Assembly: GCA_937920475.1 (NCBI GenBank)
Contig: CALEUX010000074.1
Location: 1 to 64,000, forward strand
Direction: 5' to 3'
Length of the DNA: 64,000 nucleotides
Origin: an uncultured Marinilabiliaceae bacterium
Lineage (GTDB): Bacteria > Bacteroidota > Bacteroidia > Bacteroidales > Marinilabiliaceae
This document shows positions 1 to 64,000 of this stretch, one piece after another (position 1 is the stretch's first letter; every line of letters starts with the position of its first letter). The notes beneath the pieces were generated by a model, which saw nothing but the letters and a program-made list of their open reading frames with translations, ran no database searches and was not told where the DNA came from. Both the position numbers and the translations under genes were made by a program.

Positions 1-142
1 TTTACTCATACTGTATGTTTGTAAGATTTATTGCTGATAGGTTGCTCCCCAGCAGAGCCTATTTCCTCATCCACCTTACGACCTGAATATACCACATTAA
101 AACAAAAAAGTCACCAACTATTATTTGCCACATTACCATAAT

Positions 143-266
143 ACAACAAGGAGGGTGTCTCAATAGTCAGAGACACCCTCTTTTTATTCGTACTCCTACC
201 CGAGTAGTTTTTCAAATACTCAATTTTCAGAGCCTTAAAAAAACTTATGAGACAGCCTCTTGTTGT
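143..266. mobile_element. MITE-like 124-bp element with terminal inverted repeats
   Basis: The left end ACAACAAGGAGGGTGTCTCA and the right end, read on the other strand, ACAACAAGAGGCTGTCTCA are near-identical inverted repeats of about 19 bases enclosing AT-rich DNA with no coding capacity. The GAGGCTGTCTCA motif resembles the ends of some Bacteroidota insertion sequences, from memory only. No target-site duplication was identified. It lies just beyond the end of the ppiD operon. Confidence 0.5.
151..187 (+). terminator. Rho-independent terminator-like hairpin
   Basis: GAGGGTGTCT and AGACACCCTC form a perfect 10-bp stem with a 10-base loop followed by a run of T. The T-run is on the plus strand, so it would stop transcription entering from the left edge. 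It is embedded in the MITE-like element and may simply be its structure. Confidence 0.5.
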
Positions 267-288
267 TTTATGTTGAAATTCAGTTATT

Positions 289-2379
289 TTAAAAGAATCT
301 TGAACGATTATCAGTAATTTTAGCACCTTCTTTTAGCGATTCAATCAGTTGATAATCAATACTCATTTCAATGTTTCTTGAAAGTTCTTGCTTTGTAATT
401 TCTGTGTCTACACCAATATCTTCCACATTATTAACTTTTACAACAAATACGCCGTTGTTACCTTTAATTGGCCTGGATATTTGGTTAATAGGGGCGTTTA
501 CAGCTAACGAAACCAAAGCAGGTTCAATACCGGCTCCTGGCACCTGGAATGATGCAAAAGTAACGTCCTGGGCACTTTGAACGCTGGCATTCATTTTATT
601 GGCCACATCGTCGAGCGACTGGTTTTCGTTAATAGCTTTGGTAAAGCGTTCAATCAGTAATTCTGCTTTTTTATTGTTGATTAATTCACGCTCAATTTGC
701 GGTTTTACCAATTCCAAAGTCATCACACCCTCTTCTTTGGCTCCTGTTAAAAGAGCAATAACAAACTGGTCGCCAAACTCAAAAACTGGTGATAACGTAC
801 CTGGTTTAGCTTCAAAAGCCCAACGAACCAATTCTCTGGGAGACTCTAAATTACCAACATTACGTTCGTTTTTAAGTAAATCGCGACCAAAACGCTTGGT
901 TAAGTTTTCCTCAGTAATGGCATTGTTAAATTTCTCAGCTGAGTTGTTGAGGGCAGCAAAACGGGTAGCTCTGGAATAAACATCCTGATAAGTTCTTGAG
1001 CTGTATGTTACTTTACGTGCTAAAGTAGCTACCTGGTATTTAGTGGTTGTTTTACCTTGATCCTGAATGTTGATGATATGAATACCAAATTGGCTTTCTA
1101 CTTTAACAAGGTCTCCTTTTTTACCTTCGAAACAAGCATCATTAAAAGGTTTAACCATTCTGCCTTCGGCAAACCAGCCTAAATCTCCGCCATTTACAGC
1201 TGAGCCCTGATCTATAGAGTGCTTACGGGCAATGTCAGCAAAGTTGGCACCTTTCTTAATTAGGTTCATCAAGCTATCGGCCATTTTGTTCGACGCCTCA
1301 AGGGAGTTTTCACGAATCAAAATATGACGGGCCTTAACTGAGTCCGGAATCTGCTTAATGGCTACCACTCGCGAAGCCTTGTAAGATTCGTCCTCAAAGT
1401 ATGGTCCATATACGCTGTTAAGCGAAGCTGTGGCTAAAAATGATTCAAGAGCCATGTTAAATTCAGAGGGTTTCTGATTCATTCCCAAAAAGGCTTCATC
1501 CGAGTTAATGTTAACAAATTGAATGGCATCAACGTCCGGATTGGTAAAGTCTCCCATCATTTTTGTAATACCATCGCGGGTGGCCTGTTGGTCGGCTTCG
1601 GTAGGAACAATATCAAATGTTATATATTCCACATCACGGGTTTCTTCTTGTTTAAAAAGCTTCTGGTTGTCCTTGTAATACTTTGAAATCTCAGCGTTCG
1701 AAACAGAAACTAGGCTGTCGGCCACCAACGAGTAACGTGCAATTACATAATCAAAATCAACCATACGGTTACGAGCTTCGGCTTCTTCGTTAACCCATGC
1801 CGATGGAACAAACATACCCTTTTTTAACAGAGTTTTGTATTTGTTGAAAAGACGTTCGTTAATGAGTTGCTCTTCCATAACTCTCCAGTAAAACGAGAGC
1901 ATAGGGTCTGAATTTTTAGCTCTCAAAACATTTAAGGCCTGGCTCTGGTCGTAAAGGCCGGTGTTTGGGTTAGCGAACAAAGGATGTTGCAGAAGGTAGG
2001 GATGAACATTCTTCCCTGCAACCATATCAAAAACTTCTTCTGATGTTACTGTAATTCCAAGTTGTTCATACCTTTTGCTCAGCAATGTTTGGTTTATCAA
2101 CTGATTCCATGTTTGGTCGCGCAGCATATAAACCTCTTCTTCGGTTAAGGTTGATAAGTTTTGGTTCAGTTTGTTAAACTCTTCCATCTCATTCACCTTA
2201 TTCATAAATTCCTGATAGGTAACAGTTGTGCCATCAATATCGGCAATATCGTTCCGGTGTTGGTTAAACATAGAACCGCCCGAACTCATAAGGTCCGACA
2301 AGATGAAGGCAAATAATGCTAAGCCAATAACGACTACAAGAACTACTCCTTTACTTCTTATTTTTTCTAAAGTTGCCAT
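289..2379 (-). CDS. ppiD: PpiD-like peptidylprolyl isomerase (SurA-N / parvulin)
   Basis: Membrane-anchored periplasmic folding factor of 696 residues. A single N-terminal transmembrane segment (about residues 13-31, LVVVIGLALFAFILSDL) follows a short basic start. It is followed by a SurA-type chaperone region and a recognisable PPIC rotamase domain at about residues 346-440, with KARHILIRE at its start, GGDLGWF in the middle and the FGIHII end. A second, degenerate parvulin-like region fills the C-terminus. In this family the protein assists folding of outer-membrane proteins at the inner-membrane surface. It is the last gene of the minus-strand coaX-lptC-ppiD cluster, which is a typical Bacteroidota arrangement. 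The product class is clear; substrate range is inferred. Confidence 0.93.
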   Translation of the reverse strand: MATLEKIRSKGVVLVVVIGLALFAFILSDLMSSGGSMFNQHRNDIADIDGTTVTYQEFMNKVNEMEEFNKLNQNLSTLTEEEVYMLRDQTWNQLINQTLLSKRYEQLGITVTSEEVFDMVAGKNVHPYLLQHPLFANPNTGLYDQSQALNVLRAKNSDPMLSFYWRVMEEQLINERLFNKYKTLLKKGMFVPSAWVNEEAEARNRMVDFDYVIARYSLVADSLVSVSNAEISKYYKDNQKLFKQEETRDVEYITFDIVPTEADQQATRDGITKMMGDFTNPDVDAIQFVNINSDEAFLGMNQKPSEFNMALESFLATASLNSVYGPYFEDESYKASRVVAIKQIPDSVKARHILIRENSLEASNKMADSLMNLIKKGANFADIARKHSIDQGSAVNGGDLGWFAEGRMVKPFNDACFEGKKGDLVKVESQFGIHIINIQDQGKTTTKYQVATLARKVTYSSRTYQDVYSRATRFAALNNSAEKFNNAITEENLTKRFGRDLLKNERNVGNLESPRELVRWAFEAKPGTLSPVFEFGDQFVIALLTGAKEEGVMTLELVKPQIERELINNKKAELLIERFTKAINENQSLDDVANKMNASVQSAQDVTFASFQVPGAGIEPALVSLAVNAPINQISRPIKGNNGVFVVKVNNVEDIGVDTEITKQELSRNIEMSIDYQLIESLKEGAKITDNRSRFF

Positions 2380-2479
2380 TCGAAAATCAAATTAAATTAT
2401 GCTTTTTAAAACAGGCTACGAATATACAAAAATCATCTTTAATCTTTTGGTTGTAAATAAAAATAAAGCGAACAATTTG

Positions 2480-3742
2480 TTATTCGGGTTTAAGGGATAT
2501 TTCAATTAATTCAATTTTTGATTTAGTTGCATCAAGTATTTTAAAGATGAAATTTTCAATCTCAATTTCTTCCTTTGCCTGAGGTATGGCTTCGTTATGA
2601 AAAAGTATAAACCCAGCCAGGGTTTCATAATCGTCGGATACAGGAATGCCGAGGTTGTATTTTTCGTTCAGATAGTCAATTTCCATGCGTCCCGAGAATT
2701 GAAAAGTATGTTCATCAATTTGTTTTTCTGTTAAATCGGAAGTGTCGTGTTCATCGTTAATCTCTCCAAATATTTCTTCCAAAATATCTTCAAGTGTAAC
2801 AATTCCGTAAGTACCTCCAAACTCATCCACTACCAAAACAATACTTCGGTGTTCTTTTGTGAATATTTCGAGCAATTTATTGGCGGTCATTGATTCAGGT
2901 ACCACCGAAATTGGGCTAATAATGTTGCGCAGTTTTTTCGGATTCTTAAACATCTGCGACACATGAACATAACCCACTATGTTATCGATGTTCTCTTTAT
3001 ATACCAATATTTTAGAAAAACCGGTTTCAACAAACAGGTCACGAAGATTCTCAAGACTATCGTCAATTTCAACAGCTTCCAAATCGGTACGGGGAACAGA
3101 GCACTCGCGCACCTTAATGGTTGAAAAATCGAGGGCGTTTTTAAAGAATTTAACCTCTTCGGGCAGGGGAAGGTTTTCTGTGGCTTTTTCCTGATGCTCG
3201 GTAATTAGGTGGTCAAGGTCAACACGGCCAATAACAATATTCTCTTTTTGTGGAGGGTTATTTGCTTTTAGAATTTTACGTATAAAAAAGTTTGAAAAGG
3301 CCAGCGTAAGTTTCGATATTGGATAAAACAACCAGTAAAAAAAAGTGAGGGGTACGGCAAAAATGTTCATTGACACTGAAGGGTTCATCCGGAAAATTAT
3401 TTTTGGCAAGAACTCAGCCGTAATTAATATGACCAATGTTGAAAATACCGTTTGCAGTAAAAGCGTTGTGGTTTCCGATTCTATGTATTGCTTAATCCCG
3501 GGCTCAATAATTTTCCCCATGTATAAGCCATAAACAACAAGTGCTATGTTGTTGCCCACCAATATGGTCGATATAAATAATCCTGTATTTTTGTAAAATA
3601 CATCGGTTAATTTGGAGAAGCCGGGATTTTTCTTTCGGTTTAATTCAATCATTAAACGATTGGAAGACAGGAAGGCCATTTCACTGCCTGAGAAAAATGC
3701 CGACAGGATAAGCGTAAAAATGATAACCGACAGATGGTTCAT
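2480..3742 (-). CDS. CNNM/DUF21 + CBS + CorC_HlyC membrane protein (HlyC/GldE family)
   Basis: A 420-residue inner-membrane protein. The N-terminal DUF21/CNNM region has about four hydrophobic segments and begins with the typical SAFFSGSEMAF motif. A CBS-domain pair follows (about residues 200-330, including VVDEFGGTYGIVTLEDILEEIFGEI), then a C-terminal CorC_HlyC transporter-associated domain. Relatives are annotated as hemolysin C, magnesium/cobalt efflux CorC, or the gliding-associated GldE in Flavobacteriia; the sequence alone does not choose between them. The CBS pair suggests nucleotide regulation of ion transport. It sits between lptC and ppiD in an envelope gene cluster. Family confident, exact role open. 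Confidence 0.88.
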   Translation of the reverse strand: MNHLSVIIFTLILSAFFSGSEMAFLSSNRLMIELNRKKNPGFSKLTDVFYKNTGLFISTILVGNNIALVVYGLYMGKIIEPGIKQYIESETTTLLLQTVFSTLVILITAEFLPKIIFRMNPSVSMNIFAVPLTFFYWLFYPISKLTLAFSNFFIRKILKANNPPQKENIVIGRVDLDHLITEHQEKATENLPLPEEVKFFKNALDFSTIKVRECSVPRTDLEAVEIDDSLENLRDLFVETGFSKILVYKENIDNIVGYVHVSQMFKNPKKLRNIISPISVVPESMTANKLLEIFTKEHRSIVLVVDEFGGTYGIVTLEDILEEIFGEINDEHDTSDLTEKQIDEHTFQFSGRMEIDYLNEKYNLGIPVSDDYETLAGFILFHNEAIPQAKEEIEIENFIFKILDATKSKIELIEISLKPE

Positions 3743-3799
3743 CTTTAATTAAGTAGAGATAATTTTTGGTAAGTTAATAAAAAATGAAATAATTTCAGG

Positions 3800-3957
3800 A
3801 ACTGTTTAAATTTAGATATAAGATATTTAGATGTAAGATGGATAGAGAAGATTTGTAAGTTTTTATAGATGTCTTAGTATCTTTCCAGACTTATCTATCC
3901 GTCTAATAATCTTAAATCTAATCATCCTAATAATTTCAATATTAAATTTAAACAGTT
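3800..3957. repeat. Inverted-repeat element, AACTGTTTAAATTTA family, copy 1
   Basis: The spacer between the CNNM gene and lptC is bounded by AACTGTTTAAATTTA on the left and its exact reverse complement on the right. The interior is also partly palindromic, for example GATGGATAGA against TCTATCCGTC. Related ends or interiors recur near 39700, 41250, 43890 and 44600. It lies inside a probable operon. Confidence 0.7.
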
Positions 3958-3959
3958 AC

Positions 3960-4559
3960 TCAATTGTTTTCCTGTTGTTGTTCTTCAACTTCCAGAATGC
4001 CACTGATGTTTTTAATTTTATAGTTTTCAAGCCGTTCGTCCGATTCGAAACCGTAGCCGGTAATGATTTCATTCTCGCGGGTTATTTTTATAAACTGGTC
4101 GGAGTAGATTGTTTTTTTATTTTGGTCCCAAAACATGAGTTCAGTATTTATAACTTCGCCTTTGGAATTTACCGCCTCAACATCGTTTCTCAGTTCCCAT
4201 AACTCTTTTTTTTGATAGTAAATGGCAATATTGCTCTTTATTTGGGCGTCAACCTGCTCATTTGCATCGAAAACAAAAAGATGTAACCCGAAAGGAAAGT
4301 CAATGGTAGGTTCGGCTTTTTGGTCGAATTGCTGCAATTCGGGCGTTATAAAACGGTATTTTATCTTACCCGAATCGGTAATAACGGCTGTGAGTTCTTT
4401 TACCGTTAAACTTGGATACTCATCCCGATTGGTAAGCGCCTTAATATCTTCCGGCTTGTTTGGCGAACAGGAAGAAAATACAACAGCAAGCAGTAAGAAA
4501 ATACTGCTTGCTGTTGTAAAAAAAATCTTCTTATTAATATTTATCTCGTCCAATTGCAT
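3960..4559 (-). CDS. lptC: LptC, LPS export periplasmic protein
   Basis: A 199-residue protein with a lipoprotein-type signal (hydrophobic segment ending VVFSSC, lipobox Cys near residue 30). The body shows the LptC-type beta pattern, with FPFGLHLFVFDANEQVDAQIKSNIA matching the Bacteroidota LptC family. LptC bridges the LptBFG ABC transporter and LptA in moving lipopolysaccharide across the periplasm. E. coli LptC is membrane-anchored, whereas the Bacteroidota form is usually a predicted lipoprotein. The start lies 5 bases after the TPR gene stop, so the two are almost certainly co-transcribed. Assignment rests on sequence pattern and the conserved neighbourhood. Confidence 0.85.
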   Translation of the reverse strand: MQLDEININKKIFFTTASSIFLLLAVVFSSCSPNKPEDIKALTNRDEYPSLTVKELTAVITDSGKIKYRFITPELQQFDQKAEPTIDFPFGLHLFVFDANEQVDAQIKSNIAIYYQKKELWELRNDVEAVNSKGEVINTELMFWDQNKKTIYSDQFIKITRENEIITGYGFESDERLENYKIKNISGILEVEEQQQENN

Positions 4560-4564
4560 GGATG

Positions 4565-5911
4565 TTATCTTTCACGAACGGTGGTTCTTTCATTAATCCA
4601 TCCACCAACCAGATAGGTTTCTCCAATGGTTAATCCCTGGAAGAAAATCTCTGTTTTTGGAGGGAAGTGAGGGGTGTACAGCCTGATTTGCTCATTGGCT
4701 TCATCAGCAATGGATGGATCCACTGATTTTGCCCTCATAAATTTATCAACTACAGCCCAGTAAACGGCTTTCTTCTCAAATTCATTTGTTCCAACACTGT
4801 TGGCTGAACTTGCATAGGCTTTTCCAATCAAAATAAAGGGTGCTCCCCAGTTTGGTTTGGCATCAGCAGCACGGATGGCTAATGTACGTGCAGCTTGAAA
4901 GTTCGATTGCGACAGATGAATCATGGCCATGTGATATAGATAGGTACCTTTTTGATCCTGATCATCAGCAAGGTCAACGGCTTCCTGGTAATAAGATAAA
5001 GCACGCTGCGTATCGCCCGATTTCAGGTACATACGGGCTAATCCGTAAGCCGATGATGCAGAAGGCTCAATGTTATGTTGATATTCAGAAACTTTGTACA
5101 ATAGTTCTGCTTCATCGCATTGACCTCTGGCCAGCAAATTACTGATTCTTTTTAACCAGGCCAAGTCGAATTTGTTTTCTTCAAGTTGAGGCGCAAATAT
5201 CTCTTCAATATTTTTACAGCTGGCAGCACCACTCTGAACAAATAATTGTTCAGATACTGTTTTTACTTGTTCCATGTGTTGATTCCCTGCCTTGTCTTTG
5301 ATTTGAAAATCGGCAATATCGGTAACAACAGTATAGTCCTTGATAAAAGCAGCAGCGTTAATATCTGATGATTTATACAAGTTAAAGGAGGCTTGCATAA
5401 ACGATAACAAAATATCTGCTCTCGATTGGCGACCCATTCCTTTTACCGACTCATCCAGAAGTTTATAAGCTTCTTTGATTACAGAAATGTCATCTCTTTT
5501 ATAATTTAACATTTCAATGGCTTTCATTCCTTTAACCTGGGCGGTCGGGGCTCTTCTGTCGTTGCCAAAATACTGAATACGCATATCATACACCCGCAAA
5601 AGAAGCTGGTAGTATTCCTCTTTTTTGGCGGCATCAGTGGCTCTATCCATTTTGTACTTTACAAGTACCGGGCCATCAAGATAAATGTTACGGTTAGCCA
5701 GAGGGCACTCGTTAAGTACCAACAGCCAACTGTTAAATGCCTCATCAAAGTTTTTGTTTTTAAAATCTTCGTTATACAAAGAAAGATTTTTAATACACCG
5801 GATACTATCTTCCCCGCTTCCGTATTGAGTTCCGGTAACCACCCCTTTTTGGGCTGTAGCTGATGCAATCGAAATTATTAGTCCAATTGCAAGTAGTCGT
5901 AAAGCTTTCAT
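4565..5911 (-). CDS. Periplasmic tetratricopeptide-repeat protein
   Basis: A 448-residue secreted protein: the signal peptide (MKALRLLAIGLIISIASATAQ) is followed by helical repeats. Clear TPR units occur in the C-terminal half, for example SAYGLARMYLKSGDTQRALSYYQEA and TYLYHMAMIHLSQSNFQAARTLA. It has no enzymatic motif, so a scaffold or binding role is inferred. It lies between lptC and an outer-membrane barrel gene, a position conserved in Bacteroidales, which points to envelope biogenesis. The function is not established. Confidence 0.85.
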   Translation of the reverse strand: MKALRLLAIGLIISIASATAQKGVVTGTQYGSGEDSIRCIKNLSLYNEDFKNKNFDEAFNSWLLVLNECPLANRNIYLDGPVLVKYKMDRATDAAKKEEYYQLLLRVYDMRIQYFGNDRRAPTAQVKGMKAIEMLNYKRDDISVIKEAYKLLDESVKGMGRQSRADILLSFMQASFNLYKSSDINAAAFIKDYTVVTDIADFQIKDKAGNQHMEQVKTVSEQLFVQSGAASCKNIEEIFAPQLEENKFDLAWLKRISNLLARGQCDEAELLYKVSEYQHNIEPSASSAYGLARMYLKSGDTQRALSYYQEAVDLADDQDQKGTYLYHMAMIHLSQSNFQAARTLAIRAADAKPNWGAPFILIGKAYASSANSVGTNEFEKKAVYWAVVDKFMRAKSVDPSIADEANEQIRLYTPHFPPKTEIFFQGLTIGETYLVGGWINERTTVRER

Positions 5912-6015
5912 GACTCGAGTTTTTGTTTGTTTTCAACTGGTTGTGCCTCCTTTTGCCATACCTGCCGGTATTTTAACTGGTAAATCCAACCATTTTTATT
6001 TGGTTTGTGTTTGTT

Positions 6016-7305
6016 CTAATCAAATTTACGCTTAATAAACCAATACTCATGCATGGTAAAGTTGAATGTTATTCTTCTGTACGATTCTTTGAGTTGGTTT
6101 GCCTCCGAAGTCCCTTTGGTTCCGAAGTCGAACACCAGATTTATTGAGGTGTTGCTGCGCTTTAATGGTAAACCTAATCCAAAACTCATGCCAAAATCCC
6201 GAACCTGATATCCGTTGAGTTTGATGTAATCCTGAGCATAGTGCAAACCGGCTCTGTAACGGATTCGATGTAAATATTTGGTTCCGGCACGTTCATTGGG
6301 AATCCACTCGGCACCAACGTTGTAATAGTTGGCATTGGTTGTTTCGGTTTTGCCATCGGGAAATTTGGCATCGCCCCAAAGCCGTGATGAATAGTCGGCT
6401 GCCAGGGTTAATTTATTATCAAAAACATACGATGCCCCTATACCAAACCCTAACGGCATTTCGAAAGTATTATTGTCCCATTTTTTCCCGGAGAAACTTA
6501 TGGTATCGTTTGGTAAAAATAATTCTCCATCTTCATCATAATTATATCCGCGTGCTCTTAGAACTGATGATTCGCCTTTGACGGAAGATTTTGGGCTGAA
6601 GGTGAATCCAATGGTGTAGCGGTCGTTTTTTCTGGAAATATTGGTATATTGAATACCAAAATCCAAAAACGCATCATTCAGACGAATTTCGTGTTTCAGA
6701 CCATATTTAAAAGCATCGGCATCATTTACAAATTCTGTAAAGGAGGTGTGATTAATGTTTCCAAACCAGTAGGAAATATGCATCCCGGTTGACAGGTTTG
6801 AATTAATCTTATATCCGATTCCAGCATACAAATTGGTGATGTTTCCAACTCCCATGGCTTTGTCGAGAATAGCTCCGGCACCTTCTCCGGTTAATTTGTT
6901 GAAGCTATAACCTGCATTGGAGGCTGGTTTAATACCAAAAGAAGCAAAAATTCTTTTACTTACAGGAAATCCAAAAGCAAAGTAATCAAAATCAACTTCC
7001 GAGAAACTATTTGAATTTCCCATTGATTTGATATTTTGCGAAAAACCGCTGATACCTGATTCAAAATAGAATGACAGTGTATCGATGCTTGTATAGGAGG
7101 CTGGGTTGAGGCTGTTGAGGTGATACGGCGACCTTAATCCAATACCGGTACCTCCCATACCAGTATTACGGCCGAATCCCTTGTTGTTAATCTCTCCTAT
7201 TCCATAGCGCGAAAATGGGGAAAATGTTCTGGTTTGAGAAAAAATTTCGCTTATAGGTAGTATTGCTATTAACCCTAAAAGCAGGAGCTTACATTTATTA
7301 TGCAT
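6016..7305 (-). CDS. Outer-membrane beta-barrel protein (function unknown)
   Basis: A 429-residue protein with a signal peptide ending near PISEIFSQ. It then has alternating amphipathic strands rich in aromatic and glycine residues (FSRYGIGEINNKGFGRN, FGIGASYVFDNKLTLAADYSS) and an aromatic, strand-like C-terminus, the pattern of a monomeric outer-membrane barrel with some resemblance to FadL/PorV-type proteins. Its start codon overlaps the end of coaX by 8 bases. Transport substrate, if any, cannot be read from the sequence. Confidence 0.8.
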   Translation of the reverse strand: MHNKCKLLLLGLIAILPISEIFSQTRTFSPFSRYGIGEINNKGFGRNTGMGGTGIGLRSPYHLNSLNPASYTSIDTLSFYFESGISGFSQNIKSMGNSNSFSEVDFDYFAFGFPVSKRIFASFGIKPASNAGYSFNKLTGEGAGAILDKAMGVGNITNLYAGIGYKINSNLSTGMHISYWFGNINHTSFTEFVNDADAFKYGLKHEIRLNDAFLDFGIQYTNISRKNDRYTIGFTFSPKSSVKGESSVLRARGYNYDEDGELFLPNDTISFSGKKWDNNTFEMPLGFGIGASYVFDNKLTLAADYSSRLWGDAKFPDGKTETTNANYYNVGAEWIPNERAGTKYLHRIRYRAGLHYAQDYIKLNGYQVRDFGMSFGLGLPLKRSNTSINLVFDFGTKGTSEANQLKESYRRITFNFTMHEYWFIKRKFD

Positions 7306-8023
7306 TGTTTTCCAATATACGGTTTAATCCTTTTAACACCAGATTTAGATCTGCAAAGATGGGTTTTTTTAATTTTTTGACCAAAAATTCTGAATCGCCA
7401 CCTGTTATAATTGTTCTAACAGACTTAAATTTTTCATTGCAGAAATTTCTGTACCCTTCTATTTCAAAAATCATTCCATTAAATGAACCTGAAGAAATTG
7501 CTTCATGAGTATTTCTTCCAGGGAATGTTATTTCCTGACTTTTTTGAACCAACGGTAACCTGCTGGTAAAATGATGCAGTGCTTTAAGCCGCATTTCCAA
7601 TCCCGGGGCAATATCGCCGCCAAGATAATCGGCACCGTTAATCAATATATCATAAGTAATGGCTGTGCCAGCATCTATAACCAAAACATTTTCGCCCGGG
7701 AATAAGAATTGTGCTCCTGCAATGGCTGCTAATCTGTCCTTGCCAAGTGTATGTGGCGTTTGGTAACGATTCACAAATGGCAGCGGCGTTTGATGGTCGA
7801 GTACAACTATCTGTTTTACAAAAGGCTCAATAAGTTTTTTAATATTAAACTCTTCATCCTTTACTACCGACGAAATAATAACTCTTTCTATTTGATAATT
7901 TCTGATGTATTCAGTAATTTTAGAATAGTCGTTGCCAAATGTATAGGTTGCTATAAGGTTATTGTTTTCAAATAAACCTGTTTTTACAGCACTGTTACCT
8001 CTGTCAATTGTTAAGCTAATCAT
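7298..8023 (-). CDS. coaX: Type III pantothenate kinase
   Basis: A 241-residue ASKHA-fold kinase catalysing ATP-dependent phosphorylation of pantothenate, the first step of coenzyme A synthesis. It shows the N-terminal phosphate motif as DRGNSAVKTG, the DAGTAITYD motif, the GGDIAPGLEMRLKALHHFTSRLP signature and a C-terminal TGGDSEF. Type III enzymes are known to be insensitive to CoA feedback and to need a monovalent cation. It heads the minus-strand cluster, with a candidate TAAATTTG -7 element about 35-45 bases upstream, and its stop overlaps the next gene by 8 bases. Confidence 0.93.
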   Translation of the reverse strand: MISLTIDRGNSAVKTGLFENNNLIATYTFGNDYSKITEYIRNYQIERVIISSVVKDEEFNIKKLIEPFVKQIVVLDHQTPLPFVNRYQTPHTLGKDRLAAIAGAQFLFPGENVLVIDAGTAITYDILINGADYLGGDIAPGLEMRLKALHHFTSRLPLVQKSQEITFPGRNTHEAISSGSFNGMIFEIEGYRNFCNEKFKSVRTIITGGDSEFLVKKLKKPIFADLNLVLKGLNRILENNA

Positions 8024-8059
8024 GAAAATTATCAGAAATTTATTTTATTCTCGTGGACA

Positions 8060-8067
8060 AATTTAGC
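8060..8067 (-). promoter_or_regulatory. Candidate -7 element for the coaX operon
   Basis: On the minus strand this reads TAAATTTG, a perfect match to the Bacteroidota TAnnTTTG -7 box, placed about 37 bases upstream of the coaX start. No convincing TTTG -33 box was found at the expected spacing, so support is moderate. Confidence 0.4.
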
Positions 8068-8147
8068 TTTTTTATCAATTCTATTTGATTTTGATTGCTT
8101 TTTGTATTTTTTTTGCCGCAATAAAAAATCTTTGTAACACATTTACT

Positions 8148-9215
8148 ATGCTCAAAATTCTTGTAGTTGAAGACGATAAGTTTATTTCAGCCATTTTTTC
8201 ATTTTTTATTAAGGATTTGGGGCATACGCTTATGGGCCGATGTCAGTCGGGAGCTGCCGCACTCGAAATGTGCGAGAAAGATCGTCCCGATGTGGTTTTG
8301 ATGGATATTCACCTGGAAGGGGATCTGGATGGAATTCAAACTGCCGAGCGGTTACAAAGAGACTACGAAGTACCTGTAATTTTTATTTCAAGCGATACCA
8401 GCAGCAATATTGTAGAAAGGGCCATCATTGCCAATTCATATGGTTACTTAGTAAAACCTGTACAAAAAAAGGAACTGGGCATTACTATCGATTTGGCCTA
8501 TTTTAAGCATAAAGTCACGTTAGACCAAAAGCGACGCGAACAAAGTTTCAGGCAGTTTATTTCTGATGCGCCCATCCCAATGGTTATAATTACCAACAAG
8601 CGCATTCAGTATCTGAATATGAATGCCCTCGACCTTTTCCATTCTCATTATATCGAAGATATTATTGGTCTTCCGTTCACCAATTTTGTTGGTGCTGAAT
8701 CGATTGAGGATTTCGACCGCATTTTTGATGAGCCTCCTGTAATTGGCAAAAAAATAGAACGATTTGATGCTGTTTTTAAAGGCGTGCATGGAAAAGAAAT
8801 TGATGTGGTTATAAACGGCAGCTGGATAAGGTTTAATAATAACGATGCTATTCATCTTATACTTTCCGATATATCATCAGAAAAACTGGCCTTACATGAA
8901 GCGTTAATTTTAAAAGAGGTACTCCGTGAAGGTCATGGCGCAATAATAGAGCTAAATGCTCAACTGGAAGTATGCTTTTTAAATAAAGCATTTAACGAAA
9001 TTATTCAGGATGCAGGTGATTGTATTGGCAAATCGTTGTTTGATTTATCTGCGCTTATGGTTGATAAGGAAATGATTAACTTAAACATTTCCAAATCGCC
9101 GACTAGCACCTTTAGTATGGAGATTAATACTTCGGAAAAGAAATTGAAATGCAAAGTTTATCCTATTAACACTTCGGCAGGGAAGCCCGAGCGATACCTG
9201 ATTTCAGTTATTTAA
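8148..9215 (+). CDS. REC-PAS-PAS response regulator, no DNA-binding output
   Basis: A 355-residue soluble signalling protein. I chose the ATG at MLKILVVEDD because the receiver domain begins there; the track ORF adds 21 hydrophobic residues from a non-ATG codon. The receiver domain (about 1-120) has the acidic pair ED near residues 8-9, phospho-acceptor Asp53 in LMDIHLEG and the conserved Lys in LVKP. Two PAS-like domains follow (about 130-245 and 250-355; PMVIITNKRIQYLNMNALDLF starts the first). There is no kinase, HTH, GGDEF or EAL domain, so output is probably through protein contacts. No partner kinase is adjacent. It is divergent from coaX and convergent with mfd. Confidence 0.85.
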   Translation: MLKILVVEDDKFISAIFSFFIKDLGHTLMGRCQSGAAALEMCEKDRPDVVLMDIHLEGDLDGIQTAERLQRDYEVPVIFISSDTSSNIVERAIIANSYGYLVKPVQKKELGITIDLAYFKHKVTLDQKRREQSFRQFISDAPIPMVIITNKRIQYLNMNALDLFHSHYIEDIIGLPFTNFVGAESIEDFDRIFDEPPVIGKKIERFDAVFKGVHGKEIDVVINGSWIRFNNNDAIHLILSDISSEKLALHEALILKEVLREGHGAIIELNAQLEVCFLNKAFNEIIQDAGDCIGKSLFDLSALMVDKEMINLNISKSPTSTFSMEINTSEKKLKCKVYPINTSAGKPERYLISVI

Positions 9216-9267
9216 GTTTTTTACATTCAGTAACTCCTTCTTTCATAACGATCTTGATTTGATGCAA

Positions 9268-9350
9268 CTTGCTAGCTCCTGGCTGATAGGAGCTAAGAAC
9301 TAAGGGCTAAAAACGTCTGCCTTTTCACTGCTGACTTGTCACCACCATCT
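9268..9350 (-). repeat. GGCAGAAGTTTTTAG-family dispersed repeat, copy 1 (overlaps mfd end)
   Basis: Read on the minus strand, the spacer contains AAAAGGCAGACGTTTTTAG followed by TTAGTTCTTAGCTCCT-like sequence. It matches copies near 26110, 30220, 32780 and 62640. The similarity begins inside mfd (ATGGTGGTGACAAGTCAGCAG compared with ATGGTAATAAGTCAACAG at 30199), so the repeat supplies the last codons and stop of mfd. Confidence 0.75.
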
Positions 9351-12300
9351 GGTTCAGAATTTGTTGAATTTCATCCAGACTTGTAATTCCTGGCATAACC
9401 AACAGAAGTTTTCCTTGTTTTTCTTCCATTTTGGCTTTTTTGGGATTTGCCTGAAGCCATTTTAAAATGTTGCCAAAAATATCTGATTTGTAGAACGCTG
9501 ATTCGGGGTTGCTGATAAAGAAAATGCGAATGGTATTGTTTTTAAAGACAAGCTTTTCAATGCCCAGACTCCTTGCTGTTATCCTGATTTTTACAATGTT
9601 CAGTAATCCTTCGGCCTGATGGGGTGGTTCACCAAAACGGTCGGTTAAATTATGATTGAACGTTTCAAGTTGTTCTATTTCAGTTATATTATCTAACTCG
9701 CGGTATAAATCCATCCGCTCGGTTATATTTCCAATATAATGCTCGGGGAACCGAACTTCTTCATCGGTTTCAATCTGGCAATCTGCCACAAAATGAAGTG
9801 AGGGGGTTTCATTGTTTTCTATTGCTCCTGATGCGAGTTCAGGATATTCCGATTCACGAAGCTCCAAGAGTGCCTCCTGAAGAATACGTTGATAGGTTTC
9901 GTAGCCAATGTCGGCAATATATCCGCTTTGTTCGGCGCCAAGTATATTGCCGGCACCACGAATATCCAAATCCTGCATGGCAATGTTAAAGCCGCTTCCC
10001 AACTCAGAAAACTCTTCAAGTATTTTAAGCCTTTTACGGGCATCGTTGGTGAGGGTGCTAATGGGTGGTGCCAGCAGGTAACAAAAAGCTTTTTTGTTGG
10101 AGCGGCCTACCCGTCCGCGCAATTGATGGAGTTCGCTTAAACCAAATTGATGTGCATTGTTGATGATGATGGTGTTGGCATTAGGAATATCCAATCCTGA
10201 TTCAATAATGGTGGTTGCAATTAAAACATCGTAATCGCCTTCAATAAAATCGAGCATTATGGATTCGAGTTTCTGTCCTTCCATCTGGCCATGAGCCACA
10301 ACCGTTTTAACTGTGGGCAGAATTCGGTTTATGAGCCCCTCAATTTCCAGAATATTATTCACCCGGTTATTGATAACAAACACCTGCCCGTTTCTTTCAA
10401 CTTCGTAAAGTATAGCTTCCTTTATAATTTCTTCATTAAATGTATGCAATTCTGTAACAATTGGATGCCTGTTTGGAGGTGGTGTGTTAAGTATTGATAA
10501 ATCGCGGGCCCCCATCAATGAAAATTGCAGCGTACGTGGAATCGGAGTGGCTGTGAGCGTAAGGGTGTCAACATTTACTTTCAGCTCTTTAAGTTTTTCT
10601 TTTACTGACACGCCAAAGCGCTGTTCCTCATCCACAATGAGCAGTCCAAGGTCTTTAAATTCAACGTCTTTGCCAATTAAACGATGTGTGCCAATCAGGA
10701 CATCTACTTTCCCTTCTTTTAAATCATGCAAGGTTTTTTTTACCTCGGCGGCTTTTCTCAGTCGGCTGACATATTCTACCCGGCAGGGAAAATCTTTTAA
10801 CCTTTCTCTAAAAGTTCGGTAGTGTTGCAATGCTAATATTGTGGTAGGAACCAGCAACGCCACCTGCTTATTGTCGGTTACAGCCTTAAAGGCCGCCCTG
10901 ATGGCAATTTCCGTTTTGCCAAAGCCAACATCGCCACATACCAAACGGTCCATGGGACTGCGGTTTTCCATATCGGCTTTAACGGCTAGGGTTGATTTAT
11001 ACTGGTCGGGGGTATCTTCGTACATAAAAGATGCTTCCAGCTCTTTTTGCAGGTAAGAATCGGGTGAAAAGGCAAATCCTGGTTCTGCTTTTCTGCGGGC
11101 ATACAATGCAATTAATTCTCTGGCAATATCTTTAACCTTTGTCTTGGTCTTATCTTTCATCTTTTGCCAGGCACTGGACCCCAGTTTGTTAATGCGAGGA
11201 GGTTCGCCTTCCTGTCCCTTGAATTTGCTAATCCGATGCAGGGAGTGAATGTTTACCAGAAGCACATCATTATCGCGATAAACCAATCGAATGGCTTCCT
11301 GTTTTTTCCCATTGACTTCGGTGGTTACCAAACCTCCAAAACGGCCCACACCATGGTCAACATGAACCACGTAATCGCCGGGGTTTAACCGGGTTAATTC
11401 CTTAAGAGTTACTGCCTGACGGGCTGCTTTAGCCTGATCGGTTCTCAGTGAAAATTTATGGTACCGGTCAAAAATCTGATGGTCGGTATAAACGCACCAT
11501 TTTAAATCATGATCCACAAACCCTTCATGCAAGGCATGTCCAATTTCGTTGTACTGAAGGTCACTTCCTTTGTCGGCAAAAATCTGCCGCAAACGTTCCA
11601 GTTGCCTTGGGTTGCCCGAAAGAACATATACCGCATACCCTTCGCTTTGCCTTTCTTTAATATTCTCTTCCAATAGCGGGAAATGCTTGTGAAAGACTGG
11701 CTGAGGCGACATGTTGAATTCAATGGTGGTGTCGGTCTTCCATCCCTGAGTGTTGGCCCAAACCACAAGTGGACGTGGCTTCACCAAATCAGCAAAAGTT
11801 TGTCCATTAATTAATACTCCCTTTTTTACAGGAGCCGATTCCTCATGCCGTGAAATTTCTGATTGCTCAACTTTCTTAAAAATCAGATCCATTTTGGATG
11901 TTATTACAGAAGGTGCATCCATCCATAGAATAACATTCGAAGGCATAAAAGATGGCAGAGGAATTAGTTCATCCTCGTTTGTTTGCATCAAATCAGGGAT
12001 GATTACAATTTCTTCGTAAGCGGTTTTCGAGAGTTGCGATTCAATATCAAACGACCGGATACTTTCAATATCATCTCCAAAAAAATCAATCCGGAAAGGT
12101 TCTTCAAATGAGTAGCTAAAAACATCCAGAATAGAACCTCTTACTGAAAACTGACCGGGTTCGTATACAAAATCGGTTCGCTTAAATCCCAGCTCTTTTA
12201 AAAAATCGACAATAAACCCAGGATCTGTTTTTTCGTTCTTTTTTATGGTTATGGTTTGGTTGTCGAGGGTCTTAAGCTGAGGCGCCTTTTCCATCAAGGC

Positions 12301-12690
12301 CTCGGGAAATGAAATGTAAAACTGTCCTAATCTGGCATTACGAAGATTTTGTAACGCCTCGGTACGAAGTATTGCCTGGTTGCTGTCAATATGTCCAAAC
12401 TCCGGAGATCTTTTATAGGATGAGGGTAAGAAAAAAACAAACTCATCGCCTAACAACTGGGCTAAATCGTGATATAAATAAGCAGCCTCCTCTTTCTCTG
12501 ATGCTATTATAAAATGCGGGGAGCTATTTCGTTGGGTGCTTGCCAATAATGCCAATGCAGATCCTGAAAGGCCTTTAAGATATACGGTCCCATGTTGCCT
12601 GGCAAACCACTCATTTACTTCAGTGATTTGAGGGTGATTAGTAAAATCTGTTATCAAAGAGCTGATGTAGCCCATACTTTTTGCGGCCAA
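9325..12690 (-). CDS. mfd: Mfd, transcription-repair coupling factor
   Basis: A 1121-residue DNA translocase that removes stalled RNA polymerase and recruits UvrA to transcription-blocking lesions. The UvrB-homology N-terminal region comes first, then the CarD-like RNA-polymerase interacting domain (about residues 430-520; LNPGDYVVHVDHGVGRFGG). The SF2 helicase core has Walker A CGDVGFGKTEIA near residue 585 and the DEEQRF Walker B. The TRG motif region and the C-terminal TRCF domain complete the protein. Length is normal for the family. The final residues VTSQQ and the stop lie within a dispersed intergenic repeat, so the extreme C-terminus is lineage-specific. It converges with the response regulator gene. 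Confidence 0.97.
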   Translation of the reverse strand: MAAKSMGYISSLITDFTNHPQITEVNEWFARQHGTVYLKGLSGSALALLASTQRNSSPHFIIASEKEEAAYLYHDLAQLLGDEFVFFLPSSYKRSPEFGHIDSNQAILRTEALQNLRNARLGQFYISFPEALMEKAPQLKTLDNQTITIKKNEKTDPGFIVDFLKELGFKRTDFVYEPGQFSVRGSILDVFSYSFEEPFRIDFFGDDIESIRSFDIESQLSKTAYEEIVIIPDLMQTNEDELIPLPSFMPSNVILWMDAPSVITSKMDLIFKKVEQSEISRHEESAPVKKGVLINGQTFADLVKPRPLVVWANTQGWKTDTTIEFNMSPQPVFHKHFPLLEENIKERQSEGYAVYVLSGNPRQLERLRQIFADKGSDLQYNEIGHALHEGFVDHDLKWCVYTDHQIFDRYHKFSLRTDQAKAARQAVTLKELTRLNPGDYVVHVDHGVGRFGGLVTTEVNGKKQEAIRLVYRDNDVLLVNIHSLHRISKFKGQEGEPPRINKLGSSAWQKMKDKTKTKVKDIARELIALYARRKAEPGFAFSPDSYLQKELEASFMYEDTPDQYKSTLAVKADMENRSPMDRLVCGDVGFGKTEIAIRAAFKAVTDNKQVALLVPTTILALQHYRTFRERLKDFPCRVEYVSRLRKAAEVKKTLHDLKEGKVDVLIGTHRLIGKDVEFKDLGLLIVDEEQRFGVSVKEKLKELKVNVDTLTLTATPIPRTLQFSLMGARDLSILNTPPPNRHPIVTELHTFNEEIIKEAILYEVERNGQVFVINNRVNNILEIEGLINRILPTVKTVVAHGQMEGQKLESIMLDFIEGDYDVLIATTIIESGLDIPNANTIIINNAHQFGLSELHQLRGRVGRSNKKAFCYLLAPPISTLTNDARKRLKILEEFSELGSGFNIAMQDLDIRGAGNILGAEQSGYIADIGYETYQRILQEALLELRESEYPELASGAIENNETPSLHFVADCQIETDEEVRFPEHYIGNITERMDLYRELDNITEIEQLETFNHNLTDRFGEPPHQAEGLLNIVKIRITARSLGIEKLVFKNNTIRIFFISNPESAFYKSDIFGNILKWLQANPKKAKMEEKQGKLLLVMPGITSLDEIQQILNQMVVTSQQ

Positions 12691-12880
12691 AATTAATTAA
12701 AATTCATTCTTGTGCGAATTTTTAAACTCTCTATCATTAGTGTCCGATTAAATTTTTAGAATTTACCTGAGTGTGTTTGCATATAAGGGAATCGGTAGTT
12801 TTTTGTTTTACAGGGGTTATCTTTCCGCCTCAGAGAAACGATAGTTCTTTGATTCCATAAAAGGTTATAATTACATCAAA

Positions 12881-12984
12881 AATTTCCGTTAAGAAAATCA
12901 GATTAATTGACGTTAAGAAATCCGGGCTGTTTGAGCGTAGCGAGTTCCCGGATTTTAGTCAATTAATATGATTTTTAGGAAATT
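12881..12984. repeat. REP-like palindrome with GAGCGTAGCGAG core
   Basis: The outer arms AAAATCAGATTAATTGAC and GTCAATTAATATGATTTT pair at 17 of 18 positions and extend to AATTTCC/GGAAATT. An inner perfect pair AAATCCGGG/CCCGGATTT flanks the loop CTGTTTGAGCGTAGCGAGTT. This nested design and the GAGCG(T/A)AGCGAG core are typical of dispersed Bacteroidota palindromes. No transposase is nearby. Confidence 0.75.
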
Positions 12985-13494
12985 ATCTGCAGCGGCGGCA
13001 TTTTTTAACTCCGTTGAATTTTGCTACGCTCGGCATTGATGCCAACAAGTTTGCTCACTGCGCTCACTCAAAGCAAAATGTGCTTACTTTTTTTTGCTGC
13101 AGTGGAGCGAAGCGGATCATGAATGCCTTAAAAAGAAAACACGAATGAATAAAAAAAGTAATCCCGATTCATCGGGAGAGCACTTAAACAAAGAATGTAT
13201 TTTTTACCGGACAATAGTGTATTGTTTTGATGTTTTCTATTTGTATAACAAAAAAAAAGGATAGAGCAGGATAGAAAAAAGTGGGATAAACCAAGGTAAC
13301 ATAGAAATAAAACCGATTATTGCTTTATTATGTCAATTTAGTAATTATAAGAATCAGAAAAACAAGTAAATAATGAAATTTGATTGAAGTTATTTGGTCG
13401 TTAATAAAGGTTAAAAAATATTGAATAATACAAATATTTGACAAAAAAATATTAGCTGAACTTAACTATTGCCCTTAATTTTGACTTTAGTTTG

Positions 13495-13515
13495 TAAGTG
13501 TTGGTTTAACACTTA
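13495..13515. promoter_or_regulatory. Perfect inverted repeat in the mannan susC upstream region
   Basis: TAAGTGTT and AACACTTA form a perfect 8-bp stem around GGTTT, 143 bases before the SusC start. It could be an operator or a leader hairpin. No regulator gene is nearby to assign it to. Confidence 0.4.
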
Positions 13516-13657
13516 TATGAAATGTAATTTGTGGGGAATCGTAAATGTGAATTGATAATAGAATATAAGGCGTTGTGAGTCTTTTAACAAGAGTATTCAT
13601 CAAATATCCATTATTAATATAAACCCACAGTGAATATCAAATTTTAATTTAAATCTT

Positions 13658-16600
13658 ATGACAAAAAATCTGCGTTTGTTGTCTGTTTTATTTCTACTCA
13701 GTTGCCATATTCTGGCAATTGGGCAGGCAAGAACAGTCACAGGTAAGGTGACTGACAACACCAACGAGCCTTTACCGGGTGTATCAATCCTGATTGAAGG
13801 TACCACCACCGGTGTGGTTTCCGACTTAGACGGAAATTATAGAGTTGAATTGGCTCCCGGACAAGACTTTTTGCGATTCAGCTTTATCGGTTTTACGGAG
13901 CAGCGCATTAATGTTGCCAACCGCTCAACTGTTAATGTTGTATTGATGCCTTCTGACCTGATGCTTAGTGATGTTACCATTGTAGCAGTAGGTTATGGTA
14001 ATATGAAGAAGAGTGATATAGCCGGAGCCAGTGTTTCGGTAAGTGGTGACCAGTTAACCAGCACCCTTTCCGCCAATATTGATCAGGCTTTGCAAGGAAA
14101 GGCTGCAGGTGTTACTGCCGTAATCACTTCAGGACAGCCAGGAGCTTCTGTATCTATCAGGATTCGGGGTCAGGGTACACTGAGCTCCAACGCCGCAGAA
14201 CCACTTTATATTATTGATGGTATACAGGTTCAGAACGTTTCACAAGGTGGACATTCAGTAGGTTTGGGAGATAAACTGGGGAATGGTCCTGTTGGAACAT
14301 TCAGTGGCGGATTATCGTCGATTAACCCTTCCGACATTCTCTCAATGGAAATTTTAAAGGACGCCTCGGCTACTGCCATTTATGGTTCGAGAGGTGCCAA
14401 TGGCGTTGTTATTATTACCACCAAACGAGGTAAAGCCGGCGATGCCAAATTTAACTATGAATTTAACTATGGTGTTCAATCACAGGCAAAGAAGCTGGAC
14501 TTGCTTAATCTGCGTCAATTTGCTGAGTACAGCAATTCTGTTTCTGCCGAAACTGCCGGACGCGATCCAAGGATTGAGTTTGCAGATCCTTCATTACTTG
14601 GAAAAGGAACCGATTGGCAGGGTGCTGTTTTCAGAACTGCTCCAATGCAATCGCACCAGATTAGTGCTCAGGGTGGTACCGAAAAATCTACCTATTATAT
14701 TTCAGGAAGTTATTTCCAGCAGGATGGTATCGTAATCGGGTCCGACTTTGAACGTTTTACAGGCCGGGTTAATCTTGATTCAGAGTTGAAAAAGTGGTGG
14801 AAAATAGGAACCAGCATTACCTTGTCGCAATCGCAGGATAATCTTGGTTTGAACAACAGTGATGAAGGTATCATCAGTATAGCCTTACGCAGCTCTCCGG
14901 ATGTTCCTATTTATAATACCGATGGGTCGTGGTCGGGCGATGAGCGCGAGGGTTCAGGTGGTAGCATCAACCCCATTGCCAAGGCACTTGATGAAGATAT
15001 TCGCCTCAAAAGAACCAACTTCAGAGCAAGTGTTTACAGCGAAATTACCTTTATGAAAGGGCTGTCGTTGAGAACTGAAGCAGGTACCGATTTGAGCTAT
15101 ACAAATGCCTATACTTTTAAACCAACCTATAAATATGGCAAGATTGAAAACATTACCAACGAAGCTCGCCGACAATACAGTCAGAATGTTAGCTGGGAAT
15201 TGAAAAACTTTGTAACCTATAGCAATACATTCGATAAGCACAACCTGACGCTGATGGGCGGACAGGAAGTTCAGGAATGGAAATGGGAATATTTGAGCGG
15301 GGCAAGCTCTGGTTTGTCGAGCAACGATATTCAATCACCAGGATTGGGCGACCCAACCACCATGCGTGTTGGTTCAGGTTTTGGCAGTGGAGCCATGGCT
15401 TCATTTTTCTCAAGGGCTGCCTATAACTTTGCCGATAAATATTATGCAACTTATATTTTCCGTTACGACGGTTCGTCGAACTTTGGACCTGAAAACCGCT
15501 GGGCGCCGTTCCATGCTACTTCGGCTATGTGGCGGGTTTCCAACGAACCATTCTGGGAAAGTCTTGCAACGGTGATTCCAAACTTCCGGATTCGTGCCGG
15601 ATGGGGACAAACCGGTAATGCCGCTATTGGAGGTTATCGCTGGGGTGCTTCTATTACCAAAATGCCTACAGGTCTTGGTATGGGATATCGCCAAAGCAAC
15701 ATTGCCAACCCTTATATTCATTGGGAGAAGCAGGAGCAAACCAACTTTGGTATTGACTTAGGTATATTGCAAAGCCGTATTAATCTTGTGCTCGAGATTT
15801 ACGACAAAACTTCTACCGATATGCTAATGGAAATGCAGCTGCCTTCGTACATGGGAACAAGAGGAAACGCATCGGCAAGGCTAAATCCGCCAATGGGTAA
15901 CTTCGGTAAAATACAAAACAGAGGCGTTGAAATTTCTTTAAATACTCGTCCTTTGGTAGGCGCTGTTAAATGGGACAGCGATTTGGCCATTACCTTTAAT
16001 AAAAACAAACTGCTGGGATTGTCGGACACGCCATCGGCCCATATTGAAGGTTACGGACAGTGGACTGACGTGGTTAGTTTGACAGAGATTGGACAATCGT
16101 TGTATAATTTCTATGGTTATGTGGTTGATGGGGTTTATACCAGTAAACAGGACATCCTCAATAGCCCCCGACCAGAGAAGTTTCCGAAAACAGACTCTAA
16201 TGGTGATTTGGTTTGGGACAGAGGCTCAACCACCTGGGTTGGCGACCTCAAGTTTAAAGATATATCTGGGCCAAACGGCAAACCTGATGGTATTATTGAC
16301 TCTTACGACCGGACCAATATTGGTTCACCACTGCCAAAATTCACTTTTGGTTTTAACAACACCGTTTCCTACAAGAATTTTGAGCTGAATGTGTATGTGT
16401 ATGGCTCATACGGCAATAAAGTATTGAATTACATTGGCCGCAGTTTGAGTGGGATGAACAGCCTATGGAATAACCAGTTGGCTTCGGTAACCGACCGCAC
16501 ATTGCTTGGCCCTATCGATGCTGGTAAAAAATACTATGATAACGAAGGCCGTGAATTTGAAAACTGGTTCAACGATATCGATAATGTTCAAGTCGTTCGT

Positions 16601-16927
16601 ATGGGAAAAGACAATATGCCCCGTGCTATTCTTGGCGACCCCAATGGCAACAACCGCCTGTCTGACCGTTGGATTGAAGATGGATCTTATCTGAGATTCC
16701 GTAACATAACACTGTCGTACTATGTTCCTAAACGTTGGACAAGCAAAGTAGGCATCGATAACCTGAAAGTTTATACCAACCTTCAGAACATGTGGACCAT
16801 CACCAACTACACCGGGTTAGATCCAGAAATTGGCGCCAGTCAAACCAGTTCAAATGTATATGGATTGGACAATGGCCGCTATCCTTCGCCCAGAATCTAC
16901 TCATTTGGTGTTAATGTTTCTTTTTAA
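13658..16927 (+). CDS. SusC-like TonB-dependent receptor (mannan locus)
   Basis: A 1089-residue outer-membrane transporter that imports oligosaccharides with TonB energy. A signal peptide (about 1-22) is followed by a carboxypeptidase-regulatory-like domain (about 25-110; VTGKVTDNTNEPLPGVSI). Next is the plug domain (about 120-235) with the typical GSRGANGVVIITTKRGK ending, then a long 22-strand-type barrel. It is immediately upstream of susD (gap 21 bases), and both precede two glycan-binding lipoproteins and mannan enzymes. Substrate, beta-mannan oligosaccharides, is inferred from those neighbours, not from the receptor sequence. Confidence 0.95.
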   Translation: MTKNLRLLSVLFLLSCHILAIGQARTVTGKVTDNTNEPLPGVSILIEGTTTGVVSDLDGNYRVELAPGQDFLRFSFIGFTEQRINVANRSTVNVVLMPSDLMLSDVTIVAVGYGNMKKSDIAGASVSVSGDQLTSTLSANIDQALQGKAAGVTAVITSGQPGASVSIRIRGQGTLSSNAAEPLYIIDGIQVQNVSQGGHSVGLGDKLGNGPVGTFSGGLSSINPSDILSMEILKDASATAIYGSRGANGVVIITTKRGKAGDAKFNYEFNYGVQSQAKKLDLLNLRQFAEYSNSVSAETAGRDPRIEFADPSLLGKGTDWQGAVFRTAPMQSHQISAQGGTEKSTYYISGSYFQQDGIVIGSDFERFTGRVNLDSELKKWWKIGTSITLSQSQDNLGLNNSDEGIISIALRSSPDVPIYNTDGSWSGDEREGSGGSINPIAKALDEDIRLKRTNFRASVYSEITFMKGLSLRTEAGTDLSYTNAYTFKPTYKYGKIENITNEARRQYSQNVSWELKNFVTYSNTFDKHNLTLMGGQEVQEWKWEYLSGASSGLSSNDIQSPGLGDPTTMRVGSGFGSGAMASFFSRAAYNFADKYYATYIFRYDGSSNFGPENRWAPFHATSAMWRVSNEPFWESLATVIPNFRIRAGWGQTGNAAIGGYRWGASITKMPTGLGMGYRQSNIANPYIHWEKQEQTNFGIDLGILQSRINLVLEIYDKTSTDMLMEMQLPSYMGTRGNASARLNPPMGNFGKIQNRGVEISLNTRPLVGAVKWDSDLAITFNKNKLLGLSDTPSAHIEGYGQWTDVVSLTEIGQSLYNFYGYVVDGVYTSKQDILNSPRPEKFPKTDSNGDLVWDRGSTTWVGDLKFKDISGPNGKPDGIIDSYDRTNIGSPLPKFTFGFNNTVSYKNFELNVYVYGSYGNKVLNYIGRSLSGMNSLWNNQLASVTDRTLLGPIDAGKKYYDNEGREFENWFNDIDNVQVVRMGKDNMPRAILGDPNGNNRLSDRWIEDGSYLRFRNITLSYYVPKRWTSKVGIDNLKVYTNLQNMWTITNYTGLDPEIGASQTSSNVYGLDNGRYPSPRIYSFGVNVSF

Positions 16928-16948
16928 ACCCAATGAAATTAGGTAATT

Positions 16949-18649
16949 ATGAAAAAGTATATAATCAATATTAAAGTTTTGGCTTTGTTTGCGATACTTT
17001 TTGTCGCAACAGCCTGTGAGGACTTCCTGCATCGTCCTACCGAAGATGCATATACCATTGATGGGTTTTACCAAACCAATGAGCAGTGTTTTCAGGCGGC
17101 TAACATCCTGTACAATTCGCCCTGGTACGATTTTCAAAGAGGATATATCTGGATTGGCGATCAGCTTGCCGGTAATATTTATACAGGTACCTCGGATATG
17201 TACCAGAACTTCAACCTGAGTTCTTCAAACGAAGATTTAACCAATGCTTCAAACTCATTGTGGCTGGTGAATGGTCATGCCAATGCAGTTATTGAAAATA
17301 TCGCATCCAAGGCAGGGCCAAATGTAAGCACATCGGTAAAAAACACAGTTACAGGTGAAGCTATGACTATGAAAGCTTTGGCTTATTTTTATCTGGTGCG
17401 TATTTGGGGAGAAATTCCAATTATCCACAGCAACAGTGCCGTTATTGGTGCAGGAACCTCGAATAAGTTAAAGAAAAATCGTATTGAAGATGTGTACGAG
17501 TATATCGAAAGAACTTTGCTCAAAGCCATTGAACTGCTTCCTGAGCAAAATGCCCAGGGAAGAATCAATAAATATTCTGCTGCAGGGTTATTGGCTAAAG
17601 TGTATCTGACTCGCTCAGGATTAAACCAAACCGGAACCAGAGACCAAAATTATCTTGACAAAGCGAAAACTTATGCCAAAATGGTGATTGATGAGTATCC
17701 TGGTAAACTTGAGCCTGTTTACAGCAATTTGTTTCGCATCAGCACAGGTAATTACAACTCAGAAAACCTGATATCCTGGCGGTGGACCATTTCTGACCAG
17801 TGGACTTCTCAGAACTCTATCCAATCGGATGTGGCATTGACCAATTTCACCGGAATGGCCGACACCTGGGGAACATGGCGTGGCTTAACCATCGATTTGC
17901 AACGATTGTTTGGTGAAGACCCAAGAAATGATACCCGCGTTACCAACGATACCCGCCGTAAAGCCACTATGATGATGCGGGGCGACCACTACCCATACTT
18001 TTGGCGACATGTGGGTGGTTTTATCGCAACGTTTAACGACGATAACAATGTAGCCGGCGCTTCGTTTGGTGTGCCAACAGGGGCCAATATGGTTAAACAC
18101 ATAGTGGGCCACGTTGAAGGCGACCATAAAGCAGAGAATGGGCGCAATGGCGACCGCATGGCTACCGACCTTGCCACCCACGTTCTCCGCCTGGCCGATG
18201 TTTATCTGATTTATGCTGAAGCCATCCTTGGAAATAATGCGAAAACCAGTGATTCTGAAGCCTTGAAATATTTTAACCTTGTTCGCAACAGGGCTATGGC
18301 AAGTGCTGTACCTTTTACAGAGCTCACTTTTGAAGATATTTTTAAGGAAAGACGTAAGGAGTTTGCCTGTGAGGGTGATAACTGGTATGATTTTGTTCGG
18401 CTGTCGTATTACAACGCATCACAAGCCATCAGTTGGATTAACAATCAGGAGCGCGGAAGTTATAACAACCTGACAGCTTTCTTTAAAAATGAAACTGCGG
18501 TAGAAAATGTAACCGTTAATACATTTAAGGTTACTGTAACCGAGGCTGTTTTCAAACTACCATTTCCTGAGATTGACCTGGCTATTAACCCAAATTTGCA
18601 GCCACAGGTACCAGCTGTACCGTTTGACTTCAACTCAATACCATATTAA
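16949..18649 (+). CDS. SusD/RagB-family nutrient-binding lipoprotein
   Basis: A 566-residue surface lipoprotein acting as the lid and glycan-capture partner of the upstream SusC. The signal peptide ends FVATAC (lipidated Cys23), followed by the SusD_RagB fold with its TPR-like helices (EAMTMKALAYFYLVRIWGEIP; NKYSAAGLLAKVYLTR). The C-terminal RagB region contains LRLADVYLIYAEA and IFKERRKEFACEGDNWYDFVR, both characteristic of the family. Length is ordinary. Substrate is inferred from the locus. Confidence 0.95.
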   Translation: MKKYIINIKVLALFAILFVATACEDFLHRPTEDAYTIDGFYQTNEQCFQAANILYNSPWYDFQRGYIWIGDQLAGNIYTGTSDMYQNFNLSSSNEDLTNASNSLWLVNGHANAVIENIASKAGPNVSTSVKNTVTGEAMTMKALAYFYLVRIWGEIPIIHSNSAVIGAGTSNKLKKNRIEDVYEYIERTLLKAIELLPEQNAQGRINKYSAAGLLAKVYLTRSGLNQTGTRDQNYLDKAKTYAKMVIDEYPGKLEPVYSNLFRISTGNYNSENLISWRWTISDQWTSQNSIQSDVALTNFTGMADTWGTWRGLTIDLQRLFGEDPRNDTRVTNDTRRKATMMMRGDHYPYFWRHVGGFIATFNDDNNVAGASFGVPTGANMVKHIVGHVEGDHKAENGRNGDRMATDLATHVLRLADVYLIYAEAILGNNAKTSDSEALKYFNLVRNRAMASAVPFTELTFEDIFKERRKEFACEGDNWYDFVRLSYYNASQAISWINNQERGSYNNLTAFFKNETAVENVTVNTFKVTVTEAVFKLPFPEIDLAINPNLQPQVPAVPFDFNSIPY

Positions 18650-18686
18650 TTTTACATAGTATTAAAGATATGCATCGTATGAAACA

Positions 18687-18730
18687 CCCATGTATTGCCA
18701 ATAATAGTAGTATAGAAAGTACTACATGGG
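18687..18730 (+). promoter_or_regulatory. Interrupted hairpin between susD and the first SGBP gene
   Basis: CCCATGTA pairs with TACATGGG, and inside it GTAGTA can pair with TACTAC, giving a long interrupted stem in the 113-base gap. There is no T-run, so it looks more like a processing or stability element than a terminator. It could set the ratio of SusCD to binding-protein mRNA. Confidence 0.4.
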
Positions 18731-18762
18731 TTGTTCCATCATCCCTTTAAAAAAAACTTATT

Positions 18763-19998
18763 ATGATGAAAAATAATATATTTAAAAGCTCACCACTTTG
18801 GATTGTGGCGCTTTTACTGGGGAGCATTTTTTCAGGGTTGGTTTTTCAGTCCTGCGAAAGTGATGACTCAGACGACACGGCCATTCCCGAAATTATGTAT
18901 GTACGCGTTACCGACCGCGAAAAATCAGACTCACTTGTGGTTAGTGCCTTTTTGGGAAACACCATAGCATTGGTTGGTAAAAATCTGGGTAATGTAAAGG
19001 AGGTTTGGTTTAACGACCAATCGGCAAAGCTTAATGTTAATTACATCACCAATCATTCAATAATTGTAACCATCCCCAATAAAATTCCGGATGTTGTTAC
19101 CAATGAGATAACCCTTGTTACTAAAAAGGGAATCAGCTCAAAGTATTCTTTTAAGGTAAATGTTCCTGCACCATTGCTAAATTCAATGCTTTGCGAGTAT
19201 GTAAAAGATGGAGAAACGGCTGTTATTAAAGGTAATTTCTTTATTGACGATGAGAATGTGCCGCTTCAGGTGTTTTTCCCAGGCAATATCCCAGGGGAAG
19301 TACAATCGGTTTCTATCAATGAAATCCATGTTAAAGTTCCTGCCGGTGCCGGTGTAGGCCCTATTACTGTGAGAAGTATTTACGGGCAGTCGCGTTCAAG
19401 TTTCTATTTCCGCGACGACCGTGGGTTTATTCTCGACTGGGACAATCTGAATGCAGCTGGTGGCTGGAGATCGGGAGTCATCAGAAACAACAATCCGGTA
19501 CAGGGCATTTCGGGCAATTATGTTTATTTTGCAGGAGACCTTGCCGGAGATAACTCATCGTGGAACGAGGATGGATTCTCATTTAACTTATGGGGAACTG
19601 CCAATGGAAGGCCTCAAGGGGATTTGTTTGATATTCCTATTGCAGATGCTGTTTTGAAATTTGAGGTCTATGTGGTTCAGTCTTGGTCGGCAAGTGCATT
19701 GCAAATGATTTTCACACCTTGGTCAACCTCAGGAACCAACTCATACATTGCTGATGGAAAAACTCCAAGAGGCTTATGGTATCCATGGAGAAGTACCGGT
19801 TCATTTAAAACCGACGGCTGGATTACTGTTACGTTCCCATTAACAGATTTTAAATACGACCATGTTGGTACCCAGCTTGAAGTTGCTGAAGCCGGTAAAT
19901 TTGGCGGATTAACATTCTTTGTTTACCATGGTGGCGTTGAAGGAACAGATTGTTCGCCTGTTATTTGTATCGACAATATTCGCGTTGTTCCCAAGTAG
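18763..19998 (+). CDS. Surface glycan-binding lipoprotein with IPT/TIG domains (SGBP 1)
   Basis: A 411-residue lipoprotein: the signal segment ends LVFQSC. One to two IPT/TIG immunoglobulin-like modules follow (about 40-210; GNTIALVGKNLGNVKEVWFND, VTIPNKIPDVVTNEITL). The C-terminal domain begins near GFILDWDNLNAAGGW and is rich in Trp and Gly, as in the glycan-binding domain of Bacteroidota SGBPs such as the xyloglucan-type SGBP-B. The role is to hold polysaccharide at the cell surface near SusCD. The gene follows susD and is 27 bases from a second, longer SGBP gene. Confidence 0.85.
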   Translation: MMKNNIFKSSPLWIVALLLGSIFSGLVFQSCESDDSDDTAIPEIMYVRVTDREKSDSLVVSAFLGNTIALVGKNLGNVKEVWFNDQSAKLNVNYITNHSIIVTIPNKIPDVVTNEITLVTKKGISSKYSFKVNVPAPLLNSMLCEYVKDGETAVIKGNFFIDDENVPLQVFFPGNIPGEVQSVSINEIHVKVPAGAGVGPITVRSIYGQSRSSFYFRDDRGFILDWDNLNAAGGWRSGVIRNNNPVQGISGNYVYFAGDLAGDNSSWNEDGFSFNLWGTANGRPQGDLFDIPIADAVLKFEVYVVQSWSASALQMIFTPWSTSGTNSYIADGKTPRGLWYPWRSTGSFKTDGWITVTFPLTDFKYDHVGTQLEVAEAGKFGGLTFFVYHGGVEGTDCSPVICIDNIRVVPK

Positions 19999-20025
19999 AG
20001 TTATTAACCAGATAATTGAAAAGAT

Positions 20026-22167
20026 ATGCAAACAAAATATAATAAAGTTACCCGCTTCACCCTCAGCGCCTTATTGTTGTGTGCCATAGGTGTCGGGTTG
20101 TTTTTCTCATCGTGCGAAAAAGACGATGATGATAAATCGAGCAGCAAAATAGAACTCTTCAGCTACGGGCCAATGCCCGTAGCCCGTGGCGGAGAATTGC
20201 GCTTTATTGGTAATAACCTCGATAAAGTAACGGCCATAGTTATTCCCGATGGTATTGAAATTCCGGCATCGTCTTTCACCAAAAGAACTGCTTCGTTGCT
20301 TACGTTGACTGTTCCGCAAGAAGCTGTGGAAGGTTATGTGGTTTTGAAGACACCTCAGGGAAATATCGAAACAAAAACTCCTATAGGTTACTCTGAGCCC
20401 ATATCTATTGCCTCATTTGCCCCTGCTACCATTAAGCCGGGAGCTCAACTTACCATTACAGGTGATTATTTGAATCTGGTTGGTGAGGTTATTTTTACCG
20501 ACAGGGTGGTGGTCGATGCTGATGATTTTGTTTCTCAAACAAGAACCGAAATTAAATTAGTAGTTCCTGCCCAGGCACAAACAGGGAAAATTGCGGTTTC
20601 AGACGGCAAAGAGGATCCAAACATTATCTATTCTGAAACTGTTTTGACTGTTACACTGCCAGCTTTCTCCACCATTGCACCCAATCCGGTAAAGGCCGGC
20701 CAAACGCTTACCATTACTGGTACAAATCTGGATTTAACCACTAAGGTTGTTTTAGGCGGCAATAAGGTGATTACCACTTTTGGTACCCACACTGCTACTC
20801 AAATTGTGCTTACTGTACCCAACGATACTAAAGATGGTAAAGTGAAAATGATACCGGCATCGGAAGTTGAAGTTGAATCGGTGGCCACATTGGTTATGGT
20901 GGTGCCAACAGTAAGCGTAGCTCCTACCACGGTAAAAAATGGCGGACAAATTACTGTAACCGGCGAAAATCTCGATCTTATAAGTCAGGTGGTTTTTGGA
21001 GGTAATAAGAATGGAACCATTGCGGCAGGCGGTTCTGCCACTGAAATCGTTGTTAATATTCCTAACGATGCGGTTGATGGAGTAGTGAGTTTCCGAACTT
21101 TAGCCGATAAATCTGTTGAAGGCCCAGCGTTAGCTTTTGTAAAGCCTGTGATTTCGGGTGTGGCTCCTCTATCAGGAAAACCCAACACCAGCGTTACTAT
21201 TAGTGGTTCAGATTTAGACCTGGTGGCTGATGTTATTTTTACAGGTGGAATTAAAGGCGCTATCACCACTAAAACCGAAACGCAGATTATTGCGACTGTG
21301 CCGGTTGGTGCCCAAACAGGAAAGATTACCCTTAAAACAGTTAATGGAACCGAGGTGCAATCAGCCAGTCCATATGAGGTTTTAACCAATCTTCCAAATA
21401 TTACCGGTTATTCTGAATCAACAGCCGTTCCAGGAAAGATTCTGACCATTAACGGTACCAGTTTGAGCTTAATTAAAGAAATGATTTTCCCGGGCAATAT
21501 TTATGCAACGGCATATGGTTTAAAAACTGATACAAAGGTTGAAGTTTACGTGCCAAAAAATGTTTCCTTTGGTTTTGGGCAAATTACCATTCTTACATAT
21601 GAAGGTGAAGAAGGTTTAACCCCAAGCATTTTCTTTGGAGGAACCGATCCTATTGTTTATCCGGCATTGGTTTATAATGATTTTGATGAAGAAGGACACT
21701 CTCTGGATTGGGATAACTGGGATGGAATTAGTCTGTTGATGAATGATGGCACAGGCGTTTCAGGTAAGTATTTAAAAGGTAATGCACAATTAGATGCATG
21801 GGCGTGGAAATTTGTTTGGGGTTGTAACCACGATCAGCTTCCCAAACCAGCACTTGCAAATGCTGCCAACTACGTTTTAAAAGTGGATGTACGTATTACT
21901 GGTAATGTTAGTAACGATGCCAACCGTTTCCAGTTTAAAATTAATGGAAAGGATTCCAATTGGACACCCATTGGACTTCAAAACTCTGATGGAACCTGGT
22001 CAACCAACGGAAGCTGGGTAACTGTTACCTTCGACCTGGCCACAGACTTAAATATTACCGGAGCTATTGGCTCAGGAGGCGATTGGGGGTTGGTTGTACA
22101 ACCAGCAGCTGCGCTTGATTTAACTAAGTTCAGTTTCGATAATTTCAGGTTCGAACCTAAGCCATAA
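20026..22167 (+). CDS. Surface glycan-binding lipoprotein with six tandem IPT/TIG repeats (SGBP 2)
   Basis: A 713-residue lipoprotein (signal ends GLFFSSC). It is built of about six IPT/TIG repeats of 75-85 residues (about 40-540), each with a GxxLTITGxxLDL-like core and a TEIxxxVP segment. A C-terminal glycan-binding domain of about 160 residues begins at DFDEEGHSLDWDNWDG. The stack should form a long stalk placing the binding domain away from the membrane; this is inferred from domain order. It is homologous in layout to SGBP 1, and a terminator follows directly. Confidence 0.85.
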   Translation: MQTKYNKVTRFTLSALLLCAIGVGLFFSSCEKDDDDKSSSKIELFSYGPMPVARGGELRFIGNNLDKVTAIVIPDGIEIPASSFTKRTASLLTLTVPQEAVEGYVVLKTPQGNIETKTPIGYSEPISIASFAPATIKPGAQLTITGDYLNLVGEVIFTDRVVVDADDFVSQTRTEIKLVVPAQAQTGKIAVSDGKEDPNIIYSETVLTVTLPAFSTIAPNPVKAGQTLTITGTNLDLTTKVVLGGNKVITTFGTHTATQIVLTVPNDTKDGKVKMIPASEVEVESVATLVMVVPTVSVAPTTVKNGGQITVTGENLDLISQVVFGGNKNGTIAAGGSATEIVVNIPNDAVDGVVSFRTLADKSVEGPALAFVKPVISGVAPLSGKPNTSVTISGSDLDLVADVIFTGGIKGAITTKTETQIIATVPVGAQTGKITLKTVNGTEVQSASPYEVLTNLPNITGYSESTAVPGKILTINGTSLSLIKEMIFPGNIYATAYGLKTDTKVEVYVPKNVSFGFGQITILTYEGEEGLTPSIFFGGTDPIVYPALVYNDFDEEGHSLDWDNWDGISLLMNDGTGVSGKYLKGNAQLDAWAWKFVWGCNHDQLPKPALANAANYVLKVDVRITGNVSNDANRFQFKINGKDSNWTPIGLQNSDGTWSTNGSWVTVTFDLATDLNITGAIGSGGDWGLVVQPAAALDLTKFSFDNFRFEPKP

Positions 22168-22190
22168 TTTTAGTTTATTGAGATAAAAAA

Positions 22191-22218
22191 GGGATGGACT
22201 TATGCCATCCCTTTTTTT
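22191..22218. terminator. Terminator after the SusCD-SGBP genes
   Basis: GGGATGG and CCATCCC form a perfect 7-bp stem with a 7-base loop, extended by A-run/T-run pairing, followed by seven T. It separates the binding/transport genes from the enzyme genes. Confidence 0.85.
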
Positions 22219-22254
22219 ATGTTATCTGTTCACCTTAAGCGCGCGAATTTGCTA

Positions 22255-22313
22255 TCGTTAACGAATGCAAAAAATAGCTTATAAAGTGATAAGATTGTAC
22301 TTGTTACGTTAAC
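22255..22313 (+). promoter_or_regulatory. Candidate operator half-sites upstream of GH27
   Basis: TCGTTAACGA (22255-22264) is a perfect 10-base palindrome, and a related ACGTTAAC occurs at 22306-22313, in the 187-base space between the terminator and the GH27 gene. Shared CGTTAAC suggests a regulator-binding motif. No clear TAnnTTTG -7 box was found here. Confidence 0.35.
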
Positions 22314-22404
22314 AGAATCATCTGAATTTTGCAACTCAATCAATTAGTATGCTTTTTTGATGTTGATTATTGTTATGTGTCTTGATCTTAAGTTCATAAA
22401 TTAA

Positions 22405-23643
22405 ATGATAAACACCATGATAAAACAACTAACCATTTTATGGGTAATATCAATTTTTGCCATCACCAATACGGTAGCACAAAAATTTAACCATCTTGCT
22501 CTTAGCCCTCCAATGGGTTGGAATAGCTGGAATATTTTTGGCTGCGATATTAATGAAGAAATGATTAGAGGTGTTGCAGATGCTTTGGTTGAATCGGGAT
22601 TGAAAGATGCCGGTTACGAATATATTGTAATTGACGATTGCTGGCACGGTGAGCGCGACAGTTTGGGTTTTATTCAGGCCAATCCTGATCGGTTTCCCTC
22701 GGGAATAAAAGCTTTGGCCGACTATGTTCATTCAAAAGGTTTAAAATTCGGCATTTATTCTGATGCAGGAAATACAACCTGCGCGGGGCGGCCTGGCAGT
22801 CGTGGTCATGAATATCAGGATGCACTGACTTATGCAGCATGGGGCATTGACTATTTGAAATACGACTGGTGCGATACTGAAGGATTATCAGGAATTGGCG
22901 CCTATACAACTATGAGCCAGGCCTTACGTAAGGCCGAACGCCCTATTCTTTTCAGTTTATGCGACTGGGGCCATAACAAACCCTGGGAGTGGGCAAAGGA
23001 AGTAGGCCATATGTGGCGCACTACAGGCGATATATACCTTTGCTGGGATTGTGCTCATGATCATGGCGGTTGGTTTTCGTGGGGAATTCTGAAAATACTT
23101 GATATGCACCACAATCTTAATATAAGGGAACATTCAGGCCCTGGCCACTGGAACGACCCCGATATGTTGCAGGTTGGAAACGGTTTAAGCGTGAACGAAG
23201 ACAGGGCTCATTTTGCCATTTGGGCAATGCTGGCTGCACCGCTAATTGCCGGCAACGATTTACGTAAAATGACCAAAGAAACTCTTGAGATACTTACCAA
23301 TGCTGAAGTTATCGCCATCAATCAGGATAAACTGGGGATTCAGGCCTTCAGGTATAATAAGCAGGGCGATTTGGAAACCTGGATTAAGCCCCTGTCTAAT
23401 GGCGAATGGGCCATCTGCTTTCTGAACCGTGGCGATGCACCACAAAAGGTTGATTTTGATTTTAAAGGATTGATAATCGAAGATAACGTTGCCGATTTAA
23501 GCGTTGACTTTGATAAAGCAACCTTTAATATTCGCAACGTATGGACAAAAAAGAATATGGGAACCACCAAAAAAGCAATTTCTACAACGGTTCCGGCCCG
23601 CGATGTGCTTCAAATTGTATTAAAACCCGTTTCAAAAAAATAG
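22405..23643 (+). CDS. GH27 alpha-galactosidase
   Basis: A 412-residue secreted glycoside hydrolase; the signal peptide is about residues 1-25, and an alternative start is Met5. It hydrolyses alpha-1,6-galactosyl side groups, here probably from galactomannan or its oligosaccharides. The GH27 core opens with LSPPMGWNSWNIFGCDI. The predicted nucleophile is Asp154 in YLKYDWCD, and the acid/base is Asp251 in GHWNDPDML. A short beta domain follows. It is first in the enzyme operon and is separated by 2 bases from the GH26 gene. Family assignment is firm; substrate comes from context. Confidence 0.93.
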   Translation: MINTMIKQLTILWVISIFAITNTVAQKFNHLALSPPMGWNSWNIFGCDINEEMIRGVADALVESGLKDAGYEYIVIDDCWHGERDSLGFIQANPDRFPSGIKALADYVHSKGLKFGIYSDAGNTTCAGRPGSRGHEYQDALTYAAWGIDYLKYDWCDTEGLSGIGAYTTMSQALRKAERPILFSLCDWGHNKPWEWAKEVGHMWRTTGDIYLCWDCAHDHGGWFSWGILKILDMHHNLNIREHSGPGHWNDPDMLQVGNGLSVNEDRAHFAIWAMLAAPLIAGNDLRKMTKETLEILTNAEVIAINQDKLGIQAFRYNKQGDLETWIKPLSNGEWAICFLNRGDAPQKVDFDFKGLIIEDNVADLSVDFDKATFNIRNVWTKKNMGTTKKAISTTVPARDVLQIVLKPVSKK

Positions 23644-23645
23644 TC

Positions 23646-24749
23646 ATGAAGAGGAATATTGTAATAGCATTAGCCACACTTGCATTTTTTGCATGTCAGC
23701 AGCTAATCAAAAAGGAAGCGTCCAAATCAACAGCCGCCATTCTTCTGGAACAGTTAAACGCAGCTAAAGGACGCGGGACCTTATTCGGACATCAGGACGA
23801 TTTGGCCTATGGCATTGGCTGGAAATACATCGAAGGAGAATCGGATACCAAAAGAACAGCCGGCGATTACCCCGCTCTTTTTGGTTGGGAGCTTGGCGGA
23901 TTGGAACTCGGCCGCGAGGTTAATCTCGACAGTGTACCATTTCAAAAAATGAGAAAATTTGCAATATGGGTGCACCAAAACGGTGGTGTTAACACTTTTA
24001 GCTGGCATCCGTTTTCGGCAGTTAACGAAACTAATAGTTCATGGGTAACCGATGAAGTTGTGGTTAAACATATTTTACCTGGAGGTTCCCATCACGAGGT
24101 TTTTAAAGGTCATTTAAATAAAGTTGCTGAATTCTTTGCCTCGCTTAAAACCGAAAATGGCGCACCGATACCTTTTATTTTTCGTCCATGGCACGAGATG
24201 GATGGAGGCTGGTTCTGGTGGGGCTCTCAACTTTGTACACCCACCGAATTGCAGCAGCTTTTCAAATTCACCATTGAGTATTTGCACGACAAGGGAGTAA
24301 CCAATTTCTTAACTGCTTACTCTCCCGATAGAAATTTTACCACCGAAGAAGAATATCTTACATGGTACCCCGGCGATGATATTGTTGATGTGATAGGTGT
24401 TGATAATTATTGGGATTTGCGTCAACCTGATGGTCTGGAAAGTGCCATTAAGAAACTGGAAATTGTGGTAAACTATGCCGAGAAAACAGGGAAAATAGCC
24501 GCTTTTACCGAAACCGGCCTTGATGGAATAACACAGGAAGATTGGTACACAGGCCGATTGGGAGCTGCCTTAAACGCATCCGAAACAACCAGAAAAATTG
24601 TTTATGCCATGGTTTGGCGCAATCATAACCTGAGCCATTTTTATGTGCCGCATCCCGAACATCCGGCTGCCGATAATTTTAGGGCTTTTGTAGCCCAGGA
24701 ACATATCTGGTTGCTGGAAGAATGGAAAAGTTTTAAGGAAGGCTTGTAA
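23646..24749 (+). CDS. GH26 beta-mannanase, lipoprotein
   Basis: A 367-residue endo- or exo-acting beta-1,4-mannanase. I start it at MKRNIVIALATLAFFAC, two bases after the GH27 stop, because this gives a lipoprotein signal; the longer track ORF overlaps GH27. The predicted acid/base Glu184 lies in RPWHEMDGGWFWWG and the nucleophile Glu289 in FTETGLDG, both standard for GH26. With GH130 and the epimerase next door it resembles the known Bacteroides fragilis mannan operon, whose GH26 enzyme releases mannobiose. That product is inferred here. Confidence 0.93.
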   Translation: MKRNIVIALATLAFFACQQLIKKEASKSTAAILLEQLNAAKGRGTLFGHQDDLAYGIGWKYIEGESDTKRTAGDYPALFGWELGGLELGREVNLDSVPFQKMRKFAIWVHQNGGVNTFSWHPFSAVNETNSSWVTDEVVVKHILPGGSHHEVFKGHLNKVAEFFASLKTENGAPIPFIFRPWHEMDGGWFWWGSQLCTPTELQQLFKFTIEYLHDKGVTNFLTAYSPDRNFTTEEEYLTWYPGDDIVDVIGVDNYWDLRQPDGLESAIKKLEIVVNYAEKTGKIAAFTETGLDGITQEDWYTGRLGAALNASETTRKIVYAMVWRNHNLSHFYVPHPEHPAADNFRAFVAQEHIWLLEEWKSFKEGL

Positions 24750-24800
24750 TTCATCCATAAAAAACAACCAGTACTGAAAAACAACCACCAATACAATACA

Positions 24801-25985
24801 ATGACACCAGAAAATTTATTTCACCAGAGATTTACCCGTATTAAAAATGAACACGAGGATTTAATTCTTCGACCCAATGAGGAAATTTTTAGCACCAACG
24901 GAGTTTTCAATAAGTACAAATATCCCGTTTTAACACGTGAGCACATACCCCTGCATTGGCGATTTGACTTAAACCCCAAAACCAATCCCTATTTTATGGA
25001 GCGGATTGGGTTTAACGCCACTTTTAATTCGGGTGCCATGAAATGGGGCGATAAGTATCTTTTAGCCGTTCGGGTTGAGGGCAACGACCGCAAATCGTTT
25101 TTCGCCATTGCCGAAAGTCCCAATGGCATCGACAATTTTCGTTTTTGGGACAGGCCCATTACGCTTCCCGAAACTGAGAACCCTGATACCAATGTGTATG
25201 ATATGCGCCTTACAAAACACGACGATGGCTTTATTTATGGCGTATTCTGCACCGAACGCAAAGATCCAAAAGCGCCCGATGGCGACACCAGCAGTGCTGT
25301 GGCTGCTGCCGGAATTGCCCGTACCAAGGATCTTGTTAAATGGGAACGTTTGCCCGATTTAATTTCAACCACCGGTCAGCAGCGAAACGTGGTGCTTTTT
25401 CCACACCTGATTGATGGCAAATACGCTTTCTACACACGTCCGCAGGACGGTTTTATTGATACAGGAAAAGGAGGCGGCATTGGATTTGGATTATCTGAAT
25501 CAATTACCAACGCCGAAGTGAAGGAAGAAGTGATTGTGGATGCCAAAACATATCACACCATTTACGAAGTTAAAAACGGACTTGGCCCGGCACCCATACG
25601 TACCAATAAGGGCTGGTTGCAGTTGGCACACGGAGTTCGTAATACCGCTGCAGGATTACGTTATACACTATATGTGTTTATGACCGACCTTGAAAAACCC
25701 TGGCTTGTTACACATAAGCCCAACGGCCACTTTATAGCACCTCTGGGCTCTGAGCGAGTTGGAGATGTATCAAATGTGGTATTTTCAAATGGTTGGATTG
25801 CCGATGACAATGGCAAAGTGTTTATCTATTATGCATCGTCCGACACGCGCATGCACATCGCAGTTAGCACTATTGACAAGTTGGTTGATTATTGCATCAA
25901 CTCGCCACAGGATAAACTCCGGAGTGCGGCTTCGGTTCAAACTATTAATCAGCTTATCGATAGCAATCAACCATTTCTGAAATAA
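24801..25985 (+). CDS. GH130 4-O-beta-D-mannosyl-D-glucose phosphorylase
   Basis: A 394-residue cytoplasmic phosphorylase with no signal peptide. It converts beta-1,4-mannosylglucose plus phosphate into alpha-mannose-1-phosphate and glucose (EC 2.4.1.281). The GH130 five-blade fold is seen in [28 protein letters not shown], and the conserved Asp of NVYDMRLT is the family proton donor. Similarity is to subfamily 1 (MGP) rather than mannooligosaccharide phosphorylases, and the adjacent cellobiose 2-epimerase makes exactly its substrate. Assignment is strong because sequence type and context agree. Confidence 0.92.
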
Positions 25986-26064
25986 ACCATTGAAGCCATT
26001 AAGGAATAAGGAAAACCAACCAATTTGGAAGACTTAAGACAAGAGACTCTTAGACGGAAGAAGT

Positions 26065-26162
26065 TAGTGTTTAGCTGATAGCTGTTAGGTGTTAGCTGCC
26101 AGGAGCTAAGGACTAACAGCCAAGATCTAAAAAACATCTGCCTTTTTATTGTTAACTTATCG
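26065..26162 (-). repeat. GGCAGAAGTTTTTAG-family dispersed repeat, copy 2
   Basis: On the minus strand it reads TAACAATAAAAAGGCAG, then TTTTTTAGATC and CTTAGCTCCTGGCAGCTAAC. It is inserted in the 219-base gap between the GH130 and epimerase genes, that is, inside a functional operon. Confidence 0.75.
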
Positions 26163-26204
26163 GTTTTCCTTACCCTTTATGTTGTTTCACTTTTATCAAA
26201 TTAA

Positions 26205-27446
26205 ATGAAGATAGAATATAAAGACCTGCCCGGTCAGATGGTCTCAGAGTTTGAACAGATACTTAAATTCTGGATGGAGAAGGGCGTGGATTCAAAATTT
26301 GGAGGTTTTTTGGGTGAAGTAGACTTAACCGGAACACCCTCCATCAATGCCCCCAAAGGAGTTGTTCTGAATGCCCGCATTTTATGGGCTTTTTCTATGG
26401 CATATAATTTCCTCAAAAAGGAGGAGTATCTTCAAATGGCTCACAGGGCTTACAATTATTTGAAAAGTCACTGTTGGGATAACGAGTTTGATGGTTTATA
26501 CTGGAGTGTTACCCACGATGGGAAAATGCTCGATGGCCGAAAACAGATTTATGCACAGGGATTTGGAATCTACGGATTTTCAGAGTACTATAAAGCTACT
26601 GGTAATGCCGAAAGTTTGAATTTTGCCATTAAGCTGTTCAATCTTATTGAAGAGCACAGTTTCGATAATGAATATAAAGGATACATCGAAGCATTGTCGC
26701 GCAGCTGGCAGCCGCTTAGTGATATGCGCCTTAGCGCCAAGGATGCCAACGAACCCAAGTCGATGAACACCCATTTACATATTATAGAACCATACACCAA
26801 TTTGTACCGGGTGTGGCCTGATCAAAAACTTGGAGTTCAAATGCATGGCCTTATCCGGGTTTTCCTCGACCATATTATCGATACGCAAACAGGTCATTTT
26901 AAACTATTTTTTGAGATGGACTGGAAAGAGAAAGGCAATATGGTTTCTTATGGTCATGATATTGAAGGTGCCTGGCTTTTATGCGAAGCTGCCGAGGTTT
27001 TGGGCAATAAAGCGCTATTAAAAGAGGTTGAAGCTGTTGCCTTGAAAATGACCAATGTCACCATTCAGGAAGGACTTACCCCTGATGGAACCTTATTGTA
27101 CGAAAAAGACTTTGGAAACCATCATTTCGACGAAGATCGACATTGGTGGGTACAGGCCGAAGCCATGGTTGGATTTATAAATGCATGGCAGATAACCAAC
27201 GATGAAATGTATCTGGAGAAAATGGCTACTGTTTGGAACTATATCGATAATAAATTGATTGATAAAAAGTTTGGAGAATGGTTTTTGCGAACCGACCGCA
27301 ATGGATTTCCGGTTTTTTCCGATCCAAAAATCGGATTCTGGAAATGCCCATACCACAACACCCGGGCTTTAATGGAAGTGGCTTTACGACTCAGAGCAAA
27401 TATTGATAAATTAAAACAATTAGTTACTCTTAATAACAGCCAATAA
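26205..27446 (+). CDS. Cellobiose 2-epimerase (AGE superfamily)
   Basis: A 413-residue cytoplasmic enzyme that epimerises the reducing-end sugar of beta-1,4-disaccharides, here mannobiose to mannosylglucose (EC 5.1.3.11). It has the (alpha/alpha)6 AGE fold with catalytic-type histidines in EDRHWWVQAEAM and WKCPYHNTRALMEV, and the substrate-binding GKMLDGRKQIYAQGFGIYGFSEY stretch. It feeds the GH130 phosphorylase encoded just upstream. The stop overlaps the start of the transporter by one base (TAATG), indicating translational coupling. Confidence 0.92.
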   Translation: MKIEYKDLPGQMVSEFEQILKFWMEKGVDSKFGGFLGEVDLTGTPSINAPKGVVLNARILWAFSMAYNFLKKEEYLQMAHRAYNYLKSHCWDNEFDGLYWSVTHDGKMLDGRKQIYAQGFGIYGFSEYYKATGNAESLNFAIKLFNLIEEHSFDNEYKGYIEALSRSWQPLSDMRLSAKDANEPKSMNTHLHIIEPYTNLYRVWPDQKLGVQMHGLIRVFLDHIIDTQTGHFKLFFEMDWKEKGNMVSYGHDIEGAWLLCEAAEVLGNKALLKEVEAVALKMTNVTIQEGLTPDGTLLYEKDFGNHHFDEDRHWWVQAEAMVGFINAWQITNDEMYLEKMATVWNYIDNKLIDKKFGEWFLRTDRNGFPVFSDPKIGFWKCPYHNTRALMEVALRLRANIDKLKQLVTLNNSQ

Positions 27447-28843
27447 TGATAACACAAAAAGTTTCGTTACGAGAGAAAATAGGGTATGGGTTTGGCGATG
27501 CCGCCTCGTCCATGTTCTGGAAAATATTTACTTTTTACCTTGCCATATTTTACACCGATGTGTTTGGTATTCCTGCTGCTGCGGCAGGAACCATGTTTCT
27601 GGTTACACGCATTTGGGATACAGCCAACGACCCCATTATGGGTATCATTGGCGACCGCACCAAATCGCGCTGGGGTAAGTTCAGACCATACCTGCTTTGG
27701 GTAGCATTTCCTTTTGCCATTATTGGAGTGTTGTTATTCACCACACCCGATTTGTCGCTAAAAGGTAAAATTGTTTACGCCTATTTATCCTACACATTGA
27801 TGATGATGGCTTATACGGCCATTAACGTTCCTTATGCCAGTCTGTTGGGCGTTATGACTTCCGATTCAAATGAGCGAACTGCATTTGCATCATACCGAAT
27901 GATTTTTGCTTTTGCAGGAAGTTTGCTGGTAGTGGCTATTTTTCAGCCTTTGCTCGATGCTTTTAAACAAAATGGCATCGACGTTTCTACATCGTACCAA
28001 TTAACCATGATGGTTGTAGGTGTAATTGTTATTGGCTTTTTTCTGATGACATTTTCCTGGACTCGCGAACGGGTTAATCCGCCTAAAGAGCAAAAAAATA
28101 ACCTGAAAGAGGATTTAAAAAATCTTGGTAAAAACATTCCCTGGTTTGTATTGCTGGGAGCCGGTGTAATGACGCTTATTTTTAACTCGGTTCGCGATGG
28201 TGTGGCCGTTTATTATTTTAAGTATTACATCAGCAACGACTTTTCACAGGAATCGGCCGTTTACCTGTCTAAAATGACCATAGCTTTCAGCACCTTTTAT
28301 TTGTTTTTAGGCCAGGCAACCAATATGTTTGGTGTAATGATGGCAAAACCAATTTCTGCCCGCATTGGTAAACGAAATACCTTTATTTTGGCCATGCTTG
28401 GCGCAGCCTTCCTGAGCATTGGTTTTTACTATCTCGATAAAAACAGTATTGCATTTGTTTTTACCTTGCAGGCGCTCATTAGTTTTTGTGCCGGTATAAT
28501 TTTCCCATTGTTATGGTCGATGTATGCCGATGCAACCGATTATTCGGAATGGAAAACCGGACGCCGTGCAACCGGATTGGTTTTCTCTGCCTCCAGCATG
28601 TCGCAAAAACTGGGTTGGACACTGGGAGGTTCTGTAACGCTGTGGTTGTTGGCGTATTATGGATTTCAGGCCAATGTGGAGCAATCGCCCGATACCATTC
28701 GTGGAATCAAATATATGATGAGTTATGTTCCGGCTATTGGTGCCTTACTATCAGGCCTAATAATGTTTTTATACAAGCTCGATGAAAAAACCATGGATAA
28801 GGTTATGGCTGATTTGCAGGAAAGAAGAACTGCAGAGGAATAA
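27446..28843 (+). CDS. GPH-family sugar:cation symporter (MFS)
   Basis: A 465-residue inner-membrane protein with about 12 transmembrane helices. It carries the GPH/MelB-type signature (GYGFGDAASSMFWKIFTFYLAIFY; DPIMGIIGDRTKSRWGKFRPYLL). It probably brings beta-mannobiose or mannosylglucose from periplasm to cytoplasm for the epimerase and phosphorylase; the substrate is inferred from operon position. It is the last gene of the mannan enzyme operon. Confidence 0.92.
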   Translation: MITQKVSLREKIGYGFGDAASSMFWKIFTFYLAIFYTDVFGIPAAAAGTMFLVTRIWDTANDPIMGIIGDRTKSRWGKFRPYLLWVAFPFAIIGVLLFTTPDLSLKGKIVYAYLSYTLMMMAYTAINVPYASLLGVMTSDSNERTAFASYRMIFAFAGSLLVVAIFQPLLDAFKQNGIDVSTSYQLTMMVVGVIVIGFFLMTFSWTRERVNPPKEQKNNLKEDLKNLGKNIPWFVLLGAGVMTLIFNSVRDGVAVYYFKYYISNDFSQESAVYLSKMTIAFSTFYLFLGQATNMFGVMMAKPISARIGKRNTFILAMLGAAFLSIGFYYLDKNSIAFVFTLQALISFCAGIIFPLLWSMYADATDYSEWKTGRRATGLVFSASSMSQKLGWTLGGSVTLWLLAYYGFQANVEQSPDTIRGIKYMMSYVPAIGALLSGLIMFLYKLDEKTMDKVMADLQERRTAEE

Positions 28844-28909
28844 ACTGTTTTAAGGTTTTAACAGACTGAAGACAAATTTTCGTTTTAGTAGATCCAGATA
28901 GACAAAAAA

Positions 28910-28945
28910 TTCCTCCGATGACTTTAGGTCATTGGAGGAACTTTC
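28910..28945. terminator. Terminator between the symporter and higA
   Basis: TTCCTCCGATGAC and GTCATTGGAGGAA form a 13-bp stem with a wobble pair and a 5-base loop. On the minus strand it is followed by ATTTTTT, so it best fits the end of the higBA transcript; it may also serve the plus-strand mannan operon. Confidence 0.8.
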
Positions 28946-28978
28946 AAATGAATATGAGTTAATCAGAAAAAATAAGAG

Positions 28979-29443
28979 TTAAATCATTGCTGCTCTTGTT
29001 CCATTTAAAAAATCCTTAATTGAAGATATATTCAAAAGCTTCTCTTTATTTTGATCTTCCAATTTAATATCCTTATTGCCGCTTATCAATGATTCCAGAG
29101 GAATACCTAAGTATCTGTTTAGAAGTGTTATCATTTTTAATGTAAGGGTTCTTCTTCCATTCAACACTTCAGACACCCTTGTTTTACCTCCAAAAAGTGG
29201 CGCTATATCCGCTTGTTTTAAATTCATTTGTTCCATTCTGAATTTGATAGCTTCGATAGGCCCGGGTGCTTCCATACAGTGATGTTCCTGCTCGTATTTT
29301 TCTACAAGTAACGATAAGAGTTCCAGTTCCTCTCCCTGTGCACTTTCAGGTTCTATTGCACTTTCAGAGCTATTGATAAGATTATAAATTCTTTCGCAAG
29401 CTTCATTATATTCTAATTCTGTTTTTAGTATTTTAGCTTTCAT
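28979..29443 (-). CDS. higA: HigA-type antitoxin, HTH transcription regulator
   Basis: A 154-residue protein with a Xre-type helix-turn-helix in its middle (about 70-125; MEQMNLKQADIAPLFGGKTRVSEVLNGRRTLTLKMI). An acidic N-terminal region is typical of the longer HigA antitoxins. It lies downstream of, and overlaps by 11 bases, a HigB-type toxin gene. Expected roles are toxin neutralisation and repression of the operon. The family call is clear; activity is inferred. Confidence 0.87.
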   Translation of the reverse strand: MKAKILKTELEYNEACERIYNLINSSESAIEPESAQGEELELLSLLVEKYEQEHHCMEAPGPIEAIKFRMEQMNLKQADIAPLFGGKTRVSEVLNGRRTLTLKMITLLNRYLGIPLESLISGNKDIKLEDQNKEKLLNISSIKDFLNGTRAAMI

Positions 29444-29744
29444 AACCTATTGTTTTTGCATTTATCGTATCATATTCCTTATGTGTTCCAAACCACACTA
29501 TAAAGACTATTTTTAGTTTGTATTCAATGTCAACTATTAGTCGATAGTCATTTCCTTTTATATTGAATACGACTCTTTTTGAGCTTATGACGCTGGCATT
29601 ACCGTATTTTGATTTCAATTCATTTGCATTATTCCAGGTAGAAAACTTTACCTCATAAACCCAGGCTTTTAGCGCTTCAGCAGCCTGCTTGTATTTACTC
29701 AACCGACAATAATCAGTAAGTGTTTTTTCTTTTATTATTCTCAT
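29433..29744 (-). CDS. higB: HigB-family mRNA interferase toxin
   Basis: A 103-residue protein of the HigB_toxin family (MRIIKEKTLTDYC start, KYGNASVISSKRVVFNIKGNDYRLIVDI core and IVWFGTHKEYDTI end). Members are ribosome-dependent endoribonucleases. Toxin-first order is the usual higBA arrangement. The candidate -7 element TAACTTTG lies only 6 bases before the start codon, so the mRNA may be leaderless or nearly so. Confidence 0.9.
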   Translation of the reverse strand: MRIIKEKTLTDYCRLSKYKQAAEALKAWVYEVKFSTWNNANELKSKYGNASVISSKRVVFNIKGNDYRLIVDIEYKLKIVFIVWFGTHKEYDTINAKTIGYES

Positions 29745-29750
29745 AATTTA

Positions 29751-29758
29751 CAAAGTTA
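29751..29758 (-). promoter_or_regulatory. Candidate -7 element of higBA
   Basis: On the minus strand it reads TAACTTTG, matching TAnnTTTG, immediately before the HigB start. AAGTTA is repeated directly over 29754-29768 and could be part of the HigA operator. No good -33 box was found. Confidence 0.45.
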
Positions 29759-29897
29759 ATAAAAGTTACCAAAACAGGGAACTTGCAGAGACGAATTTTC
29801 CTATACTAGAAATCTTGTGCTTAAATTTTCAAAGCTCCGGTGATTGAATCACTAACAACCTATTAGACATAAAGATATGCTTAGAAGCTGTAAAATG

Positions 29898-29930
29898 TAG
29901 TTTTCTGGTTTTATTAAAGACTATTAGTTT
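29898..29930 (+). repeat. Partial copy of the TAGTTTTCTGGTTTTATTAAAG repeat
   Basis: TAGTTTTCTGGTTTTATT followed by AAAGACTATTAG is shared with the repeats at 41244-41296 and 44596-44649. This copy lacks the AACTGTTTAAATT end. Confidence 0.75.
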
Positions 29931-30052
29931 CTCACGAAAAGTACTTTTTGGCAGAGGTTGTATGAAATGAAATCTGAAGTTTGATGATTAATCTTTGATT
30001 CACGAATAAATCAAAGGTTTAATGAAAAAGAAAAATTATTTTGAAATTTTTC

Positions 30053-30082
30053 TTTGTATTTGTTAAAAAATGTCTATGTTTG
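30053..30082 (+). promoter_or_regulatory. Strong Bacteroidota-type promoter for a candidate sRNA
   Basis: TTTG at 30053-30056 and TATGTTTG at 30075-30082, with an 18-base spacer, match the TTTG / TAnnTTTG consensus. The only thing downstream before a terminator is a region without an ORF. Confidence 0.65.
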
Positions 30083-30087
30083 CAATC

Positions 30088-30162
30088 GAAAGATTCAAAC
30101 CTTTCCCTATAAGTCAGTGAAAAAAATCCAGAATGAAAAGGCCTTTAATCAGGCCTTTTTTC
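30088..30162 (+). ncRNA. Candidate small RNA of about 75 nt
   Basis: It lies between a consensus promoter and a strong terminator and has no open reading frame with a plausible start. The predicted 5' end is 5-7 bases after TATGTTTG; the 3' end is the T-run of AGGCCTTTTTTC. I do not recognise the family. It is too short for 6S RNA or tmRNA and lacks signal recognition particle RNA features. Existence is an inference from promoter plus terminator. Confidence 0.5.
30136..30162 (+). terminator. Terminator of the candidate sRNA
   Basis: AAAAGGCCT and AGGCCTTTT pair perfectly (9 bp) around TTAATC, with further T residues. No protein gene ends here, which is why an RNA gene is proposed. Confidence 0.8.
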
Positions 30163-30197
30163 ATTTATTTTTTTGCCGAAAATATTAAATTTGCCAC

Positions 30198-30286
30198 ATG
30201 GTAATAAGTCAACAGTAAAAAGGCAGAAGTTTTTAGTTTAATAGTTTATAGTTTCTATCAACCAGGAGCTAATACCTAACAACAAA
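30198..30286 (+). repeat. GGCAGAAGTTTTTAG-family dispersed repeat, copy 3
   Basis: It contains ATGGTAATAAGTCAACAG, then AAAAAGGCAGAAGTTTTTAG and CAGGAGCTAATACCTAAC, the clearest copy of this family. It lies between the candidate sRNA and the tRNA. Confidence 0.75.
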
Positions 30287-30374
30287 CTTTTTACGCCTAA
30301 TTATGATTGACATACTTTGGTTTTTAGAGTCGCACCTTTCAAATGGTTTAGGAAAGCGGCTATTGTTCTTTAAA

Positions 30375-30449
30375 GGGTTGTTAGCTCAGTTGGTTTAGAG
30401 CATTACCTTGACAGGGTAGGGGTCACTGGTTCGAATCCAGTACAACCCA
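30375..30449 (+). tRNA. tRNA-Val (anticodon GAC)
   Basis: A complete cloverleaf can be folded. The acceptor stem is GGGTTGT/ACAACCC and the D-arm GCTC...GAGC. The anticodon stem TTACC/GGTAG carries the loop TTGACAG (anticodon GAC). The T-arm is ACTGG TTCGAAT CCAGT, and A is the discriminator. CCA is not encoded. Confidence 0.95.
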
Positions 30450-30461
30450 CAAAAAAAGAGA

Positions 30462-30503
30462 GGTGCAAGGCTTGAAGTTATATTCAGAGCCTTGCGCCTT
30501 TTT
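30462..30503. terminator. Bidirectional terminator between tRNA-Val and transketolase
   Basis: GGTGCAAGGCT and AGCCTTGCGCC form an 11-bp stem (one wobble). T-runs occur on both sides (TTTTT on plus; TCTCTTTTTTT on minus), serving both the tRNA and the converging tkt transcript. Confidence 0.85.
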
Positions 30504-30524
30504 AGTTAACTCTATGGTTGGTTA

Positions 30525-32552
30525 TTATTTTTGCAGTAAAGCCGATACTTTGTTGAAAACTGCTTCACCGGTAAACCCGAACTCTTTGTCGAGCACTTTG
30601 AATGGTGCCGAGAAACCAAATTGTTCTAATCCGGCAACCATGCCATTCTCACCGGTTAATCCTTCCAGAGTAACAGGTAAGCCGGCAGTGAGACCAAACC
30701 TTGGAATTCCTGCAGGTAGCACTTCAGCCTGGTAAGCTTTTGGCTGGTTACGGAACAATCCTTCTGATGGAACTGATACCACCTGAACTTTTAACCCTTT
30801 TTTCTCGCGAAGCATGGCAGCTCCTTCCAAAAGCGTTGATACTTCAGATCCGTTACCAATTAAAACAACATCGGGCACAGCCGAATCTTTAACAACAACA
30901 TAAGCTCCCTTTTTCACTTGTTGAGAAACTGAGTAGTTGTTACCCGGAAGGTTAACAATGTTCTGGCGCGATAATATTAAAGCAGTTGGTGTATGGGTGT
31001 TCTCCATAGCCATTTCCCAGGCTACGGTTGTTTCTTCGGCATCAGCCGGGCGAAGCACTAAAACACTGTTTTTACCACTGTGGTTTTTCAGTTTTTCCAT
31101 CAGGCGAATTTGTGCTTCCTGTTCAACAGGCTGGTGTGTAGGACCATCTTCACCAACACGGAAGGCATCATGTGTCCAAACATATTTTACTGGCAATTCC
31201 ATCAGCGCAGCCAAACGAACGGCTGGTTTCATATAATCGCTGAAAACAAAGAAAGTTCCACAAACCGGAATAACACCGCCATGAAGGGCCATACCATTGG
31301 CTACAGCAGCCATGGTTAACTCTGCCACACCCATCTGAAGGAATTTACCTGAGAAATCACCTTTGGTAAAGGCTTTGGTTTTCTTCAAAAATCCATCGGT
31401 TTTATCGGAGTTGGCAAGGTCGGCCGACATAACAATCATATTCTCAACCTGCTCGGCAAAGGCGGAAAGTACAGTGGCAGAGGCCGAACGGGTAGCATCG
31501 TTTTCTTTTTGTTTAATGGCGCTGAAGTCCATTTTAGGAGCTTCCTTACTGAAGAATGCCTTAAATTTAGCAGCCAGCTCAGGATTTTTTGCTTCCCATT
31601 CTTTTTGAACTGCTTTACGGTCAGCAACATATTTGGCTTTTTCGGCATTGGCTTTTTTGTAGTATTCAGCCACATCGGCAAAGATGCTGAAAGCATTGGC
31701 TGGGTCGCCGCCCAGATTTTTTATGGTTGCCTCGAGTGACGCGCCGGCATGGCTCAGCGGCTGGCCGTGGGTACTCACCTGACGTTCAAAATTGGTACCA
31801 TCAGCTTTTACAGCACCTTTACCCATAATGGTTTTTCCAATTATAAGCGAAGGACGGCTCTTATCGGCAATAGCATCTTTTAATGCCTTACGGATTTGGT
31901 CATGGTTATGGCCATCAATGGTGACAACCGACCAACCCCACGATTCGTATTTTTTGGCAGTGTCTTCGGTGGTTACGGCATTGGTTTCGGTCGATAGCTG
32001 AATGTCGTTACTATCGTAAAACATTACCAGATTGCCCAGTCCCAGATATCCTGCCAAACGGCCTGCACCCTGACTGATTTCTTCCTGAATACCACCATCA
32101 GAAATGAAAGTGTAAATATTGTGCTCCATCCAATTTCCGAACCTTTGGGCCAGAAAACGCTCGGCAATAGCGGCACCTACAGCCATGGTATGTCCTTGTC
32201 CGAGTGGACCTGAGGTGTTTTCCACACCGCGCTCAATATCAACCTCAGGGTGTCCCGGAGTTGGACTTCCCCATTGGCGGAAGTTTTCAAGTTCGCTCAT
32301 GGAGTAAGTTCCTGTAAGGGCCAGAATGGAGTATAACATGGGCGACATATGGCCCGGGTCGAGGAAAAACCTGTCGCGGTTTACCCAGGTGCGGTCAGCA
32401 GGGTCGTAGTTTAAAAACTCGGAGAAAAGAATGTGAACAAAATCGGCTCCTCCCATTGCTCCGCCGGGGTGTCCCGAGTTCGCTTTTTCTACCATGGCCG
32501 CTGATAAAATTCGAATATTGTCTGCAGCTCTTTGTGAAATCTGATTGCTCAT
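30525..32552 (-). CDS. tkt: Transketolase
   Basis: A 675-residue thiamine-diphosphate enzyme moving two-carbon units between pentose-phosphate and glycolytic sugars. The N-terminal TPP domain (ANSGHPGGAMGGADF; GPLGQG) has the cofactor motif read as SDGGIQEEIS near residue 151, where many transketolases have GDG. The pyrimidine domain contains the catalytic Glu in GVAELTM, followed by THDAFRVGEDGPTHQP and a C-terminal domain. Length is normal. It is monocistronic, sharing a terminator with tRNA-Val. It could process pentoses from the arabinose locus, but there is no genetic linkage to show it. Confidence 0.95.
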   Translation of the reverse strand: MSNQISQRAADNIRILSAAMVEKANSGHPGGAMGGADFVHILFSEFLNYDPADRTWVNRDRFFLDPGHMSPMLYSILALTGTYSMSELENFRQWGSPTPGHPEVDIERGVENTSGPLGQGHTMAVGAAIAERFLAQRFGNWMEHNIYTFISDGGIQEEISQGAGRLAGYLGLGNLVMFYDSNDIQLSTETNAVTTEDTAKKYESWGWSVVTIDGHNHDQIRKALKDAIADKSRPSLIIGKTIMGKGAVKADGTNFERQVSTHGQPLSHAGASLEATIKNLGGDPANAFSIFADVAEYYKKANAEKAKYVADRKAVQKEWEAKNPELAAKFKAFFSKEAPKMDFSAIKQKENDATRSASATVLSAFAEQVENMIVMSADLANSDKTDGFLKKTKAFTKGDFSGKFLQMGVAELTMAAVANGMALHGGVIPVCGTFFVFSDYMKPAVRLAALMELPVKYVWTHDAFRVGEDGPTHQPVEQEAQIRLMEKLKNHSGKNSVLVLRPADAEETTVAWEMAMENTHTPTALILSRQNIVNLPGNNYSVSQQVKKGAYVVVKDSAVPDVVLIGNGSEVSTLLEGAAMLREKKGLKVQVVSVPSEGLFRNQPKAYQAEVLPAGIPRFGLTAGLPVTLEGLTGENGMVAGLEQFGFSAPFKVLDKEFGFTGEAVFNKVSALLQK

Positions 32553-32748
32553 GTTTCTTGGTTGTATTTGTGGTTATTTGTTTAATTCTGATAATCAGAC
32601 AAGTGTGCTAACTCTTCGGCAGTGCTGAAGTGTTCTATTCCAGCCTGTTCTGCCTAATATTTTATGATGGTAAAAATATACTTTTTTTTTCACATGGAGA
32701 TATTTTAAATAAGGTATTGGTAAAATGGAACTTGCATGATACTTTTGA

Positions 32749-32883
32749 CATGGCAAGAGATAAGGCCGAAGGCGGAAGTTTTTAGTTCTCAGTTCATGGT
32801 TTCAGGCATAGCGAAGTCCCGGGAATTGGGAAAAATTCAAAATTACCAGGAGCTAAAAACTAAAAACTAATACTTAACAGCTG
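32749..32883 (+). repeat. GGCAGAAGTTTTTAG-family dispersed repeat, copy 4
   Basis: The divergent spacer between tkt and pdxB (366 bases, no gene) contains ACATGGCAAGAGATAAGG, then GGCGGAAGTTTTTAGTTCTC and CCAGGAGCTAAAAACTAA, a copy interrupted by GCGAAGTCCCGGGAATTGGG-type sequence. Confidence 0.65.
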
Positions 32884-32918
32884 GTTATCAGGCTTTTTAA
32901 TGATTTAAATTGAACACA

Positions 32919-34046
32919 ATGAAGATAGTAGCCGACGATAAAATTCCATTTTTGAAGGGTGTGCTTGAGCCTTTTGTAAAAGAGGTAAAATACTTGCCCG
33001 GAGCTGATATTTCAAAAGCAGATGTGGCGGATGCCGATGCGCTCATTGTAAGAACCAGAACTGGCTGCAATGCTCAATTACTGGAAGGTACCGCTGTTAA
33101 AATGGTAGTGACGGCCACCATCGGAACCGACCATTTTGATATTCCCTGGCTCGAAAAAGCCGGAATTGAATGGCGCAATGCTCCGGGTTGCAATTCCGGT
33201 TCGGTGCGTCAATATATCGGCTCTGTGTTGTCGTTGCTGATTGAACAGGGGTTTGATTTGCGTAAAGCTACAATTGGTGTTGTTGGTGTGGGGATGGTGG
33301 GTTCAAAGGTGGCGCAAATTGCCGGTGCACTTGGTATGCGGGTTTTACTGAACGACCCGCCACGCCAACGTCGTGAGGGAAGTGGGGAGTTTGTAAGCCT
33401 TGATACAATTTTGAAAGAGTCAGACATTGTAACGTTTCATACGCCCCTTGAAACTGAAGGAGAAGATGCTACTTTTCATCTGTTCAATAATAAATCGCTC
33501 GAAAAACTGAAACCGGGCGCTATAATTATAAATTCATCTCGGGGCGAAGTTACCTGTACCAAAGCTTTATTAAAGGGGCTGAGTTCGGGCGTTATTTCCA
33601 AGGCAGTATTGGATGTTTGGGAAAACGAGCCCAATATTTCCAGAGAGTTGCTTGATAAAGCATGGATAGCAACACCGCATATTGCCGGCTATTCGGCCGA
33701 TGGTAAAGCCAATGGAACTTCAATGTCGGTTCAGGCTATCAGCCATCGTTTTAACCTGGGACACGACAGCTGGGAGCCGCAATCGGTGCCCGAACCATCA
33801 AACACAATGATTACAATTGATTGTCGGGGCCTTCATCCCTGCCAAGTGGCCGCTAAAGCTATATTGCAAACCTACAATGTTTTGGATGATGATGCGCGTC
33901 TTCGGGCCAATCCACATCAGTTTGAGAAACAGCGGGGCGATTATCCACTGCGACGTGAATTTGGCATTTGGAAAGTGAACCTGATAAACGGTACAACCGA
34001 CATTTCTGAAATGATTAAGTCGATTGGTTTTAAATTGATTAGCTAA
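32919..34046 (+). CDS. pdxB: 4-phosphoerythronate dehydrogenase
   Basis: A 375-residue NAD-dependent D-2-hydroxyacid dehydrogenase oxidising 4-phosphoerythronate in pyridoxal-phosphate synthesis. The start is taken as ATG (MKIVADDKIPF); the track begins three codons earlier at TTG. The Rossmann motif is GVVGVGMVGSKVA (about 118-130), the catalytic region NSSRGEV and TPHIAGYSADGKANGT, followed by a PdxB-type C-terminal dimerisation region. Its stop is 3 bases from the end of the converging RDD gene. Confidence 0.92.
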   Translation: MKIVADDKIPFLKGVLEPFVKEVKYLPGADISKADVADADALIVRTRTGCNAQLLEGTAVKMVVTATIGTDHFDIPWLEKAGIEWRNAPGCNSGSVRQYIGSVLSLLIEQGFDLRKATIGVVGVGMVGSKVAQIAGALGMRVLLNDPPRQRREGSGEFVSLDTILKESDIVTFHTPLETEGEDATFHLFNNKSLEKLKPGAIIINSSRGEVTCTKALLKGLSSGVISKAVLDVWENEPNISRELLDKAWIATPHIAGYSADGKANGTSMSVQAISHRFNLGHDSWEPQSVPEPSNTMITIDCRGLHPCQVAAKAILQTYNVLDDDARLRANPHQFEKQRGDYPLRREFGIWKVNLINGTTDISEMIKSIGFKLIS

Positions 34047-34049
34047 GCC

Positions 34050-34769
34050 TCACGATAACTGGTGGAGGGCGTTGTAGTCTTTCACAACGGTTAATAATAA
34101 ATTGCGGTCGTTTAAATCGCTCGTAATGCTGGCTTTTTCGCAAATGGCACTGCGGGTGTTTTTTACAAGTTGTGCGGTGGTAGTGTTATAGCCATTTTTA
34201 TAGCTAACAGCCAAAACTTCCCTCACCACTTGAATGTCCTTATCGCCCAAAAGTTGAACCTGGGGAAATTTTATTTCGTAGGTTTCTTCAATTTCAGTCC
34301 AGATGGTGTTTTCAAGTTTTCCCTGTTTGTTAATTTTTAACACGGTTGTAGAGGCGGCCAAATCACCAAGGCGTTGTCCTTTGCCATTGATAATAATAAC
34401 CAGAATGGCCACAGCGCCGCCTAAAAGCAAAATATCAATAAGCTGAAAAATCCACCGGATAAAGCATGAGCCAATGGTAAGTTGCGAGCCATCGGTTTTA
34501 ACCACCCGAATGCCCATTATCATTTTACCAAGGCTTTGACCACTAAAGAAAATCTCAAAAAGCAAATGATAAAACAAAACCGGAAGGAAAAGCAGGAGCA
34601 TCCACTCCGAAAAGCCAAAGGCGGTTAGTGATATAACCAGACTAAAAATCAATGAGGTAAGCCCTAAAATGATTATGTCCAGAATATAAGCCAGAATTCG
34701 GTCGGCAACACTGGCAATTTTGAATTCGAGCGTTACGTTTTGGGATGTGCTAAGATTAAAAGTTTCCAT
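34050..34769 (-). CDS. RDD-family membrane protein
   Basis: A 239-residue protein with the RDD domain in the first 150 residues (VADRILAYILDIIILGLTSLIF; GQSLGKMIMGIRVVKTDGSQ), giving about four membrane segments. A soluble C-terminal tail of about 90 residues follows. It is divergent from the SpoIIM-DUF58 operon, and RDD genes commonly accompany that operon in other bacteria. Function unknown; some RDD proteins have been linked to ion transport, which cannot be judged here. Confidence 0.85.
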   Translation of the reverse strand: METFNLSTSQNVTLEFKIASVADRILAYILDIIILGLTSLIFSLVISLTAFGFSEWMLLLFLPVLFYHLLFEIFFSGQSLGKMIMGIRVVKTDGSQLTIGSCFIRWIFQLIDILLLGGAVAILVIIINGKGQRLGDLAASTTVLKINKQGKLENTIWTEIEETYEIKFPQVQLLGDKDIQVVREVLAVSYKNGYNTTTAQLVKNTRSAICEKASITSDLNDRNLLLTVVKDYNALHQLS

Positions 34770-34896
34770 GTTTGACTGGATTTTTTATAAATATTGTTAC
34801 CAGCGCCTCAAAATTAATAAAAAAAAACGCTTCTTTTATTTTGATTTGGTATATTCAAGGTCTGAAAAACCCTATGGAATTTTGATACTATAGAAG

Positions 34897-35877
34897 ATGA
34901 AGGAGATTTCATTCATCAAAATGAATAAAAAAAGGTGGAAAGACCTGGAAACCCAAATTCACCGGAAGGAGAATATTAATCCTGATGATTTGGCCGATAG
35001 TTTTATTCAGTTAACCGATGACCTTTCGTATGCCCGGACTTTTTTCCCGGAGTCGACCATTATTCAATATTTGAATGGATTAAGCGCAAAAACCCATGCT
35101 TTAATTTATCGCAATAAAAAAGAAAAAGCTTCACGATTGCGTACTTTCTGGACCACAGAACTACCGCTTGCCCTTTACGAGGCCCGACGTGAGTTTTTCT
35201 GGTCTTTGGTTATTTTCCTGGTGGCCGTTGTTATTGGTGGCATTTCTGCCTGGCACGACGACAATTTTCTGCGTATAATTTTGGGCGATAATTATGTTAA
35301 TACCACCCTCGATAATATTGAGAAAGGCGACCCCATGGCCGTATACCGCAGCATGGATCCGGTTCCCATGTTTTTAATGATTACTTTTAATAACATCTAT
35401 GTGTCGTTTGTGGCATTTCTGTTTGGAATGTTTACAGCCGCCGGTACCGGGTTTATTTTATTGCGAAATGGCATTATGCTGGGTGCTTTTCAGGTGTTTT
35501 TTATGAAAAAATCATTGGCTACTGTTTCATCGCTGGCTATTATGATTCACGGCACCATTGAACTATCGGCCATAGTTCTGGCAGGAGGTGCAGGTATTCT
35601 TTTGGGAAACAGTCTTTTGTTTCCTGGAACTTATTCGCGGTCTGTATCTTTTAAGAAAGGGGTTTTACGAGGCACTAAGATTCTGTTGGGGCTGGTACCT
35701 TTTTTTATTATTGCAGGCTTTCTCGAAAGCTTTATTACCCGCAATTACAACACCATGTCGGTAACTGCTAATTTGCTGATTATTATAGTTTCTATGTTTT
35801 TGATTTTGGGTTACTTTGTAATTTACCCACGTTATGTTTATTTAAACTCTAACCATAAAGAAAAGAAATATGAGTAA
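34897..35877 (+). CDS. SpoIIM/DUF95-family membrane protein
   Basis: A 326-residue protein of the stage II sporulation protein M superfamily. It starts with the typical MKEISFIKMNKKRWKDLE and has a soluble helical N-terminus of about 100 residues, then five or so membrane helices. The signature NNIYVSFVAFLFGMFTAAGTGFILLRNGIMLGAF and the HGTIELSAIVLAGGAG segment are present. The organism is not expected to sporulate, so the name reflects homology only. It is the first gene of a six-gene operon, overlapping the next by 8 bases. Confidence 0.9.
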   Translation: MKEISFIKMNKKRWKDLETQIHRKENINPDDLADSFIQLTDDLSYARTFFPESTIIQYLNGLSAKTHALIYRNKKEKASRLRTFWTTELPLALYEARREFFWSLVIFLVAVVIGGISAWHDDNFLRIILGDNYVNTTLDNIEKGDPMAVYRSMDPVPMFLMITFNNIYVSFVAFLFGMFTAAGTGFILLRNGIMLGAFQVFFMKKSLATVSSLAIMIHGTIELSAIVLAGGAGILLGNSLLFPGTYSRSVSFKKGVLRGTKILLGLVPFFIIAGFLESFITRNYNTMSVTANLLIIIVSMFLILGYFVIYPRYVYLNSNHKEKKYE

Positions 35878-36727
35878 ACCTTTAGTTGTTTTAGAGAAAG
35901 AAAGAGATTTCACAGATATTGTGAATGGTACTTTTTCTTTTATATCGCAGGAATACAAGCCTTTATTAAAAGTGATTCTGCTTTATGCCGGTTTGCCAAT
36001 TATTGCTGTATCAATAGCTACGGCTTTATATACCGATAGCTCTTTCTCCGGTATTTTTTCATTATTTAAAGGAAATGTTCAACCGCAGCAACCTGATTTT
36101 GTTTTGTTGCTCATTATGTATGGGTTAATGTTTATAACCGCTTATCAAATTTCGGGTCTTGTGGCAGCTTATTTTGCCGAATATAAAGAAAAGGGACACG
36201 GTAATTTTACAGCAGCCGATGTTTGGAGTCGGTTTATGTCGCGAATTGGCACTTTTTTATTGGTAAGCATAGTAACGCTACTAATGATGATATTTGGTTT
36301 TGCACTTTGCATTTTTCCGGGAATTTACCTGATGGTTCCGCTGTCGTTAACCATTACCATTCTGTTTCTTGAGGATACTGATTTGAGCCAGTCCATCGAC
36401 CGAAGTTTTCGCCTGATAAGTAATAACTGGTGGATAACTTTTGCCATTATTCTGGTGGTTGGACTTATTGTTTCAATGGTGAGCACTATTTTTTCAGTAC
36501 CTGCTTTCATCATTATTTTTGTTCAGGGATTTTTAGCTGCAACTAAAGAAGGGTCGGCCGATTATCAGTCTTTACCAGTGATAATATCGATGGTGATTGG
36601 TACTGTTGGACAGTATCTGATTTATGGTATCAGTTACGTAACCATAGGCCTTCAGTATTTTAATCTTAAAGAGCAAAAAGACCAAACATCGTTGTTTAAA
36701 AAGGTTTCTGAAATTACAAATGACTGA
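35870..36727 (+). CDS. Polytopic membrane protein of the MoxR-DUF58 operon
   Basis: A 285-residue protein with about six hydrophobic segments, including VILLYAGLPIIAVSIATALY and FALCIFPGIYLMVPLSLTITIL. I do not recognise an enzyme motif; proteins of this kind are annotated as glycerophosphoryl diester phosphodiesterase membrane-domain-like or hypothetical. Start and stop overlap the neighbouring genes by 8 bases each, so it is clearly part of the operon. Confidence 0.8.
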   Translation: MSKPLVVLEKERDFTDIVNGTFSFISQEYKPLLKVILLYAGLPIIAVSIATALYTDSSFSGIFSLFKGNVQPQQPDFVLLLIMYGLMFITAYQISGLVAAYFAEYKEKGHGNFTAADVWSRFMSRIGTFLLVSIVTLLMMIFGFALCIFPGIYLMVPLSLTITILFLEDTDLSQSIDRSFRLISNNWWITFAIILVVGLIVSMVSTIFSVPAFIIIFVQGFLAATKEGSADYQSLPVIISMVIGTVGQYLIYGISYVTIGLQYFNLKEQKDQTSLFKKVSEITND

Positions 36728-37475
36728 TAAAAAGGAAGACTTTAGTTGGAGCCGGACTTTAATATTGCTGTTCTTTTTTCAGATGGCTGTTTTTACTACC
36801 GCCTTCCCGGAAGAACGACAGGTGGAACCGTGGGATTCTGACTCACATGTGGAATATCGCGAGCCGCCTACAGATGTTATTGAGACGTATAAAAATGATA
36901 AAAACTTTGATTACGACCGAAGCCAGCAAAAGATTAGTCTTTTAGGGCGAATTCTTCAGAAAATAGCCAGTTGGCTGGTTCAGGGTTTAGCGCAGCAATC
37001 CTGGATTTTATATTTATTTGGAGGACTTGGAATCATTTTGTTGCTCCTGTTGATTCTCAGAATTTTGGATATCCCAATTTCGGGTTTGTTTTCTTTTTCG
37101 CGTGCCAGCGCTGTTTCTCCGTTAGATATGGTGCATCCGGCAGAAGGAATGTCGCAACAGGAACTTGATAAACTTTTCCAGATGTACCGGAGCAATGGTG
37201 CTTATCGTGAAGCGGTTCGTGTTTTGTACCTGATATATTTAAAAACACTGCACCAGAGAGGTGTAATCCGTTTGAAGATGAATAAAACCAATCGTGATTA
37301 CGGCCGTGAGATTAAAGATGAATTGGGGCAGCAGAGTTTCAGGCAACTGTCGAAATTATACAATTATGTTTGGTATGGGCAGTTTAACGTGTCGCATCAT
37401 GAGTTCTATGCCATCGAAAAGGAGTTTGTTAAGGTAGGTTTACCGGGAATTTCAAAATCGGAGGCAAATGGCTAA
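36720..37475 (+). CDS. DUF4129-domain membrane protein
   Basis: A 251-residue protein with an N-terminal signal-like segment (ILLFFFQMAVFTTAF) and one central transmembrane helix (about 97-117; LYLFGGLGIILLLLLILRIL). A C-terminal cytoplasmic DUF4129 domain follows (about 150-240; YREAVRVLYLIYLKTLHQRGVIRLKMNKTNRDYGREI). DUF4129 also occurs at the C-terminus of transglutaminase-like membrane proteins near MoxR genes. It has 8-base overlaps on both sides. Confidence 0.87.
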   Translation: MTDKKEDFSWSRTLILLFFFQMAVFTTAFPEERQVEPWDSDSHVEYREPPTDVIETYKNDKNFDYDRSQQKISLLGRILQKIASWLVQGLAQQSWILYLFGGLGIILLLLLILRILDIPISGLFSFSRASAVSPLDMVHPAEGMSQQELDKLFQMYRSNGAYREAVRVLYLIYLKTLHQRGVIRLKMNKTNRDYGREIKDELGQQSFRQLSKLYNYVWYGQFNVSHHEFYAIEKEFVKVGLPGISKSEANG

Positions 37476-38664
37476 GCAGAAATCAAATAAAGCACTTATG
37501 GTGGTATTGGCAATTGCTTTTATAGCATTTGTGGTGGTTGCCGTGTTTGCTCCTAAGCCTGTTGATTGGAGTTTAAGTTTTTCCAAGCGGCACGACCGTC
37601 CCTTGGGCAATAAGCTGGTTTATTCTGTTTTGCCGGATCTTTTTCCTGGTCAGAATCTGGTAACCATGCATTCAAAGCTAAATGCCTTTTTAGAAGGAAC
37701 CATTCCGTTAAACACAAATTTTATTTTTATAACCAACAGGTTTTATCCCGACTCCGTGGAAACCGCAGAGATTTTAAAAATTATTGAAGCCGGAAATAAT
37801 GTGTTCGTTGCTGCAGAAAATTTCTCGCCTGAATTTATTAAGCCAATTCATCTGAAACAGGTTGTAATGCCGGTTATGGATTTTTCTTTGCCCATTGATT
37901 CCATAAATTTTAACTACTCTAACCGACAGCTAAAAACAGCTTTCGGGTATTGGTTTAAAAAAGGAATCAGTAATAATTATATAGCTGCCTACGATAGCAC
38001 CCGAACCACCGTTTTGGGATACAACCAGAATGGAAAAACCAATTTTATCAGGATAAAAATAGGAGAGGGTTACCTTTACCTCAACAGTAATCCTACAGCA
38101 TTTACCAATTATCAGTTATTGTCGGGCAACAACAGTGAGTATATTTTTAAATGTTTGTCGTATTTGCCCGTGGCATCAACTGTTTGGGACGAATATCACA
38201 AGCCGGGCGGGATGCTTGTTGGCTCAGAATTGGCCTACATACTGAACGATCGTGCTCTTAGAATGGCCTGGTATATTTTACTGTTTGGTGTACTGGTTTA
38301 TTTTATATTTAAGGGAAAACGTCGCCAAAGAGTCATTCCGGTTGTTGAGCCACCTAAAAACACGTCCCTTGAGTTTATTGAAACGGTGGGGCGGTTGTAT
38401 TTTGTAAAACACGACCATCGGGGCATTGCACGCAAACGCTTTATTTTCTTTCTGGATTATCTGCGAACCCGCTACTTTGTTGATACATCGGTTCGCGATA
38501 GTAAATTGATTGAGGATGTTTCGAAAAAATCAGGCATTGCCGAACGTACGGTTGCTGCCTTGTTTAAAGTGGCCGGCAACCTCGAAAAGGTAAATTATAT
38601 TTCGCAGGAAGACCTGCAACAATTTAACCGTCAAATAGAATATTTTTATAAAAACTGTCGCTGA
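37468..38664 (+). CDS. DUF4350-domain membrane protein
   Basis: A 398-residue protein. An N-terminal membrane anchor (about 9-28) is followed by an extracytoplasmic DUF4350 domain (about 30-260; DWSLSFSKRHDRPLGNKLVYSVLPDLFPG). A second membrane helix (about 268-286; AWYILLFGVLVYFIFKGKRR) leads to a cytoplasmic helical tail. The domain resembles a GATase-like or IFT52-like fold in some annotations, but no catalytic residues can be named. Its stop is one base from the MoxR start. Confidence 0.87.
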   Translation: MAKQKSNKALMVVLAIAFIAFVVVAVFAPKPVDWSLSFSKRHDRPLGNKLVYSVLPDLFPGQNLVTMHSKLNAFLEGTIPLNTNFIFITNRFYPDSVETAEILKIIEAGNNVFVAAENFSPEFIKPIHLKQVVMPVMDFSLPIDSINFNYSNRQLKTAFGYWFKKGISNNYIAAYDSTRTTVLGYNQNGKTNFIRIKIGEGYLYLNSNPTAFTNYQLLSGNNSEYIFKCLSYLPVASTVWDEYHKPGGMLVGSELAYILNDRALRMAWYILLFGVLVYFIFKGKRRQRVIPVVEPPKNTSLEFIETVGRLYFVKHDHRGIARKRFIFFLDYLRTRYFVDTSVRDSKLIEDVSKKSGIAERTVAALFKVAGNLEKVNYISQEDLQQFNRQIEYFYKNCR

Positions 38665-38665
38665 T

Positions 38666-39673
38666 ATGGAACAGAATAATATGGACAATTTACAGGATGA
38701 AAACCCGCTGTTCGAAAACCGTTTGAAAGTTGAAGAACTGAATCATGTGGCCTTTCGCATCCGCAACGAAATAGGAAAAGTTATTGTTGGGCAGGACCGT
38801 GTTTTGGATTTGCTGCTCACTGCCTTATTAGCCAATGGGCATGTGCTGATTGAAGGTGTGCCCGGCGTTGCAAAAACCATGATTGCCAAACTGCTTTCGA
38901 AAACCATCAGCACCGGGTTTTCACGCATTCAGTTTACCCCCGACTTAATGCCATCTGATGTTTTGGGAACTACGGTGTTTAATGCCGCCAAATCAACATT
39001 TGAATTTAACAGCGGGCCTGTTTTTTCAAATATGATTCTTATTGATGAGGTTAACCGGGCCCCGGCTAAAACCCAATCGGCATTGTTTGAAGTAATGGAA
39101 GAGCGACAGGTAACCATTGATGGCACTACGCACCCTATGGCATCGCCGTTTATTGTTTTGGCCACTCAAAACCCGGTGGAACACGAAGGAACTTATCGTT
39201 TGCCCGAAGCGCAGCTCGACCGGTTCCTTTTCAAAATCAACATCGATTATCCATCAATCGACCAGGAAATAACCATTTTGCAGAATGCCAACGAGCGTGG
39301 CAGTCGCAAAGAAGTTGATGAGGTATGTCCGGTAATTACCGAAAGCGAATTGTTTAAATACCAGGAGATGGTTAATAATGTACTGGTCGATCATCAGCTG
39401 TTGCATTATATTGCTGCCATTATTGAAAAAACCCGCAATAACAACGCCCTTTATTTGGGTGCCAGTCCTCGCGCTTCGCTGGCCGTGCTTAAAGCATCAA
39501 AGGCATTTGCCGCCCTTGAAGGACGCGACTTTGTTACACCCGAAGATATAAAAGAGGTGGTTTTCCCGGTTTTAACGCACCGTATTATTTTATCGCCCGA
39601 AAAAGAGATGGAAGGCGTGAAACCCGAAGCTGTTATACGTCAGATTGTTGATAGCATTGAAGTGCCGAGGTAG
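38666..39673 (+). CDS. MoxR-family AAA+ ATPase
   Basis: A 335-residue cytoplasmic AAA+ ATPase. It has Walker A GVPGVAKTM (near 60), Walker B LIDEVNRAPAKTQSALFEVM, sensor 1 LATQNPVEHEGTYRLPEAQLDRFLF and the C-terminal lid with GASPRASLAVLKASKAFA. MoxR ATPases act as chaperones for partner proteins, often with VWA or DUF58 proteins, and a DUF58 gene follows. The specific client is unknown. Confidence 0.95.
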   Translation: MEQNNMDNLQDENPLFENRLKVEELNHVAFRIRNEIGKVIVGQDRVLDLLLTALLANGHVLIEGVPGVAKTMIAKLLSKTISTGFSRIQFTPDLMPSDVLGTTVFNAAKSTFEFNSGPVFSNMILIDEVNRAPAKTQSALFEVMEERQVTIDGTTHPMASPFIVLATQNPVEHEGTYRLPEAQLDRFLFKINIDYPSIDQEITILQNANERGSRKEVDEVCPVITESELFKYQEMVNNVLVDHQLLHYIAAIIEKTRNNNALYLGASPRASLAVLKASKAFAALEGRDFVTPEDIKEVVFPVLTHRIILSPEKEMEGVKPEAVIRQIVDSIEVPR

Positions 39674-39680
39674 AATATGA

Positions 39681-39775
39681 AACGGTAAGATTATTAGATG
39701 ATAGATGGATAGACTAGATATTTAGGATTATCTTGATAGATGGGTTATCTGATTATCTAAAGGAAAATCTAAACA
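39681..39775. repeat. Intergenic repeat related to the AACTGTTTAAATTTA family
   Basis: The 161-base gap between MoxR and DUF58 contains AAGATTATTAGATGATAGAT and GGATAGACTAGATATTTAGG, matching the interior of the 3800-3957 element, and ends in AAAATCTAAACAGC. It interrupts an otherwise tightly packed operon. Confidence 0.5.
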
Positions 39776-39834
39776 GCATCATAGTTTCAACTATAACTGA
39801 ATTGTAATTAAAAGTAATTGTTATCTGCCAACTG

Positions 39835-41175
39835 ATGAAGAATTCTTTTAGGGCACTGTATATTAATAATTTATTCTTTAAAGCGCTTGGTTTTTTGGGC
39901 GTTATGTTTCTGCTTGCCCATATTTGGAGTTTTCTGTTCATTTTTGCTATAATATTCCTCATTGCATTTTTGGGGTTATTGCTGGTCGAGGGCTTGTTAC
40001 TTTTTTGGAGGGCTCCTAAAGATGGCATTTTGGCCGAACGAAAACTCTCTGAAAGGTTTTCAAATGGCGATATTAATGAAATAGTGATTGAAATTGAAAA
40101 CCGTTTTGCCATTGAACTGGATGTTGAATTAATTGATGAAATTCCGGTTCAGTTTCAGAGACGCGACTTTTTACACCAATTTAAGCTTAAACCGGGGCAG
40201 ATGTATCAATACAATTATTGGCTGGTGCCGGTTCAACGTGGGGAGTTTGTGTTTGGTTCGCTGAATGTATTTGTGTCGGCAAAACCCGGTTTTGTATCAC
40301 GAAAATATTGTTTTGAAAGGGAACGGAAAATAAAAGTATATCCATCGTACATTCAAATGCGCCGGTTTGAACTGATGGCCATATCAAACCGATTGAGCGA
40401 GGTAGGGATTAAAAAGATCAGGCGCATTGGTCGTCATATGGAATTTGACCAGATTCGCGATTATATTAAAGGCGACGATATACGAACCATAAACTGGAAA
40501 GCCACAGCCCGGAAGGGACACCTGATGGTTAATCAGTATCAGGACGAAAAATCGCAACAGGTATTTTGCATTATCGACATGGGCCGAACTATGAAAATGC
40601 CATTTAACGGGATGACACTTCTGGATTATGCTATCAACACCAGTCTGGTTATTTCCAATATTGCCATGTTGAAACACGATAAAGCCGGACTGATAACATT
40701 TAACGAGCAGGTACGTTCAGTAGTGCCGCCCCGCCACGAAGGGCCCCACATGCAAACCATTATGGAGGTTTTGTACAATCAAGCCACCAGTTTTAATGAG
40801 CATAATCTGGAGGCACTTTATTCAATGGTAAAATACCATGTTCATCAGCGTAGTTTGCTGATATTGTTTACTAATTTTGAAAGTCTGAAATCGGCCGAGC
40901 GTGAGTTACCCATGCTGGCCCGCCTGGCTTCAAACCATCTTTTATTGGTTGTGTTTTTCGAAAATACCGAACTCTCTAAAGTCATCAATCATCAGGCCGA
41001 AGACACTGAAGATATTTACATGCAGGGAATTGCCGAGAAGTTTATTATCGATAAAAAGCGCATTGTGAAAGAACTGGAGCGGCATGGAATATATGCCATT
41101 CTTACCGATCCTGAAAAATTAACAGTTGACACCATGAACCGATACCTTGAATTTAAAGCCAAAGGTATTATTTAA
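39835..41175 (+). CDS. DUF58-domain membrane protein
   Basis: A 446-residue protein with two N-terminal membrane helices (about 13-55) and a large cytoplasmic part. That part includes the DUF58 signature (GDDIRTINWKATARKGHLM) and a VWA-like region (VFCIIDMGRTM). DUF58 proteins are the usual partners of MoxR ATPases. The gene lies 161 bases after moxR with a repeat between them and is the last gene of the module. Biological role unknown. Confidence 0.92.
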   Translation: MKNSFRALYINNLFFKALGFLGVMFLLAHIWSFLFIFAIIFLIAFLGLLLVEGLLLFWRAPKDGILAERKLSERFSNGDINEIVIEIENRFAIELDVELIDEIPVQFQRRDFLHQFKLKPGQMYQYNYWLVPVQRGEFVFGSLNVFVSAKPGFVSRKYCFERERKIKVYPSYIQMRRFELMAISNRLSEVGIKKIRRIGRHMEFDQIRDYIKGDDIRTINWKATARKGHLMVNQYQDEKSQQVFCIIDMGRTMKMPFNGMTLLDYAINTSLVISNIAMLKHDKAGLITFNEQVRSVVPPRHEGPHMQTIMEVLYNQATSFNEHNLEALYSMVKYHVHQRSLLILFTNFESLKSAERELPMLARLASNHLLLVVFFENTELSKVINHQAEDTEDIYMQGIAEKFIIDKKRIVKELERHGIYAILTDPEKLTVDTMNRYLEFKAKGII

Positions 41176-41243
41176 TGGCCAGGCGGTAGTAAATAGGCAG
41201 AAGAAAGAGGGACAAAAGGGCAACGACAAAAAGTAGAATTAGT

Positions 41244-41296
41244 AACTGTTTAAATTTAGTTTTCTGTTTTTATTAAAGACTATTAGAAGTTTAGAC
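41244..41296 (+). repeat. 53-bp repeat, AACTGTTTAAATTTAG family, copy 2
   Basis: AACTGTTTAAATTTAGTTTT continues into TATTAAAGACTATTAGAAGTTTAGAC. The same sequence occurs inverted at 44596-44649 with one or two differences, so the two bracket the patatin and aroK genes. The rest of the 343-base gap holds GTCCCGGTTTATCGGGA-type hairpins and AGAC-rich sequence; no gene is present. Confidence 0.85.
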
Positions 41297-41518
41297 TTCA
41301 GACAGATAGACGTGTCCCGGTTTATCGGGATTAGACTAAATAGAAAGAAGAGACAAACAATACTGTTAAGTTATCTTGCTTATTTTAAGTATTTTACGGC
41401 TTATGTCTATTTCCGATGAACCGGAACACGTGTCTAAAATTCTTTTGTCTTTTGTCTAAAAAATAATTTTAAACAGATTTTTAACAAGATACCCAATATC
41501 CTTAAACCAAATTTGGAA

Positions 41519-43795
41519 ATGGTTTTAACCCAACGAATCGTTATTTTGCTGGTTTTTTTAGCCTGTTTTACTGCTTTGGTAAATTCCCAGAATCAGGAAC
41601 CCGTAAGGCGGCCCAAAGTTGGATTGGTTCTAAGTGGGGGAGGCGCTAAGGGACTGGCTCATATTGGTGTGCTTAAAGTTTTGGAAGAGGCTGGAATCAG
41701 GCCCGACTTTATTACAGGAACAAGTATGGGAAGCATCGTTGGCGGTTTATATGCCATTGGGTATAATGCCAGTGAACTCGATTCAATTGTAAGGCGGCTT
41801 GATTGGGGGCACCTGTTATCGGATGCTGTTCCGTTAACAGATGTTATGCCCGAAGAAAAACACGATTATCACCGGTTTAATGTTGAGTTGGATTATACAC
41901 GCGATGGGTTGAAAATGCCCGGAGGTTTTATTCATGGGAATGTAATTTACGAATTGCTGGCCCGTCTTTCTATTAGAGTGGCCGGAGTTCAATCGTTCGA
42001 TAACTATCCTATCCCGTTCCGATGTGTAGCGGCCGATTTGTTATCAGGTCAGCAGTACGTTTTTAAAGATGGTGATTTTGCTACGGCACTGCGGGCCAGC
42101 ATGTCAATTCCATCAGTATTTGCACCGGTAAAGCTTGATAAGGCGTTGTTGGTGGATGGCGGTGTGCTGAATAATTTTCCGGTGATGTTGTGCAAGGAAA
42201 TGGGTGCTGATATCATAATTGCTGTTAATGTTGGTTTTGGCGATGAGATAGACTCAGACCACTTTAATATGCCTACCAATGTACTGATGGCATCGGCAAG
42301 TTTATCGAGTCATGTGGCTTTTTTGCAATCGTTGCCTTATGTTAATGTTTTAATTTCTCCTGACTTAAAAGCTTACACCATGGCCAGTTTTCTGGATGCC
42401 GGACGAATTGTTGACCAAGGCGAGTTGGTTGCACGAAAATTACAGCCTGACTTGGCAAAACTCGCCCAAAAACTTGACTCCTTAGGTCCTCAGCATATAA
42501 AGGCGACTTTTCCTCAACCTAATCTGCTTAAAATTAGTCAGGTTCGAATTACTGGAATTGAACGAACCAGCAACCGTTTTTTTATGGGCAACCTGAATAT
42601 TGAGCCGGGTCAGGAAATTTCACCTGACGATTTAGAGCGAGGAATTGCACGGTTAATGGGTACCAGATATTATTCGTCGGTAAACTATCAGTTAACGCCT
42701 TTACGCGATGGTTACAGCCTTAATGTAAATGCTGTTGAGGCCGAACGTGCGAGGTTTAAATTTTCCATCCATTACGATAATGAATATAAGGCTGGCATTG
42801 TTACCAATTTTACACTTCGGAATATTTTAGCCAGGGGCAACCGTTTTTCAACTACGCTCGATATTTCTGAAAATCCCAGGTTGAATACGTCCATAATCAA
42901 TTATTTTGGCGAACGACAACGAACCGCTTTTCGTATTGAGCTAACCGCAGAAAATAATAAATTACCGTTTTATTTGGACAATGGAGCAATTTATGGCATT
43001 CTAACCCATAACTATTCAAGTGTTTCGGGGGGATTTATGTCATCGCTGGGTACCCGCTGGGAACTCAATACGTTTTTAATGTTCGAACGTTCTGTTTTGA
43101 TGCGCCAAAGCGGTTTTAGCGAGATTTTTGATGCCGGAATAACACGTTTTGGAAACCGGTTTTTATCAGGGAATTTTACTGCCCGGCGTAACTCCTTAAA
43201 CCGGAGATTTTTTCCAACCCGGGGAAGCACCTTTGATTTTCGCTATAAACTATATTTTGATATCGATGAGGTTTACAGAGGCAGCGTCTCAGCTTACGAA
43301 AATGTTTCTGAACTGATAACACGCACCGGGACTCCTTTTTTTTCGGTTTATACCGGTTTTGAGCGGCTTTTTTGTGTTGCCAACAGATTTATTTTTTCTA
43401 TTAACGGGCATGCCGGTTTCGATAGTAAACCGCTTCCTGCTACCGGCCTTCAATTTTTGGGAGGGATGCCCTTTTTAAACCGGTCAAACGAAATTGGTTT
43501 TGCCGGACTGCTATCGCGCGAAAGGCAGCTAAACGATTTTGTTATTGGAGGATTAAAATCGCGGTTTCGGTTTATGAAGAAAACCCATACAACAGCAATG
43601 GTGAATGTGGCCTATTCATTAGCCGGTGATAAAGAAATTGAAAATCCCATTCTTCTGCGTCCTAAAGAGCAAGTTTGGGGGTATGGCTTAATGATAGAAT
43701 ACGATAGCATTTTGGGACCTATTCAGGCCGGAGCTGGCAGAAACTCTCAGGATAACCGCTTTAGGTGGTATTTGGGATTTGGCTACTCTTTTTAA
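41519..43795 (+). CDS. Patatin-like phospholipase with POTRA and outer-membrane barrel
   Basis: A 758-residue protein; I prefer ATG at MVLTQRIV over the upstream TTG. The signal peptide is followed by a patatin domain (about 30-230) with the oxyanion loop GGGAKGLAHIG, nucleophile Ser69 in GTSMG and Asp213 in VDGGVLNN, giving the Ser-Asp dyad. A POTRA-like segment (about 340-410; ISQVRITGIERTSNRFFMGNL) precedes a barrel of about 340 residues ending in aromatic WYLGFGYSF, a BAM-type terminal signal. The layout matches type Vd (PlpD-like) secretion proteins. Lipid substrate unknown. Confidence 0.9.
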   Translation: MVLTQRIVILLVFLACFTALVNSQNQEPVRRPKVGLVLSGGGAKGLAHIGVLKVLEEAGIRPDFITGTSMGSIVGGLYAIGYNASELDSIVRRLDWGHLLSDAVPLTDVMPEEKHDYHRFNVELDYTRDGLKMPGGFIHGNVIYELLARLSIRVAGVQSFDNYPIPFRCVAADLLSGQQYVFKDGDFATALRASMSIPSVFAPVKLDKALLVDGGVLNNFPVMLCKEMGADIIIAVNVGFGDEIDSDHFNMPTNVLMASASLSSHVAFLQSLPYVNVLISPDLKAYTMASFLDAGRIVDQGELVARKLQPDLAKLAQKLDSLGPQHIKATFPQPNLLKISQVRITGIERTSNRFFMGNLNIEPGQEISPDDLERGIARLMGTRYYSSVNYQLTPLRDGYSLNVNAVEAERARFKFSIHYDNEYKAGIVTNFTLRNILARGNRFSTTLDISENPRLNTSIINYFGERQRTAFRIELTAENNKLPFYLDNGAIYGILTHNYSSVSGGFMSSLGTRWELNTFLMFERSVLMRQSGFSEIFDAGITRFGNRFLSGNFTARRNSLNRRFFPTRGSTFDFRYKLYFDIDEVYRGSVSAYENVSELITRTGTPFFSVYTGFERLFCVANRFIFSINGHAGFDSKPLPATGLQFLGGMPFLNRSNEIGFAGLLSRERQLNDFVIGGLKSRFRFMKKTHTTAMVNVAYSLAGDKEIENPILLRPKEQVWGYGLMIEYDSILGPIQAGAGRNSQDNRFRWYLGFGYSF

Positions 43796-43844
43796 AATTT
43801 AGTGGGGTAAGTTAATAGCAAAAGTATTCAAGAAGGATTTGTAA

Positions 43845-43925
43845 CAGATTGGTGAAAAGATTGTTTGATGGTTGGGGCTTCTCCAAATCTTAAATCTATT
43901 AATCTTAAAGTCTAACAATCTTAAG
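43845..43925. repeat. Degenerate intergenic repeat between patatin and aroK
   Basis: AAATCTTAAATCTATTAATC and TAAAGTCTAACAATCTTAAG resemble the right half of the 3800-3957 element (CTAATAATCTTAAATCTAATC). The match is partial and AT-rich. Confidence 0.4.
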
Positions 43926-43928
43926 CTA

Positions 43929-44438
43929 TTACTGGTATAGTTTTATTATTTGCATATAAGGTTCAACACCTGTAACCGATGCATCGGCAACAACAGAAGC
44001 CTGGTTGTAAAAGGGCTCGCGTTCGGCCAGTTTTTCCCTTATAAACAAGAGTAGCTCGTCGTCGCTTTTATTGGCAATTAATGGTCTCGATTTTCGGGCT
44101 GGTAACAGCCGTTCCAACAATCCTTCGGGTTCCAGTTTCAAGTATATGGTTAAACCGGTTTCTTTCATCCGCTCCAGATTGTTATGGGTGCAGGGTGCGC
44201 CTCCACCTGTGGCAATCACTACGTTTTCGAGGGTTGCAACTTTATCAAGGGCATTCTTTTCCAACATCCTGAAAACCTCTTCTCCCTGCTGGCTGAATAT
44301 TTCAGTTATTGATAAGCCTTCCTGTTCCTGAATAAACTGGTCTAAATCGATAAATTTCCAGTTAAGCGCGCGAGCCAGATTGCGGCCAACTGTAGATTTG
44401 CCGCAACCCATAAATCCTATCAGAAATATCCGATTCAT
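43929..44438 (-). CDS. aroK: Shikimate kinase
   Basis: A 169-residue P-loop kinase phosphorylating shikimate at O3 in aromatic amino acid synthesis. It shows the P-loop GFMGCGKST (8-16), the shikimate-binding DLD (about 33-35), ATGGGAP (about 76-82) and the lid RKSRPL. Length is normal for a single-domain enzyme. It converges with the patatin gene. Confidence 0.95.
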   Translation of the reverse strand: MNRIFLIGFMGCGKSTVGRNLARALNWKFIDLDQFIQEQEGLSITEIFSQQGEEVFRMLEKNALDKVATLENVVIATGGGAPCTHNNLERMKETGLTIYLKLEPEGLLERLLPARKSRPLIANKSDDELLLFIREKLAEREPFYNQASVVADASVTGVEPYMQIIKLYQ

Positions 44439-44595
44439 TAACTACTTAAAATTAATAACTTAAAATTTTTAAGACAATAGACAGAAGACTAAAAGACTCG
44501 AAGTGTAATGGAGTTCCGAGAAACGAAATAAGGGGAAAAGCAAATGGTAAAAAAACAACCATTTACCATCTTTACCCACCTATCGGCATAGACAG

Positions 44596-44649
44596 GTCTA
44601 AACTTCTAATAGTCTTTAATAAAACCAGAAAACTAAATTTAAACAGGTT
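44596..44649 (-). repeat. 53-bp repeat, AACTGTTTAAATTTAG family, copy 3 (inverted)
   Basis: Read on the minus strand it is CCTGTTTAAATTTAGTTTTC followed by GGTTTTATTAAAGACTATTAG, the inverted partner of 41244-41296. It lies between the aroK start and the parC stop. Confidence 0.85.
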
Positions 44650-44666
44650 CTTCCTTTTTTTCGAGA

Positions 44667-47294
44667 TTAAAATATCGACATTTGGCCATCATCCTCGTTG
44701 CCGGGAGTTGGTTTTGGAGGTTGCTCCTCCTCTGTAATTTCAGGCTGCCGGGTTTCAGGAACGATGATTGGCTCCAACTCTTTAATTTTGGCTACCTGAT
44801 AGGTGGTTAAACGTTTACCTTTGGCCTTGTATCCTTTAACTCCAATAAACTCAGCAACCTCCACAATCATTTTCTCACGGTCTTTATCGTCGCCACCAAA
44901 CTTAATTTCCAGTCTCGGATAATCTACTTTGGTCATCCTTACTAAGTACGAGTCGGGGTGCTCACCAATAAAACGCTGAGGTTTAGCCGATGCTTCAATC
45001 TGGAAACGCTTGATATAATAATATTGCTGTTCGGCATCGAAATAAACCGACGACCAAACTATATCTGCATTGAATTTCTCAACAACCAGAACATTGGGCT
45101 CGTAATGATTGCTTAAATCGAAATTGGTGTTGTAAAACGAGCCATCCTTGAGCACAACCAGAATTTGGTCGTCGTTATGGAATTCGCCCAAATAGCTGCC
45201 ACGGCCATCTGTATTCAATCTCAGAACTTCGGGCTCGAACCATATTTTTCGTCCGCCAAGCGTGGATTCTCCTTTCCGTTTCAGTGCAATTTTATGAACA
45301 TCCTGTTTACTGAGAATATTACCCATGGCACCACGTCCTTTAATGGTCAGTTCTGCCATATCGAACTCAAAAATTAGGTTGCGTATGCGCGGTTTGGGTT
45401 TAAGTGTAACTCTGAGTACCTCTGCTTCGCCATTTGGGTTTTCACTAAAATATAGAACTTCTGAACCTTCAGTGCCCTGGGTAATATCATATTCCTTATC
45501 GCGGGTAATACCGGTTACCGCAAAGCGTTTAACATAGGTGGAACCATGTTTGCCATCGCGGTAGGCCACATTGTATATGGTGCGTTCGTCGTTTTTACGG
45601 AAAACAGCCACATGAATGATGTTTTTACCAACAAAGGCCTTTTCCTGTACTTTGGTAATGATGTAACGGCCATTTTTGTAGAACAGAATAATGTCGTCAA
45701 TATCAGAACAATCGCAAATATACTCATCCTTACGCAGGCCTGTTCCAATAAAACCATCTTCGCGGTTAATGTAAAGTTTTTCGTTTTTTACCACCACCTT
45801 GGTAGCTTCAATATTCTCGAAACTACGCAATTCTGTTTTTCTGGTGAATTTGGCTCCGTATTGTTTTTTTAGTCGTTTATAATAATCGATGGAATAGGGA
45901 ATGATGTGCTGTAGATTGTATTCAACCTGCTCCATTTCTTCTTCGAGCGAAGCAATGTATTCATCGGCCTTTTTGGCATCGAACCGCGAAATACGCTTGA
46001 TTTTAATCTCCGTTAGCTTTATAATGTCGTCGCGGGTAACTTCGCGGCGCAGCAATTTCTTAAACGGCTCTAGGCCATGGTCAATGGTTTGAATTATGGC
46101 TTCAAAGGTTTCGCAATCTTCAATGCGCTGATAAATTTTATTTTCAATAAATATTTTTTCCAGCGACGACAGGTGCCATGCTTCATTGAGTTCATCCTTT
46201 TGTATTTCGAGCTCGCGGGTAAGCAGGTAAACGGTTTGATCGGTGTTGGTTCTTAAAATCTCTGATACGCCTATAAAACAAGGTTTATTGTCGCGAATAA
46301 CACAGGCATTGGGCGATATGGAAACTTCACAATCGGTAAATGCATACAGGGCATCGATGGTTTTATCGGGTGATGTGCCCGGAAACAGGTGCACCAAAAT
46401 TTCTACATTTTCAGCCGTATTGTCGTCAATTTTCCTGATTTTAATTTTTCCCTTTTCTACTGCCTTCAGGATGGACTCAATAAGTGTGGAAGTGTTTTTC
46501 CCGAAGGGGATATCAGAAATAACCAGTGTTTTAGCATCCAATTTTCCAATTTTGGCTCTCACTTTTATGGCTCCACCCCGCAGGCCATCGTTATAGCGCG
46601 ATACATCCAGCATGCCGCCTGTAGGGAAATCGGGGTAAAGCTCAAAACCTTCGTTTTTTAGATGAGCTATTGAGGCGTCTATCAGTTCATTAAAGTTGTG
46701 AGGTAATATTTTTGAAGCCAAACCTACGGCAATTCCTTCGACCCCTTGTGCCAGCAATAGCGGAAATTTTACGGGCAGGGTAATAGGCTCTTTGTTACGA
46801 CCATCGTAAGTGGGTTTCCATTCGGTGGTTTTTGGATTGAAAACCACATCGAGGGCGAATTTGGTTAGTCGGGCCTCAATGTATCGGGGAGCAGCCGACC
46901 CATCGCCGGTAAAAATATTACCCCAGTTACCTTGTGTATCAATCAGCAGTTCTTTCTGCCCCATTTGCACCATGGCATCACCAATGGAGGCATCCCCATG
47001 GGGGTGAAACTGCATGGTGAAACCTATAACGTTGGCCACTTTATTATACCGGCCATCCTCTAAACGCCTCATGGCAAAAAGAATACGACGCTGAACCGGC
47101 TTTAATCCATCGTTGATATGCGGAACAGCCCGTTCGAGTATCACATACGAAGCATAATCGAGAAACCATGTTTTGTACATCCCCTGCAAGGGTGATATTT
47201 TAGGTGCTCCGGTGATGTTTTCGTGCAGTCGCCCTTCAGCAGTTTCTTCGGGCATTACTTCTTCGTATTCTTCAAAAATTTCGTCGTTGTCCAT
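44667..47294 (-). CDS. parC: DNA topoisomerase IV subunit A
   Basis: An 875-residue breakage-reunion subunit. The predicted active-site Tyr138 lies in AAPRYIEARL, and the winged-helix/tower and coiled-coil regions follow. A C-terminal DNA-binding beta-pinwheel-type domain leads into an acidic tail ending GNEDDGQMSIF. With ParE it decatenates daughter chromosomes. I call it ParC rather than GyrA because it is paired with a 610-residue ParE-type subunit and lacks a clear GyrA-box (QRRGGKG). It is 53 bases downstream of parE on the same strand. Confidence 0.92.
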   Translation of the reverse strand: MDNDEIFEEYEEVMPEETAEGRLHENITGAPKISPLQGMYKTWFLDYASYVILERAVPHINDGLKPVQRRILFAMRRLEDGRYNKVANVIGFTMQFHPHGDASIGDAMVQMGQKELLIDTQGNWGNIFTGDGSAAPRYIEARLTKFALDVVFNPKTTEWKPTYDGRNKEPITLPVKFPLLLAQGVEGIAVGLASKILPHNFNELIDASIAHLKNEGFELYPDFPTGGMLDVSRYNDGLRGGAIKVRAKIGKLDAKTLVISDIPFGKNTSTLIESILKAVEKGKIKIRKIDDNTAENVEILVHLFPGTSPDKTIDALYAFTDCEVSISPNACVIRDNKPCFIGVSEILRTNTDQTVYLLTRELEIQKDELNEAWHLSSLEKIFIENKIYQRIEDCETFEAIIQTIDHGLEPFKKLLRREVTRDDIIKLTEIKIKRISRFDAKKADEYIASLEEEMEQVEYNLQHIIPYSIDYYKRLKKQYGAKFTRKTELRSFENIEATKVVVKNEKLYINREDGFIGTGLRKDEYICDCSDIDDIILFYKNGRYIITKVQEKAFVGKNIIHVAVFRKNDERTIYNVAYRDGKHGSTYVKRFAVTGITRDKEYDITQGTEGSEVLYFSENPNGEAEVLRVTLKPKPRIRNLIFEFDMAELTIKGRGAMGNILSKQDVHKIALKRKGESTLGGRKIWFEPEVLRLNTDGRGSYLGEFHNDDQILVVLKDGSFYNTNFDLSNHYEPNVLVVEKFNADIVWSSVYFDAEQQYYYIKRFQIEASAKPQRFIGEHPDSYLVRMTKVDYPRLEIKFGGDDKDREKMIVEVAEFIGVKGYKAKGKRLTTYQVAKIKELEPIIVPETRQPEITEEEQPPKPTPGNEDDGQMSIF

Positions 47295-47347
47295 GTTGTT
47301 AATTTCTGTGGCTTTGTTGTGATAAGATGAATGGTCAACTATTGCGT

Positions 47348-49180
47348 TTAAAGCATTTCCTCGTCAACCACCAAATTATCGATGATAAAACCCTGACGCT
47401 CAGGCGTGTTTTTGCCCATATAAAAATCGAGCAACTCCTTGGCAGCATCTTCTTTTTTCATTCGAACCTGTTCTAAACGAATGTCTTTACCAATGAAGTA
47501 CTTGAACTCATCCGGAGAAATCTCGCCCAATCCTTTAAATCGGGTAATTTCCGGATTTGGTCCCAAATCTTTTATGGCTTTAACACGTTCTTCTTCGGTA
47601 TAGCAATAGCGGGTGTGTTTTTTATTGCGTACCCTGAAAAGCGGGGTTTGCAGAATATAAAGATGGCCGTTTTTTACCAGCTCGGGAAAAAACTGCAGGA
47701 AAAACGTTATAAGCAGCAACCTGATGTGCATGCCATCCACATCGGCATCGGTAGCAATTATAACGTAATTGTAGCGCAGGGTTTCCATTCCTTCCTCAAT
47801 ATTCAGCGCCGCCTGCAACAGATTGAATTCTTCGTTTTCGTAAACCACCTTACGCGTAAGGCCATAGGTGTTGAGGGGCTTACCTCTTAAACTGAATACT
47901 GCCTGACAGGTAACATCGCGCGATTTGGTAATGGAGCCGCTGGCCGAGTCGCCCTCGGTAATGAATAGCGATGATTCAAGCTTTCGTGCATCGTTCGTAT
48001 TATAGTGAATGCGGCAGTCGCGTAATTTTTTATTGTGCAGGCTTACTTTTTTTGCCCGTTCTTTTGCCAGTTTCTGAATGCCCGAAATGGCTTTGCGCTC
48101 TTTTTCAGATTCCAGTATTTTTTTGTAGAGCGTTTCAGATACTTCGGAATTTTTGTGCAGAAAATTGTCTAACTGCTGCGATATTAGGTCGTTGATGTAA
48201 TTACGAACCGATGCCCCATTGGGCGACATGTCCTTGGAGCCCAGCTTGGTTTTGGTTTGCGATTCAAAAACAGGCTCCTCAATTTTTATGCTCACAGCTG
48301 CCACAATGCCTTGGCGAATATCCGACACATCGAAATTTTTATTGTAATAGTCGCGTATGGTTTTAACCAGCGACTCACGAAATGCTATCAGATGCGTTCC
48401 CCCCTGAGTGGTATGCTGACCGTTAACAAACGTGTAATATTCTTCGCCATACTGGGTGGTATGGGTAAAGGCAATTTCCAAATCGGGGTCTTTTAAATGA
48501 ATAATCGGATACAGCCCTGTTTCGGTCATTTTTTCATCGAGCAAATCCAATAAACCATTTTTGCTCTGATAAACTTTCCCGTTAAAATGAATGGCTAGTC
48601 CGGCATTCAGATAGGTGTAGTTTTTGAGAAGATCTTCAATAAACTCATCTTTAAACCGATATTCTTCAAAAATGGCGGGGTCGGGACGGAATTCTACTCT
48701 TGTTCCGTTTGGTTCCTTAGTGGAAGCAACAGGGGTATCCTCCAAAATTTCACCACGGCTAAAAGTTACTTTTTTGGTTTCGCCATCTCGGAAAGCCTGT
48801 ACGGCAAAATCAATGGATAACGCATTAACTGCTTTAACACCCACGCCGTTTAACCCAACCGATTTCTTAAATACTTTGCTGTCGTATTTAGCCCCGGTAT
48901 TCATTTTCGATACCACATCAATTACTTTTCCCAATGGAATTCCTCGGCCATAATCGCGCACAGTAACTACGCCATCCTGAAGGGTGATGTCAATTTTCTT
49001 TCCAAACCCCATCATGTATTCATCAATGGAGTTATCCATAACCTCTTTCAACAACACATAAATACCATCATCGGCATAAGTACCGTCCCCCAGTTTACCA
49101 ATATACATACCCGGTCGTCGCCTGATATGTTCTTTCCAGTCAAGGGTTTGAATGGTTTCTTCTGAATAATTCTGAACCAT
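47348..49180 (-). CDS. parE: DNA topoisomerase IV subunit B
   Basis: A 610-residue ATPase subunit. It has the GHKL ATP site ([38 protein letters not shown]), transducer domain and TOPRIM domain with EGDSASG and [13 protein letters not shown]. The length is that of ParE rather than of longer GyrB forms. It precedes parC on the minus strand, so both form one transcription unit. Confidence 0.95.
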
Positions 49181-49494
49181 TTTTTTATTTTGATTTAACC
49201 GGTAATATTAACAATTTCAAAGGGTTATATTACACCTGTTTGTTTTTTTCTGTTTGAAAAAAATCATCCAAATATAGCGAAAAGGAAAAAAGCTGTGACA
49301 AATAGTTTATCAACAGGTTGTTTAAAGCCCACACTGCCAACTGGTTAATTTTTTTTGACGTTTTTTCAGTTTTTAAAACAGAAAGATTTGTCCTCCTATA
49401 ATAATCATACATCCACCCCTCTCGCCCGAAAATGAGATAATTTTGATGCATAACAATACTGAATGATAGGTGGGTGAAGGAACTGAATGGAGAC

Positions 49495-49521
49495 GCTAAA
49501 TCTAACGACATTAGATTTAGC
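49495..49521. promoter_or_regulatory. Perfect 11-bp inverted repeat upstream of GH51
   Basis: GCTAAATCTAA, loop CGACA, TTAGATTTAGC is a perfect palindrome with no T-run, 28 bases before the TAAGTTTG box. Operator-like. Confidence 0.55.
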
Positions 49522-49549
49522 ATTATTGTCTCAAAATGAATTTAAATAG

Positions 49550-49557
49550 TAAGTTTG
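49550..49557 (+). promoter_or_regulatory. Candidate -7 element for GH51
   Basis: TAAGTTTG matches TAnnTTTG. A weak ATTG lies 21 bases upstream at 49525-49528. If used, the GH51 mRNA would have a leader of about 290 bases. Confidence 0.4.
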
Positions 49558-49853
49558 GTAAAAAATATACTTTCAGGTATAAACACTTGACGCTATAGCC
49601 AATTGTGAAAATGAAAACTTGTTTGCTAACCAACAAACAGGTTTACGTTTCAAGGAATTGAAATCCCCTGAAAAATGGGGGGCAAGCAATCCAATCATTA
49701 ACAAACAAATTATTAACGGATGAAACGAGCCATGTTTGATGCTTCAGCACACAGAATCATAGCTTTCCGCGTTGCGGAACAAGTGGTCCCGATTTATTGG
49801 GAATTATGTGCATGAATGTTCCATCTGACCGATAAAAAATAAATTATAAACAG

Positions 49854-51827
49854 ATGAAAAAGCAGCTTATTTTAATTTCAATCTTCTTAATGTGCAACAT
49901 GCTGGCAAACATTTTGGTTGCTCAAAAATTAGTAGTCAAGGCCAATGAACCCGTTGCCGAAATTCAGCCTACCATGTGGGGCTTGTTCTTCGAGGACATC
50001 AATTTTGCTGCCGATGGTGGTATTTATGCAGAGCTGGTTAAGAATCGATCTTTTGAATTTTATAAACCTTTGATGGGATGGGAAGTTACCCCCGGGGGTA
50101 ATTATGAAGGGTCGGTTTTGGTTTTAAACCGCGAAGAAATGCTTTCGTCCAATCCGCGATATGCCCGAGTTACGGTAGTGGACAACGACAAACCTGTAAC
50201 CATGAAGAATTCAGGCTTTCGGGGGATGGGCGTGAAGCAGGGACTTCAATATAACTTTTCCATTTGGGCTCGTCAGGAGGCTGGCAGCAGCATCAAATTG
50301 AACATTGAGCTTCAAAACTCTGCCAATGAAAACATTGGAAAAGCTATACTTATTCCGGTTTCCGATGAATGGACAAAGTACGAAGTCAGTTTTACAAGTT
50401 CAAAAACCGACTCCAAAGCTTCGCTGGTACTAACTTTCGAAGGGAAAGGCATTCTGGATGTGGACATGATTTCACTTTTTCCTGCCGATACATGGAAAAA
50501 CCGGCCCGGGGGTTTAAGAGCCGATTTGGTTCAGATGCTTTACGATATGAAACCTGGTTTTCTTAGGTTCCCCGGAGGATGCATTGTTGAGGGCCACGAT
50601 TTAAGCGTTCGTTACCAATGGAAAAAAACCGTTGGGAATGTTGAAGAGCGCGAAATGATTGTGAATCGGTGGAATAACGAGTTTAGCCATCGCCTCACAC
50701 CTGATTATTACCAAACGTTTGGCCTTGGTTTTTACGAATACTTTTTGTTGTCGAGAGATTTGGGTGCTGAGCCCCTGCCTATTATAAATTGTGGTATGGC
50801 CTGCCAGTTTAACACCGGCGAGTTGGTTCCAATGGACCAACTGGAGCCTTACATTCAGGATGCACTTGACCTTATTGAGTTTGCCAATGGTTCGATTGAC
50901 ACCAAATGGGGCAAATTACGCGCTGAAATGGGCAGCCCCGAGTCCTTTAATATGAAATTTATCGGTGTTGGTAACGAACAGTGGGGGCCTCAGTATATTG
51001 AGCGTTACATCGAATTTGAGAAGGCCATTAAAGCAAAATACCCTGAAATAATAATTGTATCAGGTTCAGGCCCGTTCCCCGATGGTGAAGATTTTGAGTT
51101 TGGCATGAAAGCCTTGAAAGAACTCAATGCTGAAATTATTGATGAGCACTATTATCGTCCACCGCAATGGTTTTTCGATAATGCCACACGATATGACTCT
51201 TACGACCGTCATGGGCCGAAAATATTTGCAGGCGAATATGCTGCCCAATCGGTTGCAATTGCCAGTCCAAATAACCGTAACTCATGGCTTACTGCGCTTT
51301 CTGAAGCTGCCTTTATGACTGGTTTGGAACGAAACGCCGAGGTGGTACATTTAACATCTTATGCCCCCTTGTTTGCTCATGTTGAGGGCTGGCAGTGGAC
51401 ACCCGATTTAATTTGGTTTGATAATCTGCGTGTTTACGGCACTCCTAATTATTATGTGCAGAAACTGTTTGCCAATCACAGGGGGTCGCATGTGGTTCCA
51501 ATTCTTTTAAACGGACAAGCCATTACCGGTCAGGAGGGCTTGTATGCTACCGCAGTGATTGATAAATCAACAAATGAAGTAATTCTTAAAATTGTAAACA
51601 ACTCTGAATCTGCGCGCAAAACATCAGTTCAGATTAATGGAATGAAAGGCATATTGCCTAATGCTAAAAAAATTGTTTTAAAAGCTGATGATTTAAATGC
51701 CGAGAACTCACTCGATAACCCTGGAAATATTTATCCGGCCGAAAGCCAGCTTAAGTTGAAAGGAAATCTTGTTTCAGCCGACCTTGATCCTATGAGTTTA
51801 ACCATTATTGTTATTAAACACAAGTAG
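49854..51827 (+). CDS. GH51 alpha-L-arabinofuranosidase
   Basis: A 657-residue secreted enzyme (signal peptide ending near LANILVAQ) releasing arabinofuranose from arabinan or arabinose-substituted polymers. An N-terminal region and CBM-like beta-sandwich module (about 80-215) precede the GH51 barrel. Predicted acid/base is Glu375 in GVGNEQWG and nucleophile Glu461 in FAGEYA. The C-terminal beta domain ends near DPMSLTIIVIK. The signal peptide places it outside the cytoplasm, unlike many GH51 enzymes. It is followed by its own terminator and then the arabinose operon. Confidence 0.94.
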   Translation: MKKQLILISIFLMCNMLANILVAQKLVVKANEPVAEIQPTMWGLFFEDINFAADGGIYAELVKNRSFEFYKPLMGWEVTPGGNYEGSVLVLNREEMLSSNPRYARVTVVDNDKPVTMKNSGFRGMGVKQGLQYNFSIWARQEAGSSIKLNIELQNSANENIGKAILIPVSDEWTKYEVSFTSSKTDSKASLVLTFEGKGILDVDMISLFPADTWKNRPGGLRADLVQMLYDMKPGFLRFPGGCIVEGHDLSVRYQWKKTVGNVEEREMIVNRWNNEFSHRLTPDYYQTFGLGFYEYFLLSRDLGAEPLPIINCGMACQFNTGELVPMDQLEPYIQDALDLIEFANGSIDTKWGKLRAEMGSPESFNMKFIGVGNEQWGPQYIERYIEFEKAIKAKYPEIIIVSGSGPFPDGEDFEFGMKALKELNAEIIDEHYYRPPQWFFDNATRYDSYDRHGPKIFAGEYAAQSVAIASPNNRNSWLTALSEAAFMTGLERNAEVVHLTSYAPLFAHVEGWQWTPDLIWFDNLRVYGTPNYYVQKLFANHRGSHVVPILLNGQAITGQEGLYATAVIDKSTNEVILKIVNNSESARKTSVQINGMKGILPNAKKIVLKADDLNAENSLDNPGNIYPAESQLKLKGNLVSADLDPMSLTIIVIKHK

Positions 51828-51867
51828 TGCCAAAAAGCTGGTTTAATTGATTCAATTATTGTATATT

Positions 51868-51916
51868 ACCTGCCCTTGCTTTATTGTTTGCGATGGCAGG
51901 TTTTATACTTTTTTGC
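51868..51916 (+). terminator. Terminator after GH51
   Basis: ACCTGCC and GGCAGGT form a 7-bp stem with a long loop, followed by TTTATACTTTTTT. It separates GH51 from the araA operon. Confidence 0.65.
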
Positions 51917-51935
51917 ATCTTATTTAAATTTTTTA

Positions 51936-51985
51936 TACTTTTATAAAAGTAAAAAGTACTTTTAATAAAAAAAAGAGTAGTTTTG
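51936..51985 (+). promoter_or_regulatory. Arabinose operon promoter with two palindromes
   Basis: TACTTTTATAAAAGTA (51936-51951) and AAAAGTACTTTT (51952-51963) are adjacent perfect palindromes sharing the AAAAGTA half-site. TAGTTTTG at 51978-51985 is a TAnnTTTG -7 box, and the second palindrome covers the expected -33 position. This is the layout of a repressor-controlled promoter. No repressor gene is in the window. Confidence 0.6.
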
Positions 51986-52032
51986 TATTATTCTATTGGT
52001 TTAATTAACTGACAAATAAAAAATATCCGACT

Positions 52033-53532
52033 ATGCTTAAACAATTTGAAGTTTGGTTTATTACCGGCAGTCAGCACCTGTATGGGCCAAAAACCCTCGA
52101 ACAGGTTGCTCAAAATTCTCAGGCCATCGCCAAAGCGCTTGATGGTTCTGCCCATATACCGGTAAAAGTGGTTTTTAAACCAGTTGTAAAAACTGCTGAA
52201 GAAATCAGCGATATTTGTGTTCAGGCCAATAATGCCCCAAGTTGTATTGGTTTAATAACCTGGATGCATACCTTCTCGCCTGCAAAAATGTGGATAGCAG
52301 GTTTACGTTCGCTTCAAAAGCCATTTTTGCATTTGCACACCCAGTTTAACCGCGATTTGCCTTGGGGCGAAATTGATATGGATTTCATGAATCTGAATCA
52401 GGCCGCACATGGCGACAGGGAGTTTGGTTTTATTGGTAGCCGTTTGCGTATTCAGAGAAAAGTAGTGGTGGGTCACTGGAGCGAAGATGGCGTTCAGCAA
52501 AAAATTGGAACATGGACCCGTGCCGCTGCCGGTTATCAGGAGATGAAAACCCTGAAAGTAGCCCGTTTTGGCGACAATATGCGCAATGTGGCTGTTACCG
52601 AAGGTGATAAGGTTGAAGCCCAGATTCGTTTGGGTATGACCGTACACGGATTTGGCGTTGGCGATTTGGTTAAAGAAGTGAACCTTGTATCGGAAGAAGC
52701 CATTACCAAATTGGCTGCCGAAATTGAATCGAAATATAATGTAGCCGATGAATTGAAAAAAGGCGGAAAACGCCATGATTCTCTTCGCGAATCGGCTAAA
52801 ATAGAAATTGGGTTACGCACATTTTTAGAAAAAGGCGGATTTAAAGCCTTTACCAGCAATTTTGAAGATTTGCACGGATTAGTTCAGTTACCGGGTTTCT
52901 CGGTTCAGCGATTAATGGCCGACGGATACGGATTTGGTGGCGAAGGCGACTGGAAAACTGCAGCGCTGGTGCGTGCCATGAAAGTGATGGCCGTAGGATT
53001 GTCCGGTGGAACATCATTTATGGAAGATTATACCTACCATTTGCATCCAAGCGGCGCAAAGGTTTTAGGAGCTCATATGCTCGAAGTGTGCGAATCCATT
53101 GCTGAGCAAAAACCTATTGTTGAAATTCACCAGTTGGGAATTGGTGGCAAGGCCGACCCGGTAAGGTCAAGGTTTACAGTTAAACCCGGAGCTGCCATTA
53201 ACGTATCGATGATGGACATGGGCAACCGGTTCAGAATGGTGGTAAACGAAGTGGAAGTGGTGCCTTTGGAAGCCCCAATGCCTAAATTACCCGTTGCTAG
53301 TGCTCTTTGGGTACCAAAGCCAAATCTCGCAATTGGCGCTGGTGCATGGATACTTGCCGGTGGTGCACACCACACATCATTCAGTCAGGCCGTAACCGCT
53401 GAGTGTATGGAAGATTTTGCCGAAATGGCAGGACTTGAGTTTCTGCTTATTGATGATAAAACCACCATATCGGAATTCAAAAAAGAGTTGCGGTGGAATG
53501 ATGTGTTTTACATGCTTAATAAAGGATTGTAA
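52033..53532 (+). CDS. araA: L-arabinose isomerase
   Basis: A 499-residue cytoplasmic enzyme converting L-arabinose to L-ribulose. It begins with the family-typical [14 protein letters not shown]. The metal-site regions [25 protein letters not shown] and LGAHMLEVC match the Mn-ligand segments of the E. coli enzyme. Length matches the family. It is the first gene of araA-symporter-araD-araB and lies 48 bases after the predicted -7 box. Confidence 0.97.
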
Positions 53533-53621
53533 ATTTCAGAATGATTGCCTGACAGGCATGTATCAGAAGGATGCAGGTTGGGCAATTGTTGTTTTATAAC
53601 CAAACAAATTTTCATAACAAT

Positions 53622-55487
53622 ATGAATGCAGGTTTTACAACCCTCGACTATATGATTTTCATTGCTTATGCATTGATTATTATGAGTTTGGGTTTATGGT
53701 TGTCACGTACCAAAAAAGGTGAAGAAAAAGACTCAAAAGACTACTTTCTGGCCGGAGGGAAACTGGCCTGGTGGGCTATTGGAGCATCGCTTATTGCTGC
53801 CAACATTTCGGCCGAACACTTTATTGGAATGTCGGGCTCGGGTTTCCGCATCGGGCTTGGCATTGCTGCTTATGAATGGATTGCCGCCATTACATTGATT
53901 TTAGTGGCTAAATATCTGTTACCACTCATGATTGAAAAGAAAATTTACACCATGCCCCAATTAGCCAAGGAAAGGTATGGCAAAGGGGTGAGTTTCTTCT
54001 TTTCATTTTTCTGGCTGCTGGTATATGTATTTGTAAACCTTACCTCTGTTGCATGGCTTGGTGCCATTGCCATGGAGCAGATTTTAGGAGTTCCCAGAGA
54101 TTTGGGAGTCCCCGGTTTGCTCATATTTGCTGGCGTATATTCTATTTATGGTGGGTTAAAGGCGGTAGCCTGGACAGATGTTATACAGGTGATTTTTCTG
54201 GTTGGCGGCGGATTAATAACTGCCTGGTTTGCTCTCGATGCTGTTGGCGGTGATGCCGGTGGTGCTCTGGAAGGTTTTCGCATTGTACTTTCAAAAGTAC
54301 GCGATGTTCCAAACGATTTGCACTTTAACATGATTATCGACAGTGATAAGGATGTTACAGGTACCATTTTTAAGGATTTACCCGGGCTTGCTGTTATTTT
54401 TGGTGCCATGTGGCTTACAAATATTGGATACTGGGGTTTTAACCAGTACATTATACAAAAGGGTTTGGCTGCCAAAAACCTGGATGAAGCAAAAAAGGGA
54501 TTGATTTTTGGTGCTTATCTTAAAATTCTGATTCCGATTATTGTTATCATACCCGGTATTACAGCTTATGTATTGTTTAATCATCCCGATTTACAACACA
54601 TCAGTACTAATTTGCAGGGAACTATTGGAGTTGCTGATGAAGCCTACCCATGGCTTTTAAGAAATTTTGCACCTGCTGGTATCAGAGGTCTGGCCTTTGC
54701 GGCACTTGTAGCTGCTGTTGTTTCATCGTTGGCATCAATGCTTAATTCTACCTCAACTATTTTTACCCTCGATATTTATAAGGATTTGGTAAACAAAAAT
54801 GCAACTGAGCGTCAGTTGGTGAAAACTGGTCGGATTACTGCTTTGGTAGCACTTGTAATTGCTATGGTTGCAGCTAAACCGTTACTTGGAGGTCTAGACC
54901 AGGCATTTCAGTATATCCAGGAGTACACAGGATTTATTTATCCGGGTGTTGTAGTTGTGTTTGGTATGGGTTTATTATGGAAACGAGCTACCAACAGAGC
55001 AGCACTATGGACAACCATTGCCACCATTCCGGCTGGTATCGCCATGAAACTTTTACTTCCCGAATTGCCATTTATTATCCGAATGGGTTATGTGTGCATG
55101 ATATTGATTGCTCTTGCTGTAGTATTGGTACTTACCGATAAGCATAAAGTGAAAGCACAGCCATTATCGGCAACCAATGCCAGAAAACTTACAATTGCAG
55201 GATGGTTTTTTGCAATTGCAGCGGGTATAACATTTATTGCCGGCATTATTTGGGGAACGCCCTTGTTCAGCATTAATCTGCTCAACTTAGGTTTTAACTC
55301 TATTTTTATGCTGTCGTTCCTGTTGGGATTCCTCTCATTGATATCATTTACAAATGCCAATACTGCATTACAGGATGAAAAAGCTTACGATTTTGAACCG
55401 CAGATGTTCGAAACCGATGGGAAATTTGCAATAGGTGCCATTGGTATTGTAATCATTATTGTTTCATTGTATGCATACTTCTGGTAA
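53622..55487 (+). CDS. SSS-family sodium:solute symporter (probable arabinose)
   Basis: A 621-residue inner-membrane protein of the sodium:solute symporter family with about 14 helices. I start it at MNAGFTTLDYMIF; the track adds 17 residues from an upstream codon. Typical stretches are DYFLAGGKLAWWAIGASLIAANISAEHFIGMSGSGF, GVYSIYGGLKAVAWTDVIQ and LAALVAAVVSSLASMLNSTSTIFTLDIY. Lying between araA and araD, it is probably the L-arabinose importer; substrate is inferred. Confidence 0.92.
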   Translation: MNAGFTTLDYMIFIAYALIIMSLGLWLSRTKKGEEKDSKDYFLAGGKLAWWAIGASLIAANISAEHFIGMSGSGFRIGLGIAAYEWIAAITLILVAKYLLPLMIEKKIYTMPQLAKERYGKGVSFFFSFFWLLVYVFVNLTSVAWLGAIAMEQILGVPRDLGVPGLLIFAGVYSIYGGLKAVAWTDVIQVIFLVGGGLITAWFALDAVGGDAGGALEGFRIVLSKVRDVPNDLHFNMIIDSDKDVTGTIFKDLPGLAVIFGAMWLTNIGYWGFNQYIIQKGLAAKNLDEAKKGLIFGAYLKILIPIIVIIPGITAYVLFNHPDLQHISTNLQGTIGVADEAYPWLLRNFAPAGIRGLAFAALVAAVVSSLASMLNSTSTIFTLDIYKDLVNKNATERQLVKTGRITALVALVIAMVAAKPLLGGLDQAFQYIQEYTGFIYPGVVVVFGMGLLWKRATNRAALWTTIATIPAGIAMKLLLPELPFIIRMGYVCMILIALAVVLVLTDKHKVKAQPLSATNARKLTIAGWFFAIAAGITFIAGIIWGTPLFSINLLNLGFNSIFMLSFLLGFLSLISFTNANTALQDEKAYDFEPQMFETDGKFAIGAIGIVIIIVSLYAYFW

Positions 55488-55540
55488 ACAAGCCGGAAGT
55501 TTAAATAACGTTTAATTCTATCTTGAATAAAAAGTAGATT

Positions 55541-56230
55541 ATGCTTGAGCAACTTAAAAAGGATGTTTGTGCAGCCAATCTCGATTTGGTTAAATATGGT
55601 TTGGTTGTATTTACCTGGGGAAATGTGAGCGGAATCGACCGGGCTTCAGGATTGGTTGTAATTAAACCCAGTGGCGTTTCATACGATGGAATGCATCCGG
55701 AACAAATGGTGGTGGTTGATTTGGATGGGAAAGTGGTGGAAGGCGACTTACGGCCATCATCCGACATGCCAACGCATATTGCTCTTTACAAGGCTTTTGA
55801 AAATATAGGTGGAATTGTGCATACACATTCCACCTATGCAACTGCCTGGGCTCAGGCCGGTATTGATTTGCCTATTGTTGGTACCACACACGCCGATTAT
55901 TTCGCCGATTCAATTCCTTGTACACGCGACATGACTAAAGCCGAGGTTGAAGGCGCCTACGAATCAGAAACCGGCACTGTTATTATTGAAGCATTTGCCA
56001 ATCTTAACCCCATGCACATACCCGGTGTATTGGTAAAAAACCATGCACCCTTTACCTGGGGTAAAGATGCCCACGATGCGGTTCATAATAGTGTGGTAAT
56101 TGAGCAGGTTGCAAAAATGGCTTTTGTTGCAAAAACTATAAATCCATCCATGACTATGAATCCGCTGCTTACAAAAAAACATTTTGAGCGGAAACATGGG
56201 GCTAATGCTTATTATGGACAAGGGAAATAG
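55541..56230 (+). CDS. araD: L-ribulose-5-phosphate 4-epimerase
   Basis: A 229-residue class II aldolase-fold enzyme producing D-xylulose 5-phosphate. Predicted zinc ligands are His94 and His96 in [13 protein letters not shown] and His168 in [18 protein letters not shown] is the phosphate-site motif. Length is standard. It lies 53 bases after the symporter gene, in the same operon. Confidence 0.96.
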
Positions 56231-56427
56231 GGGAAAAGGGAAAACGGAAGATGGAGGCCGAAAACAGAAGGCAATGAGCAAAGTGCAAAACTCTAAGAGA
56301 CGGATGTAATACGCTCAACTCTTTGCTCTAGGCCCTTACCGCTTTGCTTTTACAACCAAGTAGCTACAAGCTATCTAGTAACGACAGAATGAAAATAATT
56401 AATTAACGTTAGAGAAAAGACTACAAT

Positions 56428-58101
56428 ATGGCTGATAAAAAATATGTAATAGGTTTGGATTATGGTTCCGACTCTGCAAGGGCCGTAATTGTTGATGCAC
56501 TTACCGGAGAGGAAATAGCTTCGGCCGTGAAGTACTACCCGCGATGGAGTGAGGGTAAATTCTGTGACCCAGCTAAAGACCAATACCGTCAGCATCCGCA
56601 GGATTATGTGGATGCCATGGAATACATTGTTAAAGAGTCGTTGGTACAAGTCGGCCCGGGTGTTGCTGAAAATGTGGTTGGAATGTCGTTCGATACCACC
56701 GGAAGCACGCCGGTTTTTGTTAACGCTGATGGGATTCCTCTTTCATTGCTGCCTGAATTTTCCGATAATCCCAACGCCATGTTTGTGCTGTGGAAAGACC
56801 ATACCGCAGTAAAAGAAGCTGCCGAAATCAATGAACTGGCCCGCAAATGGGAAATTGACTATACCAGCTACGAAGGTGGTATTTACTCATCGGAATGGGT
56901 ATGGGCCAAGGTGCTTCATGTTTTGCGTAAAGATGAAAAAGTACGTAAAGCAGCTTATTCGTGGATTGAGCATTGCGATTGGATGCCAGCTTTAATAACC
57001 GGAAAGCAGAAACCAGCCGAAGTGGTTCGCAGCCGTTGCTCTGCCGGGCATAAAGCCATGTGGCTTGAAGCATGGGGCGGATTACCATCAGAAGCATTTT
57101 TAACTAAGCTTGACCCATTGTTGGCCGGATACCGCGACCGGCTTTTTAAAGATACTTATACCAGTGAAGTTAAAGTTGGAAACCTTACCCCTGAATGGGC
57201 AAAGCGCCTTGGCCTTACTACCAATGTGGCTGTAGGGGTTGGCGCTTTCGACTGCCATATGGGTGCTGTTGGGGGTGAAGTAACACCCAATGTGCTGGCA
57301 CGCGCCATCGGAACATCTACCTGCGATATCATGATTGCGCCATACAATCAGATTGGTGAAAAATTAATTGCCGGCATTTGTGGACAGGTGGATGGTTCTG
57401 TTATACCCGGATATGTTGGGCTCGAAGCCGGGCAATCGGCCTTTGGAGATATTTATGCCTGGTTTAAGCGAGTGCTGGCTTGGCCTGTTGAAAACATACT
57501 TTCGAAAACCAACATTGTTGATGCTGAAACCAAAGCCCGGTTAACCGATGAAATTCTCTCGGGTATTATTCCTGAGCTGGCTGCTCAGGCTGCTAAAATT
57601 CCAGTAGAGGAATCATCCATAATTGCTGTTGACTGGATGAATGGACGGCGTACCCCCGATGCCAGTCAGGAGGTAACAGGTTCCATTGCCGGATTAAAGC
57701 TTGGTTCTGATGCACCGCGCATTTTCAGGGCGCTTGTTGAGGCTACCGCTTTTGGTTCGAAGGCCATTGTTGACCGATTTGCCCGCGAAGGTGTTGAAAT
57801 TAATGGCATCATAGGATTGGGAGGAGTTGCTAAGAAATCTCCATTTGTAATGCAAACTCTGGCCGATGTATTGAATATGCCTATAAAAGTAGCTCGTACC
57901 GAACAAACCTGTGCCTTTGGTGCTGCTATGTTTGCAGCAGTTGTAGCTGGCGTTTATTCAAAGGTTGAGGATGCACAAAAAGCTATGGGGCAAGGATTCG
58001 AAAATGAATACAAGCCCAATGCCACCAATGTTAAAGTGTACGAACAAATCTACCGTCAATATCAGAAACTGGGCAGTTTTACTGAGAAAGAAGGATTTTA
58101 A
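56428..58101 (+). CDS. araB: Ribulokinase
   Basis: A 557-residue FGGY-family kinase phosphorylating L-ribulose. It has the N-terminal GLDYGSDSARAVIVDALTG motif and central SFDTTGSTPVFVN. The C-terminal ATP-site GIIGLGGVAKKSPFVMQTLADVLNMPI with EQTCAFGAAMFAAVVAG is typical of AraB. It is the last metabolic gene of the operon. A 197-base gap after araD contains no gene, only inverted GAGCAAAG/CTTTGCTC sequence. Confidence 0.96.
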   Translation: MADKKYVIGLDYGSDSARAVIVDALTGEEIASAVKYYPRWSEGKFCDPAKDQYRQHPQDYVDAMEYIVKESLVQVGPGVAENVVGMSFDTTGSTPVFVNADGIPLSLLPEFSDNPNAMFVLWKDHTAVKEAAEINELARKWEIDYTSYEGGIYSSEWVWAKVLHVLRKDEKVRKAAYSWIEHCDWMPALITGKQKPAEVVRSRCSAGHKAMWLEAWGGLPSEAFLTKLDPLLAGYRDRLFKDTYTSEVKVGNLTPEWAKRLGLTTNVAVGVGAFDCHMGAVGGEVTPNVLARAIGTSTCDIMIAPYNQIGEKLIAGICGQVDGSVIPGYVGLEAGQSAFGDIYAWFKRVLAWPVENILSKTNIVDAETKARLTDEILSGIIPELAAQAAKIPVEESSIIAVDWMNGRRTPDASQEVTGSIAGLKLGSDAPRIFRALVEATAFGSKAIVDRFAREGVEINGIIGLGGVAKKSPFVMQTLADVLNMPIKVARTEQTCAFGAAMFAAVVAGVYSKVEDAQKAMGQGFENEYKPNATNVKVYEQIYRQYQKLGSFTEKEGF

Positions 58102-58112
58102 CAATGAACTTA

Positions 58113-58164
58113 AAGGCCTGATTTATTGTTATTCCGGTAACGGTTTAATGATGAATCAGGCCTT
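58113..58164 (+). terminator. Probable terminator after araB
   Basis: AAGGCCTGATT and AATCAGGCCTT are perfect 11-bp arms with a loop containing CCGGTAACGG. The trailing sequence is only weakly T-rich (GGTTATTATATTGGTTT), so termination may be partial. Confidence 0.55.
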
Positions 58165-58331
58165 GGTTATTATATTGGTTTAACTTTTGATTTTTTGTTG
58201 TTAATACGTTTTTGTACCTTGGAATTTAATTGCAGCAATTCATTCTGATTTGGTTAAGGGTGTAGTTGTTTGATTAAGGTTGTTAAAACCAACCACGTTA
58301 TTATGGTTTTATAAGGATTTTCAATCATACA

Positions 58332-61300
58332 ATGTCAATGTTAGAAAAAAAACAACCAAAGCATAACTCTTTACTAGTGAAGCTGTTTATGTTGGCAATC
58401 TTGTTTTTGATGAGTGTTTCATCATATGCTAAGATTAGTTTTTATAACATCAACGATTTGTTTGGTATTTCCATGCGTGAAACTGCTTCTGCGTGCATGG
58501 ATGATTATGGTTTTGTTTGGGTATCATCCAAAACCGGGATAATGCGCTTAACCGAAGACGACTACCGCATTTACCAGCTTCCCTACGATTCGCCTAACAT
58601 TATTTCCGTAAAACTGGTTTTTAAAAACTCAAAATTGTATGCGTACACCAATAATGGTCAGATTTTTCAATACAATGCGGTTTTCGACAGGTTCGATAAA
58701 ATAGTTAATTTAGGCAGGGAGCTGAATTTTTCATACCTGATGGTTTACAATATGTTGATTGATAGCCAGGGGAATTTCTGGGTCTCTTCATCCATTGGGC
58801 TAATATCCTACAAAAACAAATCCACTAAAGTTTACATTGAAGGCGTAGAGTTTAATTTTATTGAATGGTACGACGATGGCACGTTAATTCTCTCTACCCG
58901 AAATGAGATAGCTTTGTTTGATGCCATCAACGGCAAGTTAGATTTTAAGTTATCAGATCTTCCAACCAAACAAACCAATATTTCCAAATTATATTTTGAT
59001 AAAGCAGCCAATAAAATCTGGATTGGGACTATGTCGATGGGTTTATTGATCTATGACTTATCTGCCAAAACTTTTACCAATGTTGCAGGTATTCCAAAGC
59101 AACCCATTCTTGCCATGGATTTTATATCTGACTCAATTATGTTGGTAGGTATTGACGGGCAGGGGCTTTGGGAGGTTGACAAGGTTAAATTAACCATTGA
59201 AAATGTTTACAAGGAAAATTCTGATAATCCCAACTCCATAAGAGGTAACGGAATCTACGATATCTTTTACGATAAGGCAAACACAGTGTGGGTTTGTACC
59301 TATAGCGGAGGGGTTTCTTATTTTAAACAAACGCCACCATTGGTAACACATCTTGAACATATTACCAATGAGTCAAACTCATTAGTCAATAACGATGTGA
59401 ACGATGTTCTGGAGGACAGTCGCGGATTTTTATGGTTTGCCACCAATAATGGTGTGAGCCGCTGGAATCTTGAAACCAATAAATGGAGTTCCTATTATTA
59501 CAATAAGCAGGAGCAGGCACAAGTATTTCTATCGCTTTGCGAGGATGCCGAAGGAAACATCTGGGCAGGAACCTATGCGTCGGGTGTTTATATTATTAAT
59601 GGTGCTACGGGTAAAGAAATGAGGCATTTGCCACAAAGCTCCAATGACTCATTGTTTAACAATAGTTTTATTTTCGACATTTTAAGAGACAGCAATGACA
59701 ATATTTGGAGTGTTGGAACACAGGGCGATGTAATTAGTTACGATTCTAAAACAAGGAAATTCAGAAATTATGGTTTCCAATCGGTATATTCCATTAAGGA
59801 ATATAAGGATAACAAAATGTTGTTGGGCTGCTCCTTTGGGCTGAGCATATTGAACAAAGAAACCGGTGCCATGAATATTCTGTTAAGTGGTTATTTGGTT
59901 CACGACCTGTTGGTGTACGACAACCATGTTTGGTTATGTACCATTGGCGAAGGTCTTGTTCAATTTAATATGGTTACCGGAAGCATAGTAAAGTATAACA
60001 CCGAGGCCGGGCTTCCATCCAATTTTGTGAATAGTATTTATTATGATGACGGATATTTTTGGTTAGGCACCGAAAATGGCATCTGTAAGTTTAATCCTGA
60101 AACCAAATCGGTTGAAACTTTTCCTTCAATAGCCCCTTTATGGAGGCTGGCCTACAACAGACATTCCTATTTTAAAAGAAGTAATGGCGAAATTATGTGG
60201 GGTACCAACCGCGGAGTGGTCATGTTTAATCCTTCATTAATTCATCAAACCCATTCCAATGGAAGAATATTTATTCAGGATATTAGTGTTTTAGGCCGAT
60301 CGCTAAGGTCAGGCATCTTAAACGAACTTTCCAGTCCTGTTAACAGTCTGGATTTACTGCATTTTAAACATAACCACAACACACTTTCAATTGAGATGCT
60401 ACCCATGGGAATGGCTTATGGTGCCAAATTCTCGTGGAAACTCGAAGGTTTAGACCCGGAGTGGACAAAACCAACCAACAACAGAATTCTCAATTATACC
60501 AACCTACCCACCGGTACATTTGTTCTCAAAATACGGATGTACGATAATTCTTTATCGGAAATTGTTGATGAAAGGGTTATTACCATTGTTAAGGCTCCTC
60601 CGTTCTGGAGTACATGGTGGTTTTTGTCGTTAGTAACTTTAGTTCTTTTAGGTACTTTCATTTTCTCCATGAAATATTATATCGGATTAATCAACCAATA
60701 TCATTCAGAAGAGAAAATCAGGTTTTTTGCCAATACGGCTCACGATATGCGAACATCGCTAACATTGATTAAAGCGCCTTTGGATGAATTGAGCAACGAG
60801 CCTGGCCTTACTGCAAATGGGAAATACTTTTTAAAAACAGCAAAAGTACAAGCCGAACGGCTGGCAAAAGTAGTCACCCAATTAATGGATTTTCAAAAAG
60901 CCGATGTTGGTAAGGAACAACTCGCTTTAGAAAGTGTTAATCTTGTAGAATTGATTAAGCAAAGGGTTGTTATATTTCAATCGGTTGCCAGGAAAAATAA
61001 GATACATATTGAGTTCAGCTCTGCCCACGCCAATTGTTTTTCAATGGTTGATCAGGCTATGATTGAAAAGGTGGTCGATAATCTTTTATCGAATGCCATT
61101 AAATACTCCAGGCCCGAAGGAAAAGTTGAGGTATTGTTCTCTAATACGGCAAGCCATTGGGTGCTCGATGTAAAGGATTATGGCATTGGAATCAGTAAGG
61201 AGGCGCAACGGCAATTGTTTAAAGAGTTTTATAGGGGAGAAAATGCCGTTAATTCTAAAATTGTTGGTTCCGGTATAGGTCTGCTGTTAGCGAAAAAATA

Positions 61301-62234
61301 TATTACACTTCACGAAGGGGAGATAAGTTGTTTTAGTGAACTTAACCAAGGGTCAACATTTAAATTATCTGTGCCAGTTAAAGTTCCTTTGGAGCCTAAA
61401 ATAGAAGAGGTAACCGAAACAGACATCAATATTTCTGGAAATGCTGACATTATTGAGCCCCAAGTGTTGCAGCAAAAATCGTTTAGCATAGTTGTAGTTG
61501 AAGATAATGATGATTTACGCCACTTTTTGGAGCAAACGCTTCAATCGGAATTTTTGATAGCTTCGGCCAGGAATGGCGCAGATGGTTGGGAAATCATTCA
61601 AAAGGAGATTCCAGACTTAATTATTTCTGATATAATGATGCCCCAAATGGATGGGTTTGAATTATGCCGTTTGGTTAAATCTACTTATGAAACTTCGTGC
61701 ATACCAGTTATCCTGCTTACTTCTTTATCCGATAAAACCGACCAATTACAAGGCTTGGGTTTAGGTGCCGATGATTATTTAACTAAACCATTCGATATAC
61801 CGTTACTAAAACAACGTATCAGAACCATTATTGCAAACCGACAGGTTGTGCGGGAGAAAGCTCTTAAATTAATTAAGGGTAGCGATAATGAGCCTATTTT
61901 ATCGAACGAATTAAACGATCAGTTTTTAAAAAAGGCGATCGAAGTTGTACGTAATAATATGTCGAATACCGAGTTTAATAAGGATTTATTTGCAAAGGAA
62001 CTAAATGTGAGTGGTTCTTTATTATACAAGAAAATTAAGAGTCTTACCGATCAGTCTCCTTCCGATTTTATTAAATCCATCCGCTTAACGCATTCGCTGG
62101 AATTATTGCAATCGCGCAATTATACGATAACAGAAGTAAGTGAAAATTGCGGTTTTGCGGCCGTTGGGTATTTCAGCACTGTATTTAAAAGGCATTTTGG
62201 AAAATCGCCATCCGACATTCTGGAGGATGTTTGA
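58332..62234 (+). CDS. Hybrid two-component system sensor/regulator (HTCS)
   Basis: A 1300-residue one-protein sensor and regulator. After a signal segment (about 14-34) come two seven-bladed-type propellers of Reg_prop repeats (about 40-660; repeated DxxGxxWxxT patterns such as DSRGFLWFATNNGVSRW) and a Y_Y_Y domain (about 675-750). A membrane helix (about 759-785) leads to HisKA with His804 in ANTAHDMRTSL, HATPase_c (DYGIGISKEAQ; VGSGIGLLLAKKY), and a receiver with Asp1100 in ISDIMMPQMDG. A C-terminal AraC HTH (about 1195-1297) binds DNA. Its position between araB and a second SusC makes it the likely activator for arabinan oligosaccharides. Confidence 0.95.
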   Translation: MSMLEKKQPKHNSLLVKLFMLAILFLMSVSSYAKISFYNINDLFGISMRETASACMDDYGFVWVSSKTGIMRLTEDDYRIYQLPYDSPNIISVKLVFKNSKLYAYTNNGQIFQYNAVFDRFDKIVNLGRELNFSYLMVYNMLIDSQGNFWVSSSIGLISYKNKSTKVYIEGVEFNFIEWYDDGTLILSTRNEIALFDAINGKLDFKLSDLPTKQTNISKLYFDKAANKIWIGTMSMGLLIYDLSAKTFTNVAGIPKQPILAMDFISDSIMLVGIDGQGLWEVDKVKLTIENVYKENSDNPNSIRGNGIYDIFYDKANTVWVCTYSGGVSYFKQTPPLVTHLEHITNESNSLVNNDVNDVLEDSRGFLWFATNNGVSRWNLETNKWSSYYYNKQEQAQVFLSLCEDAEGNIWAGTYASGVYIINGATGKEMRHLPQSSNDSLFNNSFIFDILRDSNDNIWSVGTQGDVISYDSKTRKFRNYGFQSVYSIKEYKDNKMLLGCSFGLSILNKETGAMNILLSGYLVHDLLVYDNHVWLCTIGEGLVQFNMVTGSIVKYNTEAGLPSNFVNSIYYDDGYFWLGTENGICKFNPETKSVETFPSIAPLWRLAYNRHSYFKRSNGEIMWGTNRGVVMFNPSLIHQTHSNGRIFIQDISVLGRSLRSGILNELSSPVNSLDLLHFKHNHNTLSIEMLPMGMAYGAKFSWKLEGLDPEWTKPTNNRILNYTNLPTGTFVLKIRMYDNSLSEIVDERVITIVKAPPFWSTWWFLSLVTLVLLGTFIFSMKYYIGLINQYHSEEKIRFFANTAHDMRTSLTLIKAPLDELSNEPGLTANGKYFLKTAKVQAERLAKVVTQLMDFQKADVGKEQLALESVNLVELIKQRVVIFQSVARKNKIHIEFSSAHANCFSMVDQAMIEKVVDNLLSNAIKYSRPEGKVEVLFSNTASHWVLDVKDYGIGISKEAQRQLFKEFYRGENAVNSKIVGSGIGLLLAKKYITLHEGEISCFSELNQGSTFKLSVPVKVPLEPKIEEVTETDINISGNADIIEPQVLQQKSFSIVVVEDNDDLRHFLEQTLQSEFLIASARNGADGWEIIQKEIPDLIISDIMMPQMDGFELCRLVKSTYETSCIPVILLTSLSDKTDQLQGLGLGADDYLTKPFDIPLLKQRIRTIIANRQVVREKALKLIKGSDNEPILSNELNDQFLKKAIEVVRNNMSNTEFNKDLFAKELNVSGSLLYKKIKSLTDQSPSDFIKSIRLTHSLELLQSRNYTITEVSENCGFAAVGYFSTVFKRHFGKSPSDILEDV

Positions 62235-62394
62235 ATTATTATTGGTATTATTTGATACTATTTTTACCGGCTTTGGTAGGCCTACAGGTACCAAAAGCTA
62301 TCAACTCCTTTTCTATTAGAACATAAATTAATAACGCTACTTTCCTTTAGATTTTAAGACAAGATGCTATAATGCAGGCTAATTGTGGTGTCCC

Positions 62395-62560
62395 TACAGG
62401 ACACTGAAAATTGGGGGCAATTCTTCTCTACCGATATTCTGTACCTGACGGCACAGTCCTGTTGGGGATTAAAGGTCGGTAAAACAATTAGTTGAGGATT
62501 GAATTGTTGTCTTGTTAGGGACAAAACAACTTTTACCGGATAGCAGTGATAAAATTTAAA
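62395..62560. repeat. TACCGATATTCTGT palindromic repeat
   Basis: TACCGATATTCTGTACCTGACGG faces an inverted partner CCTGTTGGGGATTAAAGGTCGGTA around CACAGT. A second part, GTTGTCTTGTTAGGGACAAAACAAC, forms its own hairpin and runs into TTTTACCGGATAGCAGTG, which resembles the CCGGTAAAA-type motif near 13208. I recall similar sequences as dispersed repeats in Bacteroidota genomes; this copy looks degenerate. Confidence 0.55.
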
Positions 62561-62589
62561 CAGCTACTCTCATGTCAATCATAATCAGG

Positions 62590-62677
62590 CGCCAGATGTT
62601 AGTTCTTAGCTGTTAAATGCTATGAACTACCAAACTAAGAACTAAAAAACTTCTGCCTTTTTATTTGTTCCTGCTTA
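62590..62677 (-). repeat. GGCAGAAGTTTTTAG-family dispersed repeat, copy 5
   Basis: On the minus strand it reads AAAAAGGCAGAAGTTTTTTAG, TTCTTAGTTTGGTAG and CAGCTAAGAACTAACATCTG, in the same order of blocks as copies 1-4. Confidence 0.75.
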
Positions 62678-62931
62678 TTTTTATGTCAACATATATTAAC
62701 AAAGGCAAAAAAATGTCAACTTGGTTTGTGTCTTTAAAGTGTGAAAATATCTTTTTATTTTAAGAGCTATAGATAAATACAATGAGTAGATATGCCGTTC
62801 AAGAATAAAAAAAGAGGCTTTATAAATGTTTGTTTTTTAATCGTATATCGCTTTGTTGTATCGCGGTAAAGACTAAATTGCTGAAATTGAACTTGTTTGC
62901 ATTGTTTGATAAAAATTTACACTATTTCACA

Positions 62932-62998
62932 AATATCTAAAATTGAAAAATGAATATCTAAAATTAAAAACCTTTAAAGCAAGGGAAAATTACATTTG
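62932..62998 (+). promoter_or_regulatory. Candidate HTCS binding site and promoter of the second susC
   Basis: AATATCTAAAATT occurs twice (62932-62944 and 62953-62965), exactly 21 bases apart in direct orientation, 26 bases upstream of TACATTTG (62991-62998), a perfect TAnnTTTG -7 box. AraC-type regulators commonly bind direct repeats spaced by about two helical turns. The HTCS gene is immediately upstream. Confidence 0.6.
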
Positions 62999-63221
62999 TG
63001 TGGTGTATTAAGTGTTTATTAATGTTAAAACTTCTAATTAAAAATGTATGAGAATATCAAAACAGGGTAGAATGCAAATTATTGTACCGTTCCGGAAATG
63101 TTTAATCAGGGATTTTTCTCATTAAAAAAATACCAGAACAAACAGAACAGTATGGAATATATAATCCGGAATAAAGCAATTAGTTTCAGTTGCCTCTGGC
63201 AATAATCCAAATTCAAACAAT

Positions 63222-64000
63222 ATGAAAAAAATTAGAAAACGTATTTACCACCATTGTTTAAGGTGGATAAATTTAAAGCTGATGATTTCCCTTTTGCTTT
63301 TGGCAGTGGGGGTGAATCTGCTGGCCCAGCAAAGGCAAACTGTTCGGGGAACTGTTGTCGACTCGGCCAATGAGCCATTAATCGGGGTGGCAGTTACAGT
63401 TAAAAATAACCCCGGAGTAGGGGTTGTAACCGACATTGATGGAAAATTCTCAATTACACTGGAAGGCAACAACACAGTGTTGGAGTTTTCATTCCTTGGA
63501 ATGGAGCGCCAAAGCATTGATGTAAAAGGTCGCAGTGACATCAGGGTGGTGATGAAAGAAGACACCAAGATTTTCGATGAGGTTATTATTGTTGGTTACG
63601 GACAGCAGCGCAAAGCGAGTGTGGTAGGTGCTATTACCCAAACTACCGGTGAAGTGCTCGAACGTGCCGCTGGTATAACCAATATTGCCGGTGCATTAAC
63701 CGGAACATTACCGGGTGTAACCACCATTTCAAGTTCGGGTATGCCTGGCGAAGAAGAGCCAATGGTGCTTATTCGTTCGGCCAGTTCATGGAACAACCGC
63801 GAACCACTGGTTTTGGTCGATGGTATTGAGCGCCCGATGAGCAGTGTGGACATTAGTTCAGTACAGAATATTTCTGTATTGAAAGATGCCTCGGCCACCG
63901 CCGTTTATGGTGTGAAAGGTGCCAATGGGGTTATTCTTATTACCACCAAACGTGGACGCGAAGGTTCTGCAAAAATTGACGTTGGTGCCAATGTTACTTT
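63222..64000 (+). CDS. SusC-like TonB-dependent receptor, 5' part (runs off the window)
   Basis: An open frame of 259 codons continuing past the window edge, absent from the ORF track for that reason. It starts MKKIRKRIYHHC, with a signal segment ending VNLLAQQ. A carboxypeptidase-regulatory-like domain (GTVVDSANEPLIGVAVTV) and the plug domain follow, with EVIIVGYGQQRKASVVGAI and the VYGVKGANGVILITTKRG ending. It probably begins the transport half of the arabinan locus controlled by the upstream HTCS, with susD expected next. About three quarters of the protein is missing. Confidence 0.93.
   Translation, partial: MKKIRKRIYHHCLRWINLKLMISLLLLAVGVNLLAQQRQTVRGTVVDSANEPLIGVAVTVKNNPGVGVVTDIDGKFSITLEGNNTVLEFSFLGMERQSIDVKGRSDIRVVMKEDTKIFDEVIIVGYGQQRKASVVGAITQTTGEVLERAAGITNIAGALTGTLPGVTTISSSGMPGEEEPMVLIRSASSWNNREPLVLVDGIERPMSSVDISSVQNISVLKDASATAVYGVKGANGVILITTKRGREGSAKIDVGANVT

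Follow-up and report, generated by a model that had tools for sequence, protein, structure and literature searches.

The window, the whole stretch of 64,000 nucleotides that was analysed, belongs to contig C74 of a draft Marinilabiliaceae genome (3.35 Mb, 76.7% complete), and its forward strand carries a short predicted small RNA (sRNA) gene at 30087..30163, with the start set from the promoter and the end placed at the T-run of the terminator. The promoter consists of a -33 element, TTTG (30053..30056), whose position is matched in relatives, and a -7 element of the Bacteroidota TAnnTTTG type, TATGTTTG (30075..30082), which is also recognizable in homologues; the spacer is 18 nt, and the arrangement TTTG-N18-TATGTTTG at 30053-30082, reported in a preliminary description of the locus, is thereby confirmed. 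Between the two elements (30061-30074), the sequence TGTTAA is itself conserved in several genera and is perhaps a regulator site. The intrinsic terminator (30135..30162) is formed by a 10-pair hairpin, which extends from 30135 to approx. 30160, and a T-run; as described earlier, it is separated from the promoter by an RNA body of about 75 nt without any intervening ORF. The open frame over the RNA, of 44 aa, begins inside the promoter and is not a credible gene. Taken one by one, these signals are no better than chance: the promoter pattern occurs twice in the 64-kb window, compared with 3.35 expected matches, and terminator-like sites are near chance density (5 versus 3.9 expected in 4 kb). 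The case for an sRNA was therefore rested on conservation, and it is the conservation of promoter, body, and terminator in relatives as one unit that exceeds chance.

The RNA is composed of three parts, namely a 5' hairpin (30088..30105) in which GAAAG (30088-30092) pairs with CUUUC (30101-30105), a single-stranded region (CCUUAAAUCAG, an A-rich stretch, and AAUCC), and the terminator. The fold of 30088-30166 has a predicted energy of -17.6 kcal/mol (z -3.0). The stretch that had been called single-stranded-looking indeed appears unpaired from CCUAUAAGUCAG onward, but its CUUUC portion is engaged in the hairpin. The conserved core reads CCUUUCCCUUAAAUCAG...AAUCC...AUGAAAA. Rfam contains no match to the window RNA at gathering score, in agreement with the initial impression that it belongs to no known family; matches obtained at permissive thresholds for the window and its relatives were dismissed as chance matches only. 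In particular, identity with GibS (RF04182), another Bacteroidota sRNA to which the window shows a weak match, was rejected, as the score of 22.9 bits (cut-off 115) is at chance level.

The distribution of the RNA was followed in a panel of 71 genomes of the family, which represent 21 genera (labelled g1, g2, and so on); named members of Marinilabiliaceae include Marinilabilia, Anaerophaga, Carboxylicivirga, Labilibacter, and Thermophagus. In a DNA search of these 71 genomes, several genera proved to have the homologue upstream of tRNA-Val, and others have it at different places; this set was extended by covariance models, R1 and then R2, the latter built from 37 sequences and matching the window RNA at 30088-30163 (53.8 bits, E 2.9e-6). 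Upon sequence inspection, the RNA is present in 44 of the 71 genomes and in 15 of the 21 genera (g1, g2, g3, g6, g7, g9, g10, and g12-g19), with one clear copy per genome, except for one assembly in which it occurs on two contigs. TAnnTTT(G/A) is retained before nearly all homologues, and the joint preservation of promoter, body, and terminator in near relatives, on which the preliminary description had staked its proposal, is strongly borne out. The terminator stem changes freely in sequence while retaining its pairing, with compensatory changes. In alignment A5, which was fitted to the structure and thus leans towards it, 97.8% of cells pair, two-sided changes are found in 9 of 15 pairs, and the covariation score is 0.455, whereas shuffles score 0.208 and slid controls no higher than 0.179. 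Most of this signal comes from the terminator, whose helix is 99.5% paired in homologues, with two-sided changes in 7 of 10 pairs; in the 5' hairpin, 94.6% of cells are paired and the loop-closing pair changes from G-C to A-U in 7 sequences, which gives this element modest support from covariation.

The gene neighbourhoods of the homologues differ. In the window, the RNA is followed on the same strand by tRNA-Val(GAC) (30375..30450) and, beyond it, by transketolase, as originally stated. Its probable ancestral upstream neighbour is a GPH-family sugar symporter gene (27446..28843, forward strand) at the end of a PUL that also encodes SusC, SusD, glycan-binding proteins, an alpha-galactosidase (Pfam Melibiase_2), GH26, GH130, and a cellobiose-2-epimerase-like protein; judging from these protein families, the PUL is probably of the beta-mannan type. 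In g2, g7, and g16, the homologue lies 99-171 nt after the same symporter, and in g2 and g16 it is followed by tRNA-Val; thus, the order symporter-sRNA-tRNA-Val is probably ancestral. Since g6 and g18 keep the RNA elsewhere, without the symporter or tRNA-Val, the RNA is independent of both, and the proposed synteny with tRNA-Val, though probably ancestral, is dispensable. The locus, which has its own promoter and intrinsic terminator, no conserved ORF, and a conservation independent of flanking genes, is predicted to encode a real, evolutionarily conserved sRNA of approx. 75 bases. Two further elements were observed in the vicinity. A two-gene unit at 28979-29744 on the reverse strand, between the symporter and the sRNA, is not found in the relatives with the 99-171 nt spacing; its translation suggests a HigB/HigA-like toxin-antitoxin pair, and a comparison with NCBIfam gave no match. 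The segment 30198-30313, between the sRNA and tRNA-Val, is a dispersed repeat, of which about 30 partial copies occur at other places in the genome.

The RNA appears to have a partner. A scan of contigs from 84,980 species for TTTCCCTTDDATCAG-N(2-12)-AATCC yielded the known homologues and five differently placed sites in Anaerophaga and Marinilabilia. A reading of the motif matches as mRNA leaders (L140, L157, and others) was dropped because the opposite strand of each site bears a complete sRNA gene, in which a TAnnTTTG promoter is followed by AGAUUUUUUUUCAUAGAUUUGGAUUUGGUUAACAAAGCUGAUUUAAGGGAAAAGG and a terminator. These RNAs carry the exact complement of the window RNA core and are unlinked to the window RNA. 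Two copies lie near each other and adjoin one protein gene, presumably cytidylate-kinase-like, for which no NCBIfam match was found; the same pair occurs in the window's own genome, as two tandem copies at C16:2824-2906 and 3023-3101. A model built for the partner, R3, has matches in 64 of the 71 genomes. Every one of the 21 genera is represented, g11 only by a match at E 0.049; a single genome has as many as 14 matches, and many of the matches are arranged in tandem. The best Rfam family for the tested partner loci is FopS (RF04319), 14 members of which repress SusC-like glycan transporters in B. thetaiotaomicron by pairing beside the start codon (PMC11697453). The partners align with RF04319 seed to seed (UUUUUCAU, GAUUU, GGUUAAnAAA, GAUU, terminator) and share with FopS a multicopy nature, a single-stranded 5' seed, and a terminator. 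As all their scores (25-38.5 bits) fall under the gathering cut-off of 56, they are called FopS-like rather than FopS; moreover, those of Marinilabiliaceae carry an additional CUGAUUUAAGGGGAAAGG before the terminator, which the Rfam FopS consensus lacks. The window RNA does not itself belong to this family, to which it is reverse complementary.

Several related loci were noted in the course of these searches. FopS-like clusters contain a third, sibling-like sRNA (L225 1125-1194; L157 at about 1080-1180; L140 at about 640-740), which in L157 and L140 shares the 5' GAUUUUUUCAUAAA(A)CUUGGAUUU and is devoid of the GGGAAAGG extension. The window's genome has another FopS-like RNA directly after a protein gene (L294 1497-1568, reverse strand; G000:C79:23940-24007), with the seed and without the complementary extension. 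Repeat-like sequence (CACTAATTAGTG.. TGTC) of about 400-1000 bases separates two FopS-like copies in Anaerophaga L140 and L153, and a SAM-II riboswitch above gathering score is located in g18 (L276 13-72, forward strand), about 1.4 kb from a FopS-like gene. A class-wide search with the partner model gave four weak matches outside the family, which were dismissed as poor alignments. In an order-wide search of 393 genomes with the model of the window RNA, the five matches outside the family proved on inspection to be terminators of other genes; low-scoring candidates in G021, G022, G004, G058, G069, and others were also dismissed on inspection. The phage records searched contained no match to the window RNA, and among viral contigs there was one match to its motif and none to the FopS-like partner. 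At the end of a Bacteroidales MAG contig (L163 6199-6256), a similar CCTTTCCCTTTTATCAG..AATCC lies between a TATATTTGC promoter and a ATGAAAAA start and possibly reflects an mRNA that shares the motif.

According to sequence comparison and duplex prediction, the extension CUGAUUUAAGGGGAAAGG complements the best-conserved block of the window RNA, CCUUUCCCUAUAAGUCAG (30100..30117). A second block, AAAUCCAG(A)AUGAAAA, shows complementarity to the seed region of FopS and therefore looks like the start of a SusC mRNA; in the window it corresponds to AAAUCCAGAAUGAAAA (30124..30139), which is predicted, from the duplex and from the Rfam FopS alignment, to pair with the FopS-like seed (UUUUUCAU...UUGGAUUU) and which resembles a SusC start region. 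Complementarity spans most single-stranded parts of both RNAs, so that the window RNA faces the seed of a trans-acting sRNA of the same genome over an extended length. In this genome, the predicted duplexes reach -38.5 kcal/mol with copy 1 and -37.2 kcal/mol with copy 2, values attained by none of 1000 dinucleotide shuffles; the real duplexes of seven other genera are equalled by at most 2 of 1000 shuffles, and those of g9, g10, g12, g13, g14, and three of the four g6 pairs by at most 1 of 500. The fourth g6 pair, which involves a Carboxylicivirga FopS-like copy (G019), pairs poorly (19 of 500 shuffles). Overall, pairing is kept in 14 of 14 genera compared (g17 left out); in g18, it shows small mismatches and not clean compensation. 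Co-folding against competing internal structure leaves a net gain of -15.7 kcal/mol, with both terminators and the 5' hairpin retained. No window RNA was found in g20, and there the extension has decayed, with the sequence CUGAUUAAAAUUGAAGG in two genomes; with the g20 FopS-like RNA the window RNA pairs only at shuffle level (-18.9), and with the Rfam consensus at -13.7. In g4 and g5, the complementary extension is kept and no window RNA was detected, which speaks against a strict co-occurrence of the two; the window RNA may have been missed by the search or lost. The preliminary suggestion that the body pairs with mRNA is thus probably not quite right, since its strongest conserved complementarity is to FopS-like sRNAs, which are themselves mRNA-targeting.

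Because most of its unpaired sequence is complementary to the multicopy FopS-like sRNAs, the window RNA is probably a single-copy, trans-encoded anti-sRNA, i.e., a sponge or target mimic directed against the FopS-like RNAs of the same cell. In this mechanism, both RNAs would be transcribed and would pair in the cell. Pairing would probably nucleate where the sponge is single-stranded, at UAAGUCAG/AAAUCC, and AAUGAAAA, also in the sponge, would mask the FopS seed, which otherwise pairs with the start codons of mRNAs. The FopS-like RNA would be taken off SusC mRNAs, and the relief of SusC repression would release translation of glycan transporters.

The complementarity itself does not encode the direction of regulation, and its symmetry also accommodates a reversal of roles, in which the window RNA regulates mRNAs through a CU-rich UUUCCC seed and the FopS-like RNAs, via their AAGGGGAAAGG extension, act as its sponge or the two are mutual antagonists. 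CU-rich seeds are common among sRNAs, and the extension is specific to Marinilabiliaceae FopS-like RNAs and not part of the Rfam FopS consensus, both of which favour this view. This arrangement is nevertheless unlikely: it is for FopS that mRNA repression has been demonstrated in B. thetaiotaomicron (PMC11697453), the window RNA is present in a single copy facing many FopS-like RNAs, and it also covers the FopS start-codon seed, which a pure extension-sponge would not need. Quite improbable is a decoy whose target is an RbpB-like RRM protein and not an RNA. RbpB counteracts FopS repression, binds FopS, and can titrate it (PMC11697453), and the window's genome encodes two RRM_1 proteins of the RbpB type, which also speak for the sponge reading; however, a shared protein site predicts the same sequence in both RNAs and not its complement, and the reverse complementarity to FopS-like RNA would be left unexplained.

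Two further explanations disregard the partner. In several genera, the RNA is linked to tRNA-Val and the GPH symporter, which might mark it as a leader, attenuator, or processing element, either of the tRNA-Val transcript or of the mannan PUL mRNA at its 3' end. This is very improbable given that the window RNA has its own promoter and terminator, that relatives have another promoter-like sequence, TATTTTTGC, between the RNA and tRNA-Val, and that both neighbours are absent at the g6 and g18 copies. As for the 44-aa frame that covers the RNA, its start within the promoter and its loss in homologues, which vary by insertions and deletions, mean that a short peptide gene is hardly credible.

Read as a sponge, the window RNA has its closest functional parallel in CrfA of Caulobacter crescentus, which acts as a sponge on four sibling sRNAs, SisA-D (PMC12559287). 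Both are single sRNAs complementary to a core common to several siblings, and CrfA, too, is linked to carbon source use (PMC12559287). CrfA differs in phylum and sequence, acts with Hfq, and has been shown experimentally, whereas the window RNA is known from its sequence; in addition, only the complementarity of the latter extends over most of both single-stranded regions and includes a start-codon mimic. Rfp18 of Flavobacterium, also a conserved Bacteroidota sRNA, is set apart by its description, with three or more stem-loops and with metalloproteases as targets (PMC9723704). In the open-licence literature, which leaves most subscription papers and all preprints outside its scope, no description of a sponge in Bacteroidota was found; PMC7366714 does no more than mention the concept, and RbpB is the only FopS antagonist described in PMC11697453. 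The classical sRNA chaperones of Pseudomonadota are said to be missing from Bacteroidota, and FopS sRNAs take part in polysaccharide choice in Bacteroides (PMC11697453). If true, a natural RNA antagonist of FopS would mean that sRNA-sRNA circuits operate in Bacteroidota too. FopS-like RNAs are hereby extended to the environmental family Marinilabiliaceae, and the two-component system could be tested in cultured Marinilabilia or Carboxylicivirga. A wider proposal is tentative and rather doubtful: the RNA might represent a Bacteroidota sponge family that mimics SusC starts and whose ancient place was the 3' end of a beta-mannan PUL; use of one glycan would then raise the sponge and at once lift FopS-type repression from many SusC transporters, as an Hfq-independent RNA layer of glycan priority.

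The prospective SusC targets were examined in the window's genome, which has 44 SusC-model matches, 22 of them above cut-off. The start regions of these 22 genes were compared with 34 starts from the window, and they pair better than the controls with FopS-like copy 1 (Mann-Whitney p 1.4e-4) and weakly so with copy 2 (p 0.054); since start codons were assigned by rule and some of the window's own SusC/D-type genes are among the controls, this result is supporting rather than decisive. The best SusC site reaches -31.3 with copy 1 and -33.1 with copy 2. SusC sites are thus predicted to bind the FopS-like RNA more weakly than the window RNA does (-38.5 and -37.2, respectively), as a sponge requires.
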